The notes under the pieces: generated by a model
What the model was told of the DNA's origin: nothing
Seen by the model: the letters and a program-made list of their open reading frames with translations, nothing else
Databases searched by the model: none
Shown: piece by piece, positions 1-43,767 of the stretch
Layout of the letters: every line of letters begins with the position of its first letter
Numbering within the stretch: the first letter of the stretch is position 1
Program-made: the position numbers and the translations under genes
Origin: Lachnospiraceae bacterium
GTDB taxonomy: Bacteria > Bacillota > Clostridia > Lachnospirales > Lachnospiraceae
DNA: 43,767 bases
Assembly: GCA_017627275.1 (NCBI GenBank)
Contig: JAGAHC010000045.1
Coordinates: 1-43,767 of the forward strand
Direction of reading: 5' to 3'

Positions 1-25
1 ACGTCTCTGACGCAAACAAAAAGAA

Positions 26-112
26 CCACCATATATTGTGGTGGCTCTCAAGGTTGAAAATACGGTGTTAGGGGTGGCTCTCAAGCTTGCAACAGATGGC
101 TCTCAAGCTTGC
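26..112. repeat. Clustered short direct repeats, probable end of an IS21-type insertion sequence
   Basis: The core TGGCTCTCAAG occurs three times, at 42, 75 and 97. The copies at 75-90 and 97-112 are identical over 16 bases (TGGCTCTCAAGCTTGC). The spacings are 33 and 22 bp, whole multiples of 11 and so on one helical face. A small hairpin, CCACCA (26-31) with TGGTGG (39-44), overlaps the first copy. Repeated GGTGGCTC-like blocks are typical of the multiple terminal repeats bound by IS21-family transposases, and the coupling-protein gene starts, truncated, exactly here. IS21 identity is inferred from that resemblance; the transposase genes would lie left of the window. Confidence 0.45.
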
Positions 113-1262
113 GAATAATCAACAGATAGCACGGTCGCTCATCAGACAGAGTACGAAGGATCCGTTCTGGTCCGACAGCGCGGCGGATGCACTCTGCGGG
201 CTGATCTTTCTCCTCCTGGAATACGGAAGACGCGATCAGGTCAATTTTGCAAACATCTTTTACCTCCTCAACACCGGGGAGCGTCAGCAGATGATCGGCG
301 AGAGCGTAAAGTCAAGCCTTCGGTGGGTCGTCGACGCGCAGCCTCCGGATTCGCTCATCTCCATGAATCTCTTAAGCTATGTGACTACGGCGAACGACAC
401 GAGGGGAGGGATCCGCTCCGAACTCCTGCGGATGATCTCCATGTTTACGGTGAGCAAAGGCGTGATCGGGCAGACGTCACAGGATGACCTGCACATCCGG
501 GACATCGACGGGACGGAAAAGATCGCGGTCTACGTCACGCTTCCCGACGAGTCGGATGTTTACGACGGACTGGCGGGTCTGTTGATGAATGACCTGATCG
601 TTCATTACGAAGAGATCGCCCACAGGCTGTATAACGGGAGACTTCCGATCCGCGTGAATTTTATCCTGGAGGAGCTGGCAAACATCGGCGGAGCGATCCC
701 GACGCTGCCGCAGCTTCTGGCCGCGGGAAGATCGAGGAACATCCGTGTGCACTATGTGCTGCAGTCTCTGGACCAGCTGAACGACGTCTACAGGGAAAGG
801 GCGCAGTCAGTCATCAACAACACAGACATCACCGTCCTGTTTCGTACCAACCACATCGAGACACTGGAGACAATGTCACATCTCTGCGGCGACAGGGAGG
901 TCGTCTATGCGGACCGTGTCATGCGGGAACCCCTGTTCAAGATCACGGATCTCGCGGCGCTGCCGACCGGGCGGGCGCTCATCCGCATCTCCGGCCAGGT
1001 GCAGTACACGGAAGACTTTCCGTTCTATGAGGAGGAGAAGACGCAGGAGAAGGATCCGGCAATGCTCTTCAAACGGATCCGCCGGATCGCAGAACCGATC
1101 GATATCCGGCCCATCGCCAGGGAACTCGGCAGGGAGAAAACGAAAAAGAGCGAGGAAGTCTGGAAGAGACCGACGTTTGAGGAATACATGCGGAGCAGGG
1201 TGACAGACCATACGTACGGGGAAGAGGAAGAGAACGATGACAAAGAAAAGGATAAGAAATGA
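87..1262 (+). CDS. Type IV coupling protein (VirD4/TraG family), N-terminally truncated
   Basis: C-terminal part of a conjugative coupling ATPase, the membrane pump that feeds relaxase-bound DNA to a type IV secretion channel. DPFW near residue 26 is a landmark normally found in mid-protein. A Walker-B-like segment (FILEELANIG) follows near residue 193, then the conserved stretch around RSRNIRVHYVLQSLDQL. Family members are usually about 600 residues with N-terminal membrane helices and a Walker A loop. This copy has 391 residues and neither. An in-frame TAG lies at 69-71, so the reading frame cannot extend left. The start could be TTG 87 or ATG 96; neither has a good ribosome site. Almost certainly non-functional as an ATPase, probably cut by the insertion sequence whose repeats adjoin it. 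The tail is rich in Lys/Glu and overlaps the next gene by 26 nt. Confidence 0.75.
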   Translation: MQQMALKLANNQQIARSLIRQSTKDPFWSDSAADALCGLIFLLLEYGRRDQVNFANIFYLLNTGERQQMIGESVKSSLRWVVDAQPPDSLISMNLLSYVTTANDTRGGIRSELLRMISMFTVSKGVIGQTSQDDLHIRDIDGTEKIAVYVTLPDESDVYDGLAGLLMNDLIVHYEEIAHRLYNGRLPIRVNFILEELANIGGAIPTLPQLLAAGRSRNIRVHYVLQSLDQLNDVYRERAQSVINNTDITVLFRTNHIETLETMSHLCGDREVVYADRVMREPLFKITDLAALPTGRALIRISGQVQYTEDFPFYEEEKTQEKDPAMLFKRIRRIAEPIDIRPIARELGREKTKKSEEVWKRPTFEEYMRSRVTDHTYGEEEENDDKEKDKK

Positions 1263-1917
1263 CGCCCTGGCAGGCGCACTTGCAATCCTTTTATCCTGCG
1301 CCTGCGGGATCTGCGGCGGAGTCTTTCTCGGGAAGGCAATCGTCGGGTGGCGGCACCTGTTTCCGAAAGAGGAAAAGGCGTATGAACTGCTGACGGCCGA
1401 TGTCCCCCTGGATGTGACGGAAGAAGAACTCTTAAGGCAGTTTTGCGAGGCACAAAAGGACGGATTCACCATGCGGGAGAAGGTCGATCTGCTTTCTGCG
1501 GCGATGCACAGGGAGTTTTCCCTCTTGGGGATCCGGATGAAGCCGCAGCTCGACATCGAGTTTCTGGAGGGCAGCCGTCAGGGATACTGTGAGGTAAGGA
1601 CGGGGCGGATCGTCCTGGATGCGGAACACGTCCGGGACGACAGCCTGGAAGCCTGCCTGCAGAGCCTCTTCCATGAGTGCAGACATTGCTACCAGTGGCA
1701 GATGGTAAGGCTCTATGACAAGGCGCCGGATGATCTGAAGGCGCTCCGCTTGTTTCGGGATGCGGATACGATGCGGGCGGAGTTTGCGGACTACGTGACG
1801 GCGGACGAAGACGAGTGGGAATACTATACCCAGCGCTGCGAACAGGACGCGCGACAGTACGGAGAAGAGAGGGTCCGGGACTGGATCAAACTGGTAAAAA
1901 CAGCGGTTGCATTCTGA
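1237..1917 (+). CDS. Membrane-anchored HECRH metallopeptidase-like protein
   Basis: Protein of 226 residues that starts inside the coupling-protein gene, after a purine-rich GGGAAGAGGAAGAG ribosome site. Residues about 10-35 form one hydrophobic segment (signal anchor, Cys-rich), followed by a soluble domain. The sequence FHECRHCYQWQ near residues 146-156 matches the HExxH zinc-protease signature. A downstream EFADY near residue 182 could supply the third ligand (a gluzincin-like E..AD pattern). I do not recognise the exact family. Translational coupling to the coupling-protein gene suggests a mobile-element cargo or transfer-associated peptidase. The substrate is unknown, and the zinc-protease role is inferred only from the motif. 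The reading frame looks intact. Confidence 0.6.
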   Translation: MTKKRIRNDALAGALAILLSCACGICGGVFLGKAIVGWRHLFPKEEKAYELLTADVPLDVTEEELLRQFCEAQKDGFTMREKVDLLSAAMHREFSLLGIRMKPQLDIEFLEGSRQGYCEVRTGRIVLDAEHVRDDSLEACLQSLFHECRHCYQWQMVRLYDKAPDDLKALRLFRDADTMRAEFADYVTADEDEWEYYTQRCEQDARQYGEERVRDWIKLVKTAVAF

Positions 1918-2028
1918 AACAGATCTATGGTAGACTGTTATGGCATTTTGATGCGATAGGCATTTGTATGGCAAAGCGTACGAAGAGATCGTGCGCGGCA
2001 GTTGGTATACAAGAGGAGGTTTAGAAGA

Positions 2029-2232
2029 ATGCGAGAAGGAATCCATCCGGAATATTATCAGGCGACCGTGACCTGCAACTGCGGGAACACGTTCGTGACC
2101 GGCTCGACGGACAAAGAGATCCACGTCGAGGTTTGTTCTGCCTGCCATCCGTTCTACACGGGTCAGCAGAAGGCGGCAAGCGCCAAGGGCAGAATCGAAC
2201 AGTTCAATAAGCGTTACGGCCTGAATAAATAG
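2029..2232 (+). CDS. rpmE: 50S ribosomal protein L31
   Basis: Protein of 67 residues starting [10 protein letters not shown], the standard L31 opening. It sits in the large ribosomal subunit at the contact with the small subunit. CNC near residues 16-18 and CSAC near 36-39 form the zinc-binding C+ type of L31, as opposed to the zinc-free YtiA type. The start at 2029 is set by AGAGGAGGT at 2012-2020 and by homology; an in-frame upstream codon at 2002 would add ten non-conserved residues. An intrinsic terminator follows directly, so it can be transcribed alone. Position ahead of yqhQ, prmC and prfA is the usual order in Clostridia. Confidence 0.97.
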
Positions 2233-2253
2233 CGACGAAGGAAACTGACAAAG

Positions 2254-2290
2254 ACAAGGTTGGGGCGTTCTTATGCTCCAACCTTGTTTT
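2254..2290 (+). terminator. Rho-independent terminator after rpmE
   Basis: A 13-bp stem with one G-U pair (2254-2266 with 2275-2287, ACAAGGTTGG.. / ..CCAACCTTGT), an 8-nt loop and then TTTT. It lies 21 nt past the rpmE stop and separates it from yqhQ. Confidence 0.9.
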
Positions 2291-2328
2291 CGTATATATA
2301 AAACATTTTTTTCAGAGAAGGAAGAACG

Positions 2329-3297
2329 ATGTCGGAAAAGGCTTGCAATACACAACACTACAGCGGGATCGGAGGCCAGGCGGTTTTAGAAGGCGTCATG
2401 ATGAAAAACAGGGAGCAGTACGCGCTTGCCATCAGAAAGCAGGACGGAACGCTCACGGTGGAAAAGGGAACGCACAAGGGACTCCTTGCCGGGTCCTTCT
2501 TAACCCGGACGCCCTTTGTGCGGGGGATCTTCATGTCCCTCGATTCCATGATGCTGGGTATGAAGTGCATCAATATTTCCGCAAAATACTACGAAGAAGA
2601 AGCAGACGAAGAGCCTGCCGCCAAAGAGAAGGATAAGGATAAAGAGACTTCCGGGGGCGGTGCAGGGGAGACGCTGCAGTCCGTCCTTGTCGTTGCCCTT
2701 TCCCTTGTGCTTGCGATCGGACTGTTCATGCTGCTGCCGTACTTTCTCTCGCAGCTTCTTTCGAAGGTCGTAGAGAACCGTCTGGTGATCGCAGCGGCGG
2801 AAGGGGTCTCGAGACTGCTCATCTTTTTGCTGTATATGATCGCGATCTCCGCGATGAAGGATATCCGCAGGCTCTACCAGTATCACGGGGCGGAGCACAA
2901 GTGCATCAACTGTATCGAAAGCGGAAAAACGCTGACGGTGGAACACGCACGGGAGAGCACGCGCTTTCACAAACGCTGCGGCACGAGTTTTGTGCTGCTG
3001 GTGGTGCTCGTGAGTATCGTCGTTTTCTTTTTTATCCGGGTGGAGAATCCGCTCTGGAGAGTGCTGCTCAGGATCCTGCTTCTGCCGGTGATCTCCGGGA
3101 TCTCGTACGAACTGATCCGGCTGGCCGGACGCTCGAACCATCCCCTGGTCAATCTGATCTCCGCGCCGGGACTCTGGACGCAGCGCATCACGACCAAAGA
3201 ACCGGAGGACGAGATGCTGGAAGTGGCGATCGCCTCGGTGGAAGCGGTCTTTGACTGGAAGACGTATCTGAAGGAGACCTTCGGGGTGGAAGCTTGA
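2329..3297 (+). CDS. yqhQ: DUF1385 / YqhQ-family integral membrane protein
   Basis: Protein of 322 residues with the YqhQ landmarks GIGGQAVLEGVMMK at the N terminus, YHGAEHKCINCIE near residue 185 and HKRCGTSF near 214. Several hydrophobic segments lie between residues about 115 and 270. A charged, low-complexity insertion (Glu/Asp/Lys, about residues 88-105) precedes the first clear helix. Its biochemical role is not settled. It is conserved across Firmicutes, commonly beside rpmE and prfA as here, which suggests a link to translation or envelope housekeeping. The start is ATG 2329 with AGAAGGAAG upstream. The stop overlaps the prmC start (TTGA), so the two are translationally coupled. Confidence 0.92.
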   Translation: MSEKACNTQHYSGIGGQAVLEGVMMKNREQYALAIRKQDGTLTVEKGTHKGLLAGSFLTRTPFVRGIFMSLDSMMLGMKCINISAKYYEEEADEEPAAKEKDKDKETSGGGAGETLQSVLVVALSLVLAIGLFMLLPYFLSQLLSKVVENRLVIAAAEGVSRLLIFLLYMIAISAMKDIRRLYQYHGAEHKCINCIESGKTLTVEHARESTRFHKRCGTSFVLLVVLVSIVVFFFIRVENPLWRVLLRILLLPVISGISYELIRLAGRSNHPLVNLISAPGLWTQRITTKEPEDEMLEVAIASVEAVFDWKTYLKETFGVEA

Positions 3298-4202
3298 AGA
3301 ATCCGTATCCTGACGGGGAGAAGGCAGGGGCTTTTATTGACACGCTCCGGGATGCGTATGCGTACGGGGTGCATTTTCTGAAAGACATCCCCGACGCTGC
3401 GCTGGACGCAAGGATCCTTCTTACGGAAGCAGCCTCTGTTTCGCTCACGGCGTTTCTGGCGGAAAAGGACAGGAGACTGTCTGAACAGGAGAAGGAAAAG
3501 TATCTTCATTATTTAGAGCGGCGGAAGAACCGGGAGCCGGTCGCCTACATCCTGGAGAAGCAGGAATTCTTCGGGCGTGCTTTTCTTGTCACGCAGGATG
3601 TCCTCATTCCGAATCAGGATACGGAATGCCTGGTGGAGGCAGCACTTCCCGTGTTGAAAGAAAACGACAGGATCCTGGACCTTTGTACCGGGAGCGGATG
3701 CATCCTGCTCAGCCTTCTGGCGGAAAGACAGGATACGACCGGTGTCGGCACGGATTTGTCGGAAAAGGCGCTCCTCGTGGCAGAACAAAATGCCTCCCGT
3801 CTTATGTTGAGCGAGAGAGCTTCCTTCCTGCAGGGGGATCTGTACGAGGCGCTGGGTGTTCGGGAAGAAGGGGACGTGTTTGATGTCATCGTTTCCAATC
3901 CGCCCTACATCCGGACGAAGGTGATCGAGACCCTGGAAGAGGAAGTCAGGACGTATGAGCCGCGGATGGCACTGGACGGCGGAGAAGACGGACTTTTCTT
4001 TTACAGGACCATCGTAAAGGGAGCCGGAAAATACCTGAAGAAGGACGGCTTTCTGTTACTGGAAACGGGATTTGATCAGGGAGAAGAGGCGGCCCTTCTG
4101 CTGCGGGAGAACGGGTTTACAGACATCAGAATCATTAAGGACCTGAACGGATTGGACCGTGTGGTCATGGGAAAGAATACGGAAAGGAAGAGCAATGTTT
4201 GA
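3294..4202 (+). CDS. prmC: Peptide chain release factor N5-glutamine methyltransferase
   Basis: SAM-dependent enzyme that methylates the glutamine of the GGQ loop of release factors 1 and 2, raising termination efficiency. The protein has 302 residues. The N-terminal helical substrate-docking domain spans about 1-110. SAM motif I (LDLCTGSG) lies near 127-134, and the signature NPPYI near 201-205 binds the glutamine. It begins with TTG at 3294, overlapping the yqhQ stop. It ends 8 nt inside prfA, the gene for its substrate, an arrangement that fits co-production of enzyme and target. Confidence 0.95.
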
Positions 4203-5268
4203 CAGATTGGAGACACTGGTACTGCGCTATGAGGACATTTCCAGAGAACTGTCGGCGCCGGATGTGGCATCGGATCAGAACCGATTCCGGACGCTCATGA
4301 AGGAGCAGAGCGACATCACGCCCCTGGTGGAGACATACCAGCTCTATAAAAAGGAAAAGCAGACGGTGGAGGACGATCTCATGCTTCTCGACACGGAAAA
4401 GGACGAGGAGATGCGGGAGATGGTCAAGGATGAACTGTCGCTGTCCAAAAAAAGCGTGGAGGAGCTGGAAGGCAAGCTGAAGATCCTGCTTTTGCCCAAG
4501 GACCCGAATGACGAAAAGAATGTCATTGTGGAGATCCGGGCAGGGGCCGGCGGCGACGAGGCGGCGCTGTTTGCGGCGGAGATCTACAGGATGTATGTGC
4601 ACTACGCGGAGAGCAGGAACTGGAAGGTGGAGACCCTCGATTTTGAGGAGATCGGGATCGGCGGAATGAAGTACGTGACCTTCCAGGTAAACGGCAAGGG
4701 AGCCTACTCGCGTCTGAAATATGAAAGCGGCGTCCACCGCGTGCAGCGTGTGCCGGAGACGGAGTCCGGCGGCAGGATCCATACCTCCACCATTACGGTG
4801 GCGGTCATGCCGGAGGTGGACGAAGACATTCAGATCGACATCCCCGACAAGGATGTGCGCATCGATGTGATGCGGGCGTCCGGCAACGGCGGCCAGTGCG
4901 TCAACACGACGGATTCCGCGGTCAGACTGACGCATTATCCGACCGGGATCGTCATCTATTCCCAGACGGAGAAATCCCAGATCCAGAACAAGGCCAAGGC
5001 CTGGGCGCTGCTTCGGTCCAAGCTCTATGATCTGGAGATGCAAAAGCGGCACGACGCGGAAGCAGACTTGAGAAGATCGCAGATCGGGACGGGAGACCGG
5101 TCCGAAAAGATCCGCACCTATAATTTCCCGCAGGGGAGGGTGACGGATCACCGGATCAAGCTGACGCTGTATTCAATCGACAACGTGATGAACGGCGACC
5201 TGGACGGGATCCTCGATGCGCTGATCGCCGCGGATCAGCAGGCAAAACTTCTGAAACTGGAAGATTGA
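4195..5268 (+). CDS. prfA: Peptide chain release factor 1
   Basis: Protein of 357 residues, the usual RF1 length. It recognises UAA and UAG stop codons and triggers peptide release on the ribosome. The codon-reading tripeptide is PET (in [10 protein letters not shown]), the RF1-type PxT motif rather than SPF of RF2. The catalytic GGQ is in [17 protein letters not shown] near residues 227-243 and is the methylation target of PrmC encoded just upstream. [16 protein letters not shown] is also present. ATG 4195 is chosen because it starts MFDRLE as in the family; the frame is open a further 36 nt upstream but that part is unlike RF1. Confidence 0.97.
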
Positions 5269-5284
5269 TTCAAGATAAAAAAGG

Positions 5285-6445
5285 ATGGATAAGCAGATGG
5301 ACACTGAAAAGAAAAAACCGGATCTGCTGGATTACAGACAGCAGATCGACGTCATCGACAAGGGCCTGACGAAGCTCCTGATGGAGAGACTGGCGGTGGT
5401 TGAAAACATTGCTGACTTCAAGATCGAGAACAATAAGCAGGTGCTGGATGCGGAGCGCGAAGCGCAGAAGCTGACAGACCTGCAGGCAAGCGTGGAGACG
5501 ACCTTTGAAAAAGAGGCCCTGCGGGAACTGTTTTCGCAGATCATGGCAATCAGCAGAAAAAGGCAGTACCGGATCCTTGAAGAAAAGGGGACCAAATATC
5601 ACCAGGCGTTCATCGAGGTGGACGCGCTGCGCGTGGAGAGCGGCCGCATCGTGTACCAGGGGACCGAAGGGTCTTATTCGGAAATGGCGATGCACAGCTA
5701 TTTCGGCAAGGATATCGATGCCTTTGCGGTAAACACTTTTGAAGACGCGATGCGGATCATTGAAGAGGGAAGCGCCGACTATGCGGTCCTGCCGATCGAG
5801 AATTCGACGGCCGGCTTTGTCAGCGAAAACTACGATCTGCTCTCCAGATTTGAAAACTATATCGTGGGGGACGTTGTGCTTCCCATCAAACACGCGCTGA
5901 TGGCGGTGGAAGGTGCGACGCTTTCGGACATCCGAAAGGTCTATGCCCATCCGCAGGCCTTCATGCAGACGGAGCGCTTCCTGAATAAGCATCCGGAATG
6001 GGATCTGATCAGCATGAAGAACAACGCCTACGGGGCCAGAAAGGTGGCCGCGGAAAAAGACATCACCCTGGCAGCAATCGCGGGAGAGGGTGCGGCCGAG
6101 CGCTACGGCTTGGACATTCTGGAAAGAGAGATCAACCAGGACGCGAAAAACTCGACCCGGTTCATCATTGTGACGAATCGTAAGATCTTCCTGAAAGATG
6201 CGAAGATCATCAGTCTTTGCATGGAAGCGACCCATGAGAGCGGATCGCTCTACCGGCTTTTGTCCCATATCATTTACAACGGGCTCAATATGACCAAGAT
6301 CGAATCCAGACCGATCGAAGAGCGGAATTTTGAATACCGTTTCTTTATTGATTTTGAAGGGAACCTGAATGATCCGGCTGTCCGCAACGCGCTGCGCGGC
6401 ATGCGGGAGGAAGCAAGAAGCCTGAAGATACTGGGGAACTACTGA
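5285..6445 (+). CDS. pheA: Bifunctional chorismate mutase / prephenate dehydratase (P-protein)
   Basis: Converts chorismate to prephenate and prephenate to phenylpyruvate in phenylalanine synthesis. The protein has 386 residues in three domains. An AroQ-type chorismate mutase occupies about 14-100 (LDYRQQIDVIDKGLTKLLMER). Prephenate dehydratase is about 118-290 (YQGTEGSYSEMA, PIENSTAGFV, NSTRFIIV). A C-terminal ACT domain covers about 300-386, with KIESRP forming the phenylalanine feedback site. Two starts are possible. ATG 5285 overlaps the AAGGA ribosome site; ATG 5297 (MDTEKKK) is placed 12 nt from it, so translation may begin at either. It lies 16 nt after prfA and 20 nt before the DUF815 gene, so all are probably one transcript. 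Confidence 0.96.
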   Translation: MDKQMDTEKKKPDLLDYRQQIDVIDKGLTKLLMERLAVVENIADFKIENNKQVLDAEREAQKLTDLQASVETTFEKEALRELFSQIMAISRKRQYRILEEKGTKYHQAFIEVDALRVESGRIVYQGTEGSYSEMAMHSYFGKDIDAFAVNTFEDAMRIIEEGSADYAVLPIENSTAGFVSENYDLLSRFENYIVGDVVLPIKHALMAVEGATLSDIRKVYAHPQAFMQTERFLNKHPEWDLISMKNNAYGARKVAAEKDITLAAIAGEGAAERYGLDILEREINQDAKNSTRFIIVTNRKIFLKDAKIISLCMEATHESGSLYRLLSHIIYNGLNMTKIESRPIEERNFEYRFFIDFEGNLNDPAVRNALRGMREEARSLKILGNY

Positions 6446-6465
6446 TTCTGCGCAGGGAGAAGAAG

Positions 6466-7746
6466 ATGAGATTTTATCGGTTGCAGGACAATGCGGTCTT
6501 TTGCAGGATGCAGGCGCTCATAAAGAAGACGCTGCATGATGAAAAACACGGCGGCATGAGCATGGAAGAGGCAGCCCGCGAGATGGAAGAGATGCTGCCG
6601 GTCCTCCTTACCTTCGGGGAGGAGCAGGCCGTGCCGGGTAATCTCTGGCAGCTCTACCTGACTCTGCTTCTGATCCAGGACGTTAATGCCTACACTCTTT
6701 CCTGTGAGCGCAGGGAAGGCGTGAAGGGCAGCGTTTACCAGACGGTGCAGCAGGATCTGGACGAAGTGTTTGCGCTGTACCAATACGATTTTGCGCCGCT
6801 TTCGGCGCAGATCCGGGTGCCGGGCTTTTCGGAGATCGAAGGCTTCGTTCCCGGTGCTGTCCACAGCAGCATTCTTTCGGATGAAGTAAGGGACAATGTC
6901 AGGAAGCTTCGGGATGATCTGGCAAAGACGGAAGATGCCCTTGCGTTCAGAGCCTGCCTGGAAAGGTTTTACGCACAGTACGGGATCGGCGTCTTTGCGC
7001 TCTATAAGGGATTCCGCATCGACAGGGACGGCGGTCTTTTGCCGATCCGCGAAACGGCACCGGCATCGCTTGACGACCTGGTCGGCTACGAGAACGTAAA
7101 GCGAAAACTGAAAGAGAACACGGATGCGTTCCTGGAAGGAAGGCCCGCCAACAATGTGCTCCTGTACGGGGAAGCCGGTACCGGAAAATCCACCTGTATC
7201 AAAGCGCTGTGCAACAGCGACTTCCGGGAAGGCCTTCGCGTCATCGAAGTGTTCAAGGGACAGTACGAACTGCTGCATACGGTGATCGAATCCGTACGGG
7301 GACGCCATTATCGTTTCCTGCTGTTTATGGACGACTTAAGCTTCGAGGAATTCGAGACGGAATACAAGTTTTTGAAGGCGGTCATCGAAGGCGGACTCGA
7401 AGAGCGGCCGGAGAATGTGTTGATCTACGCGACCAGCAACCGCAAGCACCTGATCCGGGAGAGCTTCTCGGACCGGGACGGGCTTTCGGTCGGCGACAAG
7501 CACCCGGGCGATACGGTGCAGGAGAAGCTTTCGCTTTCGGACAGATTCGGGCTTTCCATTTACTTCGAATCGCCGGCGCAGGAAGAGTATCATACCATCG
7601 TGCAGGAACTGGCAGACCGGTACGGACTGCGGATCAGGCGGGAGGAGCTTAGGGAGATGGCAACGACCTGGGAACTCAGGCATGGCGGACCTTCGGGACG
7701 CGTCGCCAGACAGTTTATCGATGACCTGCGGGGAAAGATCGGCTGA
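6466..7746 (+). CDS. DUF815-family AAA+ ATPase
   Basis: Protein of 426 residues. The N-terminal half is helical and of unknown role. An AAA+ domain starts near residue 200 (DDLVGYENVKRKL). Walker A (GEAGTGKST) lies near 236-244, Walker B (FLLFMDDLSFE) near 284-294, and a sensor-1-like YATSNRKHL near 325. This is the domain order of DUF815 proteins, predicted cytosolic ATPases distantly related to DnaC/IstB-like loaders. Function and partners are not established. The ribosome site GGAGAAGAAG precedes ATG 6466. It is the last gene of the rpmE-to-pheA cluster and is closed by an intrinsic terminator. Confidence 0.88.
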   Translation: MRFYRLQDNAVFCRMQALIKKTLHDEKHGGMSMEEAAREMEEMLPVLLTFGEEQAVPGNLWQLYLTLLLIQDVNAYTLSCERREGVKGSVYQTVQQDLDEVFALYQYDFAPLSAQIRVPGFSEIEGFVPGAVHSSILSDEVRDNVRKLRDDLAKTEDALAFRACLERFYAQYGIGVFALYKGFRIDRDGGLLPIRETAPASLDDLVGYENVKRKLKENTDAFLEGRPANNVLLYGEAGTGKSTCIKALCNSDFREGLRVIEVFKGQYELLHTVIESVRGRHYRFLLFMDDLSFEEFETEYKFLKAVIEGGLEERPENVLIYATSNRKHLIRESFSDRDGLSVGDKHPGDTVQEKLSLSDRFGLSIYFESPAQEEYHTIVQELADRYGLRIRREELREMATTWELRHGGPSGRVARQFIDDLRGKIG

Positions 7747-7771
7747 GGGTTTTAAAAGAACAGGATGAGAA

Positions 7772-7798
7772 AAGAACGGCAGCGGCCGTTCTTTTTTT
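7772..7798 (+). terminator. Rho-independent terminator after the DUF815 gene
   Basis: Perfect 9-bp stem AAGAACGGC / GCCGTTCTT (7772-7780 with 7785-7793), loop AGCG, and a continuous run of Ts to 7798. Confidence 0.92.
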
Positions 7799-7810
7799 AC
7801 TCGAAAACAG

Positions 7811-7839
7811 TTGACAATGACGACGGAACAATTTAATAT
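7811..7839 (+). promoter_or_regulatory. Sigma-A promoter of the metal efflux operon
   Basis: TTGACA at 7811-7816, a 17-bp spacer, and TAATAT at 7834-7839. The -10 box is inside the operator palindrome that follows, so repressor binding would block RNA polymerase. Confidence 0.9.
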
Positions 7840-7860
7840 ATGAATAACCGTTCATATATT
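7835..7860. promoter_or_regulatory. ArsR/SmtB-type operator palindrome
   Basis: Perfect 10-bp inverted repeat AATATATGAA - 6 nt - TTCATATATT. TGAA..TTCA arms flanked by A/T are the classic SmtB/CzrA/CadC operator form. It overlaps the -10 box and ends 18 nt before the regulator start, implying autoregulation that metal binding would relieve. Confidence 0.88.
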
Positions 7861-7878
7861 CATACGAAAGAGAGAAAG

Positions 7879-8178
7879 ATGAGCAGATACGAAACCGTAA
7901 AAGAAGATGAGCTCTACGATCTGGCGGAGCTGTTCAAGGTCTTTGGAGATTCCACCAGGATCCGGATCCTGTTCGCGCTTCTGGAGAAGGAGTTTCCGGT
8001 AGGAGACCTTGCCCAGAAACTCAACATGACGCAGTCTGCCGTGTCCCATCAGCTGAAGATCCTGAAGCATTCCAAGCTGGTCGGGAACCGCAGAGAAGGA
8101 AAGAGCATCATTTATTTTCTGGCGGATGACCATGTGCGGACGATCCTTTCCATGGGGATCGACCACATCGAAGAATAA
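7879..8178 (+). CDS. ArsR/SmtB-family metal-sensing repressor
   Basis: Winged-helix repressor of 99 residues that should bind the palindrome at 7835-7860 and release it on binding metal. The recognition helix region is MTQSAVSHQLKIL near 49-61. The C-terminal helix carries D83, H85, H96 and E99, exactly the DxH...HxxE pattern of the alpha-5 zinc/cobalt site of SmtB and CzrA. The cysteine-rich alpha-3 site of CadC/ArsR (ELCVCDL) is absent. It is therefore more likely a zinc (or cobalt) sensor than an arsenic or lead sensor. The start at ATG 7879 fits the GAGAGAAAG ribosome site; an in-frame ATG at 7840 lies inside the operator and is unlikely to be used. First gene of the efflux operon. Confidence 0.93.
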   Translation: MSRYETVKEDELYDLAELFKVFGDSTRIRILFALLEKEFPVGDLAQKLNMTQSAVSHQLKILKHSKLVGNRREGKSIIYFLADDHVRTILSMGIDHIEE

Positions 8179-8201
8179 GGAAAGAGTAACGGAGGAGCGA
8201 C

Positions 8202-8420
8202 ATGAAAAAGAAATTCAAAATCGAAGTGGATTGTGCCAACTGCGCGGCTAAGATCGAAGGTGCCATCCGGAAACTGGACGGGGTGCAGGACGTCAGCGTG
8301 AATTTCATGACACAGAAGATGACATTGGAAGCCCCGGATGAGAGGTTTGACGGGATCCTGCAGGAAGCAGTGCGCTGCGCTAAGAAAGTGGAAGCGGACA
8401 GCGTGATTTACATCGACTGA
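8202..8420 (+). CDS. Stand-alone HMA metal-binding domain protein
   Basis: Protein of 72 residues with a single heavy-metal-associated ferredoxin-like fold. The metal site is CANC near residues 12-15, in the first loop. It is homologous to CopZ and to the N-terminal domains of P1B ATPases. The ATPase encoded 49 nt downstream has no such domain of its own, so this protein probably acts as the detached metal-binding domain or chaperone that loads it. Strong ribosome site GGAGGAGCG before ATG 8202. It is co-transcribed with the regulator 23 nt upstream. Confidence 0.9.
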   Translation: MKKKFKIEVDCANCAAKIEGAIRKLDGVQDVSVNFMTQKMTLEAPDERFDGILQEAVRCAKKVEADSVIYID

Positions 8421-8469
8421 GGACGGAACAAACCGCATCCCAAGGAAGCAGAGGAAAGAAGGCGGCATC

Positions 8470-10368
8470 ATGAGTGCTTTGACAAAGAAACAGAAAAAAG
8501 AACTGCAGATCATTCTTGTAACGGCGGTTTTGTTCGCGGTGCTGCTTTTCGCCGAAAAAACAGGACGACTGGAGGGACTTCCTAAGGGGGCAGCCCTCCT
8601 TCTTTTTATCGTTCCTTACCTCCTGGTCGGGAAAGAGGTCCTTCTTCATGCGTTTCGCAATATCCGCGAAGGCAATGTGTTTGACGAAAACTTTCTGATG
8701 ATGATCGCCACGTTCGGCGCGTTCGTGATCGGAGAGTATCCGGAGGCCGTCGCCGTCATGCTGTTTTATCAGATCGGGGAATGGTTTCAGGAATATGCCG
8801 TCGGCAAGTCCAGGGCCTCGATCACACAGATGATGGAGATAATCCCAGAGTCTGCCTTCGTAAAACGCGAAGGCGCTGTGGAGGAAGTTGATCCGGAAGA
8901 GGTACAGATCGGAGAAACGATCGTTATAAAACCGGGAGAGAAGATCCCGCTCGACGGCGTGGTCCTAAGCGGCCGCTCCTTCCTTAATACGTCCGCGCTG
9001 ACGGGAGAATCCGTACCGCGCTCCGTCACGGAAGGAGAGGCGGTCATCAGCGGCTGCGTCAACGGAGAGGGCCTGCTGGAAGTCCGCGTCACGAAGACCT
9101 ATGAGGATTCCACGGCCGCTAAGATCCTGGAGCTGGTGGAAGATGCCGGATCCAGAAAGGCGAGGGTGGAGAACTTCATTACCCGCTTTGCCAGATACTA
9201 TACGCCGGCGGTTACCCTGGCCGCATTGTTTTTAGGTATCGTTCCTCCGCTCATCCTTGGCGGCGGGAAGCCTGTTTTCTTCTCCTGGCTCAAACGGGCC
9301 TGCATCTTCCTGGTCGTGTCCTGCCCCTGCGCCCTCGTGATCTCCGTTCCCCTCGGATTCTTCGGCGGGATCGGTGCGGCGTCCAAGAAGGGCATCCTTG
9401 TAAAAGGCAGCAACTTCCTGGAGATGATGTCCGAGGTCAGGACGCTTGTTTTTGACAAGACGGGGACGCTCACCAAGGGCGTGTTCCACGTTTCCGCCAT
9501 CGTTCCGGCGAAAGAGGATTCGGAAGAAGAGAAAATGCATCTTCTGGAAACGGCGGCCTACGCCGAAGCCTTTTCCGACCATCCCCTCGCACAGGCGATC
9601 AGAGACGCTTATCATGGAAAGATCGATCCGTCCCGCCTTTCGGAGCAGACGGAAGAGGCGGGCTTCGGGATCAGGGTCTTCCTTGACGGGAAAAAGTTAC
9701 TTGCCGGAAACCGGAAGCTCATGGAAAAGGAAGGGATCGAAGTACGGGAGGCCGGCACGGAAGAGGGGAGTGTCGTTTACATTTCGGAAAACGGAACACT
9801 CCTCGGCAGGATCGCGATCGCCGATGAGATCAAAGAGGAGGCGAAGGACGCGCTTTGCTCCTTAAAAGAAAACGGAATCCGGAAGAACATTCTGCTTACG
9901 GGAGACAGGAAGAACACGGCGGAAGCGGTCGCGGAGGCAGTCGGTCATATCGATGAGGTCCACAGCGACCTTCTGCCCGCGGACAAAATGACATACATGG
10001 AAGAGATCCTGAAGACATCCGGGAAGGAGAACCGCGTCGCGTTTGCGGGAGACGGCATCAACGACGCCCCCGTCCTGATGCGTGCCGATGTCGGCATCGC
10101 CATGGGGTCTCTCGGCTCTGACGCCGCCATCGAGGCCGCCGACATCGTCCTGATGGACGATGACCTGCGCAAGATCCCCCTCATCATGCAGATCGGCAAA
10201 AAGACCATGCGCATCGTCAAACAGAACATCGTTTTTGCCCTGGCCGTCAAGGCTCTGGTCCTGCTGCTCGGCGCGCTCGGTCTCACCGGCCTCTGGGAGG
10301 CCGTCTTCGCCGATGTCGGCGTCGCGGTCCTGGCCATCCTGAACTCCATGCGCACCCTGCGGGCATAG
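8470..10368 (+). CDS. P1B-type ATPase, Zn2+/Cd2+/Pb2+ exporter (ZntA/CadA class)
   Basis: Metal-exporting membrane ATPase of 632 residues. The translocation motif CPC is near residue 285 (SCPCALVISVP), the phosphorylated Asp is in DKTGTLTKG near 329, and the hinge GDGINDAP is near 528. The last membrane helices contain LAVKALVL and FADVGVAVLAILNSMR. This Lys/Asp pair marks the P1B-2 subgroup that moves zinc, cadmium and lead, rather than copper. The usual N-terminal HMA domain is missing and is supplied in trans by the gene before it. Third gene of the ArsR-controlled operon. An unexplained repeat starts at the base after its stop codon. Confidence 0.95.
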   Translation: MSALTKKQKKELQIILVTAVLFAVLLFAEKTGRLEGLPKGAALLLFIVPYLLVGKEVLLHAFRNIREGNVFDENFLMMIATFGAFVIGEYPEAVAVMLFYQIGEWFQEYAVGKSRASITQMMEIIPESAFVKREGAVEEVDPEEVQIGETIVIKPGEKIPLDGVVLSGRSFLNTSALTGESVPRSVTEGEAVISGCVNGEGLLEVRVTKTYEDSTAAKILELVEDAGSRKARVENFITRFARYYTPAVTLAALFLGIVPPLILGGGKPVFFSWLKRACIFLVVSCPCALVISVPLGFFGGIGAASKKGILVKGSNFLEMMSEVRTLVFDKTGTLTKGVFHVSAIVPAKEDSEEEKMHLLETAAYAEAFSDHPLAQAIRDAYHGKIDPSRLSEQTEEAGFGIRVFLDGKKLLAGNRKLMEKEGIEVREAGTEEGSVVYISENGTLLGRIAIADEIKEEAKDALCSLKENGIRKNILLTGDRKNTAEAVAEAVGHIDEVHSDLLPADKMTYMEEILKTSGKENRVAFAGDGINDAPVLMRADVGIAMGSLGSDAAIEAADIVLMDDDLRKIPLIMQIGKKTMRIVKQNIVFALAVKALVLLLGALGLTGLWEAVFADVGVAVLAILNSMRTLRA

Positions 10369-10510
10369 AGGAACCACCATCCCTGAGGAAACTGGTCCCG
10401 GCGATATATATAGTTCCGTTTCGCGGACGCTTTCGCTCGGTTGTGCTTTCGCTGCGTTACATAAGACGACAAAAGGGTGTAGAGGAGAAGACAGCGACTC
10501 ATAAGGAAGG
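10369..10510 (+). repeat. Intergenic repeat element, copy A (inverted partner at 20348-20479)
   Basis: Starts immediately after the ATPase stop. Its first 50 bases (AGGAACCACCAT...) match the reverse complement of 20430-20479 at about 48 of 50 positions. The next ~90 bases are diverged but keep shared blocks: CGTTAC, TAAGACGAC, AAAAGGGTGTAGAGG and CATAAGGAAG. Both copies begin at the stop codon of a gene pointing toward them. The retained blocks with divergent stretches between them suggest a structured RNA or terminator-like element rather than a recent duplication. I do not recognise the family. Confidence 0.75.
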
Positions 10511-10513
10511 ATA

Positions 10514-10559
10514 GAAAAAACCTTGTACAACCAGCGTGGCGAAGGTCACGCCGGTTGTG
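10514..10559 (-). terminator. Rho-independent terminator of the recombinase remnant
   Basis: Read on the minus strand: ACAACCGGCGTG, an 8-nt loop and CACGCTGGTTGT (12-bp stem, one mismatch, 10528-10559), then a T-rich tract (TTTTTT, 10515-10520). The recombinase stop codon lies in the loop. Confidence 0.8.
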
Positions 10560-11895
10560 CTTTGCTTGTGGGAAGCTCCGGCTTTTGAAGAGGTATGCGT
10601 ATCCTTCCCACATAAGTAAAGAACACTTCGATGGTAACGTGCTTTCGTCCGTCGATCCGTTCGGGATTGTGGATCACGATCCTGTCGATTAGTTCGTTGA
10701 CCGTGGCTGCGTCAAGCTCTTGCAGTTCGGAATACCGCACCGCAAGATTTAGAAAGCGTTCCACGTCCACCGCCTGCTTTGCGTCATCCTCGATCTCCCG
10801 TTCCAGCACAGAGGCAAGCGTCTTGATCTCTTTTTGCTCTGACTCATATTGAGCAGACAGCTTTTGAAACCGTTCGTCGCTCAGCGTGCCGAACACCGAA
10901 TCCTCATAAAGACGCTGGATGATCCTGTCCAACTCCTCCATGCGCTTCTGTGCGCCTGAAAGCGCCCTTCGTTTCTGTGCAAGCTCCGCTTTTCGGCTTG
11001 CCTCGTCCTGCGCCAGCATATCGTGTATGAAATCGTCCCGATACGCCCGCACATAGGTCAGCGTCCGCTGCACGCATTCCAGTACCCGCTTGTACAGCGT
11101 GACTTCGCGGATAAAATGAATCTGGCATGAGCCCGTATTGCTCTTGTAGTTGGAGCAGACAAAGTGATCCTGCGTGTCGTCCTTGTAGGTATTGCAGGTG
11201 CAGAAATAGAGCTTTGCTCCGCAATCCGCACACCGTACCAGCCCGGAGAACATGCAGGTATTTCCCGTCTTGGTGGGTCTGCGTTTGTTTTTGCGAAGCT
11301 CCTGTGCCCGTTCCCACTGTCCGCGCTCGATGATCGGCGGCTGCGTTCCCTCGAATACCCGTTGATTTTCCTTTGGATTCTCCGTTCGCTTTTTGAACTT
11401 CAAGGACTTGGTATAGGTCTTGAAATTCACAGTACAGCCCAAATACTCCGGTCGTTCCAGTATTTTTACTACTGCATTGCCGTTCCACTGATACAGGTTG
11501 TCCGGCATGGATAAGCCCTTTTGCTTTGCATTGTAGGCGGTCACGGTCAATACCCGCTCACGCGTCAATGCCTTTGCGATCTGCATAGGGCCTTTTCCCT
11601 CGATACAGAGATCAAAGATATGCCGCACCACCTTTGCTGCTTCTTCGTCTACGATCCATTTCTTTTTGTCCTGCGGGTCCTTGATATACCCATAGGGAGG
11701 ATTGCTGGCGAGGTGTTCGCCCGCTTCTCCCCGCATCTTGACAACGGCGCGTATCTTTTTGCTTGTGTCCTTTGCAAAATAGTCGTTGAATACATTCTTG
11801 AACACCGCAAAATCGTTCTCGCCTCTTGCGCTGTCCACATCGTCATTTACGGCGATAAAGCGGACGTCATACGCTGGGAAAATGAAATCCTGCAA
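10546..11895 (-). pseudogene. Large serine recombinase, N-terminal catalytic part missing
   Basis: A reading frame of 449 codons. It enters the resolvase domain midway (DVRFIAVNDDVDSA), then has KDTSKKIRAVVK, SNPPYGY and the recombinase domain. A zinc beta-ribbon is near residues 218-255 (CADCGAK...C...C), followed by a coiled coil of about 300-370 and a C-terminal tail. The TnpX/Tn916-Tn5397-like serine recombinases of Clostridia are about 520-560 residues. The first ~110, carrying the catalytic serine (Y-RxS motif), are absent. Upstream minus-strand sequence beyond about 11886 does not encode them in any frame I could read. It therefore cannot catalyse integration or excision. It probably marks one end of a decayed mobile element whose other end was replaced by the defence genes. 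Confidence 0.88.
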
Positions 11896-12044
11896 AGGAT
11901 GCTTTTATATCTTCTTGCGCGGGATAGTGTATCCACAGAAATGCTTCCTTTTGCTATCCGCTGGAGATATTTGCCGATTTTGAACGAAGGAAATAAAAAG
12001 TCTCTATAAATAACCAAAGGGCAGTGGAATTTTTCACATATTCG

Positions 12045-12066
12045 TGATATCATAAATATCGATATT
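12045..12066. promoter_or_regulatory. Tandem palindromes upstream of the defence operon regulator
   Basis: The 203-bp stretch 11896-12098 has no gene I can support. It contains TGATATCA (12045-12052) and the 12-bp palindrome AATATCGATATT (12055-12066), 33 nt before the HTH gene. They are plausible operator half-sites for that regulator. No convincing -35/-10 pair with 17-bp spacing was found, so the promoter is not placed. Confidence 0.4.
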
Positions 12067-12098
12067 AGAGATAATCGTATGGCGTAAGGAGGCACGAA

Positions 12099-12311
12099 AT
12101 GGCTGTTACATATAAGAAGCTATTCCATATGCTGATTGACAGGAATATGACTCCGGCCCAACTTCAACAGGAGGCCGGATACAGCGCAAACATATCCACA
12201 CGTCTGCGCCGAGACTCGTATATTTCACTTGAATCTGTAGAGAAGATTTGCCGGGTTCTGGGCTGCAAAGTGGACGATATCGTGGATTTCATTCCTGATA
12301 AGGAAAAATAA
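12099..12311 (+). CDS. Small XRE-type helix-turn-helix regulator
   Basis: Protein of 70 residues consisting almost entirely of a Cro/CI-like HTH. The elements are MTPAQLQQEAGYSANISTRL (helices 2-3, about 17-36), SLESVEKICRVLGCKVDDIV near 45-64, then a charged tail. Such single-domain proteins (YozG-like) usually control the operon they head. It precedes a nuclease and a restriction-modification system, so a controller-protein role that times nuclease against methylase expression is reasonable but inferred. Clear ribosome site AAGGAGG 6 nt before ATG. The stop is 2 nt before the palindrome at 12314. Confidence 0.85.
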   Translation: MAVTYKKLFHMLIDRNMTPAQLQQEAGYSANISTRLRRDSYISLESVEKICRVLGCKVDDIVDFIPDKEK

Positions 12312-12313
12312 AA

Positions 12314-12332
12314 GTGTCAGCATTGCTGACAC
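12314..12332. repeat. Perfect palindrome between the HTH and yhcG genes
   Basis: GTGTCAGC-ATT-GCTGACAC, an 8-bp perfect inverted repeat. The 23 bases starting here recur inside the yhcG coding region at 12632-12654 with two changes (21 of 23 identical). It may act as an RNA hairpin between the HTH stop and the yhcG ribosome site, or as a protein-binding site. Confidence 0.7.
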
Positions 12333-12355
12333 AATTCAGAAAAGAGGTTTTCTTA

Positions 12356-13363
12356 ATGAACGAACTTGATATTACTTTTGCTGAGATAACGCAGATAATT
12401 GGAGAAGCTCGAGACAACGCTTATCGTAAGGTTAACGAGGAATTGATCCTCATGTATCAGCGTGTAGGCCGGTTTCTATCTGAAAAATCGAAAGAAGCAA
12501 ATTATGGAGACGGATATATCGATTCTCTTGCCGACTACATTCAAAAACAGTTCCCCGGCATTAAAGGTTTCAACCGCCGCGGACTCTATCGTATGAGGCA
12601 GTTTTATGAGACTTATGTCGGGAACGAAAAAGTGTCATCACTGCTGACACAATTAAGCTGGACAAACCATCTTCTCATAATGTCCGGCAGCAAGAGCGAT
12701 GAAGAGCGAGAATTCTATATGCGCCTCGCCGTTAAGGAAAGATATAGTTCTCGCCAGCTTGAGCGGCAGATGGACAGCGGCTATTATGAGCGGTATATGC
12801 TCTCCAAAAGCAAGCTGCTGCCTGAACCGCTGCATTCAGAGCAAAATCCGTTCCTTGATCAATATGTGGTGGAATTTCTCGACCTGCCGGACACCTTCCA
12901 CGAGAATGATTTCCGAAAAGCACTGGTTAAGGGAATGCGTGATTTTATTCTTGAATTAGGAAAAGACTTCACATTTGTTGGCGAAGAATACCCGATTCAG
13001 GTTGGCGGCGAGGATTATCGGATTGATTTACTGTTCTTCCATCGCAGTCTGCGCTGCCTTGTGGCAATAGAACTGAAAGTCGGGAAATTTAAGCCGGAAT
13101 ATGTTTCCAAATTGGATTTTTATCTTGAAGGGCTGGACAGACAGATTAGAAAGACGGATGAGAATCCGAGCGTCGGTCTGCTTTTTTGCGCATCCAAGAA
13201 CGATGAGGTGGTTGAATATGCCATGAGCCGGACGCTTTCGCCCATGATGGTGGCGCAATATCAGCTACAACTGCCAGATAAGAACATCCTGCGGAAGAAA
13301 CTGCAGGAATTGGCAAATTTGTCTGAAATCGAAGAAACTACAGGAGGTAGCGATAATGCCTAA
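12356..13363 (+). CDS. YhcG/DUF1016-family PD-(D/E)XK nuclease
   Basis: Protein of 335 residues. The N-terminal DUF1016 helical domain is about 1-150, with signatures YGDGYIDSLADYIQKQFPGIKGFNRRGLYRM in its middle and LSWTNHL near 100. A C-terminal nuclease fold follows, with the active-site pattern YRIDLLFF...VAIELKVG around residues 224-245 (Asp, then Glu-x-Lys). Family members are found beside restriction-modification systems and are presumed DNA nucleases; the biochemical target is not settled. The start at 12356 fits AGAGGT eight bases upstream. An in-frame GTG at 12314 lies within the palindrome. Its last 8 nt overlap the methylase gene, so it is translationally coupled to the Type III system and probably works with it. 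Confidence 0.88.
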   Translation: MNELDITFAEITQIIGEARDNAYRKVNEELILMYQRVGRFLSEKSKEANYGDGYIDSLADYIQKQFPGIKGFNRRGLYRMRQFYETYVGNEKVSSLLTQLSWTNHLLIMSGSKSDEEREFYMRLAVKERYSSRQLERQMDSGYYERYMLSKSKLLPEPLHSEQNPFLDQYVVEFLDLPDTFHENDFRKALVKGMRDFILELGKDFTFVGEEYPIQVGGEDYRIDLLFFHRSLRCLVAIELKVGKFKPEYVSKLDFYLEGLDRQIRKTDENPSVGLLFCASKNDEVVEYAMSRTLSPMMVAQYQLQLPDKNILRKKLQELANLSEIEETTGGSDNA

Positions 13364-15155
13364 CATATCACAGATAAAACGTCAGCGGATGCTCGAATTT
13401 CTGCAAACGCTGCGTGAGGAGCATAAGGACGATGACAGCGTCTTGATTGCCCTCGGTGAGATTGAGAGCGAATTGAACGCAAAAAAATACGGCCTCGTGT
13501 GGGAACAGCACGAAGAGGCCGTTGATGTGCAGATGCGTACCCACATCCCCGTGTTCACGGAGGATGCGGATCGTGAGATTAACGCTGTCCCCGGCGGCGC
13601 ATATAATTTCCTTCTGGAGGGCGATAATCTACATAGTCTCCGTTTGCTCGACAAAACGCACCGGGGCCGGATCGATTTGATTTATATTGATCCACCATAC
13701 AACACCGGCGGTAAGGATTTTGTTTATAATGATGCATTCGTTGATAAAACCGACACATTCGCTCATTCCAAATGGCTGTCTTTTATGTCTGAGCGACTCA
13801 GAATTGCCAGATTGCTTCTTTCGGATAAAGGGTCGATTTTTATCTCCATTGATGACAACGAACAGGCCCCTCTGAAAATGCTATGCGATGAAATCTTTGG
13901 AGAGGAATGCTTTGTCGCAGATATAGCATGGCAACGAGCGTATTCACCGAGGAACGATTCTAAAGGCATCAGCAATGAAAAAGAGCACATCCTCGTTTAT
14001 AGTCGCCTCGAAGGATGGTCCCCTAAGAAACTGCCCCGAACGGAAAAAATGAATTCCAAGTATAAGAATCCGGACAACGATGTTGCGCTGTGGCGAACAA
14101 GTGATGCTTTTGCACCAAGTGCAGCAACGCACCAAGGCATGGTTTATGCTATCCAGCATCCATTTACGGGAAAAATGATCTATCCGTATAACGGAGCCTG
14201 CTGGCCGCTCCGCCAAAGCGATATGCTCGCAGCAATGCAGGAATGGGGCGAATACGAATTAAAGGATCTTGATGATGCAGCCGAAAGAGCTGCGGTTTGC
14301 GGGATACCTACAGAAGATGTTCGTGAAGGCGTTATGGGAATAGTTCTAGTGAAGCCTATTGAAGAAGCACGTGTATACGCTCAGGAAGTTTACGATAGAG
14401 GGCGTTGGCCTCGCTTCTTCTTTACCAACAAGGGCAAGGGAGGTATTGCAAGAAAAACATATCTCGATAATACTGATGGTCGTGTTGTAACTAATTTATG
14501 GCCGTTTGAGGAGACTGGCCATACAGACGAAGCAAAGAAGGAGATCAAGGCTATTTTCGATAATCAGAAGGTTTTTGATACTCCAAAGCCTATCCGGTTA
14601 CTTGAACGAATAATCCACATTGCATCGGATGACGACAGCAGTATTCTGGATTTCTTTGCTGGTAGTGGCACGACAGGCCATGCAGTTATGCGATATAACG
14701 CATCGCATGAAGGCAGCCATCGTCGTTTCATATTATGCACAAACAACGAGGGCGGCATCTGTGAAGACGTGACCTATAAGCGGGTTCTCAATGCAGTGAA
14801 TGGATATGGAAGGGAACCGGGAATTCTTACAAATCTAAAATACTACCGCACCGATTTTGTGTCCAAAGATGAGGAATACCTCTCGGATGCTCTTATGGAG
14901 CATATTGCAGAAATGATTCAGCTGGAACACGGTGTTAAACTGGACGGCCAGAATTACATCATGGTACTGGATGATGACGAGGCTGATGCGCTTGCGGCCC
15001 ATTGGAGCGATTATCCGAATGTGAAAGCCCTGTATGTCTCCAAAAACGTGCTGTTCACCACGAAGCAAAATACGCTCTTCCGGGATGTGGAGATTTATAT
15101 CATCCCAGACTATTACTTCAATTTTGAACTGAGGGAGGTGGGCGAAACATGGTAA
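13356..15155 (+). CDS. Type III restriction-modification methyltransferase (Mod)
   Basis: DNA N6-adenine methyltransferase of 599 residues. The catalytic motif IV DPPYNTGG is near residue 112, and SAM-binding motif I FFAGSGTTGH near 431, in that order, which defines the beta class typical of Type III Mod. Between them lies a variable region of about 300 residues that would hold target recognition. Mod recognises the site, methylates one strand and also guides the Res subunit. Its start overlaps the nuclease gene by 8 nt and its end overlaps res by 7 nt. The recognition sequence cannot be read from the protein. Confidence 0.94.
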   Translation: MPNISQIKRQRMLEFLQTLREEHKDDDSVLIALGEIESELNAKKYGLVWEQHEEAVDVQMRTHIPVFTEDADREINAVPGGAYNFLLEGDNLHSLRLLDKTHRGRIDLIYIDPPYNTGGKDFVYNDAFVDKTDTFAHSKWLSFMSERLRIARLLLSDKGSIFISIDDNEQAPLKMLCDEIFGEECFVADIAWQRAYSPRNDSKGISNEKEHILVYSRLEGWSPKKLPRTEKMNSKYKNPDNDVALWRTSDAFAPSAATHQGMVYAIQHPFTGKMIYPYNGACWPLRQSDMLAAMQEWGEYELKDLDDAAERAAVCGIPTEDVREGVMGIVLVKPIEEARVYAQEVYDRGRWPRFFFTNKGKGGIARKTYLDNTDGRVVTNLWPFEETGHTDEAKKEIKAIFDNQKVFDTPKPIRLLERIIHIASDDDSSILDFFAGSGTTGHAVMRYNASHEGSHRRFILCTNNEGGICEDVTYKRVLNAVNGYGREPGILTNLKYYRTDFVSKDEEYLSDALMEHIAEMIQLEHGVKLDGQNYIMVLDDDEADALAAHWSDYPNVKALYVSKNVLFTTKQNTLFRDVEIYIIPDYYFNFELREVGETW

Positions 15156-17368
15156 CGGGCCTTACACTCAACCTGTTTGATTTTCAGGAAAAAGCGGTCA
15201 TGCAGCTTTTGGATCTGACCACGGACAGCTGTTGCAAGCAGACCATCGTGGTAAAATCGCCTACCGGCTCCGGCAAGACAATTATATTGATCGGCTTTGT
15301 GGACGAATACTTGAACAAGGTCAATTCAAACACGGCGGTCGTCTGGCTCTGCCCCGGTAAGGGCGATCTGGAAGAACAGAGCCGTCAGAAAATGATGAAG
15401 GTCGCTCCGCACCGGACCACGCAAAACCTGTTTGATGCACTCCGGAACGGATTCCCGGCAGAAAGCACTACTTTCATTAACTGGGAGCTTGTTACGAAAA
15501 AGGGCAATACCTCCATCAAAGACAGCGAACGCAAAAATCTGTATGACCGCATTGCCGAAGCGCACCGCAGCAGCATGGATTTCATTGTCATTATCGATGA
15601 GGAGCATTCCAACAACACGGCAAAAGCCAAAGATATCATCGATCATTTCTCCGCCAAGAATATCATTCGTGTAAGCGCAACGGCTGTGGAAAACAAGCGT
15701 TACGAATTCTATGAAATTGATGAACTGGACGTTATTGACGAGGGGCTGATCACAAAGGCCCTGTATGTCAATGAGGGCGTCGAGGACAATGTAGAAATTA
15801 CTGACGATTACGATTACCTTCTCGATCTGGCCGATGCCAAACGCAAGGCCATCGCCGCCCGGTATCAGGAAGTGTTGCCGGAGGACAAGGTCATCCGTCC
15901 GCTCGTGCTGATTCAGTTCCCAAATGGTCAGCCGGAAACAATTCGTGCCGTTGAACGTAAGTTGGAGAGCATGGGTTATACCTACGACAACGGTATGGTC
16001 AGCATCTGGATGAGCGAAGACAAGCGTGATCTGCCGGAAAATCTCACAGATAATGATGCACAACCTGTTTTTCTGCTTATGAAACAGGCCATCAGTACCG
16101 GCTGGGATTGCCCACGGGCCAGAATCCTCGTGAAGCTTCGTGAGGGGATGAGCGAACAGTTCGAGATTCAGACCATCGGTCGTATCCGCCGTATGCCGGA
16201 GGCCAAGCACTACGATGATGATCTTCTTGATTTCTGCTACGTATACACCTTCGACGAAAAGTACAAGGCCGGTCTGCTGGCAACGATGGACAAGGCTTAT
16301 GAAACACGGCGGCTGTTCCTGAAGCCGAAATGCAAAACCTTCACGCTGGAGAAGGAATACCGAGACCTTGATTTTGACGGCCTCGGTGAGCGTGAAGTGC
16401 TGAATCGCATTTACGCTGCTCTGGTAGAAAAGTACCACCTTACCTCCGACAAACAGCGTAATAGGATGATCTTCGCCGGAAATGGATATGTGATCGGTGA
16501 CGAAATCCTCGGTCAGGCACTGCATGGTGTTTTCGTCCGCACGGATATGGTAGCCGAGGCCACGTCCTATTACGGGACCCGTAAGCGTGTGGATACGCAT
16601 AAACACGGTATGCAGCTTCTGCACAGTACAGATGCGATCAAAACGGCAATCGGCCTCTCTACTGGCAAGGTCAAAACCATTCTGGAGCGTCTGTTCCGTA
16701 AAGGCGGAAATCCAAAGAAGAAGCTGCTGGCTCTAAATACCGCAGAATTTTATGCCTTCGTCATCAACAACGAGCATTTACTGCGTGATGAATTCCGTAA
16801 AATCACTTCCGGTATGTCACAGCAGCTGGGGCTGACGCTCGAACCGAAAAAAGGAGTCTTCCACATCCCGGAGCAGGATTTCTTCAAGTATGATCCGGGC
16901 GTGAAAGAAGAAATCGAGTATCTTTCCAATGCCTATCAGGAATACACCTCCGGATATGCTACTTCGCTCGTTCGCAGTATGTCAGAGCAGCTGTTCGAGC
17001 AGTATTGCGAGGGCCGGGACGATATCGAATGGGTCTATAAAAATGGCGATACCGGCCAGCAGTATTTCTCCATCGTCTATCTGGATGCTCTCCGCCATCA
17101 GTGGCTGTTCTATGCTGATTACATCGTTATGAAAAAGGACGGGACAGTCTGGGTGATTGAGACCAAGGGCGGCGAATCCAAAGGCAAGGACAAAAATATC
17201 GATCCGCAGATTGAAAATAAGTTCAATGCGTTCAAAGCCTACGCCGCCAAACACGGCCTCCACTGGGGCTTCGTCCGGGATAAGGATAATCGGCTGCATA
17301 TCAATAATACGGAATTCGCTATCGATATGGCTGATGATCACTGGAAACCGATAAGTCAGGTTTTCTAA
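15149..17368 (+). CDS. Type III restriction enzyme Res subunit (helicase-nuclease)
   Basis: ATP-dependent translocase and endonuclease of 739 residues. Walker A SPTGSGKT is near 37-44, motif II is the DEEH variant (VIIDEEHSNN near 148), motif III RVSAT near 175, and the motif VI region QTIGRIRRMPEA near 341. The C-terminal nuclease signature is a PD-(D/E)XK core, DYIVMKKDG...VIETKG, near 655-675. It is shorter than the roughly 900-1000 residues of classical Res proteins such as EcoP15I but has every expected motif. With Mod it cuts DNA carrying two unmethylated sites. Codons overlap with mod; thsA follows after 29 nt. Confidence 0.93.
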   Translation: MVTGLTLNLFDFQEKAVMQLLDLTTDSCCKQTIVVKSPTGSGKTIILIGFVDEYLNKVNSNTAVVWLCPGKGDLEEQSRQKMMKVAPHRTTQNLFDALRNGFPAESTTFINWELVTKKGNTSIKDSERKNLYDRIAEAHRSSMDFIVIIDEEHSNNTAKAKDIIDHFSAKNIIRVSATAVENKRYEFYEIDELDVIDEGLITKALYVNEGVEDNVEITDDYDYLLDLADAKRKAIAARYQEVLPEDKVIRPLVLIQFPNGQPETIRAVERKLESMGYTYDNGMVSIWMSEDKRDLPENLTDNDAQPVFLLMKQAISTGWDCPRARILVKLREGMSEQFEIQTIGRIRRMPEAKHYDDDLLDFCYVYTFDEKYKAGLLATMDKAYETRRLFLKPKCKTFTLEKEYRDLDFDGLGEREVLNRIYAALVEKYHLTSDKQRNRMIFAGNGYVIGDEILGQALHGVFVRTDMVAEATSYYGTRKRVDTHKHGMQLLHSTDAIKTAIGLSTGKVKTILERLFRKGGNPKKKLLALNTAEFYAFVINNEHLLRDEFRKITSGMSQQLGLTLEPKKGVFHIPEQDFFKYDPGVKEEIEYLSNAYQEYTSGYATSLVRSMSEQLFEQYCEGRDDIEWVYKNGDTGQQYFSIVYLDALRHQWLFYADYIVMKKDGTVWVIETKGGESKGKDKNIDPQIENKFNAFKAYAAKHGLHWGFVRDKDNRLHINNTEFAIDMADDHWKPISQVF

Positions 17369-17397
17369 CGATACATAAGAGAAATGAGGTGATCATT

Positions 17398-18822
17398 TTG
17401 GCAGTAAAGAAAGAAGAATTAATACGAAATTATGCGAAAGCTATACGCGAGGGTAATGCCGCTATTTTTGGTGGCGCCGGGCTATCACGGCCTTCTGGCT
17501 TTGTAGATTGGAAGGGTTTGCTTCGACCGTTGGCTTCCGATATTGGTTTAGATGTTGATAAAGAAACAGACATGCTTTCTGTTGCTCAGTTCTATAAAAA
17601 CCAAAGGAGAACGCGATCTGGCATTAACCAGGCAATCCTTGAGGCTTTTTCGGTGGATGCTCAGATAAATGAAAACATCAGGATTATCTCTCGATTACCA
17701 ATATTCACATATTGGACAACGAACTATGATGAATTATTGGAAAAGGGCATTCGAGAAGCAAACCGAAATCCTGATGTCAAATCGGAATCGGACCAACTCT
17801 CAAACATGAAGCGGGATAGAGATGCCATCGTATATAAAATGCATGGAGATGTTAATCACCCTGCAAATGCGGTATTAACTAAAGAGGACTATGAGCTTTA
17901 TGAGCATCACCGCCCTCTGTTCCGCACAGCATTAAAAGGCGATTTAGTTTCAAAAGTATTCCTATTTATCGGGTTTAGCTTTGAAGACCCTAATTTGGAA
18001 TATATATTGGGTCAAATTCACTCTCTTCTTGGAGAGAATGTCCCAAATCATTATTGCTTCTTTAAGCGAGTTCAGGAAAACGAATTCAGCGATCCGGCAG
18101 AATACGGGTATAGCAAAGCAAGACAAGACATGCAGGAAGAAAATCTGCGAAATTATGGTATTCAAACGGTTTTTGTAGATTCTTATGATGAGATAACGGA
18201 TATTCTCCGTGAGATTGAAAGAGTATCAAAACTGTATAATGTATTTATCTCCGGAAGTGCCTACGAGTACACTGCTCCATGGAATGAACAACAGGCGGAA
18301 GCGTTGGCAAAAAAGCTTGCCGGTGCTCTGGTACACGAGGAATGCCGCATAACATCCGGATTTGGACTTGGTTTGGGGTCTGCTATAATAAATGGTGCAC
18401 TTGATATTATTTACAATGAAAAGTATAGACATATCGATGAGCATTTATGCCTAAGACCATTCCCACAAAACATTCCTGATCCCGATAAAAGGGCAAAGCG
18501 CTGGAAAGAGTATCGTGAAAGCATTATTGATGAAACAGGCATTTCGGTTTTCTTGTTTGGAAATAAATATGATGCCGCTACCGAAAGTACAATTGTAGCT
18601 GATGGCTGTATTCAGGAATTTGAAATTACCAAAGCAAAAGGAAATATTATAATTCCTGTTGGTAGTACAGGATATGCAGCAAAAGCCATATGTGATGAAG
18701 TCAAGCGCAACATATCTGATTATTCATACCTTTCTGATGCTATTGATAAATTGGAAACAGAAACCGATATTGAAAACATAATTTCAATTGTCTTGGCGAT
18801 TGTGAAAAAGCAGCAAAACTAA
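17398..18822 (+). CDS. thsA: Thoeris effector ThsA (SIR2 NADase with SLOG sensor domain)
   Basis: Protein of 474 residues with the ThsA layout. An N-terminal SIR2 domain (about 1-275) starts with GNAAIFGGAGLS (19-30) for NAD binding, with catalytic N109 (TTNYDE) and H149 (KMHGD). These correspond to N112 and H152 of Bacillus cereus ThsA. A C-terminal SLOG domain (about 285-474, VFISGSAYEY, SGFGLGLGSAI) binds the cyclic ADP-ribose isomer made by ThsB and activates NAD+ destruction, killing the infected cell. The start is taken as TTG 17398, which has AGGTGATC six bases upstream; GTG 17389 lies within that site. The reading frame is intact. Clearly richer in A+T than the chromosomal genes around the island, which supports horizontal origin. 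Confidence 0.95.
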   Translation: MAVKKEELIRNYAKAIREGNAAIFGGAGLSRPSGFVDWKGLLRPLASDIGLDVDKETDMLSVAQFYKNQRRTRSGINQAILEAFSVDAQINENIRIISRLPIFTYWTTNYDELLEKGIREANRNPDVKSESDQLSNMKRDRDAIVYKMHGDVNHPANAVLTKEDYELYEHHRPLFRTALKGDLVSKVFLFIGFSFEDPNLEYILGQIHSLLGENVPNHYCFFKRVQENEFSDPAEYGYSKARQDMQEENLRNYGIQTVFVDSYDEITDILREIERVSKLYNVFISGSAYEYTAPWNEQQAEALAKKLAGALVHEECRITSGFGLGLGSAIINGALDIIYNEKYRHIDEHLCLRPFPQNIPDPDKRAKRWKEYRESIIDETGISVFLFGNKYDAATESTIVADGCIQEFEITKAKGNIIIPVGSTGYAAKAICDEVKRNISDYSYLSDAIDKLETETDIENIISIVLAIVKKQQN

Positions 18823-18835
18823 GGAGGAAAGAATA

Positions 18836-19333
18836 ATGGCAAAACGACAAGTGTTTTTCAGTTTTGAATATGGTAAGGACGCATGGAGAGCCTCTCAAGT
18901 TAGGAATATGGGTAAAGTCAGTGATTCATCGACTTTTTCGGACAATGATTGGGAAGAAGTGAAAAACAAAAGTGACAGAGAGATTAAGGCTTGGATTGAT
19001 GACCAAATGGCCAAGAGGTCATGTATTGTCGTTTTAATTGGCAAAACCACTTCTACACGCAAATGGGTAAAATACGAAATTGAAAAGGCATATGAGCTTA
19101 ACAAGGGAATTGTAGGGATTTATATCCACAAGCTAAAAGATGAAGAAGGAAATCAAACAGACAAGGGCGCAAATCCGTTTTATTCTGTATATACCAATGA
19201 TGGCGAAAGGCTGTCTAAGTATGTAACTTGCTTTGATTCGAATTTTCAGACAAGCAAATACGTTTATGATGATATTTCAGACAACATTGAAGAGTTAATA
19301 GAGGATGCTTTAAATAACAAAGCGCCACAGTAA
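18836..19333 (+). CDS. thsB: Thoeris TIR-like protein ThsB, first copy
   Basis: Protein of 165 residues with a single TIR-like (DUF1863) domain. The first strand is RQVFFSFEYGKD, the middle strand CIVVLIGKTT is near 63-72, and KWVKYEIEKA near 76-85 contains the likely catalytic glutamate E81 (E85 in B. cereus ThsB). On sensing phage it would convert NAD+ into the signal that activates ThsA. Strong ribosome site AAGGAGGAAAG, 13 nt after thsA. It is only distantly similar to the next gene product, so the pair are separate sensors rather than a recent duplication. Confidence 0.93.
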   Translation: MAKRQVFFSFEYGKDAWRASQVRNMGKVSDSSTFSDNDWEEVKNKSDREIKAWIDDQMAKRSCIVVLIGKTTSTRKWVKYEIEKAYELNKGIVGIYIHKLKDEEGNQTDKGANPFYSVYTNDGERLSKYVTCFDSNFQTSKYVYDDISDNIEELIEDALNNKAPQ

Positions 19334-19343
19334 GGAATCTACC

Positions 19344-19937
19344 ATGGCAAAGAATGTTTTTATTTCATTCCGTTTTAGTGATGGAAACCGATATAAGGAA
19401 TACTTATCAGGTCTCTTTGATAAGTATAGTGATACTATTGATTATTCTGAGGATGTGGATCGTTCTCGAATGTCAGATGTTACAATAAAGCAATACTTAT
19501 ATGGAAAGCTCCGCAGATCCAGCGTTACTATCGTTCTATTAACGCCATCAGCGGTTAATCACAAAAAGAACTGGAGGGGAGACTACGACGATTGGATGTA
19601 CGATGAAATCAGATACTCCCTCGAAAGTAGAGAAGGAAATCGTACAAATGGTCTTGTGGCAGTATATACACCTGAGGCTGCGAACTTGCTTGTTAATGTT
19701 CAATCTTCTGGAACAGTATCCGTTAATACTGTTGACAATCTGTTCAGAAAAAACATGATGAATGTGAAACCTCAGTATAAGAAAAATCCAAATCCCGGCA
19801 TATTCGATAGGGATTACGATTCATATTGTTCGCTGATTGAATGGGATGAGTTTATATATAATATCGGTAGATATATCGATATTGCTTCACAAAAGCGGGA
19901 CGATATTTACAAATTCGATATTAAAAAAAGACTCTAA
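19344..19937 (+). CDS. thsB: Thoeris TIR-like protein ThsB, second copy
   Basis: Protein of 197 residues starting NVFISFRFSDGNRYKEYL. A VTIVLLTPSA strand lies near 61-70, and the putative catalytic glutamate E88 is in DDWMYDEIRYSL. The C-terminal part is longer than in the first copy and ends in a lysine-rich tail. Thoeris loci commonly carry more than one ThsB, each responding to different phages. Ten bases separate it from the first copy; the ribosome site is weak (AAGGAATCT), which may mean lower expression. Last gene of the defence run, with no obvious terminator directly after it. Confidence 0.92.
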   Translation: MAKNVFISFRFSDGNRYKEYLSGLFDKYSDTIDYSEDVDRSRMSDVTIKQYLYGKLRRSSVTIVLLTPSAVNHKKNWRGDYDDWMYDEIRYSLESREGNRTNGLVAVYTPEAANLLVNVQSSGTVSVNTVDNLFRKNMMNVKPQYKKNPNPGIFDRDYDSYCSLIEWDEFIYNIGRYIDIASQKRDDIYKFDIKKRL

Positions 19938-20270
19938 CATGCGCCTGCTCAAGTAAAATGCATCTGGCTTCATAAATCTAATATTGGTAAATACAGTATA
20001 ATACTGTGATTGAATAGCACACGTTTATGCGGTATGTGGAACTGTCAGGCTTTTGATATCAAACGATGTAACATCTGTTGGTTAATCATCGATTGGTGAC
20101 CGGCAAGCAATGCAAACTTGTACAAGGTTGCGGTTTTTGCGAGTCGGCCCGCTGGCCTGTCCTCGCAAAAATGCTTGTTGGTGACATTCCCCCAAACCCA
20201 TGAGATCGCCACCTTCGGTGACGGCTGCGCATTCTGCAAATGCTGAAAATCAAATAGGCGCAAAGAAAAA
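19938..20270. other. Non-coding right side of the defence island with palindromes
   Basis: The 540-bp gap between thsB and the PHP-HAD gene contains no gene I can support. It holds the palindrome ACAGTA-TAA-TACTGT (19993-20007), the symmetric segment CTTGTACAAGG (20117-20127), the large hairpin listed separately, a convergent terminator and repeat copy B. A minus-strand frame of 78 codons at 20045-20281 has no ribosome site or recognisable domain and runs straight through the hairpin. A decayed mobile-element end or transfer region is possible. Confidence 0.5.
20134..20171. repeat. Large hairpin with 10-bp perfect stem
   Basis: TTTTTGCGAG (20134-20143) pairs with CTCGCAAAAA (20162-20171). 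The 18-nt loop contains GGCC-CGCT-GGCC, a possible inner 4-bp stem. On either strand a T run ends the stem, but the size and symmetry also suit a protein-bound site such as an oriT nick region or recombinase site of the decayed element. Confidence 0.7.
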
Positions 20271-20273
20271 ACG

Positions 20274-20310
20274 CTACACAAATGGATAAATCATCTGTGT
20301 AGAGTTTTCT
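20274..20310. terminator. Probable bidirectional terminator
   Basis: CTACACA (20274-20280) with TGTGTAG (20296-20302), extended by imperfect pairing AATGGA/TCATC. It is flanked by GAAAAAACG on the left (T run on the minus strand) and AGTTTTCT on the right. Confidence 0.6.
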
Positions 20311-20347
20311 GTTTCCCGTCTACCCGGCAGAAGCCATTTTTTGTTGA

Positions 20348-20479
20348 TACTTCCTTATGGCTCTCTACCTGAGCCTCTACACCCTTTTTACGTCGTCTAA
20401 GTAACGGCGAGCACACGACGCCGCTGTACGAAACTATATATATCGCCGGGACCAGTTTCCTCAGGAATGGTGGTTCCTT
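20348..20479 (-). repeat. Intergenic repeat element, copy B (inverted partner of 10369-10510)
   Basis: Minus-strand copy that begins at the stop codon of the PHP-HAD gene (TAAGGAACCACCATTCC...). The first 50 bases are near identical to copy A (two differences). The following part keeps CGTTAC, TAGACGAC, AAAAAGGGTGTAGAGG and CATAAGGAAG in the same order. A local stem is possible in the diverged centre (GCGGCG with CGCCGT). The two copies face each other across about 9.8 kb and so bracket the recombinase remnant and defence genes. Confidence 0.75.
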
Positions 20480-22154
20480 AGAGATGGCTGAGGATGATAT
20501 CCGCCAGCCCGTCGTGGTCGTTGTCTTCTTCGGTGATGATGTCGGCCACATCCTTCAGGGACGGGAAGAGTTCCAGTCCGTTCTTCATCACGATGCCGGT
20601 GCCGGCGGCTTTGATCATGTAGCTGTCGTTTTCGGCATCGCCGGCAGCCAGGGTGTTGGCGGGATCGATCCCCAAGTGGCGCGCAAGCCACAGCATGCCC
20701 TTGCCCTTGTCGACGCGGGCGGAGACGATCTCCATATAGTGGTCGCTCGAGAATACGCAGAGAAGTTTTCCTGCGTATTTTTTCATGATCTTTTCGCGGA
20801 GCGGCATCATCTTTTCGCGTCCCTCCGGAGAGATGACGAGGATCTTCGGCGGTCTGATGGGAAGCGCCTTGTTAAACTGGTCGCCGATGAATTCGATGGG
20901 AAGCGGGACCCATCTGCGGTATTCCACGTTTTCTTCCGTTTCCTTTTCGGCGATGATGCCGTCACGGGAATACGCATGAAGGTAGAGTCCTTCCTCCTTG
21001 GCCATGGCAATGATGTCGGCGCAGACGTCGACGGGCATGCCCTCATAGGAGAGCATGATCTCGTTATCACAGTCATAGATCTCGGCGCCGTCCGATCCGA
21101 TCAGGAACAGGTTCTTATACGGGAGCTGTTCTCTGCGGATGCGGAAGATGTCGGAGAGGGGTCTGCCGGAAGAGAGGACGAAGATGTTGCCGCTCTCTGT
21201 CCAGCGCAGGATCGCCTGATGGGTCTTCTCGCTGATGGTCTTCCAGGAAGTGCTGATGGTCCCGTCGTAATCGGAGAAGAACGCCTTGGTCGAATCGCTG
21301 ATGGAAAAATGGTGGTGCTTCAGCTTCAGCAGCACGGATTCGTCGACATGGAGATTGCCGCGGCCGGTCCCGAGTTCGATGTCGGGCTTATTGGATCCGT
21401 GGAAGTCGGAAGCGCCGCTCGGGATCAGGTCGTATTCCTCCGCGAGACGCGCCACATAGGCGGTTTCTTCTTCGGAGTGCGTGGAGTAAAACACCTCGAT
21501 CCCCTCGAGGCCCTGCTTTTTGAGACGCACGATCAGGGCACGCAGTTCCTCGTCGGAGAAACCGTATTTTAAGGGGTGGGCAAAGATCGCCATGCCGTGG
21601 GCATTGCGGATGCGGCGGATCCCCTCCTGCGGGGTGATGCGGTCCCAGGGTTCATAGCAGGGGCCGTCTTCGCCGATGTAATTGTCGAAGGCTTCCTTGA
21701 TCGTCTTCACATATCCCTTGTGGACGAGAAACCGGCCGAAGTGTCCTCTGGTAAGGATCGGCGCGCGTCCGCCCTCGGGGGTGGAAAAGGCGATCAGTTC
21801 CTCGTAGTCGACAGGCATCCCGAACTGCGTGAGGCGCTTGCACATGCGCATGGCGCGCTCGGTACGGTCGCGGACGATGCTGTCGTTCAGACGGATAAAC
21901 TCCTTGTCGTTGTAGTCTACGAAGAGACCGACGATATGGAGATCGATTCCCTTGTATTCTGTGGAGAGCTCCACGCCCGGGATGAGTTCCATAGGGGTGT
22001 CAAAGGCCTGGTCGACTGCCTCCGGGATCCCGCTCGTCGTATCGTGATCGGTGATGGCAAGTGCCGTTAGGTTTTTCTGAAGGCCGATCTCCACGACTTC
22101 GGTAGGAGAGAGCGTGCCGTCGGAATGAAAGGTATGAGAATGCAGATCGATCAT
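20478..22154 (-). CDS. Fusion of PHP-domain phosphoesterase and HAD-IIB (Cof-type) phosphatase
   Basis: Protein of 558 residues. Residues 1-280 form a PHP metal-dependent phosphoesterase: MIDLHSHTFHSDGTLSP, ITDHDTTSG, and GASDFHGSN near 245. The domain resembles the YciV/TrpH family that removes phosphate from 3',5'-nucleoside bisphosphates or short RNA ends. Residues about 290-558 form a HAD-IIB phosphatase: FFSDYDGTI (nucleophile Asp), LSSGRP, and GDAENDSYM near the end. Each half is usually a separate protein. The join is in one open frame with no sign of error. ATG 22154 is preceded by GGGAGG; upstream in-frame codons would overlap the ABC-F gene. Lies 10 nt after that gene and is probably co-transcribed. 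Confidence 0.9.
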   Translation of the reverse strand: MIDLHSHTFHSDGTLSPTEVVEIGLQKNLTALAITDHDTTSGIPEAVDQAFDTPMELIPGVELSTEYKGIDLHIVGLFVDYNDKEFIRLNDSIVRDRTERAMRMCKRLTQFGMPVDYEELIAFSTPEGGRAPILTRGHFGRFLVHKGYVKTIKEAFDNYIGEDGPCYEPWDRITPQEGIRRIRNAHGMAIFAHPLKYGFSDEELRALIVRLKKQGLEGIEVFYSTHSEEETAYVARLAEEYDLIPSGASDFHGSNKPDIELGTGRGNLHVDESVLLKLKHHHFSISDSTKAFFSDYDGTISTSWKTISEKTHQAILRWTESGNIFVLSSGRPLSDIFRIRREQLPYKNLFLIGSDGAEIYDCDNEIMLSYEGMPVDVCADIIAMAKEEGLYLHAYSRDGIIAEKETEENVEYRRWVPLPIEFIGDQFNKALPIRPPKILVISPEGREKMMPLREKIMKKYAGKLLCVFSSDHYMEIVSARVDKGKGMLWLARHLGIDPANTLAAGDAENDSYMIKAAGTGIVMKNGLELFPSLKDVADIITEEDNDHDGLADIILSHL

Positions 22155-22164
22155 GGAGCCTCCC

Positions 22165-23814
22165 TTATTCTTCGTCACCGGAAACGTCGTCATACTGCTG
22201 CGACACATAGACCGTCCGCTTTCTGGCATCCGCGTTTTCGGCCAGATAATCGTCATACGTCGTCACCTTGTCGATGATGTGGCCGTCCGGCAGGATCTCG
22301 ATGATGCGGTTGGCGGTCGTCTGTACGATCTGATGGTCTCTGCAGGCAATGAGCTCCACGCCCTTGAAGCGGATCATGCCGTCGTTTAAGGCGGAGATGG
22401 ATTCCATGTCCAGGTGGTTTGTGGGCTCGTCAAAGATCAGGCAGTTGGCGCCGCTGATCATCATTTTGGAGAGCTGGCAGCGCACCTTCTCGCCGCCGGA
22501 GAGGACCTTCACCTTCTTGACGCCGTCGTCTCCGGCAAACAGCATGCGGCCGAGGAACCCGCGCACATAGGTGACGTCCTTGTTTTCAGAGTAGCCGGTC
22601 AGCCATTCCGTGATATTCAGGTCAGAATCAAATTCCTTGGTATTGTCTTTTTCAAAGTAGGCCTGTGAGGTCGTCACGCCCCATTTGTAATGGCCTTCGT
22701 CCGGCTCCATCTTGCCCATCAGGATCTCGAAGAGGGTGGTCTTTGCGAGCTCCTGGGAACCGACAAAGGCGATCTTGTCTTCATGCCCCATCACGAAGGA
22801 AACGTCATTCAAGACCTTCTCGCCGTTTATGGTCTTGCTTAAGTGTTCCACCGTCAGGACTTCGTTCCCGATCTCGCGGTCGGGGCGGAAATCGATCCAG
22901 GGGTACTTTCTGCTGGAGGGCTTGATCTCATCGAGCTCGATCTTTTCCAAAGCCTTTTTCCGGCTGGTCGCCTGCTTGGACTTGGAGGCATTGGCGGAGA
23001 AGCGGGCAATGAACTCCTTGAGTTCCTTGATCTTTTCCTCCTTCTTCTTGTTGGCCTCCTTCATCTGACGGATCATCAGCTGACTGGACTCGTACCAGAA
23101 GTCATAGTTCCCGGCAAAGAGCGTGATCTTGCCGTAGTCGATGTCCGCGATGGCGGTACAGACCTTGTTCAGGAAATAACGGTCGTGGGAGACCACGATG
23201 ACCGTGTTTTCGAATTCGATCAGGAATTCCTCAAGCCAGCCGATGGCATCCAGATCCAGATGGTTGGTCGGCTCGTCTAACAGCAGGACATCGGGAGAGC
23301 CGAAGAGTGCCCGCGCAAGCAGGACCTTCACCTTCAGGGGACCGTCCAGTTCCTCCATCTTCTTATAATGAAGCTCTGTTTCCACGCCGAGCCCGTTTAA
23401 AAGGGATTCGGCATCGGCTTCCGCTTCCCAGCCGTTCAGGCCTGCAAACTCAGTCTCCAGTTCGCTCGCCTTGATGCCGTCTTCATCGGTGAAGTCTTCC
23501 TTTGCGTAGAGGACTTCCTTCTCCTTCATGATCTCATAGAGCCTGGCGTTGCCCTGGATCACGGTATCGAGGACCACCTGATCGTCATATTTGTTCTGGT
23601 CCTGCTCGAGGAAGGAGAGACGCTCATCCGGAGACATCGAAACCGAGCCGGAGGTCGTTTCCAGCTGTCCGGAAAGGATCTTTAAAAAAGTAGATTTCCC
23701 GGCACCGTTGGCACCGATGATGCCGTAACAGTTTCCGGGAATGAATTTGATGTTCACATCTTCAAAAAGTGCTTTTTTTCCGACGCGGAGGGTGACATTG
23801 TTTGCCTGGATCAT
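22165..23814 (-). CDS. ABC-F family ATPase (YkpA/EttA-like)
   Basis: Soluble protein of 549 residues with two ABC ATPase domains and no membrane helices, of the class that acts on ribosomes. Domain 1 has GANGAGKST near 36-44 and LLLDEPTNHLDL. The linker near 240-300 is rich in Lys and Glu (interdomain ribosome-contact region). Domain 2 has the variant Walker A GSQELAKTT, a normal LSGGEKVR and IFDEPTNHLD. Odd points: the first signature reads LDGPLKVK instead of LSGGQ, and the second H-loop reads CRDHQ where related proteins have SHDHQ. Ribosome site AGGAGA nine bases before ATG. First gene of a two-gene minus-strand unit. Confidence 0.93.
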   Translation of the reverse strand: MIQANNVTLRVGKKALFEDVNIKFIPGNCYGIIGANGAGKSTFLKILSGQLETTSGSVSMSPDERLSFLEQDQNKYDDQVVLDTVIQGNARLYEIMKEKEVLYAKEDFTDEDGIKASELETEFAGLNGWEAEADAESLLNGLGVETELHYKKMEELDGPLKVKVLLARALFGSPDVLLLDEPTNHLDLDAIGWLEEFLIEFENTVIVVSHDRYFLNKVCTAIADIDYGKITLFAGNYDFWYESSQLMIRQMKEANKKKEEKIKELKEFIARFSANASKSKQATSRKKALEKIELDEIKPSSRKYPWIDFRPDREIGNEVLTVEHLSKTINGEKVLNDVSFVMGHEDKIAFVGSQELAKTTLFEILMGKMEPDEGHYKWGVTTSQAYFEKDNTKEFDSDLNITEWLTGYSENKDVTYVRGFLGRMLFAGDDGVKKVKVLSGGEKVRCQLSKMMISGANCLIFDEPTNHLDMESISALNDGMIRFKGVELIACRDHQIVQTTANRIIEILPDGHIIDKVTTYDDYLAENADARKRTVYVSQQYDDVSGDEE

Positions 23815-23920
23815 GTAGAAGGTCTCCTATACTATAAGAATTGTTTCAAAGGCCACAGATTAATATACACTTTCACGGAACCTGTCGCAAGGGAAAAGAA
23901 TATGCTAAGATGGCGGTGAG

Positions 23921-24520
23921 ATGAATGCATTTACCTTACCGGACGAAAAGTGGCGCGCGTATTACGAGGAGCGCCTGCCGGAAAACAGACAGAAGATCTT
24001 ACGGGACCTGGAAGGATCCGCGGCATCGCAGGATGCGGCGTTTTACTCTGCGGCACAAACGCTGTTCAGACTGCGTCATCCGCAGAAGAAGACGGAGAAT
24101 TTGCCGGATATCTTCCTCTGGCAGCTGATTCAGATCCTGTATATCCTCAGACAGAAGAGCCTCTTCGGGATCAGTCCCGCGGGCAAACTGAAAAAAGCAT
24201 TTAAGGAGCTGCGCATTCCGGAAGAACTGCTCCTGCGGGAAGAAGGAAGATGTGCCCTTTACTGGGAGATCCGTAACCTCACCGCCCGCTACCGGGAGAC
24301 CGGCAAAGACATCAATTACCGCAAGAAGTGGTTCGGCATCCAGGCGCTCAATGACGACGAGCGGCAAAAGGAGATGCTTTCCGATCTCTATCTGATCGGA
24401 GAAAAGGGACCGGACCTCTGCCTTCGCGAAGAAGAGAAAAAGGGAGCAAAGGACGAGGCCTTCTGCGCGCTTTTGTCAGTGTGGAAAGAGGCGGTCAAAG
24501 ACGCCTGTCCAACTTATTAA
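23921..24520 (+). CDS. Unrecognised helical protein
   Basis: Protein of 199 residues that I cannot assign with confidence; it may belong to one of the Lachnospiraceae-restricted DUF families. It is soluble, mostly predicted helix, and rich in Arg, Glu and Leu. Segments of note are LPDIFLWQLIQILYILRQKS (about 62-81) and YRETGKDINYRKKWFGIQAL (about 126-145), and cysteines are few. No signal peptide or catalytic motif was seen. Codon use and G+C resemble the surrounding chromosome, so it is probably a real host gene. The ribosome site is weak (GGCGGTGAG, 4-5 nt before ATG). A hairpin follows the stop. Confidence 0.7.
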   Translation: MNAFTLPDEKWRAYYEERLPENRQKILRDLEGSAASQDAAFYSAAQTLFRLRHPQKKTENLPDIFLWQLIQILYILRQKSLFGISPAGKLKKAFKELRIPEELLLREEGRCALYWEIRNLTARYRETGKDINYRKKWFGIQALNDDERQKEMLSDLYLIGEKGPDLCLREEEKKGAKDEAFCALLSVWKEAVKDACPTY

Positions 24521-24556
24521 AAATAAGAAAAATTACCAATAAACTGGTAGAAAAAG

Positions 24557-24598
24557 TCAAACCTTGGTGGTATACTGTCCAAGGTTTGATTTTTTATT
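24557..24598 (+). terminator. Hairpin with T tract before ppdK, containing an extended -10 box
   Basis: Perfect 11-bp stem TCAAACCTTGG / CCAAGGTTTGA (24557-24567 with 24579-24589), followed by TTTTTTATT: a good intrinsic terminator for the upstream gene. The 11-nt loop is TGGTATACTGT, which contains an extended -10 (TGGTATACT). The same element could therefore be the ppdK promoter with a symmetric operator around it. No good -35 was found. Confidence 0.7.
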
Positions 24599-24620
24599 AA
24601 CAAAGATTGGAGGCAATCGA

Positions 24621-27245
24621 ATGGAGAAGAGAGTTTACAAGTTTCACGAAGGAAACGCCGACATGAGAAACCTGCTCGGCGGAAAAGGCGCTAACCTCGC
24701 GGAAATGACGAACATCGGGCTGCCGATTCCGAAGGGATTCACCATTTCTACGGAGGCATGCACCGACTATTATAATGACGGCAAGAAAATCAACGAAGAC
24801 ACGCAGAAGCAGATCTACGAAGCGCTGGAGTGGCTGGAAAAGGAACAGGGGAAGAAGTTCGGGGATACCGAGAATCCGCTCCTTGTTTCCGTTCGTTCCG
24901 GTGCCCGCGCATCGATGCCCGGCATGATGGATACCATCCTGAACCTGGGCTTAAATGACGTGTCGGTCGAAGGCTTTGCAAAGAAGACCGGCAATCCTCG
25001 TTTTGCCTACGATTCTTACCGCCGTTTCATCCAGATGTTCTCCGACGTCGTCATGGAAATGAACAAGAAGTTTTTCGACGACATCCTCGAAGGCATCAAG
25101 GAAGACAAGGGCTATACCTATGATACGGAACTGACGGCAGAGGACTTAAAGGAAGTCATCGCCAACTACAAATCCGTATATCTCAAAAAGATGGGCGAAG
25201 AGTTCCCGCAGGATCCGAAGGTTCAGCTGATGGAAGCCATCAAGGCCGTGTTCCGTTCCTGGGACAATCCGCGTGCGAACGTCTATCGCCGCATGAACGA
25301 TATCCCGTACAGCTGGGGTACTGCCGTTAACGTCCAGTCCATGGTCTTCGGCAATATGGGCGATACTTCGGGAACCGGCGTTGCCTTCACGAGAAACCCC
25401 GCGACAGGCGCCAAGGGTGTCTTCGGCGAATACCTGATCAACGCGCAGGGCGAAGACGTCGTGGCGGGTATCCGCACGCCGCAGCCGATCACGAAGCTGG
25501 AAGAGGATCTGCCCGAGTGCTACAAGCAGTTCATCGAGATCGCGAACAAGCTGGAGAAGCATTACCGCGACATGCAGGACATGGAGTTCACCATCGAAGA
25601 AGGCAAGCTCTACTTCCTGCAGACCCGTAACGGCAAGCGTACCGCACAGGCGGCCATCAACATCGCCTGCGATCTGGTCGACGAAGGCATGATTACGGAA
25701 GAGGAAGCGGTCCTTCGTATCGAAGCAAAGTCTCTTGATCAGCTCCTGCATCCGAAGTTCAACGCCAAGGCGTTAAAGGAAGCAAAGGAGATCGGTTCCG
25801 CCCTTCCGGCATCCCCGGGTGCGGCAGCAGGCCGTGTGTACTTCACCGCGGATGACGCCGTGAAATATGCGGAGAGCCGCAACCGTGTCATCCTGGTCCG
25901 TGCCGAGACTTCTCCGGAAGACATCGAAGGCATGCATGCGGCACAGGGTATCCTGACGCAGCGCGGCGGCATGACCAGCCACGCAGCCGTTGTGGCCCGC
26001 GGCATGGGCACCTGCTGTGTTTCCGGCTGGGGCGACATGAAGGTCGATGAAAAGAATAAACAGTTCACCGTCGGCGACATCGTCGTCAAGGAAGGTGACT
26101 TCATTTCCCTGGACGGCTCCACCGGCAAGATCTATCTCGGCGATGTCGAGACCGAAGAAGCGGACATCTCCGGAAACTTCGGACGCATCATGGGATGGGC
26201 CGACAAGGCAAGACGCTTAAAGGTCCGCACCAATGCGGATACCCCGGCAGACGCGAAGAACGCGATCGAGCTCGGCGCGGAAGGCATCGGCCTGACCCGT
26301 ACGGAGCATATGTTCTTCGATCCGGAGCGTATCCCGAAGATCCGCAAGATGATCCTTTCCGACTCCGTCGAAGAAAGAGAAGCGGCCCTGAACGAACTGA
26401 TCCCGTTCCAGAAGAGCGACTTCAAGGGCATCTACGAAGTCATGAAGGAAAGACCGGTTACCATCCGTCTGCTGGATCCGCCGCTTCATGAATTCGTACC
26501 GACCAACAGGGAAGATATGGAAGCGCTCGCAAGAGACATGGGCCTGACCTACGAACAGGTCAGACAGCGCTGCAACGATCTGCATGAATTCAACCCGATG
26601 ATGGGTCACCGCGGCTGCCGCCTGGCGGTCACGTATCCCGAGATCGCGAAGATGCAGGCGCGCGCAATCATGGAAGCGGCGATCGACGTATCCAGAAGCG
26701 AAGGCCTGAATATCGTACCGGAGATCATGATCCCGCTCGTCGGCGAGAGAAAGGAATTCTCCTTCGTCAGAAAAGCGGTCGTTGATACGGTCGAGGAAGT
26801 CAAGAAGGAAAAGAACTGGGACGGCAAATACCTGGTCGGCACCATGATCGAGATCCCGAGAGCAGCGCTCCTGGCGGACCAGATCGCGGAAGAAGCGGAG
26901 TTCTTCAGCTTCGGCACGAACGACCTGACCCAGATGACCTTCGGCTTCTCGAGAGACGATGCCGGCAAGTTCCTGGACGACTACTACACCAACCGGATCT
27001 ACGAATCCGATCCGTTCGCGAAGCTCGACCAGGAAGGCGTCGGACAGCTCATCAAGATGGCCTGCGAGAAGGGAAGAAAGACCAGACCCGACATTCACCT
27101 CGGCATCTGCGGCGAACACGGCGGCGATCCGAGCTCCGTCGAATTCTGCCACAAGGCAGGACTGGATTACGTGAGCTGCTCACCGTTCCGCGTGCCGATC
27201 GCAAGACTGGCCGCTGCACAGGCTGCGATCTCCGAGAAGCAGTAA
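24621..27245 (+). CDS. ppdK: Pyruvate, phosphate dikinase
   Basis: Reversibly converts pyruvate, ATP and phosphate to phosphoenolpyruvate, AMP and pyrophosphate. In anaerobes it often runs as a pyrophosphate-saving glycolytic step. It has 874 residues, the normal length. The N-terminal nucleotide-binding domain has LLGGKGANLAEM near 16-27. The swivelling domain has the phospho-histidine in GGMTSHAAVVARGMG near 451-465. The C-terminal PEP/pyruvate TIM barrel has GICGEHGGD near 829-837 with the catalytic cysteine. ATG 24621 is preceded by TTGGAGGC; the frame is open 57 nt further upstream but that part lies in the hairpin region. Followed by a strong terminator, so monocistronic. Confidence 0.97.
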   Translation: MEKRVYKFHEGNADMRNLLGGKGANLAEMTNIGLPIPKGFTISTEACTDYYNDGKKINEDTQKQIYEALEWLEKEQGKKFGDTENPLLVSVRSGARASMPGMMDTILNLGLNDVSVEGFAKKTGNPRFAYDSYRRFIQMFSDVVMEMNKKFFDDILEGIKEDKGYTYDTELTAEDLKEVIANYKSVYLKKMGEEFPQDPKVQLMEAIKAVFRSWDNPRANVYRRMNDIPYSWGTAVNVQSMVFGNMGDTSGTGVAFTRNPATGAKGVFGEYLINAQGEDVVAGIRTPQPITKLEEDLPECYKQFIEIANKLEKHYRDMQDMEFTIEEGKLYFLQTRNGKRTAQAAINIACDLVDEGMITEEEAVLRIEAKSLDQLLHPKFNAKALKEAKEIGSALPASPGAAAGRVYFTADDAVKYAESRNRVILVRAETSPEDIEGMHAAQGILTQRGGMTSHAAVVARGMGTCCVSGWGDMKVDEKNKQFTVGDIVVKEGDFISLDGSTGKIYLGDVETEEADISGNFGRIMGWADKARRLKVRTNADTPADAKNAIELGAEGIGLTRTEHMFFDPERIPKIRKMILSDSVEEREAALNELIPFQKSDFKGIYEVMKERPVTIRLLDPPLHEFVPTNREDMEALARDMGLTYEQVRQRCNDLHEFNPMMGHRGCRLAVTYPEIAKMQARAIMEAAIDVSRSEGLNIVPEIMIPLVGERKEFSFVRKAVVDTVEEVKKEKNWDGKYLVGTMIEIPRAALLADQIAEEAEFFSFGTNDLTQMTFGFSRDDAGKFLDDYYTNRIYESDPFAKLDQEGVGQLIKMACEKGRKTRPDIHLGICGEHGGDPSSVEFCHKAGLDYVSCSPFRVPIARLAAAQAAISEKQ

Positions 27246-27261
27246 ACACCGATCCGGACAA

Positions 27262-27294
27262 AAGGGCCATCTGAAAAGATGGCCCTTTTTTTAT
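27262..27294 (+). terminator. Rho-independent terminator after ppdK
   Basis: 11-bp perfect stem AAGGGCCATCT / AGATGGCCCTT (27262-27272 with 27277-27287), GAAA tetraloop, then a T run. Confidence 0.95.
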
Positions 27295-27325
27295 GCCGTA
27301 TCCTGTCCATTTTTAGGGGATAACC

Positions 27326-27354
27326 TTGCGAAATATACAGAATTTGAATATAAT
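27326..27354 (+). promoter_or_regulatory. Promoter of arcA
   Basis: TTGCGA (27326-27331), 17-bp spacer and TATAAT (27349-27354), 56 nt before the arcA start. Confidence 0.75.
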
Positions 27355-27410
27355 ATAATTGCATAAAAAAGTGCATATCACAGGGCAAGACTAATCGGGG
27401 AGGGCAGGAA

Positions 27411-28634
27411 ATGATCAACAGGATTCATAATTTCTCCGAGATCGGAAAACTGAACAAGGTGATGCTGCATCGGATCGGAAGAGAGATCGAGGCGCTGGTG
27501 CCGGAGAATTTCTCAAGGCTGTTATTCGACGACATCCCCTACCTGGAAGTTGCGAGAAAGGAACATGACGGCTTTGCAGATATCCTGCGGGCAAACGGCG
27601 TGGAAGTCGTGTACTACGTGGATGAAGCGACGAAGGCCCTGCAGGATGCGAGGGTCAGAGAATCCTTTCTGAAGCGGTTTGTCGCAGAGAGCCCGGTGAG
27701 TTCCGAGACGGCCGCCGAAGCGGTCCTGTCCTATCTGCATGATCTGCCGGTGCGGGACATGGTGGAAAAGTGCATCGAAGGCGTGAAAAAAAGCGATATG
27801 CCTTCGTTTCAGTCCGACCATTTCGCGGATTATATCTCTTCCTATGATCCCTTCTTTTTGGAGCCGCTGCCGAACCTGTACTTCACGAGAGACCCGGGAG
27901 CCTGTGTCGGCGAGGGGATCAGCATCCATCACATGAGCACCCACGCGAGAAGAAGAGAATCGCTGCTTCTGGAGTACATCTTCCGGTTCAGCCCGGATTT
28001 CAGGACCGGCGGAGAGGAAGAGTGGTACCACTACGATGATGCATATTCGATCGAGGGCGGAGACGTCCTGGTCTTAAACGAAAAGGTCGTTGCCGTAGGC
28101 TTAAGCGAGCGGACGACGGCGGCGGCGATTGAATGCTTTGCGAAGAACCTGCTTTCCAATTCCGGATTCCGGAAGGTGATCGTTCTGGATATCCCGAAGG
28201 CGCGTGCCTTCATGCATCTGGATACCGTGTTCACCATGGTCGACTATGATAAATTCACGATCCATCCGGAGATTGAACAGCCGCTGCGTCTCTTTGAGAT
28301 GACACTGGAAAGAGGCGGGAGAGTGCGCTTTTCTTCCATGACGGATTCCCTGTCCAACATCCTGAAAAAGACTTTAAAGCTCCCTGCCGTGAAACTGATC
28401 AAATGCGGCGGAGACGACAGGATGGCCGCGCAGAGAGAGCAGTGGAATGACGGCTCGAACACACTGGCCATCGCGCCCGGGAAAGTAGTGACGTATGAAC
28501 GCAACTATGTGACCAACGACCTGCTTTCCAAAGAAGGGATCGAAGTCCTGCCGATTGCGGGCTCGGAGATCTCGAGAGGCCGCGGGGGTCCGCGGTGCAT
28601 GTCCTTCCCCATCAACCGGGAAGATCTTCCCTGA
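27411..28634 (+). CDS. arcA: Arginine deiminase
   Basis: Hydrolyses L-arginine to citrulline and ammonia, the first step of the arginine deiminase energy pathway. It has 407 residues, as usual. Motifs are LYFTRDPGA near 157-165, SIEGGDVL near 212, FMHLDTVFTM near 265-274, and the nucleophilic cysteine in RGGPRCMSFP near 394-403. Ribosome site GGGGAGGGCAGG before ATG 27411. The usual partners arcB, arcC and the arginine/ornithine antiporter are not in this window, so citrulline must be handled by genes elsewhere or the enzyme serves another purpose. Own promoter; the next complete gene starts 226 nt downstream. Confidence 0.96.
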   Translation: MINRIHNFSEIGKLNKVMLHRIGREIEALVPENFSRLLFDDIPYLEVARKEHDGFADILRANGVEVVYYVDEATKALQDARVRESFLKRFVAESPVSSETAAEAVLSYLHDLPVRDMVEKCIEGVKKSDMPSFQSDHFADYISSYDPFFLEPLPNLYFTRDPGACVGEGISIHHMSTHARRRESLLLEYIFRFSPDFRTGGEEEWYHYDDAYSIEGGDVLVLNEKVVAVGLSERTTAAAIECFAKNLLSNSGFRKVIVLDIPKARAFMHLDTVFTMVDYDKFTIHPEIEQPLRLFEMTLERGGRVRFSSMTDSLSNILKKTLKLPAVKLIKCGGDDRMAAQREQWNDGSNTLAIAPGKVVTYERNYVTNDLLSKEGIEVLPIAGSEISRGRGGPRCMSFPINREDLP

Positions 28635-28653
28635 ACGGGAAGAAGAAACATAA

Positions 28654-28767
28654 CTTTTTCAAAAATACGCGTCCGAGATCTTTGACGGACAGGTCAGGCT
28701 TTCGATCGGTATTGAGGACGCGGACGACCTGATCGCGGATCTTGAGCAGGCGCTTTCCCTGGTGTAA
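28654..28767 (+). pseudogene. C-terminal fragment of a Cys/Met-metabolism PLP enzyme (O-acetylhomoserine sulfhydrylase-like)
   Basis: A 37-codon open stretch ends ...QVRLSIGIEDADDLIADLEQ and then ALSLV before a TAA. VRLSxGIED-DDLI-DL-QAL is the conserved C terminus of the trans-sulfuration PLP family (MetY, MetB, MGL). An in-frame TAA at 28651 precedes it, and there is no start codon or remaining catalytic domain. It is therefore the tail of a deleted gene, left between arcA and galM. Identity rests on the short motif alone. Confidence 0.75.
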
Positions 28768-28860
28768 AGATATACTTCCGGGCCACTTTGTTATATACTG
28801 TCAAATTGGTGGAAACTGTATGCTGGTAAAAATGAGGCAGTACGGTCCGAGGAGACAGAT

Positions 28861-29871
28861 ATGCAGAATTTTACGGAACTGACAGGACAGGGGGAAGGAA
28901 ACTTCCTCCATGTCCTGACGACAGAGAACGGTGCGGCGATCCGCAGCATCTTTGTCCCGGATAAACACGGAAACGAAGTGGATGTGGTCCAGGGATATGA
29001 ACACCCGGAGGATTATCTTCATAATCCGCCGGTCTTAGGCGCCGTGGTCGGGCGTTACGCCGGCAGGATCGCCGGGGCAGACGTGGAGATCGACGGGATC
29101 CATTACCCGCTGACAGCTAATGAGAACAATAATACGCTGCACGGCGGCAGAGACTTTTACCACGAAAGACGTTGGACAAAGGAGGACGTGACACCGTCTT
29201 CTGTCACCTATTCTCTTTTCAGTCCGCATCTCGATCAGGGGATGCCCGGAAGCGCGAAGATCACGGTCACGTATTCCGTGATACAGGGGAATGCCCTGCA
29301 GATCTCGTACGAGGCGCAAGCCGATCAGGATACGTTCTTTAATCTGACCAATCACAGTTACTTCAATCTGAACGGACACGCGGCAGGAGACATCGCAGAT
29401 CACAGACTGCTCCTTCAGTCTTTGCGGTACGCACAGGCCGATGCGGAGAATATCCCGACGGGAGATCTGCAGCCGGTAGACGGGACGCCGCTTGATTTTA
29501 CGAGAGAACACGAGATCGTCGAGCGGATCGATGCGGATGATACGCTGATCCGGAACGCGCAGGGCTATGACCACTGCTACGCGCTGAATTCCGATCTGCA
29601 CACTCCCATAGCGAGAGCCCGGTCAGAAAGGAGCGGGATCGTGATGGAGGTCCTGACAGACTGCCCGGCTATCGTGTTCTACACCGCAAACTTCCTTGAC
29701 GTGAAAGAAAGAACCAAGGGAAACGCCCCTTACGGCAGAAGAAGTTCCTTCTGTCTGGAAACCGGATACTTCCCGGATTCTCCGCATAAGGATCTCTTCC
29801 CGAATGCGCTTTACAGGGCCGGAGAGAAGTTTACACATACAACGATCTATCGGTTTTCACAGCAGGGATGA
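28861..29871 (+). CDS. galM: Aldose 1-epimerase (galactose mutarotase)
   Basis: Interconverts alpha and beta anomers of hexoses. It has 336 residues. Motifs are LGAVVGRYAGRI near 58-69, NNTLHGG near 90-96 (substrate His), FNLTNHSYFNL near 160-170 (catalytic His), GYDHCY near 237 and a late SSFCLETGYFPDSPH (Glu base). An anomer-equilibrating enzyme next to an anomeric sugar kinase makes sense, since such kinases act on one anomer. The ribosome site is GAGGAGACAG. A TATACT at 28794-28799 may be its -10 box, but no matching -35 was seen. The stop overlaps the ORF of the following kinase, whose likely start is 15 nt further on. Confidence 0.93.
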   Translation: MQNFTELTGQGEGNFLHVLTTENGAAIRSIFVPDKHGNEVDVVQGYEHPEDYLHNPPVLGAVVGRYAGRIAGADVEIDGIHYPLTANENNNTLHGGRDFYHERRWTKEDVTPSSVTYSLFSPHLDQGMPGSAKITVTYSVIQGNALQISYEAQADQDTFFNLTNHSYFNLNGHAAGDIADHRLLLQSLRYAQADAENIPTGDLQPVDGTPLDFTREHEIVERIDADDTLIRNAQGYDHCYALNSDLHTPIARARSERSGIVMEVLTDCPAIVFYTANFLDVKERTKGNAPYGRRSSFCLETGYFPDSPHKDLFPNALYRAGEKFTHTTIYRFSQQG

Positions 29872-29885
29872 TACAGAGGAGGATC

Positions 29886-30944
29886 ATGGAGAACGCAGTA
29901 TTCAGATTTCAATTGGATGGGAATCCCGTCTCCTGCGAGCCATACGGTCACGGGCATATCAACCGGACGTATCTGGTCGAATCAGATCAGGGGAAAAGAT
30001 ACATCCTGCAGCAGTTAAGCAGGAGGGCCTTTCATGACATTCCGGGCCTGATGGAGAATGTACAGGCTGTTACGGAATTTCTGGACGGTCAGGCCAAGGA
30101 CAGGCGTGAGAGCCTTCATCTTGTTTCGACCACGGACGGGGGCGTCTGCTGGCTGGACGAGAACGGAGAATACTGGCGCTGCTATGAATTCATAGAAGGC
30201 AGCATCTGCCTGCAGGCGGCCAGAAATGAACAGGACTTTTACGAAAGCGCGGTGGCCTTCGGGCACTTTCAGAGACAACTCAAGGACTTTCCGGCACATA
30301 CGCTGCACGAGACGATCCCGATGTTTCACAATACGCCGAACCGGTACCGGCAGCTGAAGGAAGCAATCGAAAAAGATGTGGTGGGAAGGGCTGCCGCCGT
30401 CCGGGAGGAGATCGACTTTGCGCTGCAGAGAGAAGAGGAAGGCGGAAGGCTGCAGGAACTTCTGGATCACGGCGTCCTGCCGCTTCGCGTCACCCACAAC
30501 GACACGAAACTCAACAACGTCATGTTGGATGAGGAAACGGGAAAGGCGCTCTGCATCATCGATCTGGATACGGTGATGCCGGGGCTGGTCGCCTATGATG
30601 TGGGCGATTCCATCCGTTTCGGCGCGTCGACCGCGGCGGAGGATGAAAAGGATCTTTCCAAAGTGGAGATGGATCTGAATCTCTACGGATCGTATCTGAA
30701 AGGATTCCTTTCTTCCTGCGGCGAGCTGACCAAGGAAGAGATCCGCTCGCTCCCGCTGGGTGCGAAGATCATGACGTTGGAAAACGGCGTCCGCTTTCTC
30801 ACAGACTACCTTGACGGGGACCACTACTATGCCACCAGCAGAGAAGAGCACAATCTGGACCGGGCAAGGACACAGTTCAAACTGGTCCTGGACATGGAGA
30901 AGAAGTGGGACGACATGATGCGGATCATAGAGACCTATCTGTAA
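29886..30944 (+). CDS. APH-fold sugar kinase, N-acetylhexosamine 1-kinase (NahK)-like
   Basis: Protein of 352 residues with the aminoglycoside-phosphotransferase/choline-kinase fold. GHINRTYLVE near 20-29 is the nucleotide loop, VTHNDTKLNNVMLD near 199-212 the catalytic loop, and IIDLDTVMPGL near 221-231 the metal site. The NDTKLNNVM and LDTVMPG wording is that of NahK, which phosphorylates GlcNAc or GalNAc at C1 and feeds the lacto-N-biose/galacto-N-biose pathway. Substrate is inferred from similarity and from nearby NagA and sugar transport genes; lacto-N-biose phosphorylase is not in the window. ATG 29886 has AGGAGG directly upstream; an in-frame ATG at 29868 has no good ribosome site. Confidence 0.85.
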   Translation: MENAVFRFQLDGNPVSCEPYGHGHINRTYLVESDQGKRYILQQLSRRAFHDIPGLMENVQAVTEFLDGQAKDRRESLHLVSTTDGGVCWLDENGEYWRCYEFIEGSICLQAARNEQDFYESAVAFGHFQRQLKDFPAHTLHETIPMFHNTPNRYRQLKEAIEKDVVGRAAAVREEIDFALQREEEGGRLQELLDHGVLPLRVTHNDTKLNNVMLDEETGKALCIIDLDTVMPGLVAYDVGDSIRFGASTAAEDEKDLSKVEMDLNLYGSYLKGFLSSCGELTKEEIRSLPLGAKIMTLENGVRFLTDYLDGDHYYATSREEHNLDRARTQFKLVLDMEKKWDDMMRIIETYL

Positions 30945-30950
30945 ACAATA

Positions 30951-30983
30951 AACGGGGCATTTGCGTAAAGCAGATGCCCCGTT
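30951..30983. terminator. Bidirectional terminator between converging operons
   Basis: 14-bp stem with one G-U pair: AACGGGGCATTTGC (30951-30964) with GCAGATGCCCCGTT (30970-30983). It serves the kinase on the plus strand and the permease gene on the minus strand; T tracts are short on both sides. Confidence 0.75.
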
Positions 30984-31012
30984 AAAACGATCAGGATCGC
31001 GACGTAGAAATC

Positions 31013-32602
31013 TTATCCCTTCACACCGCCGGAAGTGAGCCCGGCGGTCAAATGCTTCTCAATGGACATAAACAGAATGACGACGGGGATCGTGGCGAGG
31101 AGCGAAGCGGCAAAGAGGTACTGCCACTCGATCATGTTGAAAGAGGAAAACTGCGTGATCCCCACGGTGATCGGCCGTTTGGAGGCGGTCGAGATCAAAA
31201 CGGTAGAGATCGTATATTCATTCCATGCGTTGATAAAGACAAAGATCAGGGCGGTGACGATGCCCGGCGCCGCCATGGGGATAAGGACCTTGGTCAGGGC
31301 GCGTACCGTACCGCAGCCGTCGATGAGGGCGGCTTCTTCCATTTCCGGCGAGATCGAAATAAAGGTGCCGCGCAGGAGCCAGATGGCAAAGGCCTGGTTG
31401 AAGGCGGCGTTGATCAGCATGAGCCCCACGATGGTGTTGTTGAGGTGCAGCGTATTCATCAGCTGGGAGATGCCGATCAGTAAAACGACGGGCGAGAACA
31501 TCTGACTGACGATGACAAAGCCTAAGAAGACCTTCTTGCCTTTAAAATTCATGCGCGCCAGAGCATACGCGGCGGGAACGCCGCAGAGCATGGCGATCAG
31601 CGTCGCACCGCCCGCTACCATGAGGGAATTCAGGAGGTATCTCGCGACGCCGCGGTGCAGGATATCGGCCAGGTTGCTGAACATCCATTCCGTGGGCAGG
31701 ATGTGCAGGAAATACATGTCGAGGGTCTCGGCATTGGAACGCAGGCCCGTGATCAGCATGACAAAATACGGATAGACGGTGATCACGCTGACGATGACGA
31801 TGAAGACGTACATCGCCATCCGAAGGAGCGTGTTTTTCACGGCGCCGTGTCTGATCTCGACGGCGGCAACCAGCATAATGAGAAGCGCCGGAAGAAGGAG
31901 CCACAAGAGTCCTGAGCGGTGGATCTCCAGCTTGGAGACCATGCTTTCGAACTGGTCGCCCGCAGTCCCGTTAAACAGGAAGGAATCGAGTTTTGTGTAA
32001 AAGGCTTCCTTCCCGTCTTCAATCAGTTCATCCCGGTAGAGGGAGAGCTTCCTGGAGAAGGTATAGTTGTTGAGCATGACAAACACGGGGACAGACAGGA
32101 GAGAAAGCACGCCGCTGATGACGGAAGCGCTCCGGAAGAAGGCCTTCCCCTTCGGAAGGTACTTCGGGTGCGTGTCGATGCTCCCCGCAAGTCCGAGCAG
32201 TGCGAACAGGAGCGTGAGGACCGCAGTACACAGCAGGAAGCGGAAGACATGTCCCGACGCGAGGGGAGAGCGGAGGAAGGCAAAGAGGTTTCGTCCGAAG
32301 GTCTGCTCGATGGTAAAGGTATAAAGAGAGGTGGTCTCTCCCTTGGAATTGGTGCGCTCGAGCGCGTCTTCCGTGATCGTGACGGGGAAGCCGCTGCTTT
32401 CAAACTCCCTGGCGGCTTCTTCCACTTCGGCACGCGCTGCCAGGTATTTCTCATCTCCATAGAACGTGTTGGAGGATTTTTTGGTAAACACGCCCGCCCG
32501 GAAGGTGTAGAGCGGAAGCAGCATGATGATCAGGGACAGGATGAGCCCGATCATCATGAGGAAGAGCGCGATCTTGTTTTGCCTGCGAAATTCTCCGGTC
32601 AT
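31013..32602 (-). CDS. Carbohydrate ABC transporter permease (MalG type) with N-terminal membrane extension
   Basis: Protein of 529 residues; typical MalG-type permeases have about 280. The C-terminal ~270 residues are the normal core, with VITVYPYFVMLITGLRSN and the EAA loop (EEAALIDGCGTVRALTKVLI) that docks on the ATPase. The extra ~250 residues hold four hydrophobic segments, near 11-32, 118-140, 158-180 and 228-248. Between the first and second is a hydrophilic stretch of about 85 residues, and between the third and fourth one of about 45. ATG 32602 is preferred because AGGAGG lies nine bases upstream; an ATG at 32620 overlaps that site. It begins just after the stop of the partner permease gene. 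Confidence 0.9.
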   Translation of the reverse strand: MTGEFRRQNKIALFLMMIGLILSLIIMLLPLYTFRAGVFTKKSSNTFYGDEKYLAARAEVEEAAREFESSGFPVTITEDALERTNSKGETTSLYTFTIEQTFGRNLFAFLRSPLASGHVFRFLLCTAVLTLLFALLGLAGSIDTHPKYLPKGKAFFRSASVISGVLSLLSVPVFVMLNNYTFSRKLSLYRDELIEDGKEAFYTKLDSFLFNGTAGDQFESMVSKLEIHRSGLLWLLLPALLIMLVAAVEIRHGAVKNTLLRMAMYVFIVIVSVITVYPYFVMLITGLRSNAETLDMYFLHILPTEWMFSNLADILHRGVARYLLNSLMVAGGATLIAMLCGVPAAYALARMNFKGKKVFLGFVIVSQMFSPVVLLIGISQLMNTLHLNNTIVGLMLINAAFNQAFAIWLLRGTFISISPEMEEAALIDGCGTVRALTKVLIPMAAPGIVTALIFVFINAWNEYTISTVLISTASKRPITVGITQFSSFNMIEWQYLFAASLLATIPVVILFMSIEKHLTAGLTSGGVKG

Positions 32603-32603
32603 A

Positions 32604-33479
32604 TCAGGCTGCCTCCTCATTACGCATGACCCCGATCATATAGACGCTCGCACAGACGCACAGGATCAGGAAACCGATCACGGACAGCGCCGTGGCAGGC
32701 CCCTTCTTGCGCTCGTAAAAGCTCAGCATGTACAAATAGGTGATCATGGTATCCGTCTTGTTGGCGGGTGCCCCCTTGGTCATCGTATAGACGATCGGGA
32801 AGGAATTGAAAACATAGATGATATTAAGGACCGTACTGACGGTCAGGGACGGTTTGACGAGGGGAAGCGTCACGTTCTTTAACTTGCTCCAGAAGCCCGC
32901 GCCGTCGACGGTAGCCGCCTCATACAGCGACGGATCGATCGACTGGAGCCCCGAAAGGACGCAGAAGGTAACGAAGGGAATGGTGACAAAAATACCGACA
33001 AAGCATTCCCAGACAAATTCTATCTGATAACTCGAGCGCCAGTTGATGGCGCGGGAGATGATGCCGAGATTCAAAAGGATGTTGTTCAGATTTCCGTATT
33101 CGTACTTGATGATGTAGTTCCAAACGGAAGCCTGGATGACGAGGGAAGTCGCCCACGGAAGGATCAGGATGGAACGGGCGATCTTGCGGCCCGGAAACGC
33201 CTGGTTCAATACCAGCGCAATGATAAAGCCGATGACGGTGGAGAGACCGACAACGGAGACGACCCACCAGAAGGTGTTTTTCATAACGGTCGTAAAGGCA
33301 GGAAGGTTTATGGCGTCGACATAGTTCTGAAAGCCGATGAAGCCGCCGATGACGCCGGATTTGGAAATCTCGCTGAAGGAAAGGCGGAAAACGATAAGGA
33401 TCGGAAAGATGACAAATACAGCGACCAGTATAATGCTGGGCAAAAGCCAGACATAGGGTTCCCACTTAGTTCGATTCAC
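32604..33479 (-). CDS. Carbohydrate ABC transporter permease (MalF/UgpA type)
   Basis: Membrane permease of 291 residues with six hydrophobic helices, the first being WLLPSIILVAVFVIFPILIV. The EAA loop is YEAATVDGAGFWSKLKNVTLPL near 185-206. It should pair with the MalG-type protein encoded just downstream to form the translocation pore of a CUT1-type sugar importer fed by the lipoprotein encoded upstream. Start codon GTG 33479 with AAAGGA nine bases before. Separated from the lipoprotein gene by a hairpin that probably lowers downstream expression. Confidence 0.94.
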   Translation of the reverse strand: MNRTKWEPYVWLLPSIILVAVFVIFPILIVFRLSFSEISKSGVIGGFIGFQNYVDAINLPAFTTVMKNTFWWVVSVVGLSTVIGFIIALVLNQAFPGRKIARSILILPWATSLVIQASVWNYIIKYEYGNLNNILLNLGIISRAINWRSSYQIEFVWECFVGIFVTIPFVTFCVLSGLQSIDPSLYEAATVDGAGFWSKLKNVTLPLVKPSLTVSTVLNIIYVFNSFPIVYTMTKGAPANKTDTMITYLYMLSFYERKKGPATALSVIGFLILCVCASVYMIGVMRNEEAA

Positions 33480-33493
33480 AATGACAATCCTTT

Positions 33494-33526
33494 AAAAAAG
33501 GAGACGGGGCTTAGCCCGCCCCCTTT
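33494..33526 (-). terminator. Attenuating terminator between lipoprotein and permease genes
   Basis: On the minus strand: AAAGGGGGCGGGC, a short TAA loop, GCCCCGTCTCC (G-U pairs and one bulge), then TTTTTT. It lies inside the operon. Read-through would give many lipoproteins per permease, a usual ratio in sugar importers. Confidence 0.75.
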
Positions 33527-33544
33527 ATCTGTTGAAAAATGAAA

Positions 33545-34906
33545 TTACTGTGTTAATTCTTCCTGTAACTTATCCAGCTCAGCCTGAATGTCAGCGCCGG
33601 TCAGGGCTTCCTGTTCGGCAGCGATGACACCCTGCTTCACCTGATCCCATTCTGCCTTGGCGGCAGGATAGAACTTGCAGGAAGCAAGAACGTCGAGCCA
33701 TGCTTCGAAGGAAGGATCGGAAGCAACAAGCGCTTCAACGGCGGAGTTCACTGCAGGAAGGAAGCCTTCCATGCTGACCCAGCCGACATAGTTCTCGGGA
33801 TCATAGAAGAACTTCAGGAACTTGCCGATGGCTTCGTTTCTGGCTTCCTGATCCGGAGCGGAATCGTCTTTGAATGCCATGACGCGGTCCATAACACCAA
33901 CGGAAGAACCGGTCTTGCCTTCGTTTGCCGGGATAGCGGCAGTGGCCATATTGATGTCACCGCCCTTGTCGGCTACATAGGTGGGCAACTGGTTCGGAGC
34001 GATCAGCATGGCCATCTTGCCGGCAGCAAACATATCCTGTAAGTCATAGCGTGTCTCGGTGGCGGGATTCGGGTTGGTGAATCCTTTTTCGATGAGGCCG
34101 AGTGCGAACTCGATGCCTTCCACGTTTTCGGGAGTATTCACAGCCCAGTCACCATTTTCGTCGACAAAGCCGCCGCCGTTGCCCCAGGTGTAGTAGGCAA
34201 ATGCCGCCTGGCCTTCGTCGGTCGTCATATCGATGCCCCACGGATAGACTTCGCCGTCATAGTAGTCGATGATCGCCTGGGAAACATCTTCGAGTTCCGC
34301 CCAGGTGGTGGGAACTTCCACACCGACTTCTTCCAGCATGTCGACGTTGTAGAACATCGCGCGGGCGCTGGCAAGATCCGGCACTGCCCATACGGTGTCG
34401 TCGATCACGGACTGTTCGATGAAGGACGGGAAGAAATCATTGTAAAGATCTTCCGGGCAGTATTCGGAGACCGGCATCAGAAGACCGTCGTTTGCATAGT
34501 TTGCAAACACGTCGATGTTCAGGATGTCCGGTGCGTTGTTGTTAGCGATCCTGGTATCCACGACCGTGTAGACATCATTCCAGGAAACGACTTCGAGGTT
34601 GAGTTTCACGCCCGGATTCTCGGATTCGAACTTGTCGACGAAATTCGTGCCGTCCATGCCGCTTCCGAGGAACCACTCATTGGTGTTGGGGCCGTACTGG
34701 CAGATGATGACATCCAGAGTGATCTCATCGCCCGATGCTTCCGCAGCCTCTTCGGCAGATGCTTCTTCCGCGGGAGCCTCTTCTTCAGAAGCGGCTTCTT
34801 CAGCGGGAGCTTCTTCGCTGGCTGCCGGAGCAGGAGCAGAAGATGCACAGGCTGCGAGAGAAACCATCATCACGGCCGACAGTAAAAGTGCTATAAACTT
34901 TTTCAT
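33545..34906 (-). CDS. Sugar ABC transporter substrate-binding lipoprotein
   Basis: Extracellular solute-binding protein of 453 residues (family 1, MalE-like). It has a lipoprotein signal peptide with lipobox LAAC near 17-20. A low-complexity Ala/Glu linker (about 21-58) should hold it off the membrane. The binding fold follows: VVSWNDVYTVVDTRIANNNAPDI near 108, and MAMLIAPNQLPTY near 297-309. The ligand is not readable from sequence; the neighbouring NagA and NahK-like genes favour an N-acetylhexosamine-containing oligosaccharide. Ribosome site AGGAGGG just before ATG. First gene of the importer operon. Confidence 0.94.
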   Translation of the reverse strand: MKKFIALLLSAVMMVSLAACASSAPAPAASEEAPAEEAASEEEAPAEEASAEEAAEASGDEITLDVIICQYGPNTNEWFLGSGMDGTNFVDKFESENPGVKLNLEVVSWNDVYTVVDTRIANNNAPDILNIDVFANYANDGLLMPVSEYCPEDLYNDFFPSFIEQSVIDDTVWAVPDLASARAMFYNVDMLEEVGVEVPTTWAELEDVSQAIIDYYDGEVYPWGIDMTTDEGQAAFAYYTWGNGGGFVDENGDWAVNTPENVEGIEFALGLIEKGFTNPNPATETRYDLQDMFAAGKMAMLIAPNQLPTYVADKGGDINMATAAIPANEGKTGSSVGVMDRVMAFKDDSAPDQEARNEAIGKFLKFFYDPENYVGWVSMEGFLPAVNSAVEALVASDPSFEAWLDVLASCKFYPAAKAEWDQVKQGVIAAEQEALTGADIQAELDKLQEELTQ

Positions 34907-34944
34907 ACTACCCTCCTTTTGATAGTGAGATTTGATTTATAACT

Positions 34945-34973
34945 ATTTTAATATACCGTCACGGGAAGTTCAA
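34945..34973 (-). promoter_or_regulatory. Promoter of the sugar importer operon
   Basis: On the minus strand TTGAAC (34968-34973), 17-bp spacer, TAAAAT (34945-34950), about 40 nt before the lipoprotein start. The 150-bp region is shared with the divergent ATPase gene. Confidence 0.65.
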
Positions 34974-35056
34974 TTTAAACAAAAGATTCCCGATTGTATT
35001 ATTTCGGACAGGAAGTGTGATACACTATATCATTATCGATACGGAGGTCTTTCAAA

Positions 35057-36166
35057 GTGGCTAGTTTATCATTAAAAGGAATCGGAAAAACCTATCCGAA
35101 CGGCGTGAAAGCCGTGAAAGATTTCAACCTGGAAGTGGAAGACAAGGAGTTTATCATTTTTGTCGGACCTTCCGGCTGCGGAAAGTCCACTACCCTGCGG
35201 ATGATCGCCGGTCTGGAGGAGATTACCGAGGGGACGCTCGAGATCGACGGCAAGATCATGAATGACGTCGAGCCCAAGGACCGGGACATCGCCATGGTTT
35301 TCCAGAACTATGCGCTGTATCCGCATATGAGCGTTTATGAAAACATGGCCTTCGGCCTCAAGATGCGCAAGGTCTCCAAGGAGGAGATCGATGAGAAGGT
35401 AAAGGCGGCTGCCAGGATCCTGGATCTCGAAAACCTCCTGGACAGAAAGCCCAAAGCCTTATCGGGCGGTCAGAGACAGCGTGTGGCGATGGGACGGGCC
35501 ATTGTCCGGAATCCGAAGGTATTCCTTATGGATGAGCCGCTGTCCAACCTGGACGCAAAGCTCCGTGTCCAGATGCGCGCGGAGATCGCGGCCCTTCACC
35601 AGAGGCTCGGCACGACCATCATCTATGTCACGCATGACCAGACGGAAGCCATGACGCTGGGCACCCGCATCGTCGTGATGAAGGACGGCATCGTGCAGCA
35701 GGTCGATACGCCGCAGAATCTGTACGATAAACCGGCCAATCTCTTTGTCGCCGGCTTCATGGGCAGCCCGCAGATGAACTTCATGGAAGGCGAAGTCATT
35801 GTCAAAGAGGACAGGGTCTTCCTTCGCTATGCAGGCGTCGACATCCCGATGCCGGAAGAAAAGAGCAGAGCATTAAGAGAGGGCGGCTATGAAAACAAGA
35901 CCGTTGTCTTCGGGATCCGTCCGGAAGACATCGATGACGCGGAACAGGCAGTCAGTACGTCGGAAGCAGTCTTTACCTCCACGGTGAAGGTCTATGAACT
36001 GCTCGGCGCCGAAGTCTTCCTGTATTTTGACATTGCCGGAAAACCGGTGACGGCCAGAGTGGCACCCGGAACAAAGAGCAGGCCGGGGAGCGAGATCCGC
36101 GTGGCCTTCAATATCGATAAGATCCACATCTTCGACAAGGATACGGAAGAAAAGATCGCGGACTGA
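35057..36166 (+). CDS. ABC transporter ATPase of the UgpC/MsmK/MalK family
   Basis: Sugar-importer ATPase of 369 residues. Walker A is GPSGCGKST near 37-45, the Q-loop FQNYALYPHM near 83, the signature ALSGGQRQRVAMGRA near 133-147, Walker B VFLMDEPLSNLDAK near 155 and the H-loop VTHDQTEA near 191. A C-terminal OB-fold regulatory domain follows (about 240-369, GIRPEDI near 289). Such ATPases often serve several importers; here it is transcribed away from the lipoprotein and permease genes it would energise. Start GTG 35057 with ACGGAGG upstream. Ends only 2 nt from the converging nagA. Confidence 0.95.
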   Translation: MASLSLKGIGKTYPNGVKAVKDFNLEVEDKEFIIFVGPSGCGKSTTLRMIAGLEEITEGTLEIDGKIMNDVEPKDRDIAMVFQNYALYPHMSVYENMAFGLKMRKVSKEEIDEKVKAAARILDLENLLDRKPKALSGGQRQRVAMGRAIVRNPKVFLMDEPLSNLDAKLRVQMRAEIAALHQRLGTTIIYVTHDQTEAMTLGTRIVVMKDGIVQQVDTPQNLYDKPANLFVAGFMGSPQMNFMEGEVIVKEDRVFLRYAGVDIPMPEEKSRALREGGYENKTVVFGIRPEDIDDAEQAVSTSEAVFTSTVKVYELLGAEVFLYFDIAGKPVTARVAPGTKSRPGSEIRVAFNIDKIHIFDKDTEEKIAD

Positions 36167-36168
36167 AT

Positions 36169-37281
36169 TCAGATCCTTTCTCCGTCGATAAAGACACCAA
36201 GGACCTTCAGGTCAGAATCCAGAAGGACCAGGTCGGCACATTTCCCGACTTCGATAGATCCAATCGTATCTTCTTTATGAATCGATGCGGCGGCGGCATA
36301 CGTCGCCGCATAAATCATTTTCTCAAGCGGCAGACCGAAGGAAACGGCGCGCCGCACTCCCTCCATCAGATGAATGGAACTGCCGGCGATGGTATCGGTT
36401 CCCTTCAGGGTCGCAAGGCCATCCTTCATGGTGACAATCTGGCCGCTCAGTTCATATTCCCCGTCCGGCATTCCCGCACAGCGCAAAGAATCCGAGATCA
36501 AAACCAGCTTCTCGCGAAACAGATCATAGGAAAGCCGCATCATCGAAGGGTGTACGTGACAGCCGTCCGGTATGAGCTCCGCAAAGACATGACTTTCATA
36601 CGCCGCCGCGATCACGCCCGGGGCCCGGTGCAGAAGAGAGGGCATGGCGTTAAACAGGTGGGTGACCTTGTTTGCGCCGGCATCAAAAGCACGCAGGGCT
36701 GTCTCGTAATCCGCCGTCGTATGTCCGACAGAAACAGAGACGGACCTGGAAGCTTCTTTAATAAACTCCATGGCGCCTTCCATTTCGGGGGCAACGGTGA
36801 TCTCAAGGACAAGGCCTTCCGACGCATCCATGAGGCGATCAAACATCCGGATATCCGGCGCTGCGATATAGTCCGGATTCTGGGCGCCGCACTTTGACGG
36901 ATTGATAAAGGGTCCTTCCAGATGGATGCCCGCGATCTTCGCGCCGTTCTTCGGACGCTGATACGATGCGATCGCCCGGACGGCCTCTGTCAGGGCATCT
37001 TCCGGCAGCGTCATGGTCGTCGGACAAAAGCTTGTGACGCCTTCTGCGGCGTAGTAAGGTCCCATTTTCAAAATGCCGTCCGCGTTTGCGTCACTGGCGT
37101 CTTCCCCGACGGCGGCATGGGTGTGAATATCGATCAGCCCCGGGATCAGGTAGGCGCCGCCTGCATCCAGGGCGCCTTCTTCGCTGCGGACGGGAGAGAT
37201 CCTTTCGATGGTTCGACGGAATTCGATATTGCCTTCGTGAAAGGAACCGTCCAGAAACAGTTTTGCGTTTTGAATAATCAT
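36169..37281 (-). CDS. nagA: N-acetylglucosamine-6-phosphate deacetylase
   Basis: Removes the acetyl group from GlcNAc-6-phosphate, giving glucosamine-6-phosphate and acetate in the cytosol. It has 370 residues. Metal and catalytic motifs are LIDIHTHAAVG near 49-59, GIHLEGPFINP near 118-128 (metal Glu), VSVGHTTADY near 184-193, THLFNAM near 207-213 and the catalytic Asp in LISDSLRCAG near 263-272. The usual partner nagB is not in the window. Its start overlaps the stop of the upstream kinase-like gene by one base (ATGA), so the two are translationally coupled. Confidence 0.95.
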   Translation of the reverse strand: MIIQNAKLFLDGSFHEGNIEFRRTIERISPVRSEEGALDAGGAYLIPGLIDIHTHAAVGEDASDANADGILKMGPYYAAEGVTSFCPTTMTLPEDALTEAVRAIASYQRPKNGAKIAGIHLEGPFINPSKCGAQNPDYIAAPDIRMFDRLMDASEGLVLEITVAPEMEGAMEFIKEASRSVSVSVGHTTADYETALRAFDAGANKVTHLFNAMPSLLHRAPGVIAAAYESHVFAELIPDGCHVHPSMMRLSYDLFREKLVLISDSLRCAGMPDGEYELSGQIVTMKDGLATLKGTDTIAGSSIHLMEGVRRAVSFGLPLEKMIYAATYAAAASIHKEDTIGSIEVGKCADLVLLDSDLKVLGVFIDGERI

Positions 37282-38675
37282 CAGGACTCCTTTCTGAGCG
37301 CGGGGAGTGAGGCAGCCGTTGCGGACTGTCCGACCCTGCGGAACCGTTCGTCCGGAAGGGAAGGGATAAAGCAGTCTTTTAATGCAGGATAGTCGCCCGC
37401 AAGGACCTCCCGGCAGGTCTTCAGGATCAGATCGCCCCCCTTGCCGCTCATAACACGGCCGAGCAGCAGCACATGGCGCATTTTGTAGAGGTCATAATAA
37501 AAGGCAAGCGTATGACCGAGATACACGCCGATCGATTCGTAGATATCACGGGCTTTGGGATCTCCGTCTTCCATTTTCTGCTGTACGATCTTCAGTTTTT
37601 CGGCGGGAGAGAGTGCTTCCTCCAGTTCGATCCCGGCCGGCTTTGCCAGCTTGATCACGGCATCCTGCGAAAAGTATTTGACGCCGCAGCCGATGTCTGT
37701 GCTCCATTCGTCCTCCATGGCAGAAGGAGAGCAGTCGATGGGCACAAAGGCAAGCTCATTGAGCCATCCGGTGATGCAGCCGTTCTCATCGACAAAACCG
37801 GCCGCTTCGCTGGTCCCCATGGCGATGCCGAGCACGCTGTTCTCGTTGAGGCTCAGCTTTCCCGCGAGAGCGGATACGTCGCCGTCGTTGGCGACCGCAA
37901 AGGGAATATCCCCGAAGGTATCCGTAATGGCCCGGATATAAATGTCTTTGACCTTTTCTTCAAACAGATCGGCGGGGACTTTATTAAATAAGGAAGCCCG
38001 CATCGTGCGGTTATGGATGTAGATGCCGGCAGAAGACACACCGACGGCATCCACGCGCGGAAGATGCGCGGCGGCAGCCTTCAGGGCGGAAACGATGCCG
38101 TCGTAATGATAGTCCGGATCCTCGTTCGTTTTGGGGAACCAGACGACTTCTTCATCGAAGACGCTTTCTCCGTCGATCACGGCAGAGACCTTCCGGTCGC
38201 TTCCGCCGGCATCAAAGCCGATGCGGCAGCCGTCCGTATGTCCGCCCTGTTTCTGCGGATCGTTTTTTTCTTCCGGCAGATGCTCCGTCCACAGAACTTC
38301 AAAGGGATGCTCGTAGATTTCCCCCATAAAATGGTAATCAAACGATCTTGCGCCGTCTTTGGCGTAGGTCTTATGCAGGTATTCGTACATCTCGTGACTG
38401 TCAGAGACATAGATGCGAAAACCGCCCTTCATCCACAATGCGATCTTCACCAGTCTGTCGATATAGTAGCAGTCGGCGGCATACTGTTCTTTCGTGCCGT
38501 GAATATAGGTCTGCATCACGCTTGTCAGGCCGTCTGCCCGTTCTATGGCGATGCCGACGGGGTGCGCAGTTCCTGCTGACTGCAGAAAGGCTTTCTGAAA
38601 CAGATAGAAGGGAGTGAAAGAGGGATCCAGTTTCGGGAGCGTCCGAACGGGGACTTCTATACCACAGCACTTCAT
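37281..38675 (-). CDS. ROK-like ASKHA-fold protein with N-terminal extension, possible amino-sugar kinase
   Basis: Protein of 464 residues. The first ~140 are unfamiliar. From about 145 an actin-like sugar-kinase fold begins with IGFDAGGSDRK (phosphate 1 loop), followed by VGVSSAGIY near 205 and VANDGDVSALAGK near 260. GIAMGTSEAAGFV near 282 is phosphate loop 2, and a C-terminal LLLGRVMSGKGG near 409 completes it. The zinc motif CxCGxxGC of typical ROK kinases is not present. Coupling to nagA suggests it makes the GlcNAc-6-phosphate that NagA uses, or acts as a sensor; this is inference. ATG 38675 is chosen for AGGAGG eight bases upstream; the open frame extends 84 nt further. Confidence 0.75.
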   Translation of the reverse strand: MKCCGIEVPVRTLPKLDPSFTPFYLFQKAFLQSAGTAHPVGIAIERADGLTSVMQTYIHGTKEQYAADCYYIDRLVKIALWMKGGFRIYVSDSHEMYEYLHKTYAKDGARSFDYHFMGEIYEHPFEVLWTEHLPEEKNDPQKQGGHTDGCRIGFDAGGSDRKVSAVIDGESVFDEEVVWFPKTNEDPDYHYDGIVSALKAAAAHLPRVDAVGVSSAGIYIHNRTMRASLFNKVPADLFEEKVKDIYIRAITDTFGDIPFAVANDGDVSALAGKLSLNENSVLGIAMGTSEAAGFVDENGCITGWLNELAFVPIDCSPSAMEDEWSTDIGCGVKYFSQDAVIKLAKPAGIELEEALSPAEKLKIVQQKMEDGDPKARDIYESIGVYLGHTLAFYYDLYKMRHVLLLGRVMSGKGGDLILKTCREVLAGDYPALKDCFIPSLPDERFRRVGQSATAASLPALRKES

Positions 38676-38700
38676 GTTGATGACCTCCTTTTCTGCCTTC

Positions 38701-38706
38701 ATTATA
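38701..38706 (-). promoter_or_regulatory. -10 box of the ROK-like/nagA operon
   Basis: Minus-strand TATAAT, 26 nt before the start codon, with only a weak -35 (TTTCGT) 17 bp upstream. Weak -35 boxes are common at activated promoters. Confidence 0.5.
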
Positions 38707-38922
38707 ACAGTCAGCTTCCGAAAACGAAAACGCGGAGCCTGGCTTTTTTTGCAGAACAACAGTTTCCCGATTTGTCAACCACATCATATGGAGGAGAGAA
38801 AAGTGCCTGCCACAAGATTAAAAAAATAATTCATAAAGTTCCGGATTTTCTAGTTTTTTCATTTATAAAATTACGATAAAATAAATGTGTATATTCTGCT
38901 TTACGGTTTTCTGTTCATGGTG

Positions 38923-38954
38923 GGAGATTCTAACCTTCGCAAGATAGGATCTCC
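38923..38954 (+). repeat. Strong hairpin in the leader of the coiled-coil protein gene
   Basis: GGAGATTCTAACCTT pairs with AAGATAGGATCTCC around a three-base CGC loop: one G-U pair and one extra base in 14 bp. It lies 64 nt before the start codon in a 342-bp gene-free region (38676-39017) that otherwise holds A/T-rich promoter-like sequence. No T run follows, so it looks like an RNA leader structure rather than a terminator. Confidence 0.65.
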
Positions 38955-39017
38955 GCAGGCCACAGGAAATACCGTTCACATAGACTCACATAGATTAGGA
39001 AATAGGGGGAAAAATTC

Positions 39018-40181
39018 ATGAGTATTAACGAAATGAACAACGAAGAAGTCAGAAATGAAGCTGCTCGTATCGTTGAAGAGATTTCAGCGAAACAGTCGGC
39101 CGGTTTCACAGCAGAAGGAGGAGTTATGGATAACGCAGCATTAACCAGAAAACTTGAAGAAGTCACGACTGCACTTGAGAAGATCGCAGAAGCGGAACGC
39201 AAGAATTCCAGCGCCGCGAGATTAACTTCCATTGTCAGCCTTTTAATTCTGCTGTTATTCGTAGGCGTGTTCGCAGCCATGATGCCCAGTGCCATGCGCA
39301 TGATGAAGAATCTGGACGGCACGATGGCCGGTGTTGCCAATGCCGTGAATGAGGTGAACACACTGGTTGCTTCTGCAAACGGTACCGTCGAGGAACTCAA
39401 CGGTGTTGTGTCGAACGTCGGAACCGGCGTAGATGACACCTTTACCGAAGTCGGCGGCATGCTGCGCAGCGTTTCCACACAGGTTGAAGGCATCAGCGGT
39501 GCGGTGGATGAGGTGACGAGCGCCGTCACATCCGCAACGGCAGCAGTGGATACCGTTAACAATGTAGTAGTAGATAATGCCAATAACATCAATAAGACCA
39601 TGCAGTCCGTGGCCGCTATTGATTTTGATAAATTAAACAACGTGCTGGATGAAGTCTACGGCATTTCTTCCCAGATGAACGTCATGATGGAAGACATCTC
39701 GAAGACCACATCCCACCTGGATGAGATCATGGGCGATGTCAAGAACGCAACAGGCCAGTTCGACAGCATCGTATCCGATGTCGGCAATACCACGAAGCAG
39801 CTGGACGGCATTGTGAGCGATGTCGGCTCCACCACCAAGCAGCTTGACAGCATCATGGGCGATGTCGGCTCCACGATCAAGAATGCGGACGCTACCGTAC
39901 AGAGCGCCAACAAGGCCGTTGAGAACGTCAACAGCTTTGACGTAGACGCACTGAACAGCGCCATCAAGGAACTGGAAGCGGTTGCCAACGAAGTCAACAC
40001 CGTAGCGGGCGGCCTCGGCGAAACAGTGGATTCCGTCGGAAAGAGCGTACAGGAGACAGTGAACAACGTCGATCAGACCGTTAAGAACACCAGCGACAGC
40101 ATCGATATCAACAGCGTCAACGATTCGATCCAGAACCTGCAGAAGAGCCTGGAGAACATCACCAAGATCTTCGGCAACTGA
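39018..40181 (+). CDS. Membrane-anchored coiled-coil repeat protein
   Basis: Protein of 387 residues that I cannot place in a named family. Residues about 1-65 are hydrophilic and acidic. One hydrophobic helix spans about 69-93 (LTSIVSLLILLLFVGVFAAM). The remaining ~290 residues have no Cys, Pro or Trp, are rich in Val, Asn, Asp, Ser and Thr, and carry heptad-like patterns, predicted as a long coiled coil. Recurrent EVNT, DTVN and ISG/VSD phrases resemble the stalks of methyl-accepting chemotaxis proteins, but no HAMP or signalling tip was seen. Four 14-residue units lie near 235-290. Ribosome site AGGGGGA before ATG 39018; strong terminator after. A structural or tethering role in the envelope is plausible, not shown. 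Confidence 0.8.
   Translation: MSINEMNNEEVRNEAARIVEEISAKQSAGFTAEGGVMDNAALTRKLEEVTTALEKIAEAERKNSSAARLTSIVSLLILLLFVGVFAAMMPSAMRMMKNLDGTMAGVANAVNEVNTLVASANGTVEELNGVVSNVGTGVDDTFTEVGGMLRSVSTQVEGISGAVDEVTSAVTSATAAVDTVNNVVVDNANNINKTMQSVAAIDFDKLNNVLDEVYGISSQMNVMMEDISKTTSHLDEIMGDVKNATGQFDSIVSDVGNTTKQLDGIVSDVGSTTKQLDSIMGDVGSTIKNADATVQSANKAVENVNSFDVDALNSAIKELEAVANEVNTVAGGLGETVDSVGKSVQETVNNVDQTVKNTSDSIDINSVNDSIQNLQKSLENITKIFGN
39720..39887 (+). repeat. Four 42-bp tandem coding repeats
   Basis: Units at 39720, 39762, 39804 and 39846 encode 14-residue repeats of the form D-x-I-x-x-D-V-x-x-x-x-K/x-x-x. The middle two are nearly identical (DSIVSDVGNTTKQL and DGIVSDVGSTTKQL). They suit growth or shrinkage of the coiled coil by slippage in whole turns. 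Confidence 0.8.
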
Positions 40182-40207
40182 TCTGCAGCAACAATACGCC
40201 ATAACAC

Positions 40208-40242
40208 AAAGGGGACAGGCAAAGGCCTGTCCCCTTTTTTTT
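40208..40242 (+). terminator. Rho-independent terminator after the coiled-coil protein gene
   Basis: Stem GGGGACAGGC / GCCTGTCCCC extended by A-T pairs (40208-40220 with 40225-40237), loop AAAG, then a run of Ts. Confidence 0.95.
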
Positions 40243-40317
40243 GCAGGACAACCGGGAGGCTCCCTAGACATTTTTAACAGAATTCGGGGAGGATACAATC
40301 GATTCTTGGACAAATAG

Positions 40318-40331
40318 TATAAATATTTATA
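40318..40331. promoter_or_regulatory. AT-rich palindrome upstream of carB (possible ARG box)
   Basis: Perfect 14-bp palindrome TATAAATATTTATA ending 38 nt before the carB -35 box. A related GCATAAATATTCATAAA lies at 40432-40448 in the leader. Both resemble the A/T-rich ArgR boxes (TGAAT-N4-ATTCA) but match only one half-site well, so arginine control is only suggested. Confidence 0.4.
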
Positions 40332-40369
40332 AATTCGGGGGTTTTTCCAAAAATATCCATAAAATGTGT

Positions 40370-40398
40370 TTGACATGCGCGGTAACAAGATATATAGT
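40370..40398 (+). promoter_or_regulatory. Promoter of carB
   Basis: TTGACA (40370-40375), 17-bp spacer and TATAGT (40393-40398). It predicts an A/T-rich leader of about 85 nt. The whole 308-bp gap 40182-40489 otherwise contains the upstream terminator and the AT-rich palindromes. Confidence 0.85.
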
Positions 40399-40489
40399 GT
40401 AAACAATGTTTTTTTGAAGCTTGTCTTTTTAGCATAAATATTCATAAATAGAGCCGATATTGTTGATTATATACAGAAAGGACACATCT

Positions 40490-43400
40490 ATGGCGAAGAG
40501 ACTGGATATTCACAAGATTCTGATCATCGGATCGGGCCCCATTGTCATCGGACAGGCCTGTGAGTTTGACTATTCGGGGACACAGGCGTGCAAGGCGCTT
40601 CGGAGCCTGGGATATGAAATCGTTCTTGTCAATTCCAATCCCGCCACCATTATGACCGACCCGGAGATGGCGGATCAGACATATATAGAACCGCTTACCG
40701 TTGATTCACTCGAGAAGATCATCGCAAAAGAAAGACCGGATGCGCTTTTACCGAATTTGGGAGGGCAGTCCGGTCTTAATTTATGCGCGGAGCTCTATAA
40801 AGAAGGGGTCCTGGACAAATACGGGGTGGAAGTCATCGGCGTGCAGGCGGATTCCATCGAACGTGGAGAGGACCGGATCGAGTTCAAGAAAACGATGAAT
40901 GCGCTCGGGATCGAGATGGCAAAGAGCGAGGTGGCGTATACGGTCGAAGAAGCGCTGCAGATTGCAGACACCCTCGGCTATCCTGTTGTTTTACGGCCGG
41001 CCTATACGATGGGCGGCACAGGCGGCGGCCTTGTCTCGACGCCGGAAGAGTTAAAGACGATCTGCGAAAGAGGACTGGAAGCGTCGCTCGTGCACCAGGT
41101 TCTGGTGGAAGAATCCATACTCGGATGGGAAGAACTGGAACTGGAGATCGTGCGGGATAAGACCGGCAAAATGATCACGGTCTGCTTCATCGAGAACGTT
41201 GACCCGATCGGCGTGCATACGGGCGACTCCTTCTGTACGGCACCGATGCTGACGATCTCCGAAGAAGTGCAGAAACGCCTGGAAGAACAGGCCTACGCCA
41301 TTGTCGAACACATCGGCGTCATCGGCGGGACCAACGTCCAGTTTGCGCATGATCCGGTATCCGACAGGATCGTGGTCATCGAGATCAATCCGAGAACATC
41401 GAGATCTTCGGCCCTGGCATCGAAGGCGACCGGCTTCCCGATTGCGCTGATCTCCGCGAAGCTGGCCTGCGGGCTGACCCTGTCCGAGATCTCCTGCGGC
41501 AAGTACGGGACGCTTGATCAGTACAGACCGGACGGAGATTACGTTGTCATTAAATTTGCGCGCTGGGCCTTTGAAAAGTTCAAGGGCGTGCAGGATAAGC
41601 TCGGCACGCAGATGCGCGCGGTCGGCGAAGTCATGAGCATCGGCAAGACCTACAAGGAGGCATTTCAGAAGGCCATCCGTTCCCTGGAAAAGGATCGTTA
41701 CGGCCTGGGACACGTCAAAGACTTTGATACGAAGACCGTGGAAGAATTGAAGGCCATGATCGCGGAATCGTCTTCGGAAAGACACTTCCTCCTGTACGAA
41801 GCGCTGCGGAAAGGCGTTTCGGTGGAAGAACTGCACGAACTGACCGGGATCAAGGAATGGTTCTTAAACCAGATGCAGGAACTGGTGGAAGAGGAAAACC
41901 GGCTCGTGGAAGACTACCGGGGCAGCGTCCCGGACGACGAAGCGCTGATTCAGGCAAAACAGGACGGGTTCTCGGACTTTTATCTGAGCAGGATCCTGCA
42001 GGTCAAACAGGACGCCATCCGCAACCGGAGAGAAGAGATCGGCCTTACCGAACGGTGGGATGCCGTCCACGTCAGCGGGACGACGAACAATGCCTACTAT
42101 TACTCCACCTATCACGGAGAAGACCATAATCCCGTGCACACCGACAAGAAAAAGATCATGATCCTGGGCGGCGGGCCCAACCGGATCGGCCAGGGGATCG
42201 AGTTTGATTACTGCTGCGTGCATGCGGCCATGTCCTTAAAGAAACTGGGATTTGAGACCATCATCGTCAACTGTAATCCGGAGACGGTATCGACGGACTA
42301 CGATACATCGGACAAGCTTTATTTTGAACCGCTTACGCTGGAAGACGTTCTGTCCATCTACCGGAAGGAAAAGCCGCTCGGCGTGATTGCGCAGTTCGGC
42401 GGACAGACGCCTTTAAATCTGGCTGCGAAGTTAAAGAAAGAAGGCGTGCGGATCCTCGGTACCACGCCGGAAGTCATCGACCTGGCCGAAGACAGAGACC
42501 GGTTCCGGAAGATGATGGACGAGCTGGACATCCCCATGCCGGAATCGGGCATGGCGGTCACGGTGGAAGAGGCGATTCAGGTGGCGGACGGGATCGGATA
42601 CCCGGTCATGGTGCGTCCTTCCTACGTCCTGGGCGGACGGGGCATGGAGATCGTCCACGATGAAGAAAGCCTTCGGGAATACATGGCGGCAGCCATCGGG
42701 GTCACACCGGACAGGCCGATCCTGATCGACCGCTTCCTGCACAACGCGCTGGAGTGTGAAGCGGACGCGGTGAGCGACGGCGAACAGGTCTTTGTTCCCG
42801 CGGTCATGGAGCACATCGAGCGGGCGGGGATCCATTCGGGCGACAGCGCCTGCATCGTGCCGTCGGCACATATTTCGGAAGAGAATCTGAAGACCATCGA
42901 GGACTATACGAAGAAGATCGCCGCCAAGATGCATGTGGTGGGCCTGATGAACATGCAGTACGCGATTGAGGACGGCAGGGTCTTTGTGCTGGAAGCCAAC
43001 CCGCGCGCGTCCAGAACGGTGCCGCTCGTATCCAAGGTCTGCGACATCCGCATGGTGCCTTTGGCGACGGAGATCATTACGTCGGAGATCACGGGCAATC
43101 CTTCGCCGGTCGCTTCTCTGACACACAGAAAGATCCCGTATTACGGGGTAAAGCAGGCGGTATTCCCGTTCAACATGTTCCCGGAAGTCGATCCGGTCCT
43201 CGGTCCGGAAATGCGCTCCACAGGAGAAGTTCTTTCGATCGCAAAGACCCCGGGAGAAGCGTTTTACGGATCGAAGCTCGCGGCATCGCAGCCGCTTGCA
43301 AAGAAGGGAAAGGTCCTTCTTTCCTTAAACGAAGAAGACAAGCACTCGGCCGTGCAGCTGGCAAAGGAATTCCTTTCGATTGGCTATGAACTGCTGGCGA

Positions 43401-43723
43401 CCGGCGCAACCTGCGACATCATTGAGAAGGAAGGCCTTCCGGTGGAGCGGGTCAACAAGGCGCATGAAAGCCATCCGAACACGGTGGATCTGATCTCGGA
43501 GAAGCAGGTCCAGCTGGTGGTGAATACGCCGACCTGGTCGAACGGCCAGCATGAAGGGCGTTTCTTAAGAAAAGCGGCCATCCGCTCCAAGGTCAGCTAC
43601 CTGTCCACCATGGAGGCGGCCCTTGCCGCGATCGACGGAATAAAACAGATGCAGAATGTCACGGAAGGAGACGGAAAAAGCTCTGTGCTATCGCTGCAGG
43701 AGTGGCATTCACAAATCATTTGA
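40490..43723 (+). CDS. carB: Carbamoyl-phosphate synthase, large subunit
   Basis: Makes carbamoyl phosphate from ammonia (from the glutaminase subunit), bicarbonate and two ATP, for arginine and pyrimidine synthesis. It has 1077 residues, full length. The duplicated synthase halves begin IGSGPIVIGQACEFDYSG near 12-29 and LGGGPNRIGQGIEFDYC near 557-573. Each has an ATP-grasp domain (EINPRTSRSSALASK in the first half, LEANPRASRTVPLVSK in the second). A C-terminal MGS-like allosteric domain (about 945-1077) has ATGATCDIIEKEG. ATG 40490 follows AGAAAGGA; the open frame begins 30 nt earlier without a ribosome site. The small subunit carA is not adjacent upstream. Confidence 0.97.
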   Translation: MAKRLDIHKILIIGSGPIVIGQACEFDYSGTQACKALRSLGYEIVLVNSNPATIMTDPEMADQTYIEPLTVDSLEKIIAKERPDALLPNLGGQSGLNLCAELYKEGVLDKYGVEVIGVQADSIERGEDRIEFKKTMNALGIEMAKSEVAYTVEEALQIADTLGYPVVLRPAYTMGGTGGGLVSTPEELKTICERGLEASLVHQVLVEESILGWEELELEIVRDKTGKMITVCFIENVDPIGVHTGDSFCTAPMLTISEEVQKRLEEQAYAIVEHIGVIGGTNVQFAHDPVSDRIVVIEINPRTSRSSALASKATGFPIALISAKLACGLTLSEISCGKYGTLDQYRPDGDYVVIKFARWAFEKFKGVQDKLGTQMRAVGEVMSIGKTYKEAFQKAIRSLEKDRYGLGHVKDFDTKTVEELKAMIAESSSERHFLLYEALRKGVSVEELHELTGIKEWFLNQMQELVEEENRLVEDYRGSVPDDEALIQAKQDGFSDFYLSRILQVKQDAIRNRREEIGLTERWDAVHVSGTTNNAYYYSTYHGEDHNPVHTDKKKIMILGGGPNRIGQGIEFDYCCVHAAMSLKKLGFETIIVNCNPETVSTDYDTSDKLYFEPLTLEDVLSIYRKEKPLGVIAQFGGQTPLNLAAKLKKEGVRILGTTPEVIDLAEDRDRFRKMMDELDIPMPESGMAVTVEEAIQVADGIGYPVMVRPSYVLGGRGMEIVHDEESLREYMAAAIGVTPDRPILIDRFLHNALECEADAVSDGEQVFVPAVMEHIERAGIHSGDSACIVPSAHISEENLKTIEDYTKKIAAKMHVVGLMNMQYAIEDGRVFVLEANPRASRTVPLVSKVCDIRMVPLATEIITSEITGNPSPVASLTHRKIPYYGVKQAVFPFNMFPEVDPVLGPEMRSTGEVLSIAKTPGEAFYGSKLAASQPLAKKGKVLLSLNEEDKHSAVQLAKEFLSIGYELLATGATCDIIEKEGLPVERVNKAHESHPNTVDLISEKQVQLVVNTPTWSNGQHEGRFLRKAAIRSKVSYLSTMEAALAAIDGIKQMQNVTEGDGKSSVLSLQEWHSQII

Positions 43724-43748
43724 CAACTCCTTTTCCCCTGTCTATACT
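43720..43748 (+). promoter_or_regulatory. Promoter overlapping the carB stop codon
   Basis: TTGACA (43720-43725, containing the carB TGA), 17-bp spacer and TATACT (43743-43748). Drives a gene beyond the right edge of the window. The last 44 bases hold nothing else recognisable. Confidence 0.75.
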
Positions 43749-43767
43749 AAGAAGGCTCAATACTAGA

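Follow-up and report, generated by a model that had tools for sequence, protein, structure and literature searches.

A row of seven genes on a contig of a Lachnospiraceae bacterium is probably best understood as an autoregulated Type III restriction-modification (RM) operon of the order HTH-mod-res, which would carry yhcG as cargo in a slot ahead of mod and a self-sufficient Thoeris system behind res. The window, i.e. the whole stretch of 43,767 nt that was analysed, is one entire contig of an assembly of 116 contigs and 1.74 Mb. Open reading frame calls place the seven genes in an operon-like row on the + strand (12099-19937). The row and its left neighbour comprise the following features:

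10546-11895, - strand: left neighbour of the cassette, a serine recombinase missing the catalytic N-terminal portion (Recombinase, Zn_ribbon, DUF4368)
12099-12311, + strand: HTH_26 (Cro/C1-type) regulator, 70 aa (PF13443, 1.1e-16; HTH of the relative L012 94% identical)
12356-13363, + strand: yhcG, DUF1016 N domain and PD-(D/E)XK nuclease (PF17761, 1.7e-40; PF06250, 5.8e-53)
13356-15155, + strand: mod, Type III N6-adenine methyltransferase (PADLOC MTase_III, 5e-135; Type III Mod 6k0w, 3.2e-49)
13906-14820, + strand: stretch of mod that cannot be aligned to L012 DNA, where the match stops and then resumes; taken as the target-recognition region
15149-17368, + strand: res, Type III helicase-nuclease, 739 aa, motifs intact (ResIII, 8.4e-15)
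17389-18822, + strand: thsA, SIR2 and SLOG (STALD) (ThsA 6lhx, 1.6e-119)
18836-19333, + strand: thsB1, TIR (8wcf, 7.6e-35; ThsB 6lhy, 1.7e-19)
19344-19937, + strand: thsB2, divergent TIR (PADLOC ThsB, 3.1e-75; TIR1 9vyl, 9.9e-09)

A preliminary description of this DNA had claimed seven same-strand genes with short gaps and two overlaps, a regulator at the front of an operon-like layout, and a complete Thoeris system downstream. The open reading frame calls bear out the arrangement, with overlaps of 8 nt (yhcG/mod) and 7 nt (mod/res) and gaps of 20 nt (res/thsA), 13 nt (thsA/thsB1) and 10 nt (thsB1/thsB2). The HTH/yhcG gap is 2 or 44 nt, with yhcG starting at 12314 (GTG) or at 12356 (ATG, AGAGG ahead) and ending at 13363. 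The front position of the regulator and the operon-like layout are likewise supported. The Pfam families in row order are HTH_26, DUF1016_N with YhcG_C, N6_N4_Mtase, ResIII, SIR2_2 with STALD, and ThsB_TIR in both ThsB proteins. PADLOC identified PDC-S02 (yhcG, 1e-123), MTase_III, REase_III (6.4e-15), ThsA (1.7e-187) and two ThsB, the first with 3.3e-75.

A consensus scan listed no promoter-like or terminator-like site on the + strand at 14417-17980, including the res-thsA gap; its totals were not above those of shuffles (22 vs. 18.1 ± 4.1 promoter-like and 10 vs. 7.5 ± 3.3 terminator-like sites). A search of 11800-20600 against Rfam gave no match. One transcript across the row is plausible. 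The operon-like spacing along the whole row, the res-thsA gap without a listed promoter or terminator, and a shared front regulator with a dyad would also fit one integrated, layered defence unit of seven genes, which would be selected as a whole under one controller and would cut DNA first, depleting NAD+ only upon failure of the cutting. A second alternative is an ordinary defence island of independent systems that are adjacent by chance, with separate promoters located in the gene ahead of each and tight gaps reflecting no more than compact genomes. Weak promoter-like matches within genes are consistent with such an island.

To characterise the core, the best 80 of 186 Res relatives were surveyed, mostly on MAG contigs, with at least 1 kb visible downstream of res in 72 loci and at least 5 kb in 55. 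Mod has N6_N4 methyltransferase motifs and matches a Type III profile. Res has helicase motifs and a C-terminal PD-(D/E)XK nuclease, with residues K43, D150, E151, R348, D657, E671 and K673 conserved; its profile similarity to characterised Res proteins is weak. The mod-res pair, the motifs of both proteins and the Res nuclease residues are as in Type III RM systems of the EcoP15I class. Unlike these, Res is short, at 739 aa compared with 970, and resembles EcoP15I Res only weakly (9.1e-05); the row also has an HTH controller and a cargo slot. Whether YhcG replaces or assists the short Res nuclease had been raised as a question; replacement is unlikely because the window and 82 of the 83 relatives have D657, E671 and K673, the exception (L058) being cut by a contig end. 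Mod would methylate host sites, and Res would cut unmodified invading DNA.

An overlap of 7 nt between mod and res is shared by 49 of the 81 relatives that have a mod gene, and 16 more have a 4-nt overlap, which is more than chance. Where relatives have an upstream HTH gene, it directly precedes mod in 16 of 26. In the closest relative among the best 80 of 186, L012 (Res 97% identical), the HTH gene lies directly before mod, and its DNA corresponds to window positions 11973-12302, 13355-13906 and 14820-17368, with no match after res. Judged by this conservation, HTH-mod-res is an inherited unit.

Two features lie ahead of the HTH gene:

12034-12047, no strand: dyad TCAC-N6-GTGA, probable HTH operator, sole copy in the 43.8 kb window
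12048-12053, + strand: probable -10 TATCAT, from an alignment of upstream regions

The TGA before TATCAT coincides with part of the dyad's right half, giving an extended -10, and the aligned upstream regions of relatives have GTGATATAAT or a sequence near it at this position. The dyad was found at most 150 nt upstream of the HTH gene in eight of nine relatives with an HTH at least 48% identical, although the eight represent fewer independent cases because the upstream regions of L008 and L025 are near-identical. L035 has a similar HTH yet lacks the dyad. It was absent upstream of all 20 testable HTH genes with less than 45% identity. In 1.373 Mb of loci, TCACN6GTGA occurs at 16 sites, nine of which are those upstream of HTH genes. 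Because the dyad overlaps the extended -10 both here and in these eight relatives, as expected for an autoregulated RM controller, the HTH protein probably autoregulates the operon via this putative operator. By binding at 12034-12047 it would limit transcription of itself and of everything downstream, and the operon would be expressed when the protein is scarce or titrated. C proteins of Type II RM systems are similar in that a small HTH gene precedes the RM genes and a dyad lies in its own promoter; family and site differ, the putative regulator here being of HTH_26.

In place of yhcG, L012 has 18 nt, i.e. the window carries an insertion relative to L012. Ten of the 26 relatives with an upstream HTH have another gene between HTH and mod: Bro-N (L035, L082), UvrD-PDDEXK (L056, L083), or proteins of 255 aa (L062, L091), about 95 aa (L040, L058), 297 aa (L024) and 211 aa (L050). 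An 8-nt stop/start overlap with mod is formed by HTH in L012, L013 and L025, by Bro-N in L035 and L082, and by yhcG here, and would couple yhcG to mod. These comparisons indicate that yhcG is a cargo gene seated between HTH and mod. The defence island would explain neither the dyad linked to HTH nor the clean insertion of yhcG nor the shared 8-nt overlap, and we regard it as unlikely for the row as a whole.

The product has the DUF1016_N and YhcG_C domains of its family; a search against PDB sequences gave no match. It would be an extra nuclease, structure-directed judging by its family. Among the 80 loci of Res relatives, tblastn (1e-3) found yhcG once, as a decayed fragment just before mod (L034). 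YhcG was also seen in two unrelated genomes: in L135 it immediately precedes a Mod-like gene from a different family, and in L307 it is flanked by a methyltransferase and a helicase; the 942-aa gene of L135 had no PDB match and is called helicase/Res by position alone. In five of nine annotated plasmid records examined (L219, L220, L221, L222, L224), YhcG has an overlapping, cargo-like placement in Type I RM operons. The placement here is similar, but in a Type III operon and between regulator and mod.

The Thoeris system is complete, as had been claimed: two ThsB TIR proteins adjoin thsA, and ThsA has SIR2 and SLOG domains. N112, H152, R371 and K388 of 6lhx, which we take to be catalytic and pocket residues, are identical in ThsA (positions counted on the alignment). 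It is established for Thoeris that a cyclic ADP-ribose signal from ThsB leads to NAD+ depletion by ThsA. Upon infection, the ThsB proteins here would make this signal and ThsA would switch to NAD+ depletion. Unlike in Thoeris as known, the set lies 20 nt behind res.

The G+C content of the Thoeris genes is lower (0.36-0.40 vs. 0.45-0.50), and neither thsA nor thsB was found beside res in the 80 loci (best 80 of 186; tblastn, 1e-3), for which reasons Thoeris looks like a separate addition to the row. Conversely, no Mod/Res match lies beside ThsA in six other genomes. A tight co-directional gene follows res in 35 of 73 loci, compared with 362 of 752 background pairs of neighbouring genes in the loci of Res relatives (p = 1.0), where such spacing is commonplace. 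PADLOC-positive genes make up 13 of 32 genes after res and 4 of 20 distal genes (p = 0.14). Neither spacing nor defence density being above background, Thoeris as a conserved cargo of the slot after res was rejected, and the defence-island explanation may well be right for this part of the row.

The same observations, i.e. the G+C break, the background-level spacing, the six genomes, and the 80 loci that lack Thoeris and have yhcG once in decayed form, count against the integrated unit, as does PDC-M46A/B after res in L012. The preliminary description had proposed a single layered unit, but the gene set is not kept together in relatives and the exact row was found only once. The evidence does not support a layered unit that co-evolved, and we consider such a unit highly improbable. 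A survey finding the juxtaposition unique to this genome had been named beforehand as counting against that proposal. Among the best 80 of 186 Res relatives the whole juxtaposition is indeed unique, while L135 and L307 weaken a strict uniqueness of the yhcG-mod pairing. Under the favoured reading of an RM operon with cargo, Thoeris would be a second, self-sufficient system that landed behind res, is probably reached by read-through from the same promoter, and would act independently of the RM layer.

Other relatives have AbiJ (L013, L015), HamA (L040), GajA (L076), bSEFIR (L039, L063) or TIR (L083) after res. One PADLOC-positive distal gene, in L040, sits in a chain behind Hachiman.

Foreign defence genes embedded in RM operons are documented for Type I systems. 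The RptR-controlled Type I RM island of enteropathogenic E. coli, with embedded DarTG2, resembles the row in that a small regulator comes first, a palindromic site lies over the -10, and the RM operon contains a foreign defence gene, whose embedding site varies between genomes (PMC12255303). Unlike here, the RM system is of Type I and the cargo sits between hsdS and hsdR, TCACN6GTGA has no relation to RptR and its TAGCTA site, and "type III" is absent from the part of that text available (PMC12255303). The present row suggests that a Type III family has the same embedding habit at a defined place, behind the regulator, and the probable operator, readable from the sequence, allows the control of a Type III system to be tested directly.

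The truncated recombinase corresponds to residues 130-569 in its alignment with a relative of 574 aa; its remaining N-terminal part was not found in the window. A target-site duplication around the cassette was rejected, as 11701-12100 and 19901-20600 share no word of at least 11 nt on either strand. Relatives offered no usable empty site (flanking protein at most 50% identical), and no near matches to 10500-20600 were found in plasmids and phages.

Two palindromes accompany yhcG:

12314-12332, no strand: leader palindrome GTGTCAGCA-T-TGCTGACAC, 9-bp perfect arms
12632-12650, no strand: intragenic palindrome GTGTCATCACTGCTGACAC, 8/9 pairs, before LSW codons

The intragenic palindrome is a near-copy of the leader palindrome, and similar palindromes precede yhcG in L131 and L216. 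In its own genome, the palindrome pattern has just two exact matches, one of which is the leader palindrome. A dispersed REP-like repeat was rejected, as the exact matches, two in this genome and two in G361, all lie in yhcG; a single further match with two mismatches lies elsewhere in each of the genomes, and a reversed-pattern control in G361 also gave one match. An mRNA hairpin was also rejected, as G.U mismatches (19) barely exceed A.C mismatches (13) across homologs; leaving out positions 1 and 13, which were picked after inspection, the values are 4 and 9. The leader RNA folds well (z -4.55). The lack of strand bias in the mismatches favours, without proving, a role at the DNA rather than the RNA level, and the palindrome has the behaviour of a putative DNA site that the yhcG gene keeps to itself.

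Since 2005, YhcG has been described as a nuclease without an assigned role, with a nuclease domain resembling Holliday-junction resolvases (PMC1189080). We tentatively propose, at somewhat less than even confidence, that each DUF1016/YhcG gene carries a private recognition site in its own coding sequence: at one set codon position lies a palindrome whose arms reach as much as 15-16 bp, and many of the genes have a further copy, either in the leader or at another fixed offset. The arms would vary between clades, with the symmetry being kept. YhcG would recognise this site in its own gene as duplex dyad or extruded cruciform and limit its own expression, and the gene would take this regulation along to each new place of insertion, in the present case a Type III RM operon. 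If true, this would give YhcG, whose gene occurs in thousands of E. coli genomes, its first concrete candidate for a substrate or operator. In 43 of 57 DUF1016/YhcG homologs tested, the codon position of the intragenic palindrome is taken by a palindrome whose arms are clade-specific, and that of E. coli K-12 yhcG has 15 of 16 pairs.

The seven open reading frames, their spacings and their family names agree with the preliminary description, and the row is real and operon-like. For yhcG, the ATG at 12356 is the more likely start codon, because the alternative GTG at 12314 sits inside a palindrome in the leader.

12034–12047: TCAC-N6-GTGA dyad upstream of HTH
12099–12311, forward strand: HTH, HTH_26 Cro/C1-type regulator
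12314–12332: yhcG leader palindrome
12314/12356–13363, forward strand: yhcG, DUF1016_N + YhcG_C nuclease gene
12632–12650: yhcG intragenic palindrome
13356–15155, forward strand: mod, Type III modification gene
15149–17368, forward strand: res, Type III restriction gene
17389–18822, forward strand: thsA, Thoeris
18836–19333, forward strand: thsB1, Thoeris
19344–19937, forward strand: thsB2, Thoeris

A scan of genome contigs used four aligned Res sequences as its query. The best 80 of 186 relatives (L012–L091) were analysed together with as much as 10 kb of flanking DNA per side, along with three further relatives (L008–L010) from whole genomes of the phylum. The combination of DUF1016, mod and res with thsA/thsB downstream, which had been read as one layered unit, did not recur: the loci of the best 80 of 186 contained no ThsA or ThsB by tblastn at 1e-3, and YhcG was matched in a single locus, as a broken fragment before mod (L034). 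In these 80 loci the visible DNA after res was at least 1 kb in 72, at least 5 kb in 55 and at least 9 kb in 46; at least 400 nt was visible before mod in 63 of the 78 loci with a forward-strand mod. Among the 81 relatives with mod, this gene and res overlap by 7 nt in 49 and by 4 nt in 16. Of 398 genomes of the phylum, Res was detected in 5, counting that of the window; one of the five (G156) has 85-residue pieces only. These two pieces (L006, L007) comprise the last 85 residues of Res alone, are 73–78% identical, and are remnants of the RM family of the window. Damaged mod genes also occur beside intact res, i.e. split by several kb (L068), reduced to the end (L072), or broken into three ORFs (L082).

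The HTH gene belongs with mod-res. The closest Res relative, L012, has 97% identical Res and 94% identical HTH proteins, and its DNA aligns with window positions 11973–12302 (83%), 13355–13906 (78%) and 14820–17368 (92%). Between the first two blocks, 18 nt occupy the place of yhcG, and the homology stops at the res stop codon. An HTH gene lies upstream of mod in 26 relatives, with nothing between them in 16 and at least one other gene in 10. Pfam and PADLOC named Bro-N/PDC-S13 (L035, L082) and UvrD-PDDEXK (L056) in this slot; the remaining slot genes received no name. In loci with no detected HTH, the genes directly before mod include AbiTii (L044) and DUF2971/PDC-S31 (L031), among others. 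The same 8-nt overlap with the mod start is formed by the stop of HTH (L012, L013, L025), Bro-N (L035, L082) and YhcG. The best-supported reading of the row is HTH-mod-res with a cargo slot. A serine recombinase gene lacking the catalytic N-terminus (10546–11895) ends about 80 nt left of the start of L012 homology.

The TCAC-N6-GTGA dyad, which occurs once in the window, leads into a probable extended −10 (TATCAT, 12048–12053). Among the 9 relatives with an HTH at least 48% identical, 8 carry it no more than 150 nt upstream (L008, L012, L013, L019, L021, L025, L037 and L082, of which L008 and L025 have near-duplicate upstream regions; L035 lacks it). Where the HTH is less than 45% identical, none of the 20 testable genes has the dyad upstream. 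The 1.373 Mb of locus sequence holds 16 copies of it, 9 of which are those upstream of HTH in the window and its relatives. The dyad is the probable operator of HTH, and its overlap with the −10 suggests repression. A perfect 12-bp palindrome, AATATCGATATT (12055–12066), lies downstream of the −10 and ahead of the HTH start codon, and was not seen in the 13 other upstream regions compared.

ThsA matches the solved ThsA 6lhx (1.6e-119), with identical residues at the N112, H152, R371 and K388 positions, and ThsB1 and ThsB2 match TIR proteins. The G+C content is 0.36–0.40 for thsA-thsB2, 0.45–0.50 for HTH-yhcG-mod-res and 0.52–0.57 for the flanking genes. ThsA relatives occur in 8 of the 398 genomes, that of the window among them; around ThsA in six of the others, no ORF matched Mod or Res of the window, L151 ending at a contig end. 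For 32 genes behind res, one per locus (chains left out include L008, L023, L025, L029, L053, L057, L062, L067 and L091), 13 were PADLOC-positive at 1e-5: PDC-M46A, AbiJ (2), HamA, GajA, bSEFIR (2), KAP/PDC-S20, TIR/PDC-S66, PDC-S57, KwaB (weak, 6.5e-07) and two OLD-like ATPases. The control, 20 of 25 drawn genes at least 4.5 kb away, gave 4 of 20 (Fisher p = 0.14). In 35 of 73 loci, res has a tightly spaced co-directional gene behind it, compared with 362 of 752 among other gene pairs (p = 1.0). The position after res is therefore unremarkable for a defence island, and the presence of Thoeris calls for no special account; Thoeris is a neighbour of HTH-mod-res that may share its transcript. 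In L021, L023, L025, L029 and L008, a recombinase-like gene pair begins close behind res, possibly a mobile element using that place.

YhcG has been predicted to be a PD-(D/E)XK nuclease near Holliday-junction resolvases, with an N-domain of a previously uncharacterised kind (PMC1189080), and deletion of yhcG is reported to be synthetic lethal with dnaB, dnaN and parE alleles (PMC2672614). Published work also describes RptR (PMC12255303) and prrC sitting within a Type I locus (PMC12707154). A YhcG relative is present in 15 of the 398 genomes, again counting that of the window. In G361, an 83% identical YhcG lies upstream of the DISARM-like genes DrmMII and DrmD; G182 has an HTH-YhcG pair, and in G180 YhcG is followed by a 68-aa ORF, a 975-aa Mod-like protein (6k0w, 1.3e-18) and a 942-aa protein without a PDB match. 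In nine plasmid records picked from the best matches, YhcG lies within Type I RM operons (5), adjoins a BPTD_3080-type restriction gene (1) or has no named partner (3). On Polaromonas plasmid pH1NP1 (L307) it stands between two RM-like genes, methyltransferase and DEAD helicase, with 4- and 1-nt overlaps. Neighbours this varied mark yhcG as a promiscuous cargo gene.

The strongest lead of the analysis is a palindrome in DUF1016/YhcG genes with clade-specific arms, a fixed codon position and a putative function. The available text of PMC1189080 does not mention palindromes, and among the 15 papers listed, of 186 matching a literature search on YhcG and intragenic palindromes, none names DUF1016 or YhcG; as far as these searches reach, the palindrome is unpublished. 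A 30-nt direct copy of the leader palindrome lies inside yhcG (12628–12657, 90% identical). L131 and L216 carry similar palindromes at equal distance before yhcG and at equal codons within it; because the leader copy in L216 lies out of frame, its conservation is not for the sake of protein sequence. The test used a single fixed centre, placed 12 nt upstream of the codon that opens the [LIV][STPA]W motif. Of the 113 YhcG-matching loci, 27 lacked the motif and 29 were duplicates, leaving 57 genes, which are kin, so that counts are non-independent events. At least 7 of 9 pairs formed in 43 of the 57 and all 9 in 18, with perfect arms of up to 15 bp, versus 139 and 7, respectively, of 60,279 other centres in the same genes. 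Synonymous codon resampling gave 5.35 expected pairs of 13 against 9.77 observed (p < 0.05 in 43 of 57 genes). The 43 palindrome-bearing genes have 29 different seven-base arm cores.

Eleven loci were fetched once the rule was fixed. Seven of the eight with the motif reach 8 of 9 pairs, and L304 fails with 3; the arms in L305 and L309 are those already seen in L222 and L241, leaving five new cases. Two lacking the motif have, as best palindrome of the gene, 15 of 16 pairs (E. coli K-12 yhcG, L300, centre near 6221) and 14 of 14 pairs (L308) at the corresponding peptide; in the third, L303, the reading frame is ambiguous. By the same best-of-gene picking, several of 22 distinct earlier motif-less homologs have a strong palindrome at that peptide (L249, L292, L235, L280), and some have none in the gene. 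In three more of the 22, L246, L260 and L264, the palindrome so picked has 10–11 of 11 pairs and lies at another, NRQLPTADL-like peptide, possibly a second class.

A further near-copy of the own palindrome (at most 5 mismatches in 23) occurs in the fetched DNA of 11 of 43 homologs, versus 0–0.1 per gene in shuffled controls. Each clade has its own fixed offset: about −318 (window, L131, L216), +180/183 (L218, L220, L221, L222) and −108/−111 (L239, L279 and, by its own palindrome, L248). Second copies differ from the arms of their own gene by 1–5 mismatches, from those of near relatives by 2–5 and from the rest by a median of 10–12. They fit near relatives as well as their own gene: the arms covary between clades, not within them. 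In K-12 yhcG, related palindromes also lie 39 nt upstream within the gene and 17 nt past the stop, and a 61-base probe spanning the palindrome of K-12 has matches in 3518 of 5426 E. coli genomes.
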